Positions 1 to 64,000 of a stretch of 64,000 bases of DNA are shown here, in pieces. Origin of the DNA: Polytrichum commune (Eukaryota > Streptophyta > Polytrichopsida > Polytrichales > Polytrichaceae); assembly GCA_950295325.1 (NCBI GenBank), contig OX485809.1, positions 4,962,001 to 5,026,000 on the forward strand, given 5' to 3'. Every line of letters starts with the position of its first letter. The first letter of the stretch is position 1. Position numbers and translations under genes: made by a program. Under the pieces are notes generated by a model. That model ran no database searches. It saw nothing but the letters and a program-made list of their open reading frames with translations, and was not told the origin of the DNA.

Positions 1-66
1 ATAACGAGCATTCATACAGAAAGTAGATATGCATTGTTTGGTTTGATCTTGATGCCGTTACACTTA

Positions 67-1648
67 CAATGACAAACAAAATTGAGTACTTTGTTCAAGA
101 AACCAACTTTGACAAACCATTACAGACAATGCAGATTTGTTTTTGCAAAGCTAAAAAATGAGTTAGAAAACAAATAGAGCTATGTATATATATGCAAAGT
201 TATACATCATATTGAAAACTAGATAATCTTCTACAATTTACAATCACCAACCACATACAAGTACTCATTATTGTTCAATCTACTTCTTTGAACTTCAATA
301 ATTTGTTCAATAGCCTTTAACAACCAATACAACAACAAATCCTTTGTGCATACTCTCATATAGTGCCATATAATCTTTTTCACTAAAAATAGAAAAAACA
401 ATGCACACACGCTCCCACAATTCTTCAATTCCTCATGGAGGTGTAGAAAACTCATTCAAACATCGTTTGAGAAGAGTCCAAAAATGCTCCATGGGATTCA
501 AATCTGGTGATTGAGCAGGCCACTGGAGAAATTGGAATGGCTACAATTTCAACCATTCTTGCACCCTCTTACTTGTGTGTCTGGATCATTATCCTATTGA
601 AACATAACATTGCTTGGAACCAAATTGTAGTGCCTGATTGTAAACCACAACAGGTTTTTCAAAATAAAGTTGTACACTTGTTGATCCATTATACCTTCAA
701 TTCTATGCCAAGCTCCAAGTCCAAAAGTTGTCATACAGCCCCAAATCGTGATATGTCCATCACCATGTTTCACTGTTTGTTGGAAATGGTGCAGTTGTAC
801 ATGCTCTCCATATGTTATCCAACACTAGGACCTACCATCAGAATTAAACACGTTTATCTTTGTCTCATCACTGAAAATAACGCGTTTCCAATCATGAACG
901 GTCCAATTTGCATACATGCGAGCAAACCTCACCCGTGCATGAACATGTCTTCTTGTCAACAACAATTTCTTCTGTTGCACATGTGCAATGAAACCTTCCC
1001 ATCGCAAAGCATGTCTCACAGTTACATCAGACACATTTTTACCTGATTCATTTCGAATTTTTGTTGCCACCTTTGATGCAACTCCCAAACGCCCTTCCGT
1101 AAGCAAGGTGACACATCTCCGCCTCTCTCTCGCAATTTGGTGTCATGGGCGCCCTCCTTTTTGCCTCTCAAGCTCCCCCGCGATCTCCTTTCTAAGCCCA
1201 CCCACCCAAGATTGACTTATCCCAATTGCATCCGCAACTCGTGTTTAATTGCCATTCCAAAGTTTCCGACGCTTCAAGCTTTTGCGACGCAGATGAACGA
1301 GGCGTACAAAAGCAATTGCACAAACGCTCACTAATACACAGTCTCCAATCGCAGAGCGTCACAATGCACGAACGATCTAACGAAATCGACCACAAATCAA
1401 TATGCAAATGAAAAATCGAAGATCGGTTGATGGCTCCAAACAAAACTGAGTCTATGAACCCTAGCCGCTTTGACACGGCTATTGTCAAAAACCCTAATTC
1501 TTTTTACATTTTATTTTTACATACATGAAATAGACTACTTTGTACACATACTTCGCTTAATCACTTTAATGATATCAAATTTCAATCGCCAGAGATTGCT
1601 TTGCGAAATTGAAGTTCTCACTCGAGTACTCAATTTCGTTTGTCACAA
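67..1648 (-). mobile_element. Full-length Tc1-type (DD34E) DNA transposon, degenerate
   Basis: The element is bounded by inverted repeats of about 21 bp: TGACAAACAAAATTGAGTAC at 70-89, and its complement (one mismatch) ending at 1645. Each end is flanked by TA (65-66 and 1649-1650), the target duplication of the Tc1/mariner superfamily. Its length of about 1.58 kb is the usual size for Tc1 elements. A broken transposase gene fills the interior on the minus strand. Plant mariner-like elements are usually DD39D, whereas the residues here fit DD34E. The element is dead because its gene carries several frameshifts and stops. Confidence 0.85.
231..1260 (-). pseudogene. Tc1-like transposase pseudogene
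   Basis: Read from about 1260 down to 231, three broken blocks follow the order of a Tc1 transposase. First comes a helix-turn-helix region ending near GRLGVASKVATKIRNESGKN (about 1100-1040). Next is the first catalytic Asp block, WKRVIFSDETKINVFNSDGR (about 890-830), then WGCMTTFG, then DNDP at about 590. The last block is QWPAQSPDLNPMEHF (about 525-480), which holds the final Glu. Counting from the second Asp to this Glu gives 34 residues if one frameshift is bridged, so DD34E. Stops interrupt the Q before DNDP and the segment after EWLKL, and reading-frame changes occur near 835, 580 and 1130. No functional protein can be made. Confidence 0.88.
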
Positions 1649-3189
1649 TATAACATATATATTTTTATATAATTCAAACCAAATATTAGATGACAATTTG
1701 TGTGGATTAGATAACGAACCGTAGTGCTCAAAGTGTCCGCGATAGACGCCTTCTTTTACCTCACCTTACCGTACCTGACAACAGGAAGCTTCTAGATCGT
1801 CACTCCACTACTCCTCCTCCCGGGAATTGAAATTGACCCCCTTTAGAGGTAAGTTCGTACACTGTGTGTACTGGGTGAGGAGCTCCTGTCAAAGTAAGTA
1901 ATGAATGAATTACCAGGGTAATAAGTTAGTGGTACCATAACTCCACCTCAAATTGACCCTGGCCCTGATGACCCTTCCCCCGCCCACCTGCTGCCAAGAG
2001 TGAAGTCCCATGCGTGAGGCTAGGGAAGGAAGGAGGCCTCTCTCTGCTTCACCTGGCCGTGAGTTAAGTGTGTGGCCAGGCTAGGCCACCCCCCAAAAGA
2101 AGGCCCAATAATGGTAGCCGGAGCCCTTTCTTCTGATAACCGCCGCCCCAATCTTATTAATATATAGAGAGAGTCCTCTAAAGCCATGAAGTTACACACA
2201 TGTCGTTCGGTTTTTTATAATATGGGATGTTGGGAGTAGGTCCGCTAGAGTAGAGGCGCCTTGACCAAACGTTCGTTCACCACCTCTGCTAGAGGTATAT
2301 TAGGGTGGTGCAATTTTTTCCCTATGTGTGGGAAGATAGAAACCAAGACGACGGTGATTTTGTTCCTTACGTTGAAAATACTATGAAATTTTGAAGGCGA
2401 AAGTTGGTGGGAGCACATCAGCGGTGGATGGAGTGTATCATGACCATTCATTTTGAGACGGATTTTTTGAGAGAGGAGTTATAGCCATTGAGGGAGTTCA
2501 ACGTGATGGAAAGAAAAGAAAAGAAAAGAAGTTAACAGAGCTAAGTTCCTTGAAGAGGCCACTGACAATACTCAAGTCTATCAGTATCAGGTGTAGGTCG
2601 ATCTATGCTATGAATATGGGTTGGGAGATAATCTTAAATCAAGAAATTCAATATATATATTGAAAAATTATTTATTTTGGGGGAAGGGAAGGGGGGGGGG
2701 GTGTTAAACACCGGGATGTCAATTTTCGAGCATGTAAAGAACCGCTCCATTCTCACACTTGTAACCACACGTATGCGAAATTGGCTTAAGTTGTTGGAGA
2801 ATAGGTCCGCCTACCTTTAAACATAGCTCACGTTCAACGAAGCTTCTCCTAAGGCCCCCGAGGTCTTTATGAGTTGTTATTCACATTGCCATGTTTCCGA
2901 TTTATTAAAATCGGGCCAGCTTGCCTGCCCCTAGCCTGCCCCAGGGCTGCCCGCCCCCACAATCACAATCCGCAGCAGGCCAGATTATGTCAATGGGGAA
3001 GAGGCACTCCTCTGAACCACCTGGGTGAGGGGCAACTGGGGGCAGGTGCCATCTGGGCCATTAAAAAAACATTTCTTATCTCTTATAGTATTATGACAAA
3101 CTCCTTCCACACCCGTCATATGACATAAAAACAACTCCAGAATTTTATACATCAATATTATCACACTAATTAGTGTATACAATGATATA

Positions 3190-3470
3190 AAGTATTTTAT
3201 GCCACTATGGTAACTTTTTTCTAGTCACACTTCTTATGAATACGTTTCACAGGCAACCCAACTCACTTTCAGTTCATCCAAATGTCAGCTATTGAAACAA
3301 AAGTGTGAATCTATAATGCCTTGGAAATTTTACAAGAAATGACCAAAAAGGTTGGGATTACATTTAGTGTTGGTGACACTACACAGGCGGTTTACAATTA
3401 GTATTGAGCAGGACAAATAGAATTGGTGGCACTAAATACAATATTTAATAGTGTATTATTCATTACCACC
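3190..3470. repeat. Dispersed repeat, copy at 25925-26300
   Basis: The segment containing CATTTAGTGTTGGTGACACT and the following GTATTGAGCA motif is found again in the same orientation at 26205-26300. The upstream portion (GCCACTATGGTAAC) also matches near 25960. The better copy shows TATTTAGTGTC-like sequence at both ends in inverted orientation, suggesting a small DNA transposon. No coding capacity is visible. Confidence 0.55.
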
Positions 3471-5144
3471 ATATGAGTCCTAGCTGGTAATTATCGTGTG
3501 TTGATGAAAGAATCATGCGAATCTATCATTGTAGTAGATTTGCAGAGTTTCCAATGACGCATGACAACTTGCCTAAGTCTCATATGCTTGTTGTGGCTTT
3601 ACATTGATATTTTGGTGATATTCACCTCGTGGCACAACTCAACTACTGCATTTATTTCTTGAGGTTGTGTTCAAGTGGACATGTAGAGTTTGGACAAAAC
3701 GAAGTCACTTGAAGAGGAATGATTGGTGACTCATAGATATATAATATATATATATATCTATAATATATATGTACACTCCTTTTTACTTATATACATTATT
3801 ACTTTTATTTGAGACAAAGGACGTAATTGTTGCATTGCCAAAAACATCCAAAGTCACTGGGACTTGAAACATAAAAAGGGGTAGTGCTCTGAAGTGGACA
3901 TGTGCCACAAGTTGAAAATATTTTCTCCTTATACAGGTAACATGACTAATCCTTCCATAATATTGTTCCATATATTTTAGATCAATGGAAAATTTCTATG
4001 ATGCTATGCATCAACATTTCCATAAATATTCACCTCATGGACAACTCATGTTGTACTTATTCTTGATACTACATGAATCGCACTCCCTTACCATTGTTTC
4101 TCTTGCATTGGATGGTTTTAAAATCTACTACAATAGTAGATATCCAATCCGTATTCATAGATTTCACACTTGTTTAGTGGAAGAGCCCAAGGGTAAGGAA
4201 CCCTGATTCCGGTTGTGTGAATTTGTTCTCATGTGTGTGGACATAAAGAAGGCACTTGAAGAAGAATGAATCATGATTTATAAGGTATGTGGCCTTGTTG
4301 TGGGTACTCGTTCTAATACCACATACATTTTATATGTTTTGTTGGATTGGATTGGGATTTGTCTCAACATGGTAACATCGCAAATCACGGATATTGTTGA
4401 TTCAAGTTTCAGATTAAGAGTTGACATGCCAAATCTATAAGAGGTCGTCCAGGTGAAGATTTCCTTTCTCTATAAGTAATCACATAGACTCTCCCAATTG
4501 TGATCATGTAAAAATCATTGAATGGCAACAATGTCTACTTTGTGAGTGCAAAGTCCAATCTCATTTTGACACGCGTATTTTAAGTATCCATTTTGAAATG
4601 TCAAACTCACCATATACCAATTGAATACCTATAGGTGTTCATTAAGAACAGTGACCACATAAGGCCCACAACCTTAGCAGTATTGGCACGAGTGTTTGGA
4701 AGTGGCAATGAAAATTGGAGCCATGATGGTTTGGAAATATTTTTCCTAAGAGTATCTAATCCACTCATGGAGCCATAGACAAATCAATACCATGATTTTT
4801 TTGGGGCTCTTTGAAAGCAAGACCATATGCTATGTCCCACCTTCAAAGTCCATATACCTATGTCCAAATTCCATGCCCACCAATTATGATATAGAGGCTC
4901 CTTTCTCAAGAGCCCTTCAATGCGCCATACTTGATGAACCAAGAGAGGGCCTCTATGGTATAATTGGTGGATAGTGAGACTTTTTTAGATACATGTGGGT
5001 GGGACGTACCATGCTAGTTGCCTTAAATGATCTAAATGCCAATGGCACTGTGGCTCCATGAGTGAAGGATCACTCTAAGACATATCCTTCAGGAGTCCAT
5101 GTCAATATAATGGATATTTACACTTCGATATTCCTAGGGTATTT

Positions 5145-5480
5145 ATCGTTGATAGACTGGTACCGTCTTTTATGATACCATTTTTGTATCAATAATGAGG
5201 GTTTCATATTTCTTTGGTGCTAGTATGGTGTGGGCATTTGATGGTATTTTTGTTTCGATACCATTTGGGTCTATATAACATGCAAGAACATTCATATCCG
5301 AGTAAGTTTGCCCTAATATCAACATGGTTTAGAATGGTATTGACCTAAATAAAATTAATGCAAGTACACAAAGAATCTCTCACCTTGACATACCCACCAA
5401 TCAATAGTACAATTTTGATACACATGGGTACGTTTTTTAATCGATTACTTTTCCTATTAGGTCATGTATGTTTGAGTGGT
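5145..5480. repeat. Foldback-element arm (half copy)
   Basis: This segment matches one arm of the foldback element in CENH3 intron 2 (45312-46044). The shared order is GACTGGTACCGTCTTTT, GATACCAT, the ATGCAAGAACATTCATA block, TAGAATGGT, and the CTCACCTTGACATACCCACC block. The second arm is missing. Other family members lie at 24400-24730 and 58795-59135. Confidence 0.65.
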
Positions 5481-5969
5481 ATGTGGTTTGGTATGACTTC
5501 TCGAATAAATACCAAAAAGACATTTGTTTTAAAAGAGATTGGTCCATGTGCTCAAAATAATAGTCATTATGGGCTCATTACTCAACATAAGTAGGCATGC
5601 CTATATGACCAAATAATGAGCACAAACATCTGCACTATGATAATATAATTTATTTTTTTATACGAGCTCCAAAATTTAAGAGAAAAGTACCTACGGCATC
5701 AATTGGGAGGTTTGTTAACCACCTTGTATTATACTAATCACATCTTTTATATCCCATGAGAAGCGGGCTACTTGGAAAAACCTTCATATACCATTTAAGA
5801 GATGTCTACCTTATTTACCAATCCAACCATTGGTATTTGCCTTATGACATTGCAACTCATACATTTTAGGCTTGGTATTCAACTGCGTCCATGTGAACTC
5901 ATCCATCATGGATAAAGGGGCTCTAGTAAGAGCAAGTCCTTTACAAGATCGAGGGCTAATTCATTCCAA

Positions 5970-6210
5970 CTAGACTCCACTACACCATTTATGATATTTT
6001 AGTGTCACATGCATAACAATGTCACTTACCCTATTTTGAGGCATATCCTAGGTTACATTGATGATCAACAACTTCATCATAATTGGCACCTCATGACACT
6101 TGGCATTCAAGTGCACTTACTAATATCTTGACATGAGCATGTTTAATAATGTTATGAGGTGGATGCTTATGTTACACAATGGCCAACAAGTTTACTAAAG
6201 TATTCACAAT
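5970..6210. repeat. Dispersed repeat, inverted copy at 24195-24400
   Basis: The stretch with GATGATCAACAACTTCATCA and CTAATATCTTGACATGAGCA has its reverse complement at about 24200-24380 (for example TGAAGTTGTTGATCATTAGT). The two copies are diverged by substitutions and small indels. No ORF or clear ends are visible. Confidence 0.5.
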
Positions 6211-6860
6211 TGACACTTGCCTCTAGTATGCTCAAGAATGTCTTCCTCTTGCCTACTAAAGTAGATATTTCCACACTTAACGAAGTTACTTGCGTTGACG
6301 AATGGAATCATACATGCAATTAACAAGCGTGACACTTTGAAACCTCTACGCATCTAGTTTCCAGGCCCTTCGCAAATAGTGTACATGACACTAAACACCG
6401 CAAACAACACTGACTAATTCGGGGTCTCCGATGCCAATTCTGAAGCCAAATAACCTTAAAATAGTCGTTTCTGAACACATAAAGTGGTTTCGTTGCGTTT
6501 ACACCTTTCACCTTTCACCTTGCCGATGAACGAGTTTACATAGACACCACGAACCCCTAGCCCTGCATTTATGTCATGAGGTCGCTCGGAGGTAGGTGAA
6601 CAGACCTGAAGGAAAGGAAAGGAAAGGCACTTGAGTGGGAATGATCGGTGACTTGTAACCTGTAAGGTTTGTATATGTCGAATTTATGGTGCATGGACAA
6701 GCCGAATGTTGACAAGATTGGAGTCATGGGGCATCATCATAAGCCATGCATGCAGGCCCCTTGTAAAAACATGCATTGTTCCTATATGACAGCCTTCCAG
6801 AATGGGGCCAGATGGGTGGAAATCTACACATGATTCAAATATTGCCACAATTCAAATATT

Positions 6861-7264
6861 GCAATATCATACACATTTCACAATATATCTTATGAGCAAA
6901 TGACGTTTGTTTATTGTGCTTATTTAGTTTTGTCCGTCCTTGTGTTGGTTCATGGTGGTTGTAGGGTGTTGTAGCTTCCTAGTTTTCTGATGGGTGTCTA
7001 CTTGTGGGAGTTTGTCGTTGCAGTATGTGAATTCAAAGATTTAGTATATTGATGGTTGGGTGGCAATATCATACACATTTCACAATATATCTTATGAGCA
7101 AATGATGTTTGTTTGTTGTGCTTATTTAGTTTTGTCCATCCTTGTGTTGGTTCATAGTGGTTGTAGGGTGTCGTCGCTTCCTAGTTTTCTGATAGGTGTC
7201 TACTTGTGGGAATTTGTCGTTGCAGTATGTGAATTCAAAGATTTTGTATATAGATGGTTGGGTA
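6861..7264. repeat. Two-copy tandem duplication, 202 bp
   Basis: GCAATATCATACACATTTCA starts at 6861 and again at 7063. The whole 202-bp unit follows both times with only a handful of differences, so the duplication is recent. It breaks no recognisable gene. Confidence 0.85.
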
Positions 7265-7329
7265 TGGCGTTGGGTGTTGTGCATAACATATGTAGCAACG
7301 ATCGGGGAGATTTTTGGACATAGTTGGTT

Positions 7330-7525
7330 GAGATCCTAGTGTTTGCAAGTCCAACCGCTTACATGTTGACATCCTTCAGTTATCCTCTATTAGATTGGGG
7401 CATATTCTATAGATTCCTATGAAATGATCGATAATTTTCCTGCAGTCTTGAACTTCAACTGGTTATTTCTCAAACTCAACCGGTTCATCTGTAACTAACT
7501 GTCGGTTCTCGCCGATCATAGATAC
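7330..7525. repeat. CCGGTT-family repeat, five copies in the window
   Basis: The unit contains CTTGAACTTCAACTGGTTAT, CAAACTCAACCGGTTCAT and a terminal CGGTTCTCGCCGATCATA. Relatives lie at about 9700-9925, 11190-11420 (reverse), 15405-15560 and 52130-52350. In the 52 kb copy, GATCGGGGAGATTTTTGGG begins the unit and CGGTTCTCCCCAATCATAG ends it. These are imperfect inverted ends, which suggests a MITE. Confidence 0.6.
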
Positions 7526-7591
7526 GTAGTATGCATGCACATAGTCAGGGCAACAATAATATTCACATCAACACATCACAAGTACATTGTG

Positions 7592-7823
7592 TTGTCTAAT
7601 TAGTGTGGGTTTACCATTTGGAGTTACATGTTGCTATAACTTTATATTGATGTTATTGTACAACTTACATATTCACTTGTAACTTGTAACTTGTTTACGG
7701 TATATCATATTCTTAAGCGTGCATGCTAACCACTTGTGTTATTTGGGTAAACAATGATACTTTCATGAAAATGTTATAGCAATGTGTAATAGCTCCAAAT
7801 GGTGACCCACACTAATTAGACAA
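7592..7823. mobile_element. MITE with TTGTCTAATTAGTGTGGG ends
   Basis: Left end TTGTCTAATTAGTGTGGGTT is mirrored at the right end as CCCACACTAATTAGACAA. The inverted repeat extends about 35 bp, through the ACCATTTGGAG block. The element is 232 bp with no ORF. The same terminus recurs at 21916, 23400 and, more diverged, at 32767. Confidence 0.75.
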
Positions 7824-8239
7824 AACCGTGTACTTGGGGCTGCATTTATATCTTGAATTCGAACTTGGCTCTCAAGTGGGTGGACAGAAAGGAAAAAAAG
7901 GAGCACTTGAAGAATGATTGATCAGGGTGCCAACTTGTAGTATTGAAACGGTGTTGACGTAAGTACTACATGCACATGTAAGAGCTATGAATTTATGAGG
8001 GTGCACGAACAACTTGTTGAATGTTGACAAGATGGCAATAAAGTAGAATAAAGAGAGGGTATTGTTAAGTCGGCCACGGAGATGCATCGTGCGGTCATAT
8101 GATTCGTCAATGATTCTTCAATGCACACGTGAAGAGGAGCAAGGTATCAGCTTTGTGATTGATTCACTTGGCCAACTTGGATGACGAGTCACAGCCTAGT
8201 CGACAACTTACATATTGACTGTGGTCATTGAAACCAATG

Positions 8240-8720
8240 TGTGGTCAACTTGACAACCACCTAGAGATAAATTGTCTTGCTACCCTGGGGATGGACTCTT
8301 CACACAACATACAAACTAACGAGAGTGTAAGAAGGGATATCATTTGAGGCATTGACGTACATAGAATATGTGAGGGAGCAATATTCGTTTTTTTCTTTCT
8401 ATTGTGTACATTTAGAAAGGTTGGTAATTTTTTTGAAGTACGATTAGATGTATAAAAAAAGGCCCTAAGGTTTAGAGGAAAAGTTGACAATAGATCCGTT
8501 AGTTTCATCCAATTCACGTTTTCATTCATTGTTCTCATTTGTTTCTAATCCTCAATGACAATCTTGTCGATTCTTGACAGGGTTTGTAATTTGCATTTTG
8601 CATTAATTTTGCCACTTTCATTTTTTTTGTAAATTACAAACTCTAGGCTCTTGGAGCACTCATGGGCTCCCTTGAGTTTTGCTCTTTAGATCGTGGCTAA
8701 GTTATTGCGCTCTTGTCTTT
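8240..8720. repeat. Dispersed repeat, copy at 26950-27345
   Basis: The order GAGTGTAAGAAGGG, CATTTGAGGCATT, AGGTTTAGAGGAAAA, TTGACAATAGAT and GGAGCACTCATGGG is found again in the same orientation at 26950-27310. Divergence is moderate. This may be an old LTR or a long non-autonomous element. No coding motif is seen in either copy. Confidence 0.55.
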
Positions 8721-9523
8721 GTTTGTTTGATGCAATCGCTAAGTTGCATGCTATGGATGAAAAAACCTTCAATGACTTTCTCATTGAAACATGAAAGTGG
8801 ACTTCGTAAGTAATAAAAGCCTATCCAATTCAAGCTTTTTATTCTGTATATGTAGTGGAGACATTTATCACACTAAATTGAAAAACAAAACTTAGTATAA
8901 ATACATGAGTGCATATATTCTCGCATGTTGCTAGTATGTATACATTTAGTCTTCTACATAAACTTTTCATATATAGGGGGTCGTATTTTATAGTGGCCCC
9001 CACACGTCATTTATGCTTCCAACGAAGACCCCCCCCCCCAAGCTTGCTACAATTTACCTCACCCCCACCTTTTGCATGCATGACCCAACCTCGATCTACC
9101 TTCTGAACTATTTTGAAAAACCACCTCTTGGAGCTAGGCCTACCACAAAACTAGGTTACCATGGCACTCCAAAAACACACAACCGTTGATAATAGTAGTT
9201 CATTATGCATAGGGACCCCGCATGAATGGAAATCCATTGAAATAGCATTTGGTTGAGGGCCCAGTCACATATGACTTCACACAACATGATTTCGGAGGTG
9301 TCTTGAGAAGGCATTTGGACTCTTTCTTTTGGACTCTCACAATTTCTTGGTCACGGCTCTTGGCTCATGTGTGAAGTGGCCCTACAAATCTATGGTGCAC
9401 GGCCAACTTGTCCAAATGTTAAGACAAGATGGCAATAAGCTAGAATAAAGAGCAACTGTTACTGTTATCTACTACAATCTGCATGGATGGCCTGGCCTCA
9501 ATCTACTGCAAATACGAGCATAG

Positions 9524-9524
<1 letters not shown>

Positions 9525-9564
<40 letters not shown>

Positions 9565-9575
9565 CACACACACAC
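9525..9575. repeat. (TA)n/(CA)n microsatellite
   Basis: About 34 bases of alternating TA are followed by a short alternating CA run. This is simple sequence with no other signal. Confidence 0.95.
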
Positions 9576-9925
9576 AGATCTTCTTGCAATTGCTCCATGA
9601 TTGCAAGCTTTTAGTATTGGACTTGACTCCTCATGGATCCCTGCCAACATGCATCATGACAACCTAACTTCAGTATGTACAATTTTACTCCTCCTGGCAG
9701 GAGTGTACGAGGAGATTTGGGAGCATTATCGGTCAAAACCCTTGTGTTTTCCAAGTCCAACCGGTTTACATGTTATTGTGAACTTCAGTTTCGTTCCTTT
9801 ACCTATTTGAGGAATATTCCATAGATTCCTCTAAATTGATGGGTTGTTTTCCTGTGGTCTTGAACTTCAAGCGGTTATTTGTCAAACTCAACCGGTTCAT
9901 ATGTAAGTAAGTAGCAGTCGGTTGA

Positions 9926-12502
9926 CCCTAAACTACTGAATGATAGTGGAAAGGTACCCAAATCGAACGGAGTGGTTGGCAGTTAGATTCCTGGCCGTGA
10001 AATCGTCTATCTACTTGACGGAAACTAGCCAAGTGGTAAAGCACCTCCTGTGCTCCAAAATTTAAAATGCAGCAACCAGTTCTCCCTGTTTATTGTTCTT
10101 TGGCGCATAAGTTAGTACTAAATGTAAGCGGTCTTTGAAGCAGCACCCCCAAGCTTTTTGTTGATCTTGGGTTTCTTGCCAACTTTGGATTTTTGTTTCC
10201 AAGTTGATTTAGGCTAGCAAATGGGTTAGAATCATGGTTGTTAGGAAATAATTAAAAATTTGTGTATGTTTTTTTGTGACTGTTATAAATCGTCAAAGCA
10301 GATTGTAATATTTGGGGGGGGGGGGGGAATTGGGGTTCCTTCACTAATATTGGATTGTTAGATGAAAACCACCTCAAAATCAATTTTAGTGCGTGTCAAT
10401 AGTCTTCTTTGGAATGATGATGTTGTTCACCTTTTGCGGAACAACTCTTACACCGCCTTGTTAAGCAGGTAGATCCTAGATTAGCCACTAGGATTGGCCA
10501 AAGTTAGCGCTCTTCTTAAACCGCTCTTGTGTCCTTCTCACACTGACACTATAAATAATCAAAGTAGTGTCATTTTGTACTTAATGCCGCATATGATTAG
10601 TGGCTTCTAAGAAGGACTCTTTGATGCACTTACGTTGCACATAACTCTAAGGCAGAAACGTCCAATTCAGTTGTTGACCCCACATTAGACACCTTCTTTC
10701 TCCTGAAGTAGACAACTACATACTTTGACATGAACATTTATCGTATTATCCTAGACACTGAAAAACGTAACTCATTGTTTGAAAAAGACAAATATGTCAA
10801 CAATCGACGATATCCACTTTAGAGGTGACCTATGTGTCTAGAAAATGGCACATGAGGTTTGTGACTTTGAACATTTCTATACAAATTAGATATGCTCTGA
10901 ATCGTATGATCTTGATGTCATTGTGCTCATAAGACAATTACTAATCCAAATAAAATATTGGAATAGTTTGTCTCGGTTGGGTAAGAAACCATATACGTGC
11001 TCAAAGTGTCCACGATAAGATAGGCGTCTCTAACTTATTACCAGCCCATCTTTATTGACGAAGATCTGCTGCATGAGGAGTAAAACCCTGGCTTGAATTT
11101 GAATTACACATGTCTCATGTGAATATGTGATCACATCATCACATCCCTTGGCCACTTGATAGATTATATCCTAAATTATGGTGAAATTTTGGATGGCAAT
11201 GAAAGGGGAGAACCGGCTATTAGTTACAGACGGACCGGTTAAGTTTGAGAAATAACCGGTTCAAGTCCAAGACTTTAGGAACATTACCGGTCATTTTAGA
11301 GGAATCTATGGAATATACCCTCAAATTAACGAGGACGGCCGAAAGATGCCAACATGTAATGGGTTGGACTTGGAAACACTAGGATCTTGATTGATTATGC
11401 TCAAAAATCGTCCCAAACACTGACCTATATGTATGTTGCATTCATGCGTAGAGCCATGAAAGTAAAATTGTCTTGATACCGGTTCTTTGCAATATTAGAG
11501 GCCCTATTAAGGGCACTTCCAAGTTCCAACTATGCGGATAATTTTGTGGTTGGATCGGGTCATATTGGGGATTATCTCATCCAATTAACGATTATGAATC
11601 ACAATGATTGTCACTTCAAGTTTGCAATCGGAGTTGGGATGCAAAAGTTTTAAGAGATCAATGTGATGTTTATCTTATTTTGAAGATTGACCACATACAT
11701 CTTCCGATTTTGTTAAGTATTGAAGTAGTAGGGAGCCCCCTACTTAACATTACTCAACGACGTGGGCCCTCAGAATAGAAGTGTGGGATGTTGGGCGCTC
11801 AGTTTGAATCTGAGTCTCCTTGCGTAGCTTTTCGAGCATCTGATTGTTATATTATGAGGGCCCATGGAACAAGAGTTGAACGTTTAGTAATGTTATGGAA
11901 TCAAGATCGCATTAGATCCAATCTCCTCCTCTTGTGTGGTTGGTAACATTCTTCCTACCGAGCAGTCTTGGAGTATTGAATATGCCCATGTCTAAGTTAC
12001 CTATAAATTCTAAGCTATGTAGCTCTATTGTCCAACTCCACAGTTGATTTTGGCTAGTAATCATCTCAAATGAGAATTGTCTCATCTAGTTAGCAATTGT
12101 GAAGATTCAGCAAGATTTTCATTTTATGTGTTGAAATTTGTAGTTGTGATGCAAAACTTAAAATTGAACAACTAACCACAATCACTATATTCGGTAATTG
12201 GAGATTTTTTTATGATTTTGAGACTATTTAAGGACATGGTTTTCAAATAAAGAACAAGAACAACACAAAAATATACTCGATGTGACTTCATAAAGCAATT
12301 TGTGTGGGTAGCACTAACCAATTTGGCACAAATACATGTCATCATATTAAGAAATTGGACAAGATATTAACCCATTTGCATTTATTTTGAGACTTTCCAA
12401 AGTCTCTGATTAACGAATATAGTGATCACATAAGTTCTCCCCAATTTGTTAAGTACTAAAAAGGTATTGAACGTAGAATGATGTCTATAACTTGAGCACA
12501 TA
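9926..12502. other. Gene-free stretch
   Basis: No gene is supported. The contents are a G-homopolymer at 10314-10327, a short segment around 10995-11020 (GTGCTCAAAGTGTCCACGAT) that also occurs at 1722-1745, and the reverse CCGGTT-family copy at 11190-11420. Reading frames are all short and motif-free. Confidence 0.6.
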
Positions 12503-12923
12503 AGGTAGAAACACCATAACCCGTTAACCACCCTCTAGCCGTGCACTAGACCTCTGTCATAATGGTGAAGTGCCATTTCTAAAACCGAACATGGCTTAGT
12601 GGCAACTTCAATGCGTGTTCACTTAGTGTAGCCAATGGGAGTCAAGTGTTAATGTACTCATGAGGTAACCGATTTAGGCGGTGTTATGTATGGAAATGCG
12701 GATTACCGTGTTTGGTGTAGGGAGAATCTAGTGAACGAGTAGGGGTTTGGACAACTTTCCACTTTGAAAAGTTGTAGAATTTTTTTTACAAGGAGTAAAA
12801 ATATGAAACAACTTGCATTCTTCATGAATCCTTCTCGTCTATCTTGGAAAATTATCTCATGATTGTCAGACCATATCTTCAATGCGAATCACCTTATTTT
12901 CACGGGTTATGGCATTTCTACCT
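12503..12923 (+). mobile_element. AGGTAGAAA MITE, copy 1
   Basis: The element begins AGGTAGAAACACCATAACCC and ends with the complement-type GGGTTATGGCATTTCTACCT. TA lies directly outside both ends (12501-12502 and 12924-12925), so it belongs to the TA-targeting Tc1/mariner or Stowaway-like group. It is 421 bp long with no coding capacity. Sister copies are at 14329-14774 and, inverted, at 15841-16264. Confidence 0.85.
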
Positions 12924-13289
12924 TAGTCTAGTTTTGTCAAAACACGTGTTCTTTGTAGAGTACATTTTTCTTATGAAATACAAACACTCTTTTGCACCTT
13001 AAATCATGCATATGTGAGGCCTACGGATCAAGTTTCAAGAAATTCGTTACCAGGGTAGAAAAATAGTGAATAACCATTGTTGGTGCACTAGACTAGAACT
13101 AGAATGATTCTTGTGTGGACCCAAAATGACTAATTGAAAAATTGGTGGCTTGAAAAGGATGTAGTGGTAGGTTGGATGCAATTATTGCCCTGATAGGTCT
13201 TGTTTCACACCACTTTGGATTAATTTTGGGTGCCATTGAGTTAACCGTTTGGTGTGCATTTGTATGTAGAGTACCATAATTTGATGCTC

Positions 13290-13510
13290 AAATGAGGGAG
13301 ACTCTAGTATACAAGTAGAGGGTAATTTTGACTCACTTGCTTCTTTGGGAAAATGTAATTGTTCATCTACAAGGTCATAAATTACAAAACAACTTACAAT
13401 CCTCATCGTTTCCTCTACTCCATCTTTAAAAAATATTGCACAAATTCCAAGCCACTCCTTTTGACCGAATTAGCTTATTTTCACCGTTTTCCGTTTTCTA
13501 CCTTAACATG
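13290..13510. repeat. Diverged partial copy of the AGGTAGAAA MITE
   Basis: GAGACTCTAGTATACAAGTA, CAAAACAACTTACAATCCTC and a terminal TTTCTACCTTAA follow the same order as the right two thirds of the element at 12503-12923, at clearly lower identity. The left end is not visible. Confidence 0.5.
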
Positions 13511-14328
13511 TTGGATTGCTCTTAATATCGCAACATTCTTCAGTGGCCACATGTTGTTGGTGTTGTGTTTCAAACATGGCCTGCCCTAGAGGGAATTTTG
13601 TTTGTGTGTCAAAATATCAATGGCCAATGAAAGTGACTTGCGTAACATTATTCAACTCATGAGATGTGTTCATGACCTAACAATAGATTTGATAATAAAG
13701 ACTCTGGATGCCAAAATTCCACTGCTTCACAACAAATTTGAAGTCAAGGTAGCTAGTCAAGGGTCCACATTTGACCTTTGCCACCAATGAGAGTGCTTGA
13801 AGTGCAATGGTCACGGGCCCTCAATCTCGTGTGTGAAGTGGCCCTCAGGTTCAGACTGATAGTATATAGAATATTCACATCTGGAGCCCAATGTTCGAGA
13901 ACAATGTGACCATATTTCAAGGCCCACTAAGTTAATTAAGCAATCCCTAGAGGTTGAAGACTGTTAAAGTAGCATTACTTAGGGCCAGTTTACACACAAG
14001 AGTGAAAGTCCATGACCATTGCATTCTAAGATCTCTCATTGGTCAAAAAGGCTGAGACCATTTAAATTCAATTTATACCAGAAGATGAAGACCTAAGGGT
14101 CCAAGGAAATTATCATGAATGAAAGGTCTACATGGATTCTTACATGGCAGACTATGGAGAATATTTCATGGTTTCACGGAATTTGTATCAAGCCCTCCTC
14201 ATGGAGCCAACCTACAATCAGACTATCACGACAACTCACATGATTTAGAATCGCATCATGGAACACTTTGTCAACACAGGATTTATGACTTCGCTTCTTG
14301 CTCAAGCTGAAACTATCCTAGATAACTA

Positions 14329-14774
14329 AGGTAGACATACCATAAACCGTGAACTACCCTCTACCCATGCAATAAACTTCCATTAGAATAGCGAAGTGCC
14401 ACTTTTGAAACCGATAACTACGAGGGCTAACAACTTGATATTTGTGTACGACCAATTTAGCCAAATTTAGTCATGTTTGACTATCATCAATCACAGTTTA
14501 ATGTACTCATGAGTTAACCGGTTTAGGTGATGTTCCGTGTGGAAATGAGCATTACCGTGTTCAGTTTGAGGAGAACCTAGTGAACGAGTAGGGGGTTTGA
14601 CAAACTTTCCACTTAAAAAAATTATAGAATTTTTCCTACGTTGAGTAAAAATATGAAACAACTTGCATTCTTCATGAACCCTTGTCTTCTATCTTGGAAA
14701 ATGAATCTCATGGATTTAAAACTATATCTTCAATGCGAATCACCTTATTTTCACGGTTTATGGGATTTCTACCT
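14329..14774 (+). mobile_element. AGGTAGAAA MITE, copy 2
   Basis: Start AGGTAGACATACCATAAACC and end TTTATGGGATTTCTACCT, flanked by TA at 14327-14328 and 14775-14776. At 446 bp it is longer than copies 1 and 3 because of small internal insertions. No ORF. Confidence 0.82.
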
Positions 14775-15404
14775 TAGGGCATTCTTGTTATAATGTGCTT
14801 CTTCTGCTGATGTGGGTTCTACTTATAAGTGCCTTTGCCAAGCTGCCTGCTCAAACTTCGCCGGAGTTAGTTCACCTAATAAACCATCATCTTGGATATA
14901 TGTAACTCCACGTACTTTGGAGTACCTTTGGAGTTGCTCACGAGGACACACTATGATAGGTAACATACACAAGGTGTATCAAGTGGTTTTGATACATCTT
15001 GGAATTTTTATTATTTGTTGCAAAAAAAAATGCTTGTATAATGATTTGGTGGAGACCAAGGATTAAGATCCATATTCCAAATGCACAAATGTGATTTGAT
15101 ATTAACTCTCTTAAACTTTCTCTTGTATGACAACACAAAATAAAGTTTCTAATTCATGCTTTATAATATATCTTTGATTCAAGCTAAAACCCCCCATGCT
15201 TTTAGGGGTAAAAATTATATAGTAGGCAGAATGAGTGTGTGCACTAAGTTATGTGATCTTGTTGCCAAGAGGGCACAAAAAGATGCAATGAGAAACAATA
15301 TTATTTGAGGGCCTAAATTATCCAAATTCTATATTGACCATTTGACAAGGGCCTCTACCATCTTACCTTCATGGGAACAATGTCCAAGGAGAATTCTGGG
15401 CTTA

Positions 15405-15560
15405 ATAAGTCAAATTCCCAATCTATCCAAGTCCAACTGGTTACATGTTGTGAACTTTTGGTTTTTCTTTAATAATTTGAGGTATATTCCATGGATTTCT
15501 CTAAAGTGATCAGTTATTTCCTAGAGATTTTGAACTTCAACCGGTTCACTATGATTAGCA
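15405..15560 (+). repeat. CCGGTT-family repeat, truncated copy
   Basis: CCAAGTCCAACTGGTTACAT, a GAGGTATATTCCATGGATTT block and GAACTTCAACCGGTTCA follow the order of the copies at 7330 and 52130. Both ends are lost. Confidence 0.55.
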
Positions 15561-15840
15561 GACAATTCTCCATGTTCATTGCATGGGAAGAAAATTAGAT
15601 AAGAGGAAAAAATGGCAACAATATGAGTAGTGAATGATGTTCCTATAATAGTACTTTCAACAAATAGATGCCAGGATGAACAATCTTCTAGTGAAAAGTG
15701 CCAGGAATGTAACTCCACCCAAATGTCAAGTGTCAACCTAAGTGTATGTACTATCATCAAATTATACTACTTTGTTCCGGGGGACCAAAAATAATAATAG
15801 GTTTATTCTAGGGCTAAAGGAGCTCACCCAAAATGGCTTA

Positions 15841-16264
15841 AGGTAGAAATACCATAACCCGTGAAAATAAGGTGATTCGCATTGAAGATATGGTCTGACA
15901 ATCATGAGATAATTTTCCAAGATAGACAAGAAGGATTCATGAAAAATGCAAGTTGTTTCATTTTTTTCTGCCCTATACAAAAAAACTACAATTTTTCAAA
16001 GTGGAAAGTTGTCCAAACCCCTACTTGTTCACTAGATTCTCCCTACACTGAACACGGTAATCCGCATTTCCATATTGAACATCGCCTAAATCAGTTACTT
16101 CATGAGTACATTAACAGTTGACTCCCATTAGCGACACTGAGTGTACACACATTGAAGTTGCCGCCGAACCATGATCAGTTTTCGAAGTGGCACTTCACCA
16201 TTATGACGGAGGTCTAGTGCACGGCTAGAGGGTGGTTAATTAACGGGTTAGGGTATTTCTACCT
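15841..16264 (-). mobile_element. AGGTAGAAA MITE, copy 3 (inverted)
   Basis: AGGTAGAAATACCATAACCC at the left and GGGTTAGGGTATTTCTACCT at the right form terminal inverted repeats, with TA on both sides (15839-15840 and 16265-16266). The interior is the reverse complement of copy 1 with high identity. It is 424 bp long. Three copies within 3.8 kb suggest local hopping. Confidence 0.87.
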
Positions 16265-16394
16265 TAGTAATGAAGTGGCTTCTTTGTTCAAACAAATCTC
16301 TCTTTGTACGGGTTGAGGAATGAACCCGATTTCTTTCAAACATTGTCCCCAACTTCATAACATTACTCAACTTTTGACTGCCGCTCCCTTTCTC

Positions 16395-16690
16395 AACAGG
16401 AAATGCACAATTGTGAGTTGTTAGGCCATCGCCACCGTTCCCCCCAACGGCAGGTGGCCGGGGTGGGTCCCAGTACAGCCGCCACCGCCCTCCCGGCAAC
16501 CCTAAACCCACTGCCGGTCACGCCATCCCAGCTGCCTTGGACGGCAGCTTGGTGTGCAATTTTTCCACCCTCCAAAACTTGACTTTTTCAGTCTGACACT
16601 GTTGGAGGTTTTGTCAATGGCTGGTCGGAGGGAACAAGGTGGTGGAATGGGATCACCGGAAGGGGGGCCAGCAAAAGGTCCAATAAAAAT
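16395..16690. mobile_element. GC-rich MITE-like block
   Basis: A sharply GC-rich island sits in AT-rich surroundings. It contains TTAGGCCATCGCCACCGTTC followed by CCCCCAACGGC. This matches, in reverse orientation, the right part of the block at 17930-18155 (complement of GGGGGGAATGGGTGGAGATG). No ORF keeps coding character, and the ends are not resolved. Confidence 0.5.
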
Positions 16691-16759
16691 GTATATTAAA
16701 TATAAAAGCAATATATTAAAGTAAAATAACATAAAGTAAAAACATCATATATACAAATG

Positions 16760-17790
16760 TTAAGTATAACGTAACTCATGGTTATTTAATTTAATATTTG
16801 AAATGATTTCAATCACTAACTAATTGAACGCTATCATGGTAGTTTTTAAATAACCTCAAATTTAGCTTAAATTAAGAGAATAATAGAACGGCCAAACACC
16901 TATAGGTATGTGTTGGTTTTTGTCATTGTCAAGATAAGAATGCTTTGCATGCAATTTTATATAAAATAAAATAATATTTTATAATGATGTGACTAATGTA
17001 ACCAATACCCTACCGAGGTATTAGTTGCATTAGTCACAACGTTATAAAATCTTGCACAACTCTCACACCGTGAGGCTTAACTTTGTTACAATTTTTGGTA
17101 TAGTTGCCACATCAGAGAAGGTTCAATTGTGCAAATTTTTACGGTCATTTGATATTGTGACATATTGTTTTGATTTTTTTTTATTCGCTTTAAATTCAAT
17201 TTGAAATGGAGAAATCGTTAAAATGGTCTAGTACATGTTGGAGTGTGTTGGTTTTGGTCATGGTAACGATAGGAATGTTCCACATGCAAATTCATATACA
17301 GTACAATAAGATTAGAGACGATTGTATAATGATGTGCCTAATGTGCCTAATACCCTGCCGAGGTATTATACACATTAGTCACAACATTATAAAATCTTGC
17401 ACAACTCTCATACCTCGAGGCCTAAGTTTGTGATAATTTTTTGTATAGTTGGTACATCAAGGAAGTTTGGATTTTGGAAGTTTTTACTGTCATTTGATAT
17501 TGTGACATATTTTTTTGATTTTTTGATTTTTATTCGCTTTAAATTCAATTTGAAATGGAGAAATCGTTAAAATGGTCTAGTACATGTTGGAGTGTGTTGG
17601 TTTTGATCATGGTTATGATAGGAATTTCTTCACATGCAAATTCATATACAATAAAATGAAATTATAGACGATTGTATAAGGATGTGACTAATGTGACTAA
17701 TACCCTGCCGAGGTATTAGTCACATTAGTCACAACATTATAAAATGTTGCACGACTCTCATATCTCAAGGCCTAAAAATATGCTAAAGAT
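16760..17790. repeat. Tandem repeat, about 346-bp unit, nearly three copies
   Basis: TTATAAAATCTTGCACAACT occurs at about 17042 and 17389, and a close variant at about 17736, giving a period near 346 bp. Each unit carries a hairpin. In the third copy GTGACTAATGTGACTAATAC is followed by CTGCCGAG and then the mirrored GTATTAGTCACATTAGTCAC. The hairpin is near-perfect in copy 3 and decayed in the other two. Confidence 0.85.
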
Positions 17791-17929
17791 GTTTTGAAAT
17801 TTATGGCTAGCCAAGGTTCCCAGATTTTCGACACTCAGGTTTTGTTAGGAATGGGAAAAATCCATGACAAACTCATGGGAATTGGTGTTGGACATTTAAC
17901 ATCACTAAAACAATGTGACATTAGAAGGG

Positions 17930-18155
17930 GCGGAGAGGAAGGTGTAGGGAAGGGGGTGGAGGATGGTGGAAAGCACAAGGAAGGGGGCCTTGTCAGTGAC
18001 CCCCCTCCGCAGTCCGCCACGTGTGCGGTTGGCGGGCCGCTGCCCGGGCCCGCTGGCAAAGAGCACGGGAGCTGCCCTGGCACAGTGGCCGGCCCACGCC
18101 ATCCAGACCCTCCCCCCGTTGGCGTTGGGGGGAATGGGTGGAGATGCCCTTAGCC
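17930..18155. mobile_element. GC-rich MITE-like block, partner of 16395-16690
   Basis: This dense GC-rich insert ends near GGTGGAGATGCCCTTAG. The related block at 16395 reads TTAGGCCATCGCCACC on the opposite strand. Ends of the GGGCATCTCCA type are common among small plant DNA transposons. The overlapping reading frames here result from GC richness and show no family motif. Confidence 0.45.
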
Positions 18156-18329
18156 CACATAAATCCCCAGCAGTTATTCTTGGCTACTTTATTCCCTGCA
18201 AGTCACAATACTTGCATCTGACATGCAATACATGTCAGGTGTCCATGGCCACATGGCAAGTCAACATCTAAATATCTATCGCTATTATTTAACAAGTTCA
18301 AGATAAAATATATGGATATAATAATATAT

Positions 18330-18859
18330 GCCCACTTCCCACCTGACTTTAGCTAAGATTAAAAGTTGGTCTAACAACCCGGCCTTCACACCATCGACAT
18401 TATCTAGTGCCCAACCTAGTTGGCAAATGATGTGGCATGGCTTACAAGTGGAGGTTTTTAAGCCTCCAGCACCGACCTTCCCTCCCATCGGTACCTAGAC
18501 TTGAGGCAAGAATGCAGGACCTTTAAAAGTGTCGCCTCCTGCCCTTGTGATTGGTTGCTTTTTAGTCTTGGCTATGAGGGCATGAGGAGCTTCATTAACA
18601 AAAACTGATGGTAAGATAGGTGAGTAGTAAGGCATTTGGGGATGGGACAAAAACTACCCAAGAGTCATTGCTTGGTAGATAAAGCAATGAACATGTGTGA
18701 AAGCTACGTACTTAAGTAAAACCTACTTGACAATCTCCGGAGCAAGTTCTTGTAATAAGTGCATTGGGATAGCCGGATGCCTCCGCTATAACTGAGGGAG
18801 CTTTACCCGGTTTCTAGGAAATACTTTTAGTCATAGCTAAAGTCAGGTGGGAAGGGGGC
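18330..18859 (+). mobile_element. GCCCCCTTCCCACC MITE, first of a tandem pair
   Basis: Left end GCCCACTTCCCACCTGACTT is mirrored at the right as AGTCAGGTGGGAAGGGGGC. The inverted repeat runs about 30 bp, to the AGCTAAGA block. It is 530 bp and non-coding. Only 5 bases separate it from a sister copy in the same orientation. Target-site duplications cannot be assigned with confidence. Confidence 0.82.
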
Positions 18860-18864
18860 ATAAT

Positions 18865-19383
18865 GCCCCCTTCCCACCTGACTTTAGCTAAGACTAAAAG
18901 TTGGTTCTAACAAACCGGCCTTCACACCATCGACATTATCTAGTGCCGAGCCTAGTTGGCAAATGATGTGGCATGGCTTAAAAGTGGAGGTTTTAAGCCT
19001 CAACCACCGACCCTCCCATCGGTACCTAAACATGAGGCAAGAATTTAGGAGCTTTAAAAGTGTCGCCTCCCATCCTTGTGATTGGTTGCTTTTTAGTCTT
19101 AGCTATGAGGGCACGAGGAGCCCCATTAACAAAAACCGATGGTAAGATAGATGAGTAGTAAGGCATTTGGGGATGGGACAAAAACTACCCAACATTCATT
19201 GCTTGGTAGATAAAACCATGAACATGTGTGAAAGCTACTTAACTAACACCTACTTGAAAATCTCCGGAGCAAGTTCTTGTAGGTGCATTGGGATAGCCGG
19301 ATGCCTCCGCTATAACCAAGGGAGCTTTACCTGGTTTTTAGGAAATACTTTGGGTCTTAACTAAAGTCAGGTGGGAAGGGGGC
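18865..19383 (+). mobile_element. GCCCCCTTCCCACC MITE, second of a tandem pair
   Basis: This 519-bp copy is highly similar to 18330-18859 and carries the same inverted ends (GCCCCCTTCCCACCTGACTT and its complement). The head-to-tail arrangement could come from unequal crossing-over or from insertion next to an existing copy. Confidence 0.82.
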
Positions 19384-20337
19384 ATAAGTGTTGTATGTTT
19401 TTTAAAGGTCCTCCATACATGTACATAACTATGAGTCATCATTTGTGTAGCATATGCATATGTGGTATGGGCAAAGTTAGAATTAACACCCCTTTTGTGC
19501 ACTCATGTATACTCGTACATGTTTAACATGGTGCACCCCTGAGCATACACGTTGCAATACAACAAAGGTTAGCTAGATCTCAGTTCAAAGGTATGTCGTG
19601 AACTAAGTTGAGGTTGAGTTTTGTTCAATATGTTAAAGAGGTCCATAATAAGAGGGGCATGATACATGGAAAATTCCCAACCTGGCGATGCATCGGCCTC
19701 CAACTGAGTAAAGTTATGGGTTGTGGTTATTCAATTATTCGTTAAGTATTAACCCTTAACCCCCCAATGTCCTATGCGACCATAATCCGGTTGTGAACAA
19801 TTCGCTCTGATCCCTTTGACATCAGTTCGGAAGGTTTCTAAATTATTTCAACTATTCCTATTGTTCATGTACATGAATATTAGTTTTGGTTTTCTCTAAT
19901 ACACAAATCCACATGGATAGTTCTCAAGTTCACTGCGAATTTCAATCCATTGTGATGTGTAATTCATCATGATAATCTTGCATTATGAGGTAGATGTGCC
20001 TAATTTGGTTACTTAGTCTTAATCAAACACATGTATTTGAGTTGTAGGTGGTTTGTTGTGGCTCCAGAAACAAATACCAAAACTATGCGTGTTCGAAAGA
20101 GTTTTGCTTAAAATACGATAATCATTCTAGTAGGCTCAATACTCAACATATATTTGACTGTGACCATTTAATGAGATAAAACTCTTCACTTTGGTATGAA
20201 TAAGATATCCATATAGAGCTCCAAAAATTGTGAGTGACTACAACCTCGATTCATACTTGCTAACCATCTCGTACTAATCGCGTGTTTCATATCCCAAATG
20301 AACTGGGCTACTTGAAAAAAAACAACCTTCTAAAATC
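19384..20337. other. Gene-free stretch, nothing recognised
   Basis: No ORF with coding character, splice-compatible exon chain or repeat structure is visible here. Confidence 0.5.
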
Positions 20338-21450
20338 TATCTACCTTAATCAACGTATGGAGTTTCTACATGAGGTTGAAAAACTATCAACATATGAGTT
20401 CTAGGGAGTCGTCCTACGTCGCTGAAAGAACAATGCAAATCTATCTTTGTGGTAGATCCGAATTTTCCAATGATGAAAAAAAACCCATCTGCCTTAGTCA
20501 ATGTATGGAGTTGTTACATGAGGTTGGAAAACTATCAACATATGAGTTCTACATAATTGTCTTACGTCACTGAAAGAACAATGCAAATCTACCTTTGTGG
20601 TAGATACAAATGTCCCAATGACATAGCAAAACCCATCTACCTTGAATAGTGTACGGAGTTGTCACATGAGGTTGGAAAACTATTAAGATGTGAGTTCTAG
20701 GGAATTGTCCTACGTCGTTGAAAGAACAATGCAAACCCACCTCTGTGGTAGATACAAACTTTCCAATGATGTAGAAACATCCATCTACCTTAATTAGTGT
20801 ATGGGATTTTTACATGAGATTGGAAAACTATTAAGATATGAGTTCTAGGGGATCATCCTATGTCGCCACGGGTAGATCACTTAGTGCGTTTTAAAAACGA
20901 CGTGCGGCATAATATAGAGAGGATTAAAATCATTTGAAATAAAAATTATAAAGGAATTCCAAATAATGAAGGGGCCATTAAATGTAGACAATCCCATTAT
21001 AAGTAAGTTAGATGGACATAAAACATGGGCCATTATTTTTTTTGTAAAATTAATATAGGGGCTAAAGATAAGGATCCTAGAAGGTATGCTTAGTATGGTA
21101 TGTAAATGGGTTTAGGACTCACGGGGATGGATGATAATTGGGATTTCCGTCTGTCCAAAAATGGATGAAAAGGGAATGTGCCGTCGTTGAAAGGAATATA
21201 GAGTACAAAAAATTACAGTGACTTGGACAATATAAGTAATGGAAGGGTGCAAACAAATGGGCCATTTTTGAAATTTAAGTAATTATAGGGAGGGTTTTAA
21301 TTCAACCCTTGAAGGTAAATAGCCCCAAAACAAAAAAAAAACCCCCAGCCGCACGTGGTGCACAAAAATGCCTTAGAGTGATCTACCCGTGTATGTCGCT
21401 GAAAAAATAATACAAATTCTACCCTTGTGGTTGATACAAATTTTCCAGTG
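20338..21450. repeat. 148-bp tandem repeat array split by a MITE
   Basis: The unit begins CTACCTTAATCAACGTATGG (20340) and restarts near 20489, 20637 and 20786, a period of 148-149 bp. It contains AGGTTGGAAAACTAT, ATATGAGTTCTA and GAAAGAACAATGCAAA. The last unit is interrupted at 20867-21391 by a transposon and resumes at 21392. Single diverged units of the same sequence occur near 3465-3590 and 30340-30480. Confidence 0.85.
20867..21391. mobile_element. hAT-type MITE with perfect 8-bp target duplication
   Basis: Left end CACGGGTAGATCACTTAGTG is mirrored by GAGTGATCTACCCGTG on the right, and the inverted match continues to GACGTGCGGC / GCCGCACGTGG. TATGTCGC stands immediately outside both ends (20859-20866 and 21392-21399). 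Eight bases is the target-site duplication of the hAT superfamily. The element is 525 bp, with no transposase. The host sequence on both sides reads as one continuous 148-bp unit. Confidence 0.9.
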
Positions 21451-21912
21451 ACAGACTCATATGCTTGTAGTGAAACAAATGTGATCTTTAAGGCCAAGCA
21501 CACGAGCATGTGGATTGAATTGCCACATGTCACACTAACTTAAGTTTAAATTCACATTGTCATGTAGCATTTGTCCCACACCCGCACTCACATTTTTAGT
21601 ACTTTGTGGGAAGACGACTCGAACGAAGATGACAATAAACTCATGTCAATGCTTGTGTTTTTTGTACGCAGCCTTCCACTGCAAGCTAGTTAGTATGGAC
21701 AGTTGGTGTAAGGTTTCGAAAACATTGCATACTTTATATCACTGCATGAGTCGCACAACACTATCATTCAAGCTAGCTAGGTACTTACACCCATTATCGT
21801 TTTTTTTCTTTCTATTTAACCATTCGGGTATCGATAACGAGCTTTTACCTTTCTTGGATACCACACCATTTATGATATTTGGTGTCACGTACACTACTTG
21901 TGAAGGGCCTAA

Positions 21913-23409
21913 ACTACATTGTTTTGTCTAATTAGTGTGGGTGGAAGCTCATGTGGGTGGGCAATTAGTGTGGCCCACATTACATTTTTAGTACTTGCCT
22001 TGGTTAGCATCATTTTGGATGAATTTTGTATTGCCATCCCAAACACTTCATCCACGTGTGGTAGGGGTCTCCATATACGTTAGATTTGAGCACATACACG
22101 TTTAAGATTAATGGAGGTGAAGGGGGAGGAGGAGGAGGAAAAGTTGCTTTACATCGATTAAAGTAAGTGTTATAGTCTCGGTTGATTTCCTTTCCTTTAG
22201 CTACTTAGATGTTTCTTTTGGTTCAACTCATCTTTATTGTTAGGTTGCACTTGTACTTTCAATCTTTGATAGACAAGGTGTTGTGATTTGATTGAATTTT
22301 TTATACTAATCATGTCACGGTTCTAAAAGGAGTGTCGTGAGATGTTCGTATGGATGAGTTCCACCAAGGTGGAAACCTAATTGCTTGTAGAGTAGCCACA
22401 AGCAAGACATTTGTACATGATTATTATTTTGGGTTTGTATGTGGGGTTTGCCTTCAAATTTAAGTCATCTATGAATAAAGGAACTTGATTTCAAAAGCTC
22501 ATCTTAAGTTGAAGGAAGTACATGAAAGGGAAGTAGTTATGTTTTTCTTTTTGTGTTCTTTGTTACACTGATCCTAAATGAAGAGTAAATTAACATCTTC
22601 AATGTATTTGTTATTTGGTATGTTTGTGGGTGTGAAAATCCTTCCTTCTCATTTATCTTCAACATCTAACTCATGAGCATCACTCTAATTTGGAGGACTT
22701 GAAAGCTCAACAATTGGGCAACATGTGTTGGTTAACATTCCTTAACTTACTTTAGTCCTACACTCGATTGGTTGTTGAGCTCTCATGCTTTTCAAGTTTG
22801 GGTGATATCAATTATGATTTTTATCCAAGAAACTAGGAATGTGTTTTGAAATAAGCTATGAATGTGTTTTCAATTTATTCCCTCACATTGAGTTAGTATG
22901 CAAGTATTGTGTTTCTATATATTATAATTATGGTATTGGACAAGATTTTCCGCAAAAACTATTCATTAGTTCAAACACCTTCCATCCTCAAAAATGTTCT
23001 AATGTGGAGCATATGTGGAATTGACGAGAGTGTGGAGTATGTTCTATTTTACTTAGAGAATATGAGCAAGGAATAGTTGTTAATGTATGTTATGCTACAC
23101 AATATTGAAGGTAACTCACCATTTGCATGAATGACATGTTCTAAATGAGAGAGCGTTGCATTCAAGTCCAATTTGGTGTGTTGTAGGTTTAAGCTTGAGG
23201 TCTGCACTTGTGGGTCAAAATTGAAGTTTAAATGCATGGACAATGCAAAATACAATTGGATGAAAATTGGAATTTCTATCCAAATATGCAAACAAAGAAC
23301 CCACACTAACTTTCCACACTAGAATATACAATGGGCCACCTCAAATTAAAAGAAGAATAGTGTGGGTAATTGGGAACTAGTGTGGCCCACAATAATTAGA
23401 CAAAATTAT
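21913..23409. mobile_element. Possible 1.5-kb element with TTTTGTCTAATTA ends
   Basis: TTTTGTCTAATTAGTGTGGG at the left and CCCACAATAATTAGACAAAA at the right form inverted ends of the family seen at 7592-7823. Both sides also carry an AGTGTGGCCCACA motif. The interior has no recognisable transposase, so either this is a non-autonomous element or two independent small copies flank unrelated DNA. Confidence 0.4.
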
Positions 23410-23877
23410 GTAGATGTCTAGAGGTATCAAAGTGTCACGTCCACTAACTGCCAATATAATACTATTCATTAACATAAGTATTTTTTTAGGTGAAAAATAT
23501 TTACATTATGACATTTAGCATAGCACATTGGAATACTTGGGATGATACACCCTAACCTCCGTAATGTCACACTTCCTAATGTCACTCCCTCTCTTATATC
23601 CCAAAACCCTAAGGACCGGATGTGCTCGATTTAAATATCCCTCCTTGTTGTCACATTTCCCTCCCATATATCACAAAGTGTTGATATTAAAATATTTTAC
23701 TAAAGAATTCAAACCGCATGTTTGCACGAATCACATTGTCATCATTGTCATTGACTTTGTGTTATTCCATAATGTCACATGCATCCATGTCAACACTACT
23801 AACCTCCTTAACATCACATGCACTTTGGTTGCCACATGCATGATATTAGGGAGGTTAGAGTGTAGTTTTGCGTTTTA

Positions 23878-24168
23878 GTATGCAAGGGGAAGATATTCCA
23901 TGAGCATACCAATGGCAAGTGTCATGTGTTTAGTTTTTATAATGCAAGAGGAATATATTCTTGAGGATGCCAATGGCAAGTGCCATAAGTTTAGTTTTTA
24001 TTTTGCAAGAGGAAGATATTGTTGAGGATGCCAATGGCAAGTGTCGTGTGTTTAGTTTTTATTTTGCAAGAGGAAGATATAGTTGAGCATGCCAATGGCA
24101 AGTGTCATGTGTTTAGTTTTTAGAATGCAAGAGGAAGATATTCTTGAGCATGTTAATGCCAGGTGTCA
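23878..24168. repeat. Minisatellite, five copies of about 61 bp
   Basis: The core ATGCAAGAGGAAGATATT, then GATGCCAATGGCAAGTGTCA and GTGTTTAGTTTTTA, is repeated five times with a few substitutions per copy. No reading frame runs through all copies. Confidence 0.9.
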
Positions 24169-24399
24169 TTTTTGCACACTTCATTCAACTTGTAGACCAT
24201 TGTATAGCATAAGCTTACATCTCATAGCATTATTGAATTTACTCAAGCCAAGATATTAGTAAGCACATGTGAACACCAAGTATCACGAGGTGACAACAAT
24301 CGTGAAGTTGTTGATCATTAGTGTAACCTAGCATATGCCTTAAAATAGGGTAAGTGACACTATAATGCATGCGACACTAAATACCATGAACAATGTTGT

Positions 24400-24730
24400 T
24401 TAGGGTATGTGTATTTGAAGATCTTTTTTTTGTGATTTTGTTTTTGATACCATTCATGTGTACATACCATGCAAGAACCTTCATACCTAGGGATTCTCAC
24501 CCTAGTATCAATATGGTTTAGAATGGTGTCGGTCCAAATAATAACCAAAGTGTATGTCAAAGACTATCTCCACCTTGGCATACAATACACCCACCACATA
24601 CCAATGTTTGACTGATGTTACAATTTTGATACCCATAAGTAGACTTTTTGATAACAATGTGGATGTTGCTACAATGCACTTGCCAATATACCAGTCCAAC
24701 ATTGGTTACAACTACATTGATTACAATATA
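24400..24730. repeat. Foldback-element arm (half copy)
   Basis: GTTTTTGATACCATTCATGT, GCAAGAACCTTCATACCTAG, CCTAGTATCAATATGGTTTA and the CACCTTGGCATAC block match the arm in CENH3 intron 2 in order. The mirrored second arm is absent. Confidence 0.65.
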
Positions 24731-25254
24731 TAGTGTGGGTTATTATTAGGAGTTATGCAATGTCATCATGTTTTACTAAGGACATCACATATATTGTTGT
24801 ATTGTTGAGAAAATAATCATGTTTACCATGCATTTGAGTGAAAATGATGTCATTGGCTTCCTCATCCACCCTTCCAATTTTTCTCATTTGGACAAAGATG
24901 TCTATATGGGATATAACGCGTTAGAGTCTAAAGAACAAAATATAACTTACTTTGTAGAAAATAGCGCTCTAGGTGAGAAGTTGGAACACCTTGTAACTCC
25001 AAACATTAACTCACTCTACTTACTATAATCGGTGTACTTATTACAATCCTTTTGATCGTTTGGGGATCGTTTGCAATGAGCCCCCATCAAATCGAATATT
25101 GTGCCTTGGCCTCCATATGGATATACTCTTCCACAAATAGAGGTAATAACACTCATGCAAATACTCATTGCGTCACAATACATGTTTTACACCTCACTCA
25201 ACCCTTAAAGGTCCAAGTAGCCCATTATAGGTCTCTCAAGATGTCTTACAAAAA

Positions 25255-25543
25255 CTTCATCCGTCCCAAAAACAATTGTCTTATTTTTCGGACTTTTTTT
25301 GTCTCAAAATGATTGTTCGATTTACTTGCCCAACTAGAAATTTGAGGCTCAAAAGTCAAATATTTTCGAGTCAAACTTTCTATCTCAAGAAGTCTTTCGA
25401 CACCGCAACTTCCAGGGGCGTTGTAAAATAGTTGCTATTTTCTATACTAAGAGTCATACTTACAACAACTCGGTCAATGATTAGTGGGCCTTAATCTCGG
25501 CAAAGTTAGAAACATGGCCAATCATTTTGGGATGGAGGGAGTA
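25255..25543. mobile_element. Stowaway-like MITE, diverged
   Basis: The right end CATTTTGGGATGGAGGGAGTA is the classical Stowaway terminus with a TA target. The left end CATCCGTCCCAAAAACAATT is its diverged complement. The interior is non-coding. A cleaner member of the group is at 34411-34532. Confidence 0.65.
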
Positions 25544-25924
25544 ATTGTTTAACCGATTTACCGATTTACCAATTTTATTTTTTGAATAAGACCATGGTAT
25601 GTGAATGAAAAGATAAAGAGAGACTTGGGTTCGTACAAATGACCCAAATGACAAATATATAATACTTACGATGAATATTGGATCAATGTTGCCGTGTATG
25701 ACTCTATTTTCATTATCTATGAGTTGAATGTAGTTTCAACCTGAGAGGCAAATGAAGCATGGCTTAAAATATTAGTTGAGGGTTTGTAAAAATTGGTACC
25801 TAGACCATGCAATGGTGATTTGGGGAAACCAACCCATACACTCGTTCCTTGTTGGATGCCTAAACCCTTGCCTCCAAGGAACCAGTGAACGGGTTAGTTC
25901 ACCCTAGCCATGCAATGGTACACT

Positions 25925-26300
25925 AAATATGATATTTAGTGTCACATGGTATTTTGTGCCACTATGATAGCTTTTTGGAAGACACTTCTTATGGACCAAG
26001 TGAACAAATATTGTCATGGATGATGTACGACTTCATCCATTTGCCAAAAACCCTACCTTCTCTTCTCCGCAACTTGCAATGAACTATTGTCATGGATGAC
26101 TGAAGTTCGGATGAAAAATCACTTGGTCAGTGACAGTAATTGCAACACTGTAAATCTATAATCACCCAAAAGCTTTTACAAGGAATGACAAATAATGTTG
26201 GGTTAACATTTAGTGTTGGTGACACTACACCGCGGGTTACATCTAGTATTGAGCAAGACGACTAGAATTTGGCGACACTAAACATCATATTTAGTGTAGC
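25925..26300. mobile_element. Small element with TATTTAGTGTC ends, partner of 3190-3470
   Basis: ATGATATTTAGTGTCACATG at the left is mirrored by GCGACACTAAACATCATATT at the right. The interior includes CATTTAGTGTTGGTGACACT and GTATTGAGCAAGACG, shared with 3350-3450. It has no coding capacity. Confidence 0.5.
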
Positions 26301-26949
26301 TTGAAACCCTCACGTGGAATTAATTGCATATCACGAATGGATCAATCCCATGTGTGTTCATTATCTACATGCAAATACCTCATCTTCCTTTCCACCGATT
26401 TCTATATGTACTACTAGTTCAATCTGTACCAACAATGTACAAGTGATCCAATTTGTACTAGTTTATACTATTATAGTTGGCACTTCAAGTTGTAGGCCAC
26501 TCCGATTTTGATTTGTCCAACCTCAAGCCATATCTAGTTGGCATTTGGACCTTACTAATCAACATGTGCATTCAACTAATTGCTTTACTTGTACATTCAG
26601 GGGATTCTTGAGTAGGGTAGGATCAACGGGCTCAAATTCACGTCAGATTATTTGACGTTGGGTTTTCTTTTCTTTACCTGTACATTCAAGGGGCTTCTGT
26701 AGGTAGGGTTTTACCCTTAAAGGATGAAGGGGCTCAATGCGATACCTGTATGCACAATTTCTTGGAGCCACACCGAGTCTTAACATCATATACCTTTTTC
26801 GATAAATTTATTTCTTAGAGTATTTAATTTTTCAACATCTTGTGACAAGAAAAACATTAAGAAAACACGCATAGGTGACATTGATGATCACAATATTTAG
26901 GGTGTATTTGAACCTGAAGGCACCCATGCAATGTATTTGACCTAGGGGG

Positions 26950-27345
26950 TGGACTGTTTGTACCATGTACGAACTAACGTGAGTGTTAGAAGGGGCATAA
27001 TATGAGGCATTAGCTTACATAGTCTACCTAAGGGAGAGGTATTATTGTTCTTTGGTGTGTGCATCTAAAATGGTTATTAATTGTTTTGATGTAAAGGTGG
27101 ATGTGTAGAAGGGGCCCCTAAGATTTAGAGGAAAATTTGACAATAGATGTGTGAGTTTCACCCCAATTCATGTTTTCATCCATTATTGTTGTCATATGGT
27201 CAAAGTCCTCAATGACTACCATTGTATGTTCTTGTTAGGATTTGCATTTGGGTTCTAGGTTTTTACAATCTAAAGGCTCTTGGAGCGCTCATGGGGTTCC
27301 TTGAGTTATGCTCTCCGGTTTGTGGCTTAGTTGTTGTGCTCTCCA
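26950..27345. repeat. Dispersed repeat, partner of 8240-8720
   Basis: Same motif order as the 8.2 kb copy: GTGTTAGAAGGG, TATGAGGCATTAG, GATTTAGAGGAAAA, TTGACAATAGAT, GAGCGCTCATGGGG. Identity is moderate, and neither copy shows clear ends. Confidence 0.55.
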
Positions 27346-27519
27346 CAGTTGTTGAGTTACATACTATGGGTGCAAGTGATTTTTTTGTTTAGAGGAAGGT
27401 GAAAGTGGAATTTATGTGTAGTAAAAGGCCTACTTAGTTCATGATACATATTTTGTATATGTAGTGGAGGCATTCATCCCATTAAACTGAAAAGCTTAGT
27501 ATAAACATATGAGTCCATT

Positions 27520-30500
27520 TCCTAGCATGCACTAGTTTGCCAAGTCTCAAAATTGGTGAGGGCTAAATTTATTACCAAGTGACATTAAATTCATGAACAC
27601 ATGCCCATCTACCATATATCTCATGAAAACTGATGCATGCTCTAAGGTGCTTGTAGAGCGATAAAAACATAGTATCTCCAAACACATCCTTGCCAGTGAA
27701 TACTGCTAGGATGAATAGTGAACAATACTGCTATGAATAGTATTTTCAAGGAATAATGTTGAGATAAACAATATTTCCTAAATCTTTTGGTAACACCGAT
27801 TTCATAGCGTGAAGAGATTTAGTATTACCTTCACTAATTTCCCACACGCACTATATTAGCCCTCCTCGCTAACTGGGATCATGAGCGTCGTCGGGAAAAA
27901 GTAACCATTTAAGAGCCATCATCTACCTTTAGGGTTAGCTCTTGGAACTGCCAACGATCCTTAAGTCAGAATCAAAAAATTATCATGAAGCCAGGAAGGA
28001 GGGGAGCGAGGCCTGAGCAGTCAGTTTTGGAGGAGCCCATATTATAGAACTGTGTTGTTGATAGCTGTCACAAAGCTGCAATAAGTTAGCCAGTCCTGGC
28101 ACTTTGAGCCATGTTTTCTTTGCAACTTTTTTCTGATGGAGAGAGGGGATTATTGTATACGAGCGTGCCTCCCAAATACCGCACACAAGGAAAAAACTGA
28201 GAAATACAACCCACTCATCCAAACACTTAGAATGGCTGGGTGGCAAGTCAACCCTCTCATCACAATCACAGCCGGAGTTAGAGGGGCTATCCATGAACAA
28301 TCAATTAAATAACTAGAAAATCTTAAAATACCTAAAAGAGAAATCAAAACACTTATGAAACAAGTACACCGTATTGTCATTAAATACCTCACCTACTTGA
28401 TATTAAATAAAAGAAAATTAGACAACAAACAACCCCCCGTTGATCCCCCCTAGAGGCTAGGGATTGAACCAGTGAGTAAACTAAAGGAGCCCACCTCCTG
28501 AGAGGAAGGAAGTACCCCTTACGGTGACGCTTGGTCAAACATGATCACGGTAAAGAGGAACGGGCTCCCATTCACGTCAGGGTAAAAGAAACCCAGACGT
28601 TGCTTTTATTTTATTTTATTTAATTTATTATGAGCATGTCTCTCATCCATCCGGCATAATAAAACTTAAGACACTTTATAAGGTAGATGAGGCTAATGTC
28701 GACATCTTGAGCCCTGTGGAATCGTCCAGCTGATGGATTCGAGCATTGGAAGCTTGAGTAGGCGAGCAATTACAAACCATAACCAAAGAATCTGAGATCG
28801 TTGAAATCGGAGTTGAGGAAGGTGTTGATCTAGGTCTTGGATTCAAAGGTTTTTTTGCTTCTCAATTTGGTGTTATAGGGGGGGGGGGGGGAAGAACTCT
28901 TCCACCGTCCAATGTTGTGGAAGTGGACGACATCACTAAGAGATTCTACATGGGTCATTTGTCAATGAAAACCAAGTTCAATGTAGACATTGATTTTGTC
29001 ATGTCTCTGAAGTGGTCATGGGTAAGATGAAATGTTGCCAAACTGGCTTTTCATTGTAGAATACCCACAATACAAGTTGGTCGGCATCTCGCAGCTACAT
29101 GCTGCCTCCTAATTTGGCCACCCCGCCCACAAAAATCAAGCGTGTCATAGCTTGGTGAATAACACTCCTGTTTGTGGAGGATGGTGGGTGTAATTTGATT
29201 TTTGCAAAGGTGACCAACCCAAATATCATCAAGGTGGCAGCTAAATCAACATGTATTACTCACCCACTAAATTAGAGCGATTGTATCATTGATTAGGAGC
29301 CACAAAATAGGTGCCTAATTAAGGAAACTAACCTAATTAGCCTCATCGACCTAAGGTTTGTTGCTGATTCATGTCAAGTGCTGTTGAGTAAACTAATTTG
29401 GGATCTTTAAAACTAATTCCGATGACAAATCAACTCAAAAAAGTAACCTCTAAAGTGCATATTCTTCCAGGACTTTTATGTTGGATGAATGAGAGGTACA
29501 ATAATTCCCTCTCTATCTCGCGCTCTCTCTCTCTCTTTCCTTCTGATGAACACTCCAATATTTTCTGTGCATGTGGTTGCAGGAGTTTGGTCAGAGGTGG
29601 AGTTGGACAAGGACTAGAAGCATAGAAGCTTACTAGGTTGTCTCTTATTAGAGACTCAGAAGTTTTGGCTTTCTTACACGATGATATCTTCTCTCCCAGT
29701 TGCCCATGACGACTCCATAAGAAACTCCATTCGAGCTCGCCTCGCCTCGCCTGCGGTCAGTGTACGTCCCTGCTCCTACGACTCTCGACAGTCGTCAAAA
29801 AGCTGAATCGATTCGCACTAATGATGAAATCCACCGTCTTTTAAGATTACTTTTCCACATTACAAATCGAAAACCCAGTGGTCACGTACTTAACATCAAT
29901 CGTTTTCGGTAAAGAAGAAGATTGTTTACCACTGTGACCTGAGGATTACGGACCTAATAAGGTAGTGGGGGGAGTCAGTCATGCAGGGTCGTGACAACCA
30001 TATTATTTTTCGCACCCTGTTCTGAGCCTTCGCCCAAAAAGTAGTTGCACGTGACTATTATGATGTCCGCCGGCTTTGCATCATCCGAATCCATATTGTT
30101 AATTCAAAGCTCATGGCTGGCCTGGCATAACATGCTTTCAACTTTCATATATGAAGTATATTATTATCGGAGCAATGAATTGACTCTGTGGCATGTTGTG
30201 ACTTTTTTCTTCTTAAAATAAACACCAACCCTATACTTGTACTTGATCCATATGCAAACCAATTCCCATCACTACGGGGTATTGTGTTTCTTTATGACCA
30301 CCTGTTCTTTTCTATTGGATGGTTTTATGATCTAGTATTGGAGTAGATTGGAAATGACCCACTACCGATATATGAGTCCCAGACAAATCGTCATGTGTTG
30401 GGTGAAAATATAACATAAATCTACCATGATGGTAGAGTTGCAAATTTTGCAATGATGTAGGACACGTTTCAAATGACGCAGGATAGATTCCAAGCACTCT

Positions 30501-31421
30501 TATGATTGTAGTTGATGTATTGGTAAGGAACCACAATTCTTGTCGTGCATAGTGTTTTGAATCTTCTTGTGTGATTTATGTTTGCCTGGTGTGTTTTGGA
30601 CTCTCAAACTCATTATTTTTAGTAGAGTGTGGAACCCTAACAAATAACTTTCAACCTAGGTACATACTGTAGCATTGGTCATATGACCTGGCCCGGCCCA
30701 TGATTTCGGCCTGAACATCCACTAACTGGGACAGTTAGAAAACCAATACATTTTGGAATTTCCGAACGACCATTTTCAAGGTACTGGAGGAGAATTGAAA
30801 GTGTGTCGAGGCTGCAAGGGACAACGTACAAAATTCCTACACCAGTCTGCAACATCTACTTATGCATTGGAAAAGCCATCACAGGTTAGGGGTTAATTTG
30901 GTGAAATTACATCTTGCAGAGCCGCTGAAATCTCCAAGACATTTGTCAATTGCTGTGGATATCACCCAAACTTTGACGCACCAATAACAAACATTGTTCC
31001 TAATGTGAAGAAGGGACAATTTCAGAAGAATTCTGCACTTATATGAATTTTGCATTATGGGGAAATTAAAAAAGGTGATAAAAATTGGAACAGGACGAGC
31101 GATTCACAGCAATTTGAAGTCCCCCCACAAATCAGAGACATGGGTGGAGTTTGAGAGTGACAATTTTCACTTTCCGACCTTGATATATATCTGCCAAATT
31201 GTTCAATATGATCTACCGGTTTGCACCTCCATTGCTATTTGAATGATTTTCATGTGGGTGTTTATGGTTTAGAGCATAGAGGAAATGAATTTAAAAATCT
31301 AATCTCAAATGAATTTCAAGTCTATTTCAACCCTACTAAATTCAACCCTAATCTCACACTACATATCAACTTCAATTGAAGACTCAACCTTGTGGGGGTG
31401 AGAGCCACATTCTTCCCAGTA
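27520..31421. other. Gene-free stretch
   Basis: No gene is supported. Noticed here are a G-homopolymer at about 28879-28891, a CT-rich microsatellite around 29510-29542, and one diverged 148-bp unit near 30340-30480. The longest frame (27983-28300, minus) has no family motif and no consistent splice partners. Confidence 0.5.
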
Positions 31422-34400
31422 TTATTGCATTGCTGAGGGCTTGTACAATAGGTTCGTCACATATTTAGATCGGAACCGGTTCGTTGCACTAAGAACTAGA
31501 ACCGAGCAATTTGCTTGCTCCTTCTCCACAAACAAGTGCTTCAATACTACATGCTGTGGGCGAGGTAGGCTTTCAGAGGCGACATTCAGGACCGTCATAT
31601 GGAGTTGTGAAGGGATTGTGGGGGGCTCTTTCGTGAAATCGTCCGGTTCGGGCACAGGGTCGTTGTAGCTTGAATCTGGAGACATTGGTGCATCAAATCC
31701 AGCGACACTCTCAAGGTTGTCGGGTACATAGTCCTGCAATGACAAATAAAAGAATCAAGTTCAACATTCATGTTCAAATTTTCTTTTCTACCAAAAACAA
31801 ATAGCAAACCTTTTTTGATGCTCATACAGGGACCAGGAATCCCTCCTAGTGCTCGCTGCAGGACAGAGAGGAGAGGTGAATAAGGTATGTGTGCCTAAAA
31901 GCAACACTTCTAGCAAGTCTCTCTTTTCCTGGTCTTACAAAAGTTGGAAAAAAACTATAAACTTCTGGCATCTCTACAAATGGGTGAAGCACACGGAGAG
32001 AAATAAAAAAGAAATAAACCATATGTGCCCAACAAAAATCCGCAAAGTTGTTCCAAGGTTTAAGGCTTTTATTGTCGAGTAGGGGGGTCTATTCCCTCAT
32101 GTTTATACTGTGAACCTATCTCTACATCCATTGTGAACCTACCATTTTGCATCTGTTAGATGTAATCAACCTAGATTAACTGGGTAGTGCACAGTTTTAG
32201 GACTAGAACTAGATGTTGGTAAAAGGCTGGTATCAGTTTTAGGCACCAGTACCTCAAACAAAACAAACTCACTCACCAACCAACTAAAACCCCCGGTAAC
32301 TTAAATCCAGAAAAATGCAAATACAACTACACACCACAACCCTCCCATCCTCTTTGCCCTCATTCTGAACAAAAGGCAACTTGAATCCAAAAGGAGACAC
32401 ACCAAATTGCCCCTTTGTATGATCAACAGAAAAGACGACCAGACCCCAGGTATACACAAATAGTCAGCAAGGATCTTAATTGTCACAACCCGGGGTAGGG
32501 GATGAGAGCTTTCCTGAATACGATGAAAGCTTTCCTGAATACACTTATTGAGGCCTCGAATTTGAACTGTCATTAAACATTGACATCAAATACTCACCAC
32601 CTGACCCACATACCTTTGGTGTGCCCAAAAACTCATCCCTGCCCCGTTTTAAACAACTCTAACCCAACAGGGTTTCGGAAAGACTTCCCCAAATTTCTAT
32701 ATTTGGTGCCATGGATAGAGCCCACTCACAAAAGGGAGCAGTAGCCAAAGGCGAACTACACTAAATTATCCTATTAGTGTGGGCCACATAATTATCAACC
32801 CATGCCACATTTTCTTTTTGTAGGAAATTGATGTGACTATTTTAATTTATGCCAATTTTTCCCTTGAACTAATACTCAAGGTATTGGTCGAAAGTCTCCA
32901 GGAAGATTTAGGGAGGACCAGGGTCTTGAGCCCACATTATTTCCACCCTGACTAGACAATTTGGATGGCCAACATTGATTATTAACACACTCATTTTTCC
33001 ACCTACACTAATAGGACACTTTAACGTAGCTCTTCATTTGTGCTTGCTCTGCTAGGAGCTCGTGTTTATGTCTGTCTATCTATCTATCCATCTTCAAGAG
33101 AAGTGAGATACTTTCCAAAGGCTCCTGGATGAGGAAAGCCAACAGAGCTTACTACCCGTGCGTCAGGCAGAACTAAATTGCAGAAATTACAAAAACAAAT
33201 GAAACTTGTAAGGGAAAAACTCACAGTCACATCCAGCAAATTGATCATATCGTTTACGTCATCTGACACTGTAGCCAAGTCGGGTGAGTGCCTCCACTCG
33301 CCATCGACGAAGAACTTGAATTGATAAACCCCTGGTTGAAGCACTTTGATCAATGTGAAGTCCCTCCCTGATCTGTGTAGCAATTGCCTGTGATACTATA
33401 AATTGCTGCTCAGTTTTAGTATGCCAATCCTCTTCCACAATGTGGAAACATCACATACTATATACTGCATGCAGATGTAACCCTAAACCCTAAACCCTAA
33501 CCCTACATGATTCTTGGTTGGGAGTTGGTTGTTTTGCATACAACACCTTCCAAGTTCGGAAAGTTTACAGTGCAGACTCAGAGAGAGTGTGGAGGTTTGA
33601 TGCAGAACATTCTATTTTGGTTCATCGAGGGTCAAACTCATTTTGGCATGCCAAGAGGTGCTAAAAAGAGTTTGGCCCTCGATAAACCAAAATAAATCAT
33701 TCAAATTCAAACACGATCTCTGAGCATTCATCACTTTGTATACAGACATTATTGATGTTATATGCAAAACAACGAAAATAAAATCATAAGGGACCAACTC
33801 TTGACGTAGAGTCCTATTGAGTTGGGGGATAACTCTAACTGAGACAACAAGTAGAATCTAAAACCCATTATTTGTTTGGAGTGACTGCTGTTGAATCCAG
33901 ACAGTTTTTATTTTATTTTTGACAGAAGGCCAACAAACCAATCTTAAAGAATTCAGACATTCTCAGTCCCTGTAACGACACATGTGCTGTGTGGATGTAA
34001 CCTGTGCTCCAAGTAAAGATGGGTTTGGGATAGACTTAAAAAAATGATTGGCAAACGTAAACTTTTCATTCTGGACTAGGGGCCACTTTACACTAGAGCC
34101 CGAGGGCCTGTGACCATTGGAATTTTAAGAACTTTCATTGGTGGAAAAGGCCAAGACTATCCCACTTCACTTAACACTAGGCTTGAGGGCCTGAGCAATC
34201 AAGGAAGTTAGAATGGATGAAGAACCTACAAGGAGTCCTATATGGGATGTATAATGTTTCATAGCCTACTGGATTTTGTGCCAAGCCCATCTCAAATAGG
34301 TGGATCTACCACAAAACCAGGTGACCATGACACTTAAAAATCTCACAACCCTTGATTTATTTTTACTTACTGTGTGAAGGGGCCCAAGTGAATAGGATTC

Positions 34401-36280
34401 TAATCAAATACTCCCTCTGTTCCAAAATGATTGTCCTACACCCCAGAGTTTTATATCCCAAAGTATTTGTCCGACAAACATAATGGGATATAAAACTCCG
34501 AGGGTAGGACAATCATTTTGGGACGGAGGGAGTAGCATTCAGTTGAGAAACCTGGTCGCGTATATCTTTACACTACACTTGAAGGCCCCTGACCACACAA
34601 AATTCAATTCAATATTCCATGGCACGGCCTTCGGATGAGTTTCAAGGGCCCTCACGAAGACACAATCACAGCCCTTGGCTGTAGTGTAGAGTGGCCCTAA
34701 ATGATACAATTCTTGAGGAATGACTGCAATACTGTTTGCTTGGGCTTACACTTCAATACATGATCTAGTTTTGTAACAAAGTTAAGAGAGATATTTTGCA
34801 CATGTCCATGTCGCATTTCAGAATGAAGCCTAGGTTCACTTTCTTTGTTCCATTTTCTCTTTCCAAGGGCTTTAGTTCAGAATCTCTGGTCAAGTTAATA
34901 TAGTCTTGATAGAATCACTGAATTGAGGAAGAATTGAGGAGAATTGGGCATACACCTGGTAGACCAATTGTCCCAGGATCCCATGACTGACACACTGTTG
35001 CCACCATAGCTCCACATGATCAAAGCAGCCACAGCTTTCTCAGGTGACCCATAAAATCTACTCTCCCCAGTTTTCGGCATCGGTGCCATCGATCCTGGCT
35101 CCTGCAAGATCAATCAAAATTTTCTCTTTGGTTAGAACTTATAAAATCATTCTAGTGAGCACTACCAGAGTATCCGTATGATCAGTTTAAGAAAATTTTG
35201 TGGACAATTTTCCATATATACATGCATCTACCTCTCTATGTGTCCGCTGAAAGAGATGGGAGCATCCCACTGTTCAGAGAAAATTTGGAGAATCCAGCTA
35301 CAAGAATTTGCACTACCAGGTACGATTTTGAATTGTGGACTACCAGAGTATCGCATGAACATTCATTTTACACAAAATTCTGTGGGACATTCCTCACACA
35401 GGCATGCATCTACCTCTCTGTTTGTGCACTTGGAAGATATGGGAACATCCAACCACTTAGAAAGTCTAGTCCAACAGGACTGCGATGCCCACTTCGACCC
35501 CGCGAGTCTAGCTACAAGAATTGGCACTACCAAGAACAGTAGCCGCATGATCAGTTCAAGGCGTTTTTTTGTGTGGAATCCCTCAAACAGGCATGCGTCT
35601 ACCTCTCTGCCTGTGCGATTGAAGAGATGGGGAACATAGCCCAACTGTTTAGCAAAGCCTTTTCTAACAAGAACACAAAGAATCATCACAGGAATGCCAT
35701 GCCCACTTCGACCCAGAGAATCCAGTTACAAAAATTGGCACTACCAAACATGACTTCGAATGTGCACTACCCTAGTATCCGTACGATCAGTTTAAGAAAA
35801 ATTTGTGTGAAATTCTTCACATAGGCATGCATAAACCTCTCTATTTGATGCATTGAAGGCATTCAAACATCCAACTGTTTAGCAAAACCTAACCCACCAA
35901 GAACCCAAAGGATCAATCATCACAGGGCTTCGACCCAGATCACTCACTCATCTACAAGATTCTACAACAAAATGAGTTAGGCAAACAAGTGAAGCACCTA
36001 CCTCATGAGCGAACATGAGGGGCGATCTCGCTGCGGTCCCCGAGCTGTTGGATGAGCTCTGCCCTCCCATGGAGTCCACCGATGCCACTTGCGCTGCTCG
36101 TTGCTGAGCATGAATGAAAGTAGGCTGTGGTGCCCCACCATAGCTTGGCACTTGTTGCACATCTGGCCGCACCGCCACTCCATGCCCTACTCCAATTATT
36201 GCATTCCCTTGCTGCAATCCTCCTCCTCCACCTCCTCCTCCAACAACAACATCACTCTCCCGCACATTGGTATTCCCCAT
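31422..36280 (-). CDS. KINB: SnRK1 (AMPK/SNF1-type) kinase beta subunit
   Basis: This is the scaffold/regulatory beta subunit of the plant SnRK1 energy-sensing kinase. Four exons join in frame to 299 residues: 36280-36002, 35101-34956, 33387-33225 and 31733-31422, all with GT-AG borders. The N-terminus MGNTNVRE fits N-myristoylation (Gly2), as in plant beta1/beta2 subunits, and implies membrane association. A low-complexity linker with eight glycines follows. The carbohydrate-binding KIS/CBM48 domain spans about 117-196. It keeps the two tryptophans equivalent to the glycogen-contacting pair of animal AMPK beta: W139 in GSWDNW and W173 in DGEWRHSPD. The ASC/AMPKBI domain (about 197-299) contains PPTIPSQL, LPRPQHVVLKHLFVE and FRSKYVTNLLYKP, which bind the alpha and gamma subunits. 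The start is the first ATG, and length is normal for the family. Introns carry tandem repeats and at least three MITEs. Confidence 0.95.
32767..33019. mobile_element. MITE in KINB intron 3
   Basis: TATCCTATTAGTGTGGGCC at the left and CCTACACTAATAGGACA at the right are inverted ends resembling the TAATTAGTGTGGG family at 7592. It is about 250 bp, non-coding and fully intronic. Confidence 0.6.
33480..33506. repeat. Interstitial plant-type telomere repeat
   Basis: Roughly three and a half units of CCCTAAA, one lacking an A, lie in intron 2 of the beta-subunit gene. Shorter TTTAGGG runs occur near 41615 and 59745. Confidence 0.85.
33527..33773. mobile_element. GGTTGTTTTGCATAC MITE in KINB intron 2
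   Basis: GGTTGTTTTGCATAC at the left is mirrored by TATGCAAAACAAC at the right. Inside is a second hairpin: TTTGGTTCATCGAGGGTCAA against GGCCCTCGATAAACCAAA, around GGCATGCCAAGAGGTGC. A reverse-oriented sister lies at 63477-63719. Confidence 0.72.
34411..34532. mobile_element. Stowaway MITE in KINB intron 2
   Basis: CTCCCTCTGTTCCAAAATGA at the left and CATTTTGGGACGGAGGGAG at the right are the standard Stowaway termini. TA duplications lie at 34409-34410 and 34533-34534. Most of the 122 bp is an inverted repeat, including TTTTATATCCCA / TGGGATATAAAA. High arm similarity suggests recent activity. Confidence 0.92.
35161..35880. repeat. Imperfect tandem repeats in KINB intron 1
   Basis: Four diverged units start with ACTACCAGAGTATCC-like sequence near 35162, 35338, 35526 and 35766. 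Each continues with ATGATCAGTTTAAG, GGCATGCATCTACCTCTCT, a GATGGGAACATCC block and CTACAAGAATTGGCACTACC. Spacing is about 177, 188 and 240 bp. Open frames here are by-products of the repeat. Confidence 0.75.
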
Positions 36281-37824
36281 TTCACTAAAAACTCAATCTC
36301 TTAACCCCTCAAATCCTCTCCTAAACCCTCAATCCCTCTCAAATCTCCTCCTAACCCTCAAATCTTTATGCTGAACCCTCTATCTTCTCCTTAACCCTGA
36401 ATCTCTTTCTAAACTCAAAATCTTCTCTTCATCATCTCATCGGCTACCATCATCATCATCATCACCATTATCATCCCTGCATCCCACAAGGCATATTGGA
36501 ACCCCTAACTGTCACATGATAAGATATCGGAGGAACGCACAAATGATGTCACCAGCCTGCAAGTGGAGGTGGTCATCATCAGTATAAGTTAGTAGATCTC
36601 AATCTTAACCTTCTGTTGAGTGCGCGCTTTCTCCGACATTAGATTCCCTCTTATCCCTACTGTAAGTCTGTGCCTCTAATGGGTTTCCCTAATTGTCTCG
36701 CTATTTTGATGCTAGGTATATAGTACTTGCTTCATGTGGACAAATAAGTTAGGCACTGTGGTAACTTAACTTATTAGCCTTGCGCTACACACACTGTTTC
36801 GGAGGGAGATACTCTTCAACTCCGGGCTAGCTTATAAGTTAACCTTGTCAACCTTGTCTGATAAATATCATTCGTTCCTCTTGTTAAGGCTTTGCCCTTC
36901 GGAAGATGCTTCTTAGTTCTGCCGATAGATAGAGACGATGACTTTGGCAGTGCTGATCCTCATTTGCTTTTTGCTTTCCGATAAGTTGATATTATCCAAG
37001 TCTAGACGGTAGGGGACGAAGATTCTATCCAAAGCCGACGGAGGAGAGTTCTCCATGGGAGATGCATTCCAGGTTGAACGAACAGGATTCGTCCGTCAGA
37101 AAAGAGAGCATATTCCTTATTATTAGGTACTATGTACATACCTAGTACCCAGATGTGATAATGTAAATGGAACTAACTTACTTAACTGAACCCAACTGTT
37201 CGTTTAGGGTTCACTGGGGTCCACTCATCATACCAACTGACAATTCTTAACTTCATCAACTGTTGTCTACTGCGAACTTACTAATTTGTTGCAATTCATG
37301 CTTCATATGATAGTGTTGATGAGACTCACATAAAATTAGGGTTCACATCATATGCAGGTTTGAGATTAGAAATGGTTTCATCAAGTTCCACCTGACGAAT
37401 CAAGGGAGAGATGAGAGATGATGACGATCGTGAGGGATTGCTGATCAAGTAACTTATTGATTGTAGTATACATAAGGAAAGTATTACATACTAAAGTAGA
37501 TGTTGGACCCACCTGGAGTTGATCTGCTACTGTAATCACACACTTGAAATAACTGTGTCAATAATATTATCCATCCAACTTGGTCATTTCAACCAAAATT
37601 ACTACAATAGAGGGTTATCGTAGATTCATGACTGGAAACTATTGCAAAATGGATTGGGTTTAGGCACTAGGTATTTAAGCCTTTCGAAGACTAGACTTGT
37701 TTGAAGTTCGTGTTGGCCAACATTTCTATGTGGTGACAAGCATATAAGTTATGAAGCTCACCCTTACCGATGACTCCAATATTTCTTTCCACCCCACTTT
37801 CCTTGCTGCTGTAAATTCACAGCT
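36281..37824. promoter_or_regulatory. Divergent intergenic region between KINB and CPBP genes
   Basis: The two start codons face away from each other across 1,544 bp, so both promoters must lie here. Next to the KINB start there is a CT-rich stretch (36290-36430) with repeated CCTCAAATCTC / CCCTCAATC motifs, probably its 5' leader, and a CAT-repeat at about 36450-36475. I do not recognise a TATA box or a specific element firmly enough to mark it. Confidence 0.5.
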
Positions 37825-40800
37825 ATGGCGGCAGCAGGCACGGGCACCATAATGTTTACAAGGCCTGCTCATCATCAGCTCTTCTCTCCTCCACTCATAA
37901 ACCCATATTCCAGATTGGGATCCAGGACACAGTTGCTTCGTGGGTTCTTAAGCACAGGGGTAGTAGTTGGCAAAATTGCAAAATTGCAGATATGTCGGTG
38001 TGAGGGAGTTTCAAAACAGGTGGAAGGTGAGGAAAGGAGTGATAGTGTTTCGAAGTTGGAGAATGTGGTGGAAATCTCTCCTCAGCAGGTGATAAGACTG
38101 TACGGTGGTTGAGTTCCTTTTGGATTCATCCCCCAAATTTTGCAAATGATCATCTCTACCGAATCAGCAGACGGAAACTTGTGGTGTTGCATAGTTGAAA
38201 AAGTATGGCAAATATACTTAAAATGTGGCCCAAATTGGCGAGGAGGAGGTACTTTAGTAACAGGTCCGGAATTGTTGAGTGTGTAGGTAGATTTTTCCGG
38301 TGATTGAGTTTCCCTTTTGGTCACTATCTTGCAAAAGTTTGCAATGATTTGCTCATCTCTACCGAAGCAGCAGATGGAAACTTGTGGTGTTGCATATTTG
38401 AAAAATTGGCAAATATACTTACATGTGGCTCCAATGGGCGAGGAGGAAGTGTTTCTCGGAGTAATAGCTCCGGAATTGTTGAGTTGTGTAGGTAGAAGAA
38501 GGCTTCTCAAGGTTACCTGCGGCGGTTCCATGGGGAGCCGGCTTACTGTCTTCCACTATGATCATATACTGGGCGGGGTTCCACGTACCGCTCGGTCTGG
38601 GAGGGCTGGCCATTGTTGCCAAACTTCTGCCTCAGCAATCCGGAGATCCACAGGCACAGGTGCATTTCATGTGTTTGATGTTGCAACGTGTGTCATCTAC
38701 ATGCGTTATGTCAAGATAGACAATTCGAATCCATTAAACTTCTATTACGGGCAAAAAACAATGGGTTGGTTTTATCGAGCAAGCTGATTCTGGAGGTGTG
38801 TTGTCATTGAAGAGATTTTGACCGCATGCATTTTTGCTGAAGCCCATAAGATGTAAACCCTAAAATTCAAGGTGTGCTTGTTGCATGTATTGGAAACCTT
38901 CGTCTACATGGTTATGGCAAGATAGACAATTCGAGTCCATAAAAATCTCAATCATGGGCAAATGGGCTCGTTTTCTCGAGGAGAACTGATTCAATCTGGA
39001 GACGTGTTGCCATTGAAGAGATTGACCGTATGCATCCGTGTTGAAATCCTAGAATTTAATGTGCACCCTTAAATTGAGAAGTTATCCAAGTCGCTGCTAC
39101 TTGCCTGGCATAAGATTCTGACTGAAAGTCATTTGGCTGTTTCACTTGCATCAGTTACTCTTATTATGTGCTCTACATTATTGGAGAAAAAACACCACGT
39201 GAATTAGGTTAAGGGTTTAGGGTTGCAGTATATGATTTATATTGCACTATCTGACAGCCAGTCATCCATAGCATTCTCAAGTGGTGTAGTGGGTGTTCTC
39301 GCTAGATAAGCATATTGGAGAGTATACACTCAGATTCTTTTTGGCAAAGTCTTTTAAGTTGTATCTTGGTAGATGGGAGAAAAGGCTATGTCCAAAGATA
39401 TTAGGTAACAATGAGGTCTCAACTAATGAGAGCTTCCAGTCACTTGACTATGCTTGGCTTTCATACATGTCATCAACGGCCTTGATTCTTGAATTTATTC
39501 TTGAAGCTAGAATAGGAACAGAATGTCCTCACACATCCTTAAGAATATTATGTCTCTCATTCTGATTGGCCAATCAAGGTTGTAAGCACTTCCCTGTTTA
39601 GCTTTCAAGCACCGAGGTTTCATCACCTGAGCTTCAAATTGTTATACCTAATATCCGCAGGCAATTTCAGTAGCATTCGTGCAGCTTCTGGAACTGGCTG
39701 GAACATTTTGGCTCATACAATCCACACTGGCACCATATGGTGATGAAGTACCCGGCTTTGCGAGCTTCAAGTGCAATAAAATTTGGAAGGACAGGGGTTG
39801 GTTACCTGCATCAGCGGTTGGCTTGCTACTTCTTGTGCTTGCAGTGGGTGCAACAGCGAGCTTAACTCAGGATGTTTCTTCTTCTGAGGTACATTAAACC
39901 CTATACCCTAAATCCTAAAATCTGCAGTGTTCCTTTGACCCCATAGCATTCTTAAGCATGTGCAAGGACATTCTCTTTCTCTTCTAGCTTCAAGAATAAA
40001 TCCAAGAATAAAGGTAATGATTACATGCATGACTGCCAAGCATTGTTAAGTGGTAAGCTCTCGTTAGTGTACACCTCCTTCATTATTACTGATCTATTTT
40101 TGGATGAGGCCTTCACTTATGTACCGAGATTCAACTAAAATATCTTGCCAAAAAGAATCTCACCGAGTCTATACTCTCCAAGATGATTATCAAGGGAGAC
40201 CACCCACTGCACCACTCAAGAATGCTATGACGGTGCATAATCTCGCTTAGGGTTTGATGTGTGCACTGTCAATGTAATGTCCATGTGCCTATTGTGGGCA
40301 CTTCCAACTCCATAGAGTAATCTGGCTGGCGTATCAGTGAGTGGAAGATACCATTCTACTAGCAAATCTTAATGATGATTAATGTCGATGACAAATTTGC
40401 GCATCAGAATTTGTGCACATGGGGGATCAAAAGTCAAACTGTGAATTCCATGATTCATAAAGTGGTCATGTAGGAGGGAGACTCACCATTTCAAGGCTCA
40501 CCTGTACATTCAAACAAGCATGTCTTGTGTTTCAAACTTGGCCTATCAGACACCTACTTGTTGGATAGGTAATGGAAGTGGTTAGAAAATAAGAATTTAT
40601 TCCTCCAATTAGGAAGTGGTCCCAAAGTGGTTCCACTCCTTCAACTGCCAACATCAAGATCCGTGAATGAATGTGGATGCCTACTCTAAGGTTGTACAAC
40701 TATGCATAGAATGGCCTCATCACTTCTGATATACCTACACAAGATCAGAGTCTAACCATTTTTTTTGTATGCTTAATAAAGTCCGCTTAAAAACCCTAAA

Positions 40801-41219
40801 GTGACCATATAACACAATGATATGTGCAAATAACATGTTTGTTGCTTCTGTAATGTGCATGCTCGCAGGTTGGCAACAACGAGGCTTCTGCTTCATTGGC
40901 AAACATACTCACCAGCACACCTCTTGCTCAATTGGCCATGTATGTGACGTACTGTGGCATTACTCCATATTTAGAAGAATATGTGTACAGGGGATTTTTG
41001 TTGTCGTCTTTGTCAAAGTACATGAGATGGCCATTTGCAGTTGTGGTGAGTGCCCTCGTATTTTCTGGCAGCCATTTCTCATTGCAAGGTTTTCTGCCAC
41101 TATTTTTGGTAGGTTGTTGCTTAGGAACGGCGTATACGTGGACCGGAAACTTAGCTACATCATTTGTAATTCACAGTTTATACAATGCAGTTGTGCTCTC
41201 AAAGGCCTTCACATCTTAA
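37825..41219 (+). CDS. CPBP-family (CAAX protease-like) membrane protease, probably plastid
   Basis: Four exons, all with phase-0 introns and GT-AG borders, give 336 residues: 37825-38088, 38492-38659, 39661-39888 and 40869-41219. Residues 1 to about 60 are basic and rich in Ser, Arg and Leu with almost no acidic residues, as in a chloroplast transit peptide. Several hydrophobic segments follow, at about 102-130, 150-165, 195-212 and 275-330. Exon 4 contains the complete CPBP/Abi signature. Motif 1 is EEYVYR (E256, E257, R261), motif 2 is F285-S-G-S-H289, and motif 3 is H322-S-L-Y-N326. These are the predicted intramembrane catalytic and metal-binding residues of the family. The substrate is unknown; plant members mostly sit in plastid membranes, so location here is inferred. 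The gene is divergent from KINB. Intron 1 holds a tandem duplication that includes its acceptor. Confidence 0.92.
38103..38495. repeat. Tandem duplication in CPBP intron 1 covering the 3' splice site
   Basis: CGGTGGTTGAGTTCCTTTTG (38103) and CGGTGATTGAGTTTCCCTTTTGG (38298, quoted in part: CGGTGATTGAGTTTCCC) begin two similar units of about 190 bp. Both contain GAAACTTGTGGTGTTGCATA, and both end in CGGAATTGTTGAG followed by TGTGTAGGTAG. The second unit's TAG is the used acceptor at 38491. Use of the first unit's TAG would reach an in-frame stop within six codons. Confidence 0.82.
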
Positions 41220-43403
41220 AAGCTCTTAAGTGTCATTGTGTGTCATGGCCTTTTCTCTGCCACTTTTGGGAGTTTATAGTCTGTCAGGAGCTTCGACTGG
41301 TTTCTGGGATAACACATTCTTGCCAAAATGTTTCTCAAAAGATCATGCTATTGAAAATATCCACATAAGTAGCATACTTCGTTGGAATCTTATTGGTAGT
41401 CAAACACGAGAAAGTTCTTCGAGCAAATTCTCTTGTTCGTATGGCAGAGAACCATAGGCTCAAGAATCTGTAATGGTACCTCACTTCAACGCAATTTCTG
41501 TTGTTCTCATGTTGTCGAACTACTACTATTAGCACCTGAGCGAATTGCACATTGCCTAACTTACTCGCTAGAAACAATATGCTGAGATGAATTAAGCTCG
41601 GAAGCAGCAGTTCAGGGTTTAGGGTTTATTGATTAGAGTGTATGAGCTGCAGATGACACTATGCAAACTTCAGAGTGATTGTTGGATTTTGGGCGAGTAT
41701 TTGGAGTGATTTATATTGATACAACGCTTAATGAAGAGCACTAAAAATCAAGACCACATTGAGCTACATCCTGAGCAGATGTCCAGACTTTTGGGATGTT
41801 TGAACCCTTCCGTTGACGAGCGTCTTTGCATCGACCACAATATAATGTACTCGGTAAGAATCTCCCTGTTGCTTATAAGTAGTCTCCGGTGCTTGCACTC
41901 AAAATCAGGGGATTAGGCCCCAGACCATATCTTCAAAAGTAGGAAGAAAAACAGAGTTACTATGCTTTCTGCTGAACTTGGTTCTTGAAAATAAACACCA
42001 AACGCTTCACCTCGGAAACAGATCAACAACCTTGCGAAGTGCCTGAACATATCCGTTAACCCACCTCACAAACTCGTGCTCGCCGTACACTCTGTTGTGA
42101 TAAGCTTACAAACAACATTGTGAGGCGACAACTTTCTTGAGAAACCCCACCTGGCAACCCACATCAACTTTTTAATTCACAGTTTTCGGAACAGGGTGAG
42201 ATTAGGAACTACATTGAGAATGGCGGGAAGATATAACTTAAGCTCAGGTGTAAGTATTATCCACTTGAGACACCGATGACTGAAATTTGAATGACACTGC
42301 AGTATGTATGAGATAACTCAACTTTACGGAGTTGCTAAATACATCATGTTACTTGCACCATCATGTTTGTACGATGGAAGAGTTGCCATGAGTCACAGGT
42401 CCCAGAGCTTGAAAAAAACGAGGGAAAATGTGGTACAGGTTGGTCATGTCATATTTTCAGCAGCTTTTTGCGGCAGAGTAAGTTGAAGTTTACATAAATG
42501 ACATACTTACATATTTTAACATGGACCTGAAAGAGAGGCGGTGAATGGACATCGCATGTCAGGGTACAAGACTCTGACGTTCCTTTTTCTTTTCTTTCTT
42601 TTCTTTCTTTTCATATTTTAACATAACCCATCAAAACTGCGGAGAGGGCCTACACTTCATCTAGGATTCCTTTCCCCTTATCCCCGCATATAGGACGTTT
42701 ACGTTGAGTTTGCCACTCTGGTTTTGCCATTTCTTCATTCATTTCATTTCAGTTTAGGTTTGCTGTTGTTTGTCCCTGCCGACCTGGCATGGTCGGGAGT
42801 TCCTTTTCCTTCCGAGTGTGTCACATTGATTCCTCAGTAATCTTGGGTTTCCTGTAGTTTGCCTTTCGGAACTTAGTTCAAGAATGCTAATAAGTTGCTG
42901 ATAGTTTTCTTGTCAGGTAGGTGAAATCTGTAAAACCTTTCTGGGGGTTCTCTGGGCTTAGTTCCCGCCAAATACATAGGTAAGTAGCGATTGAATGTGC
43001 AACAACAACAACAGAATCGTGCAGAACAGAATGTCGAGAAGTCAGAGGGAGTGATCATTATCAACGATGATAATTTGAGGAGAAAATGGAGTTGCTGAAC
43101 ATTATAGGGGGATGATGATTTGTGATGATGATGGAGCTAAGAACGCGAGCTGGGTTTCAGTGGACATTAAAGTGCAATGCACTTCCGCAGCCATGGCGGA
43201 TGTGAAAGATTGTTGTTATGTGCCAAATTGGTATGGGTGACCTCGGAGGTCTCGGAGAAGGGGCGAAGATGATGCAACACCTTATTATTGCAAAGTAGAG
43301 GTGCAATGGAGATGAGGCAAAGGAAAGGTAAAAGGGAAAAGGAACTCGCATTGAAGTGAGTGGTGGTGGGATTTATTTGGAGATTGATAATTGGGGGTTG
43401 GCG
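41220..43403. other. Intergenic: CPBP 3' end and CENH3 upstream region
   Basis: No further exon is visible between the CPBP stop and the CENH3 start. A TTTAGGG doublet lies near 41615, and a CTTTT-type pyrimidine repeat at about 42583-42614. The CENH3 promoter should lie in the last kilobase. I cannot mark its elements. Confidence 0.5.
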
Positions 43404-46400
43404 ATGGCGAGGAGGAAGAGCAGCGACCCCCAAAGAGCTGGGGGTGCTTCTACAAGTGCTGCTGGAGCTGCGCACCGACCCACCAGGAAGCACCGGTGGC
43501 GACCAGGCACAAAGGCGTTGCGAGAGATTCGATATTATCAAAAGACTTGCGACCTCCTCATTCCTCGTCTCCCTTTTGCCCGCGTGGTCAGTGTCTTCCT
43601 TCCCTTCCCTTCCTTCTTCAATGCCTGCCCCCTCCTTCCTTCCTTCTCTGCATTGTGTTGTGACTGCTCAATTTTTGCTTCTCCAACCCCTTCGGATGGA
43701 CATGGCTGTGGGATTTTTGTACAACTTTAAGAACCCAACCTTAGATGATATGCCTCCGATTCCCAGCCTTGGTAGGTTACCCATGTGCAAGGGCAGTCTT
43801 TGTGCCGATGACATGAGGGTGAGATTGAACGAGAAGTGACTCCATAAGCTCGGAGACAAGAGGGTTTTTGAAGCATTTGAAAGGAAGAAGGGTTTGAATG
43901 AGTCGTTTCTTCACTCCTTTTAATGCCTCTCTTCTCTTCCTCTGGGCTCAATTTTTTTTTCTCCAACTCTCTCTCTCTCTCACCACAGATTTTGGCCGGT
44001 TACAGCACCTGCCTGTATGGGATGAAGACATAGCTGTTGGATTAAAGAACACAAGCTCAGATGAACATGCCTCCGATTTCCAGCCATGGTAGGTTAACCC
44101 ATGTGCAAGGGCAGTCTTTGTGCCAATGACATCATGCTGAGATTGAACGAGGAGTGACTCCTTAAGCTCGGAGACAAGAGTTTTTGAAGCAGTTGAAGGA
44201 AGAAGGGTTTGAAATAGGTAGAGTGATGGAAGCCGCGCTTGTTTCTCCACTCCTCCAACGCCTCCCCTCTTCTCTGCAATCATTTTTTTGGTTCTCCAGC
44301 ACTCTCGCTCTCTTTTCTCTTCAGATTTTGGCCGGTTTCACCATCTGCCTGTGTCGAATGAGGACATACCTGTGGTATTCTATTACGAGTTAAACAACCC
44401 AAGCTTCGATGAGTATACCTCCGACACCCCCCCCCCCCCGCTACCCTACCAAGTACAAGGGCAATATTTATTCCAACAATATCGCGTGAACTCCATTACC
44501 TCGAAGACATGAGGGTTTTTGAAGCATTTGGAAGGAAGAAGGGTTTTAATGGGTTTGAGTATTGGAAGTCCCTCTCGGTTGGCATATTCTTACACCCTAC
44601 ATGTTGTATCGGATTAGGACTTGACTGTGGGATTCTTGTACAAGTTCAAGAACCGAATCTTAGATGAATCTGCCTCCGATGACCCTCTATAAGCTCCGAG
44701 ATAAGAGCTTTTGAAGCGTTTGAAAGGAAGAAGTGTATATTATCCTGAGCTACTTTTGTCTGTTTCAGCAAAGAAAATCCTCTACATTGACTAAACTTTA
44801 GAGCCTGCTCTCATCAAGTTCTACCGGTATTCAGGAGCTGTATGAGAGCATCAAATTTCTCTGGAAACAAAAAACTGGAACGAAATGACACAGTGGTGGT
44901 GGCTCATTCCTGACAACTCTTGGGGCTTGTTATTCAAACATGGGAGCTTATTTACAGCATTCTTCTCAGTCTGAAGAATGTGGCTCTCTCAGCATTTTTT
45001 CTATCAAACTTCTTCACTGTGATATGGTGCTTTGCGTAACATACATCACATATTTCCAAAGAAGATAAAATGGATGGAGATTATTCAAGTGGACGCTCCC
45101 ATTGGAAATTATAACCTGAAGGTAATGTGTCTGCTGACATGTGCAGGTCAAGGAGATTTCAACTCAATTTTCTGCAGAGGTGTCTCGATGGACAGCGGAA
45201 GCTTTGACAGCCCTTCAAGAGGTATGATCTATGCAGCATTATTTGTTGGCTGGAGATTAGTGAGCAGTTTGAATTGAAAAGTTTGGTGAATGAGAGACTT
45301 TCATACAAGCTTAGGTTTGCACCAGTGTCAGTCTGGTACCGTCTTTTTTTTATACTATTCTGGTATTTATAATGAGGATTTCACATTTTTTGATACCAGT
45401 ATGGTACTTGATGGTATTTTTGTTTTTGATACCATTCAGGTCTATACTATGCAAAAACCCACATACTTATGCAAAATCGCCCTAGTATCAATATGCTTTA
45501 GAATGGTTTTCACCCAAACAATAACTCGGGTATACAAAGATTCTCTCACCTTGAACTACCCACCAGATATCAGTATTTGACTGGTATTACAATTTTGATA
45601 CCTATGGGGAGTTTCTTTGATACCATTGTTGATGTTGATTATAGGTACCATGCATTCACTTATATATTAGACCAACATCAGTTTGCACCAATGTTGGACC
45701 AATATGTAGGTGAATGCATCGTATCAAAGAACCCACCCAGCTGGTATCAAAATTCTAATACCAATCAAATATTGGTACTTGGTGGGTAGGTCAAGGTGAG
45801 AGGATCTTTGTATACCCGAGTCATTATTTGGGTCAAGACCATCCAAACACCATCTTCATACTAGGGTAGTTTGACCTAGGTATGAAGGTTCCTGCATGGT
45901 AAGTTATATAGACCGAAATCGTTTTAAAAAAACCCTCAAATACAGGTATCCTAACAATATTGACAGAATGTGAAATGTGAAATTATATATACCTGAGTGA
46001 TATCAGAAAAAAATTTGGTACCATTCCAACTCTGGTTTGCACTCACGATTTTGTGATAGCTAAGTTTGAACATGGGGAACTCCAACTTGCATATCATTAT
46101 TACCTTCAGTTTTCTGCGTGTATACCAATTGCACATTTGAAAGAGGTTAGCTCCTGTGTACGTTTGTTTGCAGGCAACTGAGGACTACTCTGTCCATTTA
46201 TTTGAAGATACCAATTTGTGTGCCATCCATGGCAAGCGAGTCACTATAAGTAAGTAATTTCATTCTACTAGTTTGATCATTCTATGTTACCTATGCAGGT
46301 GTAAAACATGTATGAAAAGATCATGGGTTAGTGATATGCAAATTTGATCAGGAAAACATAGGCTCACATATGTGTCAGGTCGAATGTTGAAGTCTATTAG

Positions 46401-46726
46401 TGCTTCATTACAAACTTCCAAAGGGTGGTGTACAATGTCATTATCATGTAATATATATGTATTGATATTACATAACAATCTGCTTCTTATCAGTGTCATG
46501 TGGCACAGTTGAATAAAGGAGAATGACAAAGCAAAGAATTATATTGGAAATATATGATGTTATTTCAACAGTTCATAAGTTTTACGGGATAATTTGTAAG
46601 TTTGTCATGTTTCTTTACACAAGTATTGTATCAATACTGATATGCCTAACATGTGGAACTGGCGCAGTGCCCAAGGACTTACAGTTGGCTAGACGGCTAA
46701 GAGGAGTCATTGACAAAAGTTCATGA
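43404..46726 (+). CDS. CENH3: Centromeric histone H3 variant (CENP-A homologue)
   Basis: This histone replaces H3 in centromeric nucleosomes and specifies kinetochore assembly. Four exons, 43404-43586, 45147-45221, 46174-46249 and 46668-46726, close in frame to 130 residues with GT-AG borders. The last intron splits the ATG codon of Met112. The fold is clear: [14 protein letters not shown] (alpha-N), [12 protein letters not shown] (alpha-1), [15 protein letters not shown] (loop 1), [20 protein letters not shown] (alpha-2), then [20 protein letters not shown] (loop 2 and alpha-3). It is CENH3 rather than canonical H3 for three reasons. Loop 1 has one extra residue and carries R75-W76 where H3 has RF. 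The tail lacks the ARTKQTARKS sequence. The protein ends RGVIDKSS. The tail before the alpha-N helix is only about 33 residues, short for plants. ATG context GCGATGG is good and no upstream in-frame ATG exists. Confidence 0.95.
43660..44735. repeat. Imperfect tandem repeats in CENH3 intron 1
   Basis: About four diverged units of roughly 200-340 bp lie here. Shared blocks are GATATGCCTCCGATTCCCAG-like sequence, CATGTGCAAGGGCAGTCTTT, CTCGGAGACAAGAG, and GAAGCATTTGAAAGGAAGAA. Units start near 43680, 44015, 44345 and 44610, and the last is shortest. Many overlapping open frames arise here on both strands. None resembles a known family. Confidence 0.75.
45312..46044. mobile_element. Foldback element filling most of CENH3 intron 2
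   Basis: The two halves are long mirrored arms of about 340 bp, meeting near 45680. The left arm has GGTTTGCACC at its start, CCTAGTATCAATATGCTTTA, AACTCGGGTATACAAAGATT and CTCACCTTGAACTACCCACC. The right arm has their complements in reverse order, for example GGTGGGTAGGTCAAGGTGAG and ATACCCGAGTCATTATTTGG. The element is about 730 of the 952 bp of the intron. Single-arm relatives occur at 5145, 24400 and 58795. Confidence 0.82.
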
Positions 46727-48672
46727 TGGCATATCCATTCACTGTGCACTTCTTACCACCATTTTACTACCTCCAAACTGTAGGACCATAGATTACCAGG
46801 GGAAAAGATTAGAATTCAGAATCTTCTTTAGGTGAAAAGTGCAAGCCTAGTCCACAATAGCAAACTAGGAGTTAGTCTTACTTCCAGAATCACACATGGC
46901 ACTGGATTGTAACTTGTTGAAAACGTAGTGAACCTTTTCAATCTCCAGGTCCATGACAGATTGAGTTTTTAAAGATCAATTGACAAAGACATTCATTGTA
47001 CTGTGTATAGCAGCAAATGTCAAGAAATGAAACACGATCATGTGGCTACGCAACATTGTCATTAAGTGTTGATACTGGTGAGTACTGAATTTTCACACCC
47101 TTGGAATTGTGCCACTTTCTTTTGAATTAAAGAGAAAAATTTGTAGGTATATAAATATCAGCTCATAAATCAATTGGATGGCTCCCTGTAGAATTTTATA
47201 TCTACACGCACTTCACAACCCACCAAAGTATTCTAAATCACAATCCCTTGTCCCTATTTATTTGATAACTTCCAGGAGCAGTGTTCTCCTGTGAACACAC
47301 AAACTCACATTATTTGATTGTGTCAAGGTGACCTGTTAGTACTGATCTTGAATAGGTACTAGAAGCTTCAATCCTCATTCGCTTCCTTGCAATTCATCAC
47401 CCTTGTGGCTTTTTGCAGACAATTGATTGTCCCATGCTGCTCTTACTATTAAATACAAAGCTACTTAAAGTGATCCTATTGTGCCAATTACCTTGTTGGA
47501 TTAGCCTTTTAAACTGGATTCAAAATTCTTGCAAATATTTGAATCATATCTCAACTTCCTATGGAGTATTTTCTAAGTCATAATATTTTAATGCTCGTTG
47601 TGGTGTTCGGTTTTAATAAGCATATTCTGATTCAAGCACTTACTCTTAACCAAGGCACATAAATGTCCTTATTTTATCCAAGATTAAAAAAAATTGGCTT
47701 TGTTTTGATACTTAGAAATTTGAGTCCCAATTTAGTATGGATTTTCTAAGAGTATAGATTTGAAATTATAGGGTATGAGGGTTGCATGGACATGATAATG
47801 CAAGCACAACACTTAGTGCATTACCTAGTAGGTACGTAACACAAGAGGAACTAGCATCTGCAAATATCACTATGTAGGGGAGGTTGAGATTGCTAAGTGA
47901 GAACACTCAATTGATGAAATCATGGACAAAATATTTGTGAAGTTGCCTTTGAATGGTTTCAAAACAAAAGCTATAATATTGGGTCTTGTGTCAAGCTACG
48001 TATGGACATGTTGTACTCAAAGATCCCCAAATGTCCTTCAAAAACAAAATTGGGAACATTTTTTCTTAACCACAACACTACTTATCAAAAGTATAGTTTA
48101 CTAGGAAGAGCAATTGGTTTTTGATCCATGCCACATTTGCAAAGTGGACAAGTTTTTGGCAGACATTAAGTTCGCCCATACGAACTATGGGGGGTGTCAG
48201 ATCCGGGCGGGGGCAACCGCCAGGGAAATTTCTGAACCCGACCAAAAATTGTTGTCCGCCCCGCTCAACATCGAAAAAAATATTGCCCTTGCATTCTTGA
48301 AGGCGGCTTGACTAGAAATCCCATATTGAGTGCACTTCACCTTCAAGGTCTAAAATCCAATATATATGTGCACTTCCAATTAGTAATAAGCAATTCATTG
48401 GGATTTCATCAATGAAGCACGTAATTAACTTGGAAGTCAAATAAAATTACAAAATCCTCATTAACATTGAGGTTATAAATTTTTTGACTTACCATTTGAA
48501 ATTGTCTTTGTCATTCTAAAATGACACTTAAATTTAGTGTGCTGATTTAGTATGTATATTTTATTATATTTTAGTAACGCCGCCTACTTTCACAAGTATT
48601 CATACACAATTAATTAATTAAATGTAATTACTGGAATTAATTAATTCATTCATTTAATTACTGGAATGAATT
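46727..48672. other. Gene-free stretch after CENH3
   Basis: This begins with the CENH3 3' untranslated region. No other gene is supported. A short GC-rich patch at 48180-48310 has an open frame but no recognisable motif. Confidence 0.5.
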
Positions 48673-49167
48673 CCCAGGGAGTGCACTGTTCAAGTATTGT
48701 ATTTATACACGTGGGTGCACAAAAAGGGTATTATTTAAAACAAGCATGTACAAAATGTACGTACAAGAGACATATTGCTATTAAGCAAGAAGTAGATATA
48801 CATGAGGCTATAGAAAAATATATGTAAAGTACGCATTTACGCGTTTACGCGTTCAAGTCAGACCTGGACCAAGAATCATGTGTTTTTTCATCCACTAAGT
48901 AACGACTTTATAACTAAAAATCCATGATTTGATATTATACATATAATAGGGCCATATTTTTGCATTTCCAAACATTTGTACACATGTTATATACAATTTC
49001 TGTATTTGTTTTTGGACCCTTGTGTACGTATGGAAATGTATTTTGAAGCAATGAGATTTGTAAGTATATTGCTTGATTTTAGCAAAAATAAAATGTATAC
49101 AGGGGTATTTTAATAAGGGGCATGCACGCACGTGATGCTTGGTTTTAATGAATAGTGCACTCCCTGA
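48673..49167. mobile_element. MITE with CAGGGAGTGCACT ends and a 9-bp direct repeat
   Basis: CAGGGAGTGCACTGTTCAAG at the left is mirrored by GAATAGTGCACTCCCTGA at the right. GAATGAATT lies on both sides (48664-48672 and 49168-49176). A 9-bp duplication would suit Mutator-type elements, but the CAGGG terminus resembles hAT, and the exact boundary is uncertain by one or two bases because the flank is itself repetitive. It is about 495 bp and non-coding. Confidence 0.7.
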
Positions 49168-49176
49168 GAATGAATT

Positions 49177-52129
49177 GGTTCATTTAATTACTGGAATTAA
49201 TTAATAAGTTGGCATTGCTTGTTTTGGGAGGCGGTTCCATGTGTTGCTCAAATGCAGGAGCCAAATTTAGGAAACAAATTTAGGAGCCAATATCTTTCAC
49301 ATATGATGCCCAATTTGGTTGGGGATTTTTACCCTTAGTACAAGGTGATGGTTGTGCACAACTTGATTGGATGGATTTGGAAAATCCTTAGTGCACATGT
49401 TGCTTGCTTCATGAAAAAGAAAAAATCTCCCAAAATGACCTCATGTGGCCCCTCCAACTTCGAGGGTGACAGACTTCATCTAAATTTGCTCAAAAAAACC
49501 CAAATTTTTGGGAGTGGCTAACATGTCATCCACATAACATATTATGGCAAAGTTGCCAACTTTCTAAAATTTGTGGCATGACTGAAGTGGTCATGAAACA
49601 AAAAAAAATTGAGAGTTTTCTCTAGCTGCTCCCCAGATAAAGGCCATGTTCATATGTCAATCCGACCTAGCAAATGTGGTTCAATTGACTTCAAATTTTC
49701 ACAAAGAGCATATATGACAGTGTAGTTCACATCCATATTGTTTAATATGAAAAAAACAAAGACTATTATGCTACATAATAGAAATTTTCATCACTAGTGT
49801 TGGAGGTCTCCAAAAATGGAAATTGAAGGATTGAGCATTTAGGGATTAAGTGACCTGAAGTTTCAACTAGATGCCAACCCATGTTTTGGACTTAGCGTTT
49901 CCTACTGTATCTATTGGGTCAAAGAATTTGGAGCCTTAGGGTATATTCATTGCTTCAAATTGTGCTAATGCAAGTGTAGCTACATATTCCTTGATCATTT
50001 TATGAAAGTCAAAATCAAAATGGAGAGTGAGGTGATGTCTTAGGGAGAGGTGAGCAACTTTCTTGATGGAGGTGTATATATTGCAACAATAGAGTCATGT
50101 GCATGTGTTTGCCCTAGTGTTGTGTCAAAGTTGGGGAACTCAACAAAAGGCGCGTATGCATGTTCAGGTTTGGTGATCTCCACTTCTGGCACTCCAAGTG
50201 CATGTAGCTCCTCCTAGGATCTTGTCTTGATGATTGTTGGCTTGTTCTGGGCCCTTGCTTCATCTTCCAAGGCTTCGGAGCATGTCCATTATTTGCAAGT
50301 GAGTTCGATTGGTGGTGTTGAGCAGTGCTCAGGATCGTTATGTTGTTTGATTCGAAATCATGAGGCGTTTGTTTGGATAGTTGTGCAATGCAGATTCTTC
50401 TCTGAGTGACTCTGCATTTGCATTATTTATGGTTGGTTCAATCGTGCATCTTTGTGTCGTTGTATTGGGGTAGGTCTACGTTTTGGTGAAGTGATGAAGG
50501 CATATGGTGGGCTGTCGTTGGTGGTGCTTTATACTTCAACCTATGCCTCCAAAGGTATGTATGGCGTGCCAATGCTAGTGTGGATGTTGTGGTGCAAACT
50601 TTCAGCTGGGGTACTAGGTAGTTGGGGTGGCTGTTGTGGATCCATTTTGAGGGAGGATGGTGGCTTAATGCAGATAAGTGTGTTGCAGATTGGTTATGTT
50701 TAGGCGTTGAAGAGTGTGGATGTAAAGTGTGGAGACAGGGCACTGATGAATGCTTAGATCGAGTGAGTGTTGAACTTGGATTTTGCAATGCCAAAGCTCC
50801 ATGGCAAAATGTGGTAGCTAGGTATTCTTGTGTGTGCAATATTCTAAGGGTAGTGGGTATGTCCGCTAGAATAATCCGTAGTGATTCCCTCCAGAGAGTT
50901 GTTGTGATGTTGCATTTGCAGTTAATACCCATATTGGCAATAGAAGCAAAATACTATCATCCCATGTAAAGTATCTTGTTGTGTATGTCCATGTTCAGTT
51001 GTTGCTCAAGTTTGTTGATCTCCTTGTATGTTGTGGATGTGTTTCTGTCTTGTTACCATGATCAATGTTGTTGAGACATGTGTGCCATCAAGTTCTTGCC
51101 TCACTTATTGTTTCCGCAGTTGTTCTTCCCTCGTTGTGCACTCATTCTTGCTCTGGAGTGCCCATCGCTGCCCTATTTTGAGAACCATTATGCAACCCCC
51201 CCCCCCCCCCCCCCCCCTCCACACACACACACACACACAACTTGGCTCAAACATTGCATGGGGAAAAAAATGTGAGTAGATTTGCTGTGTTGTCCAACAA
51301 AGTTGGTATGCAACCATCCTTGCACTTACCCACTTTGAATGTTGCATGACTAGATTGATCGAACCTTTTATCTTGAGATGCTAGAAAAATAAAAATAAAC
51401 TTATAAAGTATTAAAACTTTGGGCAAGATTTGAATAATAAGAATATGGCACCATGAAAAATTTCAATTTAAAAGACAAAAATTTAGGTCCACACCAAGAA
51501 GTTTATGAAAATCAAGTTTTTTTTTTCCGATCAAAGGAAATTCCAATCTCTGGGTTCTAGAAAAGAGAGGTGGTCAAATCCTCTCCTCAAATTGCAACTA
51601 TCCCCAACAATAATGCTTTTCGGGGAAATTTAACACTCTTCCACATGGAGGAGGGTCCAAATTTTCATTATCTAGTGAATTTCGCCAACTTCACCGGCAC
51701 ATGGAAGTGTGCCCTTACATTGCTAGGAGAAGTTTTTCATTTCAATAGATTCATAGGTAAATGTGAATAGATGCTAAGCCACCTAGCTTCTATAATAGGT
51801 CAACTATAACTACAGAAAAACCTGCCTATTTACTGTGACCAATTGAAATCAAGGCCATTGTTGCAAAATAACTAAGGTAGACAACCTTTATTCAATTATT
51901 TTTCTTATCAGGACACCTACATTTGAGTGGTATGTGGTTTAGCTTGACTCCAAGAATGGATTTCAAAAAGATATATGTTTTATAAAGATTGGAGTACTTG
52001 CTCAAAATATGATAACCATTCTGGAGTTAATAGTCAAAAGAATTGGGTGGGACCCACGTTAACATTTAATGAGCACAAGAACCTTCACTGTGATGATGAA
52101 TAAGATATTCATATGTGGAATGTGGTTAC
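49177..52129. other. Gene-free stretch
   Basis: Open frames at 50227-50969 on both strands overlap each other and show no family motif. A C-homopolymer followed by a CA microsatellite lies at 51196-51239. I recognise nothing else. Confidence 0.5.
51196..51239. repeat. Poly-C plus (CA)n microsatellite
   Basis: About 21 cytosines are followed by alternating CA for about 19 bases. The poly-C length is likely unstable and error-prone in assembly. Confidence 0.93.
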
Positions 52130-52350
52130 GACCAGTGATCGGGGAGATTTTTGGGCATAACCAGCTAAGATCCAAGCGTTTGCAAGTCCAACCGGTTACA
52201 GGTTGACATCCTCCGCTTTATCAAATTGGGGTATATTCTATAAATTCCTCTAAAATGATTGGTAATTTTCCTACAGTCTTGAACTTCAACCGGTTATTTG
52301 TCAAACCCAACCGGTTCATTTGTAACTAACTGCCGGTTCTCCCCAATCAT
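52130..52350 (+). repeat. CCGGTT-family repeat, best-preserved copy
   Basis: GATCGGGGAGATTTTTGGGC starts the unit, AAGTCCAACCGGTTACA, TTGAACTTCAACCGGTTATT and CAACCGGTTCATTTGTAACT follow, and CGGTTCTCCCCAATCATAG closes it. The outer GATCGGGGAGA / TCTCCCCAATC pair is a short imperfect inverted repeat. Confidence 0.65.
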
Positions 52351-52914
52351 AGGACTAAACACGTGTTTTATACCTTAGGAGAAGTGGGCTAGTCAGAGGA
52401 AGTACTCATTTAGAACCCATCTACTTTAGACCTGGAGGTCGGCTCTGAAATATGGTCTCTGATTGCCACTACTTCCTCTATAGAGGAAGAGTTTTCTGCT
52501 GCACTTATTTGACTTCATATTTACTCCAAAGAGCATAGATACAATGACAGCAAGTGAACTTAAGTTGTCCTCACACATCTGTCTCGTAGTGATAAGTGAA
52601 AACTTGATTTCCAAGAAACTCATAGGTGAATGTTAGTCGATGCTAAACTGATCAACTTCTGAATCATATGAGGTTTGGTGCTACACAACCTAGATATAAT
52701 TTGAAATTCAACTTGAAAACTCCACTTGAATCATCAGAATGCAACAATTAGATCTTAGCATAAGCATTCACTAGTTGCCAAATTCATTCATCACTCGCAC
52801 CAACCTTTTACATTGGAATATGTTAAACTGTATGAAACACATAAGCCTAGTCAGAAAAGCTTTGTCAAAAACAGATACAAGGCATGAGGCCAGAAGAAGA
52901 AATTAAAGGTAGAG

Positions 52915-53065
52915 GGGATGTTCAAACCTCTGGTGATCGATACCGTCCAATGAGGCCCCATGTAGCTTGACCAGCTTGTCAAGGAATTGGTTGCAACGGT
53001 ATTTGTACTCTTCCAAGCATTGTGTTCACGGAGCCATACCTTAAGGTTCCCATAACTTTCTTGAA
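52915..53065 (-). pseudogene. Possible broken exon of unknown origin
   Basis: On the minus strand the frame NLKVWLREHNAWK changes by one base near 53010 and then reads EEYKYRCNQFLDKLVKLHG, ending at FEHPLYL and a stop. Composition looks coding on both sides of the shift, which suggests a decayed exon, but I do not recognise the family and find no partner exons. It lies 200 bp downstream of the OST3/OST6 stop. Confidence 0.22.
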
Positions 53066-53273
53066 ATGTCTCCAAATGTACACTCAATCTTGTGTATACT
53101 TCCAGAAACTATTTAAAAAGCTCATTCTCCGAACCCAGTTTTGGATACATTGCAAGAATTAACATTCTAAAACTGCTCATTTTCAATATTTAAGAAACAG
53201 ACAATGTTTGAGAAAAATCTCTAAACCAGAATGCAGCCTATGAAAGTGTACAAACCAGGTACAAGTGATCAAT

Positions 53274-54299
53274 CTATCGCCACCGTGAAGGCCAGAAGCC
53301 ATGGATCCAGTATCCTGTTTTCCAGTTATCAAGAGCAATCACCTTTCTGACAGCCAAGAAGCCGATGGTGGTGATGACGAGCATCAACATCCTTTGTGCG
53401 ATCTTTGAGCGGATCTGGGGGGCGACATGCGTTACGAATGCGAGCAGCACTCCCACGACCGTGTACATGAAACCCACTACAAAACCCTCAGTTCCGAGCT
53501 GCATCCCTGAGCCCTGGTAGAAGAACATGATTTTCCCTGGGTTGTTGCGGTCCTGCATGAAGAGCGGCATGTTGCGGATGATGTTGAACATGCCTCCGGA
53601 GACGCTAAAAAAGTAGATGACCAGCACAAACACACAATATAGGGCGGGTTCACGCATTGGCGAGTCGGGGTGAGTCATCACCTTGTACATAAAAGGAGTC
53701 ACCGCCACGAATACAGCGCCCAGCGCCCACATTTGCGCCTTACTCAAAGGTGGAGGCCGCTCGATGGGACCACATGGCTGCTTTGTTTTCGCCGTCACAA
53801 AGCTTGCCAAGCCCTCTGCGCTGCGAGGAAACTGGCCCTGAGCCATCTCCTCGCTCGCCTTGAAGTCTCCGCTGCCCATTGGAACGTATCTAACATGGGG
53901 AAGGGCTTGGATCCCGAAAAGTTGGAACACCCCTTGCGCTTGCTTAAATTCTAGGTCACAGAAGAACACCTTCTCGGCCGAGGGTTGGCCCTTGTGGTGC
54001 TTGATATAGGCTTGTGAAACGAGCCCATACTCGGCCCGAAATTCTTCGAGCTTCAGGTCCGCGTTGCCACGAAGCTGGTGGGCGTCGAAAAAGAGGATCA
54101 AGGCGTACAGGCGCGGGCTCGTGGTGGACATGAAGCGCCGGAAGCTATTTTCGTCCAAGCGAATGACTCCATCTTTGGATCGTGATTGCAAGTGCATAAG
54201 CTCCGCCACGCGTTCCTCATTTGTTTCTGCCTCAGAAAAGCTCGACAGAAGGGCCAACACAAAAACCCCGAGGAGAACACCATACTGAAATCCTTTCAT
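53274..54299 (-). CDS. OST3/6: Oligosaccharyltransferase subunit OST3/OST6
   Basis: This is an accessory subunit of the ER oligosaccharyltransferase that transfers the lipid-linked glycan to Asn of nascent proteins. It is one uninterrupted exon of 341 residues; as I recall, the Arabidopsis genes are also intronless. A signal peptide (about 1-24) precedes a lumenal thioredoxin-like domain to about residue 180, with YALILFFDAHQL, YGLVSQAYIKHH and FFCDLEFKQAQGVFQLFGI. The CxxC redox pair of yeast Ost3/Ost6 is not present in this domain, a loss I believe is shared by plant members. Four C-terminal membrane segments follow at about 193-212, 222-244, 277-299 and 307-327, and the tail ends FWPSRWR. 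The start chosen is the first ATG. The frame remains open 25 codons further upstream but without ATG. Confidence 0.95.
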   Translation of the reverse strand: MKGFQYGVLLGVFVLALLSSFSEAETNEERVAELMHLQSRSKDGVIRLDENSFRRFMSTTSPRLYALILFFDAHQLRGNADLKLEEFRAEYGLVSQAYIKHHKGQPSAEKVFFCDLEFKQAQGVFQLFGIQALPHVRYVPMGSGDFKASEEMAQGQFPRSAEGLASFVTAKTKQPCGPIERPPPLSKAQMWALGAVFVAVTPFMYKVMTHPDSPMREPALYCVFVLVIYFFSVSGGMFNIIRNMPLFMQDRNNPGKIMFFYQGSGMQLGTEGFVVGFMYTVVGVLLAFVTHVAPQIRSKIAQRMLMLVITTIGFLAVRKVIALDNWKTGYWIHGFWPSRWR

Positions 54300-54634
54300 C
54301 AGGAGAAAAGAGAGGCCCTGGGAGCAATTTCTTCCAGAGAATGTCACAGCTGTCCTTGCAGCAAGGATAATCACTTACACAACCATCTCCAGCATGACTT
54401 CTCTGCAATTCAAATTTGGGTGTACTACCATTCAGTTACCCTATTGCAAAACGTATCCACCGAGAAGAATGTCTTAACTACTCTATCCAGTTTACTAAAC
54501 AGAGAAAAGGAAGCAAACTGTTACTAACCCTCTTTTCACAAGATGACAAGACAAATCTCCAAAAAATCAAATGAAAAATCGGTCACTTGCCCTAAACTGT
54601 CATCAACAAACTATTTGGCAGTACAACATTTACA

Positions 54635-55010
54635 CTTAACAACCAATCGATCACCTCAACTCACGAGACTCAAACGTTATCACGATCTCAAATCATGGAC
54701 TCAAATCGGAGCTCCTGGAGCACAAAGCATCAACAATTCCAAGACAAATTGAGAGTATGTAAGAATGCAGAGCAAGTAACACGTGTTTCACCTTCGTAAA
54801 TTGTATGGCGAGCCACTTGCAGCCCGCATGAAGTTCAGCTGGATCGAAGCTCCATCATCGAGGTCATGCTGTTGCGAACTCCTGAAACCCTAAGTAAGTA
54901 CACTCCGATCTCCCGGCGAGCCTGGTATGGTATCGAAGTAAAGTACGGTGGGATTGCCAACTAGGAACTTTTGTGACACGTGTCATGCCACCTGGATCAT
55001 CAATATGGTT
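54635..55010. repeat. Duplicated upstream segment, partner at 61141-61465
   Basis: AACAACCAATCGATCACCTC and GGGATTGCCAACTAGGAAC ... ACGTGTCATGCCACCT occur in the same order and orientation at 61143 (AACAACCAGTCGATCACCTC) and about 61412 (GGGATTGCCACCTAGGAA). Identity is moderate. Both lie upstream of minus-strand genes. Confidence 0.6.
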
Positions 55011-55050
55011 TACTGTGATATTTTGCAGGGCGGAGGGTCTCGCCACTAAA

Positions 55051-55171
55051 GGGTTAGTTTCCATGTAGGCCGCTTGCCCACCAGATTCTAATGGAAATGT
55101 AGATTTCACCAGGTGTAATCTACATTTCCACTAGAAGATGGTGGGCGAGCGGCCAATATGAAACTTAACCC
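55051..55171. repeat. 121-bp near-perfect palindrome
   Basis: The left arm GGGTTAGTTTCCATGTAGGC, CGCTTGCCCACCAGATTCTA, ATGGAAATGTAGATT is mirrored by AATCTACATTTCCACTAGAA, GATGGTGGGCGAGCGGCC and ATGAAACTTAACCC around a CACCAGGTG centre. There is no ORF. It is probably a short foldback element. Confidence 0.82.
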
Positions 55172-56528
55172 TAAGCAACTTCTAGGGGCACCGGGAAAAT
55201 TACTCTCATCATTCGGCTTTCTAAGGGTTTTTTTTTTTTTTTCGTTTTTGTTGTATTTTTTTTGGAGAGGGGAGACCACATGCTCATTTCATCAACAAAG
55301 CCCACATGTTTTTCCAAATCTAGATTGCCCACCAATATGAGAGATGCAACCCTCTAAACTCCTTCTCACCCTTAAGAATCGAGGGTCAAAGGACTTCAAA
55401 AGGACGTCTCTCTCAATAATTGGTGGGCTTTATATGTAAGATGATCATGTGGAATTGTCCCAAAATACTTGGATTGACAATCTCTAAGAGAATCATTTTA
55501 AATTGACCATAAGAGTTATTCTAAGTTGGAGGTAGAATTGCCCTCCCACCTTCTTGTCTAAATGCATTGGTTTGAAGTTTTTCCCGTTTGATTTGAAAGG
55601 TTTCGGACCCTTAGAGCTCTTGGAAAGTGTTATGTTGACTTAGGCCTTTATTCAAAGTGCCACCACACACTACCAACCAAGGTGTGTTGTAAACCATGTT
55701 TTCGATGTGCTTACTTAAGCCATAGTCCTTGTCAATAAGAAAACATGGATATTGGATAGAGGTTATATATATATATAAAAAACATTGTCTTATCCCCAAT
55801 GTGTTTATTTATTTACTTTTCTCCTCTTTTGTTATGTTCTAATTTTTTCTCCCCTCCTCCCCAAAAATGGCATGCCAAATTTTTCCTGATAATGCGTACA
55901 AAGCCATTCAACTCATTGGTGGAAAGGATAGCAATGATCCCCACAACAATTACAATCCTAGTAACTTGTACTTCTATACATGTTATTGTAGGTCAACAAA
56001 TTACTCGTATACTATGACAAAGTGACATAGACAATATGACAAGTGGCACAAAGAGAAAAAGAAAAAAAATCAGTTAAAAATCAATAATTACAACAAGATA
56101 GAGAGTTTCAATATTAATGTGACCCACAATTATTGTGTGGCCGATTGATTCTAATGCCACACTAAATCAAAACTTTAATGTAGTCATTGACCTCACATAT
56201 GGAGCACCAAATTCCACCTTCAAAGTTACAATATTGCACAGTCTGTAAGATGATTGAGAGAAAGATACAATAAACTGCAGCCGATTCATTCGAAAAGTCC
56301 TTGTGAGAGAACTTATAGCACTTGACAAATTACTCTCCAGAAGATTTATCTCCTCCTATGCTTGCTTCCTCAAGAAGCATGTGGATCGATCTATCTATCT
56401 ATCTATCTATCCATCCCTCCAGAAGATCTATACTGCTAATGCTGCAAATGGTTGAGATAGATGAACATCTCCTTGGTGATCAACTCAGACAACTAGCTCC
56501 AACTAAACTTTGGGCTGGAACTGCAGTA

Positions 56529-57024
56529 ATCTCCCGCTTAAGTATGCACTTTTGAACTGGAGCCGTTGGTGCGCACTTAGTTGGTAAGTGTGTACTTTAC
56601 TCATATCGCTTTCTGGACCTTCTGATTCGATGAATCACAACAAGAAACAGATGAAACCTAAGGCAAACCACTCAACCAAAGCCCGACGATGCGAAATCAT
56701 TGTTGAATTGCAAGTGCTACCGACTCCAAAGGCATTGAAACTCTTCAGAGAATTGTCCTTGACATTGATGACCGATTGCTTTTGCTCCGATGTCCAAACG
56801 GAAGCTGAACAGATGTATGATGAATTGCGACAATCGTTCGAGACGTTTCATCAAAACGTTAACAAACCGGCATTGAATGTCAAGCGTAGAAAATGCATGC
56901 ATTCGCGGCAAATGACTCTACATGACATGCTCAAACAATAAAGTATGAACCCTGCTTTTTGTCAAAAAAATTGCGCACTTAACTGGGATGCATACTTAAA
57001 CGGGTGCGTACTTAAGCAGGAGAT
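56529..57024 (+). mobile_element. Compact pogo/Tc1-type element
   Basis: ATCTCCCGCTTAAGTATGCA at the left is mirrored at the right by TGCGTACTTAAGCAGGAGAT. TA flanks both ends (56527-56528 and 57025-57026). Second inner motifs also mirror: GCGCACTTAGTTGG, and the complement of GCGCACTTAACTGG. At 496 bp it has MITE size, yet most of its length is a single open frame. Confidence 0.85.
56630..56941 (+). CDS. Small ORF inside the pogo-type element (transposase C-terminal-like)
   Basis: From the first ATG (56630) the frame encodes 103 residues and stops just before the inner right-end repeat. The frame is open upstream to 56588 without an ATG. The protein is basic at both ends (NHNKKQMKPK; VKRRKCMHSR), has a middle with helix-like acidic stretches (QTEAEQMYDELRQSFETF), and ends RQMTLHDMLKQ, which resembles a PCNA-binding (PIP-type) motif. 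No DDE catalytic residues or DNA-binding domain are visible. I cannot name a family with certainty. The best guess is the C-terminal end of a pogo/CENP-B-like transposase left by internal deletion. Confidence 0.4.
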   Translation: MNHNKKQMKPKANHSTKARRCEIIVELQVLPTPKALKLFRELSLTLMTDCFCSDVQTEAEQMYDELRQSFETFHQNVNKPALNVKRRKCMHSRQMTLHDMLKQ

Positions 57025-58659
57025 TATCATGCATCTCTTCAACTCAGCTCCTCACAGTCTTCACTTGCATTGTCGTTGGGTCGTTGACCACAATCTCAAT
57101 GACCCCAAACTGCATTCAAAAGCACACAGAATAACACAGGTGTTAAGAGCTTTGAAAACTTACAAAACGAGGACATGCAATTCCATATGCCCATTCTATC
57201 AAGCTCAAGTCCTCATAGGAGTAATAGGGTCATTTAGAGCATTCAATCACACCAACCACTAGATCCATTGCATCATTCCCATTCCTTGAAGGTTACACTC
57301 TACGAATGCCCCATTGAACAATCCAAAAAAATAAGGCAACATTATCTACACTAATTATGGTAAATATTGCTATTGAGCTTGTTTCTGCACTAAAAACATT
57401 GAGGACATAAGTTAGGTGCACATTATTTACCCACCCACAATATATAACAATAGAGGTCCGCATTGTAGATTACAATATTGTTGTGGGGTTTGAAATAGTG
57501 TGCATTTGAGAGACTTCCAACCTACGGGAAGGAGGTGCGTATACTGTAGAGGGCTCTCTACTCCAGCACAAATTATTTATTTTCCGCTCAAGTTTTTGCT
57601 ACATGTCATGCTCACATCCGCTAAGACCGAATTGTATCTCATGTGGAAATTAAATTCTGGTGCATGTAAAGATGAAATAGAGAGCCCTCTACTATATTCC
57701 AGGGGCACAACATGTGTAACTAGAACTACACACTATTTTCATACGTGATGGTGTATCATGGAGGCCACACTATAAGGTTGCCAAGGGCAAGTCTCATTAT
57801 ATATATGCTCACACTACCTACCATAATTATGTACCCATGTACATTTATGGAACTTTGGAAGCTTCCTATCATCGATACTTAGAATATGATAAAAAATGGT
57901 AAAAAAAATATGGTCCACAATCTCTAATAGTTGTTGCTTCTAGAAATGCTACTGAATTCGTTGATACAACTCTACATCTTGACGATGGCAAGGACACATG
58001 TGTAGATAGAAATTATCTCATTTTTCTTGATTGTGCTAACAAGTGCACCCAACTCTTGAATCGGTATCAAGGCAATTTCTTGACACAGTGCATGCAAATC
58101 ACTGCCTGAATAACCTATTCCAGCACATACAGTAAAGAACAACAAGGCCTTCCAATAGTAATATTGGCTTCAAATTAACACACTCGGGACTACACTATTT
58201 ATGGTATTTTGTATGCAATGCTATTACTTAAAATTTGAGGTTTTACCAAGTCAAGTCTCTCACAACAGTTTACAAGAGAAGATAGTAACTTGTTTTTGCG
58301 AAAGACTTTGTGACAAATTTTTAATGATCTCCAATTATCCAAACTACACCTTTTACACCTATTACTATGGTCCACTATTATTTTCACGTATCACAACAAT
58401 TTTGGTCAATGTAGATTTTCTTGACCCATGCCACTTTAGAGCCCATAATATCATGTACTCAAAACTAGGAATATGGATTCAATGTTTTTTACATGAACAT
58501 GAATTACTATGGGTTGAGAATATAATATCAATATTTTGTTGACACTTTATCATTTTATATTTGAATATTGATATTTTCTTAATGATAATCCACAATATTT
58601 TCTTCCCACGCTAACTTTCAACCCACAGTTAGATAGATGTAAACAGTTACAAGCCTATC
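57025..58659. other. Gene-free stretch
   Basis: No gene is supported. A short inverted pair, GTAGAGGGCTCTCTAC near 57546 and GAGAGCCCTCTACTA near 57679, may mark a small decayed element. Other open frames have no motif. Confidence 0.5.
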
Positions 58660-60368
58660 GAGGTCAGACGCTGAAAAACAGCTGACTTTGATGCAACAGC
58701 TTTAGCCGGCATTGTTTTCCCATTCCCTGGTGGCCCATATAACAACAAACCTGCAGCATGAGATTTCAATATTGCACATGTTAAAATCCAGTGTTGGTCT
58801 AGCATCATCTTCATTTGATACCATTCGGGTATCTATAACAAAGATTTCACATTTTTTTGATACCAGTAGGGTATGGATATTTGACGGCATTTTGTTTCCG
58901 ATACCATTAGGGTCTATATACCATGCAAGATCCTTCATACCTAGGCAAAATCGCCCTAGTATCAATATGGTTTACAATAGTAGTAACCCAAATAATAACT
59001 TAGTATACAATGATTGTCTCACCTTGACATGCCGACCAAATATCATTATTTGATTGGTGTTACAACTTTTGTACCCATGGGTAGGTTCTTTGATACCATG
59101 CATTCACCTATGTATCAGACCAGCATTGATTAAAACCTAACCCCTAAGTAGGAAGTGCAGAGATTACTTCCAACTTCCAACTTACAGAATTTTGAAGGTG
59201 TTCTATGCATACCTCAAGCAGGCTTCCGAAGACCCCGGAAAATGTCGCTTCTGATGGAGGGTAGAATCACCATTTCCAGTAACACTTGCTTCGCCTTCCC
59301 CTGACCTGCTGTTGCACGCACAGCAATACAATTATAAAATCGCTACACTAACTAACTCTGTTACAAACAAACACCCTATTGGTGATAAATAATAACAGCA
59401 AGCAACAACCAATAATTGCAACTCACAAGCTGCCAGGCAAAGTTCAATTTCTAACTTCTGTCTCAACCGAATTGGTACAGTTTGACCATAGCCCAACACA
59501 ACACCCATTTTGTAACTCACATAACATTGAATCGGTTCCTCTACGAGGTACATTAAATTTGCGACAATTTATAACAACTTCCAGCTCAACCTATCAATCC
59601 CTGATGCCAGATCAGATACTTAAGCATGTCATTTACCAATATCATCCCATTTGACAGCAGGGCTTCTGTCAACAATTTCATTCTCAATCACCTCCACAAG
59701 CTTGGAAATCCACTCCAGGAATTGCTACTGTCCGAGAGGTTGTGGGTTTAGGGTTTAGGGTTCCCCCAAGGCGTGAAGCAACTGATCGTCGTTGCATTTG
59801 TGTGGTCTTCTTCTCCGCCAATTTTGCTTGTGCTGCAGGTTGCCTTGACACTATGGGTGCTGGTGGTCTGGACACCACATGCGCCGGTCGCCTTGGTAAA
59901 ACGGGCGCTAGAATTGGCCCGTATATCATACAAATGGAAATTGTGAAAACCCTAAAATTTTGCTCAAGGATTGTTGGGTGGTTTGTTACAGAAATCGTGC
60001 AAGCACAAAGACGTTCAGCTCAAAGTTGACAGAATGAGGTCACAAGGTTTACAAACTTCTGGAGCTAACAAACCTTCCAACAAAACACGGTCTGCGTTTC
60101 TGCAATGTTGCAAGGCATCCGCCAGAAGCCCCCACTCCTCCGCTCGCACTGCCTTGTCAATCTCATTCTTCCTCAGACTGAAGTACCCTTTCAGCTTCTC
60201 CACAACATGCTCCCCATCCACATTCCCCAAAACACGCAACGTCTTTCTCTCCATTACTGCCCCTTGTGATCCTTGTTGCAATTGCTCATCTCCCCATGTA
60301 GACAATGCTGTGCACAGGGTCTCCATGAGCTTCCACGTAATTCCGCATACCGGTTGGAATGCTGTCGC
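58660..60368 (-). pseudogene. Spastin-like AAA ATPase (MIT domain), truncated pseudogene
   Basis: Relatives are MIT-domain AAA ATPases that sever microtubules or act on membranes. Four exon-like blocks run on the minus strand. The first, 60368-60057, carries the MIT domain with MERKTLRVLGNVDGEHVVEK and IDKAVRAEEWGLLADALQH. The second, about 59724-59637, has KLVEVIENEIVDRSPAVKWD. The third, 59305-59213, has [19 protein letters not shown] and FRGLRKPA. The fourth, 58750-58660, has Walker A GPPGNGKT. Splice phases between the last three agree. It is broken because codon TGA replaces the expected Arg after FRGLRKPA, the residue after Walker A is Pro instead of Leu (KTMPAKAVA), and the sequence decays after VASKSA. 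Walker B, the sensor motifs and the arginine finger are all missing. Proline-rich frames at 59684-59929 may be linker remnants. Confidence 0.82.
58795..59135. repeat. Foldback-element arm inside the spastin-like pseudogene
   Basis: GATACCATTCGGGTATCTAT, GCAAGATCCTTCATACCTAG, CCCTAGTATCAATATGGTTT and CTCACCTTGACATGCCGACC match the arm at 45312-45680 in order. It sits in the intron between the last two AAA blocks. Confidence 0.7.
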
Positions 60369-60860
60369 CTAGTGAACAAAGGATACCAGCTGCAGACACA
60401 ACTACTTCTTAATTAGCTACCTCAGGACATCACATAAAAGACATTAAACAGTGAAGCAAGCCATGGGCAAAGAGCCTAGAAATGGTCACTTCTCAAAGAC
60501 CTTTAATACTTTACCTGCAAATGTATGGGGCGTTTTCTCATGTCCCCAGATGCTGCTGCTGCTCTTTCTGATGTCAAACAGGGAATAGCAATAATCACAA
60601 GTCAGCTCCATTTATCTGAAAGATATCAAGTACATGCAACTTGACTAATTTGTGACAACAAAATAGGTCCTTACTGATCAATAAACTCAACTTACACCAG
60701 GGTGATCAACCTCACTCAATGGAATGCTGTGGCCTAGCAAGAAAAAGTTACCAGCTGAAGACACGACTACTTCTGAATTAGCTATATCAGGACGTCACAT
60801 AAATTATATCAAACATTGAAGCAAGCAATGGGCAAGCCATGGGCAAAGAGCCTAGAGGAT
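60366..60860. repeat. Direct repeat upstream of the MIT exon, about 356-bp spacing
   Basis: TACCAGCTGCAGACACAACT through ATGGGCAAAGAGCCTAGA (60386-60480) recurs as TACCAGCTGAAGACACGACT through the same ATGGGCAAAGAGCCTAGA (60750-60856). A duplicated splice-site or intron segment is likely. Confidence 0.75.
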
Positions 60861-62227
60861 AATAATCTTAGAAAGTGATTATAAGATAAAAAACCATAAA
60901 CTCTGTGAATTTGTGAACCTGCTTATTGAAGCGGAATTACTTACAAGTTAGCGACTAGAGTTTTGGTAGAAAGGGTCAATTGCGTTTGTAATCCCTTTAG
61001 ACAATTAAGTGATATAATGCAACTCCTACAAAGATTCAAAAGCTTCTACAGTTCAATTCCATTGAATCTTCTCACTTGATAGGCAGCGTCCAGCCTCCAG
61101 CGTGCCTTGCTTTCAGAAGGAAATAAAATCCAAGATCTCCACTCAACAACCAGTCGATCACCTCAACCTCATCATGGAATCGATTTGGAGCTCGTGCAGC
61201 CCAAAATACCAGCAACGACACTATTCCTAGCATGAAGCATGACAGTATGTGAGAGAGGATGTGTAATTTCCTTTATAATTTGTATGACAAGCTTGCGGAT
61301 TCACAGGATATGAAGCTCCTTCATCATTCATACCATGCTATATTTTAGTAACCCCTAGACTGTAATTTCATCCGAGGAGAAAGTTCAAGGTTTTGGGAGA
61401 ACGGGCATGCTGGGATTGCCACCTAGGAAAGTATATATGACGTGTCACGCCACCTCGTCAGAATATGACTACCGAGTCAGCAGGATCGTAATAAGGAAAT
61501 TGAGACTCGGGGACCGACAGACCGAAAGACGACAAACATCGCACGAGCAGCACTCCGACGCAACAAATCGGACGAGCTCTAAAATAGTTCAAACTACCGA
61601 AAATGAATTGCCTTTGAAGCGCAACTTCGCCAAGTGCTGCCAAAATTTCTGACTCTGCGACACCCACCACCCGCATATGATGGAAATTAGTGTTACATAA
61701 TACGTTACCTCCTGAGTCATGGGGTTAGCCTTACCATATGTTGCTGTTTCTTTCGTCTTTGTTCGGTACAGTAGTTTGGCACTTAACGTTTTTTTAAGTA
61801 CATCCATCTCAGATTCTTCCACTTTTATGTAGAAGAGTGTTGGAGGTTGCAATTGGGGCCTGCAGATTGAACTATGTTGTGCGTGCCATGTGGTTGATGG
61901 TAATCACTGATGTGGGTGAAAATGATCAAGAATGAACGCGGGAATTTTGTTTTTGTTCAGCTCAGCCAGTTCTGTTTCTGTCTGTTTCTCTCGGCATTTT
62001 GTGTCAGCAACCGAAAATCCACGAGCCTGGAAAAGTATGTTGGAGTCGGGGAAATTAAAAGCAAGTTTTAGGGTTTAGGTTATGTTGTTTCTGGATTACG
62101 GCATGTTGTTGTTGCGTCTATTACACCAGTTCTTCAGCGGTTGCTGATGTATTCGGAATGTAGAGAAGCTGCATTCGATGTAGAGAAGCGCTCTATTGTT
62201 GTCCTCATTTCCTTGTTCTCAGCCTGA
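60861..62227. other. Gene-free spacer between the pseudogene and the ALG1-like gene
   Basis: This contains the duplicated segment at 61141-61465 and the probable promoter of the ALG1-like gene. No other coding signal is recognised. Confidence 0.5.
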
Positions 62228-62946
62228 ATGCCCTCTACATCCGACGAATCAAAACCCAAGACTTTGAAGATGATGGGCACTCGGCGAAGGGCAGCTGTGG
62301 TAGTGCTGGGAGATCTCGGCAGGAGTCCTCGCATGCAGTACCATGCTCTCTCCCTCGCAAATCAGGTACTGATTAGCATTATTAGTCCGGTGGGAATTTT
62401 TTTTGGTATATTGTTGACATCCCTGCCGGATTTCCACCTTCGTTGTGCATCTTCATCTGCATGTCGACCAACCCTCGCAGCTCTTGTGGACTTGGACTGC
62501 CCTTCTTTTTGAGGATTGCCTTAACTTACACTGGGTTTTGCAAGCCAAGGAAATTGTATTTGTGCATTTCGTATGAGGACTTCCAAAACAGACTGTAATG
62601 CAATGTGTCAAGTTTAATTGCTAACTTGCTCTTGTTGGCAGACATGCCAGTCACATGTTGCATTGAACAATTTGTGCTGTGGTGCTTGTGCCCTAGCATA
62701 TTCCCCCTTGTATTTATTCGGCTGTATTCGAAAGAAAATGAGTGCTGGACCGCTGGAAATCTGGTTCGGTGATTCTCAGACTTGCTAACTTTAATATGTA
62801 AGCGCTCCATACAATTGATACTGACTCAATCCTGTTTTTGCATTGCAGCCTGGGATGGACGTGGATGTGGTGGCGTCTGCAGGTGCCTCAGCAATTCTTG
62901 CTATCATCATTTTTGCTACCCCTTCAATTAAAATGCAAGAGCAGTT
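62228..62946 (+). CDS. ALG1/TURAN-like beta-1,4-mannosyltransferase, 5' exons (partial)
   Basis: ALG1 adds the first mannose to the dolichol-linked chitobiose on the cytosolic face of the ER; TURAN is its plant relative. Exon 1, 62228-62365, encodes 46 residues with an in-frame stop just before the ATG. It contains the family's N-terminal hallmark AAVVVLGDLGRSPRMQYHAL. Exon 2 starts at 62849 after TTGCATTGCAG and continues in phase as PGMDVDVVASAG and then TPSIKMQEQ, matching the VDIVAYxGS...HPSI region in order. The exon 2 end is uncertain: the frame runs open to 63064, and an internal CAG|GTGCCT donor with a TTTTTTTGTTTCAG acceptor near 62960 offers an alternative. I could not find the next conserved exons with confidence before the window ends, so the gene may continue outside or may be decayed. 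Confidence 0.7.
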
Positions 62947-63476
62947 CTTTTTTTGTTTCAGAGAAAACCGAGATTCCTTCCCAAAGGGATATGACATGAA
63001 TGAAGAAGTTTTGGTGTGCAAATTTGCAGTGCTAATATGGTTGTTAACATTGATAGGGTTTTGATAGAGATGCTGATGTGCAGGGACGGAGCCTCATGCA
63101 GACCTTCTACAGCATCCACATATTCATCTCCATCTCATGGTTAGTATACAATTGAATTTTTCATTCAAAATCAAGTTTTTCACACCTTTGATGTTAGGCT
63201 TAGAATAAATGGTTGTGGAAGGATTTGATGTACTTTTGTTAGCAGCAAGGTTTGTTTATTACTATACTCCAGCTATGTTCTGGCTACTTTGATCAGTGCT
63301 GCAAATATCAGCTTACCACTATGAAAAATTATTCAGTTCTGCAAAGCTGTAGCTACTTCAGGTCTCTTGTAGGTTAGCTATTGGCATTGTCTTCCTTCCT
63401 GTGCTGGTTTGAAGAGTTATCCTTTTAACTCAACTGGACTTTTTGTCGGGAGTTGTTCCTCTATGATTTTCCATTT

Positions 63477-63719
63477 GTTGTTTTGCATACAAAATCAATA
63501 ATTTCTTTCCACTTACAGTGTATCCTGGGAGGTAGTGTTTGAATCTGAATGAACAGCAACCTATTGCAGTTTACTGAGGGCCTAACATATTTTAGCACCT
63601 CCTGGCATGCCAAAATGAGTTTGACCCTCAATAAACTGATATGAAATATGCTTTATTCAAACCTTCACACTATCTAGAAGAATCCAGCGAAAACTAGGAA
63701 GGTATCGTATGCAAACAAC
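63477..63719. mobile_element. GGTTGTTTTGCATAC MITE, second copy (reverse)
   Basis: GTTGTTTTGCATAC at the left is mirrored by GTATGCAAACAAC at the right. The inner hairpin GTTTACTGAGGGCCTAACAT / TTTGACCCTCAATAAACTG surrounds AGCACCTCCTGGCATGCC, the reverse of the hairpin in the 33527-33773 copy. It lies downstream of or within the ALG1-like gene. Confidence 0.72.
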
Positions 63720-64000
63720 CAAATCTTGACCAAATGTCATGTTGAGTAAGAGGATAACTCTATTTTGATCAAATTTGGCTGATTCTCTTGGCATGTCATA
63801 CTTGTTTGTCATGACTGTTAGGGTTCTTACTGTTTGGCTTTTGTAATCTGTAATTGCAGAGGGCTCCATTTCCACAAGGCCTACCCAGGGTTTTATATCT
63901 ACTGCTTTTGCCCTTGAAATTAATGATACAGTTTTTGACACTTGTTTGGATACTGTGCATCCAAATATCTGCCCCAGACTTTTACTTGGTCCAGGTATGC
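63720..64000. other. Window end, nothing recognised
   Basis: If the ALG1-like gene is intact, this may be one of its introns. I see no exon with family motifs here. Confidence 0.35.

Follow-up and report, generated by a model that had tools for sequence, protein, structure and literature searches.

CENH3 has been distinguished from ordinary histone H3 by a loop 1 which is longer than that of H3, by the absence of glutamine 69 and phenylalanine 85 and by a placement in trees with CENH3 and apart from H3 (PMC4359364). The diagnostic sites are given as 69, 85 and 118 in this source and as 77, 85 and 108 in PMC11092101; the diagnostic threonine of H3 is numbered 118 in the former and 108 in the latter, and its absence is a supporting but non-defining sign. 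The N-terminal tails of 67 plant CENH3s span from 23 residues in pea to 194 residues (PMC4314295). Pea CENH3 is in use at centromeres according to ChIP-seq data, and this plant possesses two CENH3 variants as well as metapolycentric chromosomes (PMC10027222). In cereals, alpha-CENH3 consists of seven exons compared to nine in Arabidopsis, and a beta-CENH3 exists with four exons, three introns and a long first exon carrying a shortened tail, the protein of cultivated barley comprising 126 residues overall (PMC8603533). Furthermore, the Physcomitrella protein (there named CENP-A) occupies centromeres constitutively, and plants depleted of it show missegregation (PMC6433463). In the main texts of the literature searched, neither a moss CENH3 sequence nor a moss tail length was found.

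The window analysed here is a stretch of 64,000 nucleotides of Polytrichum commune (contig OX485809.1, positions 4,962,001 to 5,026,000). It contains a gene which, with high confidence, is the CENH3 of a land plant, apparently the sole one, with a presumably complete tail of 33 residues and a core that is most likely read by a KNL2-type protein. This complete-looking CENH3 with its genuinely short tail belongs to a known family. As a member of a lineage with poor sampling, it provides a useful comparison case that is unsurprising in kind.

Structure of the gene and its surroundings

The gene is located on the plus strand and is composed of four exons which encode 130 residues and end with a TGA at 46726. 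Exon 1 (43404..43586) comprises the ATG, the entire N-terminal tail (codons 1-33, 43404-43502) and the start of the histone fold up to V61. Exon 2 (45147..45221) covers V62-E86 including loop 1 (S70-W76, 45171-45191), exon 3 (46174..46249) A87-I111 plus one base of the next codon, M112, and exon 4 (46668..46726) the other two bases of this codon and the residues up to S130, followed by the TGA. All three introns (43587..45146, 1560 nt; 45222..46173, 952 nt; 46250..46667, 418 nt) are of the GT-AG type with cumulative phases of 0, 0 and 1, and the exons join in a closed reading frame, in full agreement with the four-exon model of 130 residues proposed in the first-pass annotation. In addition to translation, exon 1 is supported by its splice site and exon 2 by alignment, and exons 1 (residues 1-63), 2 and 3 were recovered at this locus by a genome-wide protein search. 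Exon 4 (59 nt) was not reported by this search; its support consists of the acceptor site, the frame and the likeness to the end of the H3 of the same genome (MPKDIQLARRIRG). The two H3.3 genes of Polytrichum that were read have their introns at positions other than these three. With its four exons the gene differs from the nine exons of Arabidopsis and the seven of cereal alpha-CENH3, and it resembles beta-CENH3 in exon and intron number as well as in a first exon with a shortened tail (PMC8603533). However, beta-CENH3 originated as an additional copy next to alpha-CENH3, whereas one copy was found in Polytrichum. The C-terminus (46707-46726) reads RGVIDKSS, is longer than the RGERA of H3 and may matter as the end which is read by CENP-C-type motifs; its VIDKSS lacks the final tryptophan of the Arabidopsis and rice CENH3 sequences.

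Two of the introns carry repeats. Most of intron 1 is occupied by two to four diverged direct copies of repeat pieces (43690-44760), mostly 255-350 bp from start to start, and this region matched itself alone when used as genome query. In intron 2, a foldback repeat has inserted at about 45300-46050, and its inverted arms (45498-45602 and 45743-45847) are 87% complementary; this repeat is common in the genome with at least 83 matches (40 of 2893 candidates scored). Such an accumulation of repeats would fit a decaying copy whose working counterpart lies in sequence outside the assembly, especially as a missing match is no proof of absence. On the other hand, the 130 codons run without stop or frameshift over three GT-AG introns, and seven contigs (77.9, 70.3, 59.2, 59.1, 52.9, 44.7 and 42.1 Mb) hold about 406 of 408 Mb, the contig C8 having 147 kb, which makes decay of this copy extremely improbable.

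Elsewhere in the window, Pfam matches mark a Tc3-type transposase fragment (828-1142, minus strand), two pieces of AMPK beta-subunit domains (31425-33395, minus strand), an Rce1-like CAAX protease piece (40854-41216, plus strand) and OST3/OST6 (53280-54374, minus strand); four of the other nine stretches scanned gave no Pfam match. Some further observations concern the genome as a whole. Contig C1 begins with TTTAGGG repeats, and a single AUX/IAA gene is present, which speaks against a flowering plant. A LEAFY exon matched chain 4bhk best (199.3 bits), followed by 2vy1 (178.6 bits), which we take to be the LEAFY proteins of Physcomitrella and Arabidopsis, respectively. The two LEAFY genes read have a D at the position of Arabidopsis H312, presumably a moss sign, and the one read further keeps an R at 345, where Physcomitrella presumably has a C. 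The moss-like LEAFY and the seven large contigs together suggest a moss with n=7.

Identity of the protein and its relatives in the genome

The protein matches the Pfam Histone family over residues 5-123 with 137.4 bits (E 3.7e-40), far above chance. In the alignment loop 1 exceeds that of both H3 and H3.3 of the same genome by one residue, and R75-W76 is present with TAEAL directly after it; here the extra loop residue and the position of the arginine-tryptophan pair had been correctly recognised beforehand. RWTAEAL stands in CENH3 where the H3 of Polytrichum has RFQSSAV and its H3.3 RFQSHAV, and Q69, Q77 and F85 of H3 are replaced by A59, T67 and W76. For this stretch we assume RWTAEAL in Arabidopsis, RWTLEAL in rice and RYTAEAL in maize. 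The CENH3s of these three plants have in common with that of Polytrichum the MAR-K start, the basic end of the tail, an RWTAEAL-type transition from loop 1 to the start of helix 2 and the presence of one gene.

The threonine of the FEDT motif of H3 is retained as T99, and RVT is retained too. This is no bar to membership in the CENH3 family, since fission yeast Cnp1, an accepted member, keeps both. Cnp1 (120 residues) is also similar in its short tail, and its loop 1 is longer still than that of the Polytrichum protein.

Overall similarity discriminates less well. In the fold, the identity is 68.5% to Cnp1 and 64.9% to the H3 of the same genome, compared to 63.5, 60.4 and 56.7% to provisional sequences of rice, maize and Arabidopsis CENH3, respectively. 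Among solved structures Cnp1 is likewise the best match (132.1 bits, E 1.2e-37). Since ordinary H3 chains reach 130.8 bits and trail by only about 1 bit, this ranking alone cannot tell CENH3 from H3. With the provisional Arabidopsis CENH3 as query, no plant CENH3 was named among the best 60 of 155 matches in the PDB. A tree of the fold was built from nine sequences, of which five were provisional. It places the protein with the plant CENH3s at only 69/84, and the AU test on the same nine sequences does not reject the alternative position next to H3 (p-AU 0.283). The phylogeny proposed as a check is thus only weakly in favour of CENH3 and, taken alone, does not settle the assignment.

A divergent H3 variant without a role at the centromere would be in line with this tree, with a fold identity to the H3 of the same genome at least as high as to the three plant CENH3s, and with the conserved T99. 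It would not account for the longer loop 1, for RWTAEAL and for A59, T67 and W76. Moreover, monocentric division in a plant should require a CENH3, and no other candidate was found in the genome. The genome-wide protein search, whose counts are lower bounds, yielded 22 matches and no second CENH3 locus. All 22 are accounted for: full-length H3 without introns occurs at 14 places, three matches are last exons of H3 genes with introns, two are the pieces of a single degenerate H3, and three are exons of CENH3. The degenerate H3-like sequence is located at C3:27314549-27314892, and the first of its pieces contains two TAG stops. An H3 variant is therefore very improbable. As overall similarity and tree are weak, the identity as CENH3 rests on discrete features, for which loop 1, RWTAEAL and the two to three diagnostic residues stand, and on the fact that no rival candidate was found; on these grounds the designation given in the first-pass annotation can be kept. 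With one locus found, Polytrichum also differs from pea with its two variants (PMC10027222).

The N-terminal tail

Taken as everything that precedes PGT, the tail consists of 33 residues compared to 43 in the H3 of the same genome, which agrees with the earlier estimate of about 33. By the same measure the CENH3 tails of maize, rice and Arabidopsis in the provisional sequences have 61, 69 and 81 residues. The tail had also been called unusually short; this holds true in relation to H3 and to the Arabidopsis sequence, but is too strong for plants in general, since the published plant tails begin at 23 residues (PMC4314295). The overall lengths of 126 residues for the beta-CENH3 of cultivated barley (PMC8603533) and of 120 for Cnp1 point the same way. 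The tail starts with MARRK, an H3/CENH3-type start, and ends with the basic stretch RKHRWR. This MAR-K start and basic end fit the description of plant tails in PMC4314295, and pea with its 23 residues is a short-tailed plant example; both likenesses are drawn from published descriptions.

A longer tail of the usual plant type would result if splicing joined an upstream coding exon to the open frame that precedes 43404. This frame is open back to 43332 and no further, and contains five AG dinucleotides with 5, 15, 30, 35 and 45% pyrimidine in the preceding 20 bases. The best of these candidate acceptors, at 43383, equals with its 45% the weakest acceptor used by the gene model (46668), the three used ones having 45, 55 and 70%; the other four candidates reach 5 to 35%, and the 203 bases 5' of the ATG (context GGCGATGGCG) contain 34% pyrimidine. 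Fourteen other ATGs are present at 43112-43312, but every frame stops before 43404. Since MARRK already represents an H3/CENH3-type N-terminus and 23-residue tails are known from plants (PMC4314295), an additional upstream coding exon appears unlikely from the sequence, and an incomplete tail has to be considered as quite improbable. The tail of 33 residues is accordingly taken to be complete. In this respect the claim of a complete gene stands with regard to the MARRK start and the upstream region, and is weakened by the one candidate acceptor that is as good as the poorest in use.

Between the MAR-K start and the basic end the tail has no resemblance to the H3 of the same genome (shuffling P 0.88 and 0.91 for the window side and the other side, respectively). 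Residues 6-26 can be aligned with the tails of grass CENH3s. For maize, shuffling gave P values of 0.0076 and 0.0012, for rice 0.033 and 0.014, and for Arabidopsis 0.11 and 0.064. These values carry no correction for four comparisons, come from provisional plant sequences and concern a stretch in which A, G, S and T abound. The likeness to the grass tails is suggestive and may serve as a lead, but no more, for the reading that the short tail represents the old form of land plants. In that case one exon would have contained three modules, namely the MAR-K end, the small R-x-GG-ASTS...AAG and the basic end, and the tails of flowering plants would have been lengthened by sequence and introns inserted between these modules. 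This reading is a tentative one and rather unlikely on the present evidence. If true, the 33 residues would hold everything that the basic loading and kinetochore machinery of a plant needs.

Loading of CENH3 and the role of a short tail

The Polytrichum protein, which we expect to be expressed and localised at the centromere, would replace H3 in centromeric nucleosomes, and these would be marked by its fold, in which loop 1 is longer and residues are of the CENH3 type. The nucleosome core and the C-terminal end would most likely be read by a KNL2-type protein that bears a CENPC-k-like motif; this protein may thereby license the loading of new CENH3. The tail keeps the MAR-K start and, next to the fold, the basic stretch, and has little in the middle.

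A SANTA domain was detected on contig C1 (28585555-28585746, minus strand, 34.0 bits), a different chromosome from that of CENH3. About 3.2 kb downstream on the same strand (28582279-28582395), an open frame of 415 residues contains the motif TSRSGRLLVPPLAYWRSQ, which we take to be a CENPC-k motif; used as genome query, the stretch matched itself alone (one candidate scored). Because SANTA domain and CENPC-k-like motif are near each other and on the same strand, both probably belong to one KNL2 gene. Their presence fits a loading through the histone core.

For CENP-C, NASP and Scm3 the searches were negative or off target, and absence is implied by none of them. As a candidate for CENP-C, a lone PF11699 match was rejected, since it reached 28.3 bits in comparison to a cut-off of 29 and four prokaryote controls matched too. 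Moreover, the open frame that was matched (187 residues, C3:47214583-47214723) is of the cupin type, by its look an ordinary small cupin and possibly of bacterial or fungal origin. NASP (PF10516) had no match in the genome at 1e-3, which does not imply its absence. Assembly in yeast uses Scm3/HJURP (PMC7475239), whereas no match to Scm3 (PF10384) was obtained in the Polytrichum genome by a search which also matched 0 of 14 controls and by which absence is not implied.

It is chiefly the histone fold, not the tail, on which the loading of CENH3 depends (PMC7475239), so that shortness of the tail is no necessary obstacle to loading. However, changes in the N-terminus cause chromosome elimination in plants, which counts against an irrelevance of the tail (PMC7475239), and a study in cowpea suggests that tails steer type-specific loading (PMC7738545). 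A short tail may limit which partners can bind, as had been supposed for this gene from the start.

The tails of plant CENH3 are of importance in haploid induction, as with tail-swap lines (PMC7475239), as well as for segregation in hybrids (PMC4314295). In bryophytes all four meiotic products survive, and for this reason centromere drive is not expected there (PMC11687628). A bryophyte with an apparently sole CENH3 and a tail of 33 residues would therefore provide a natural test of the minimum tail that a plant needs.
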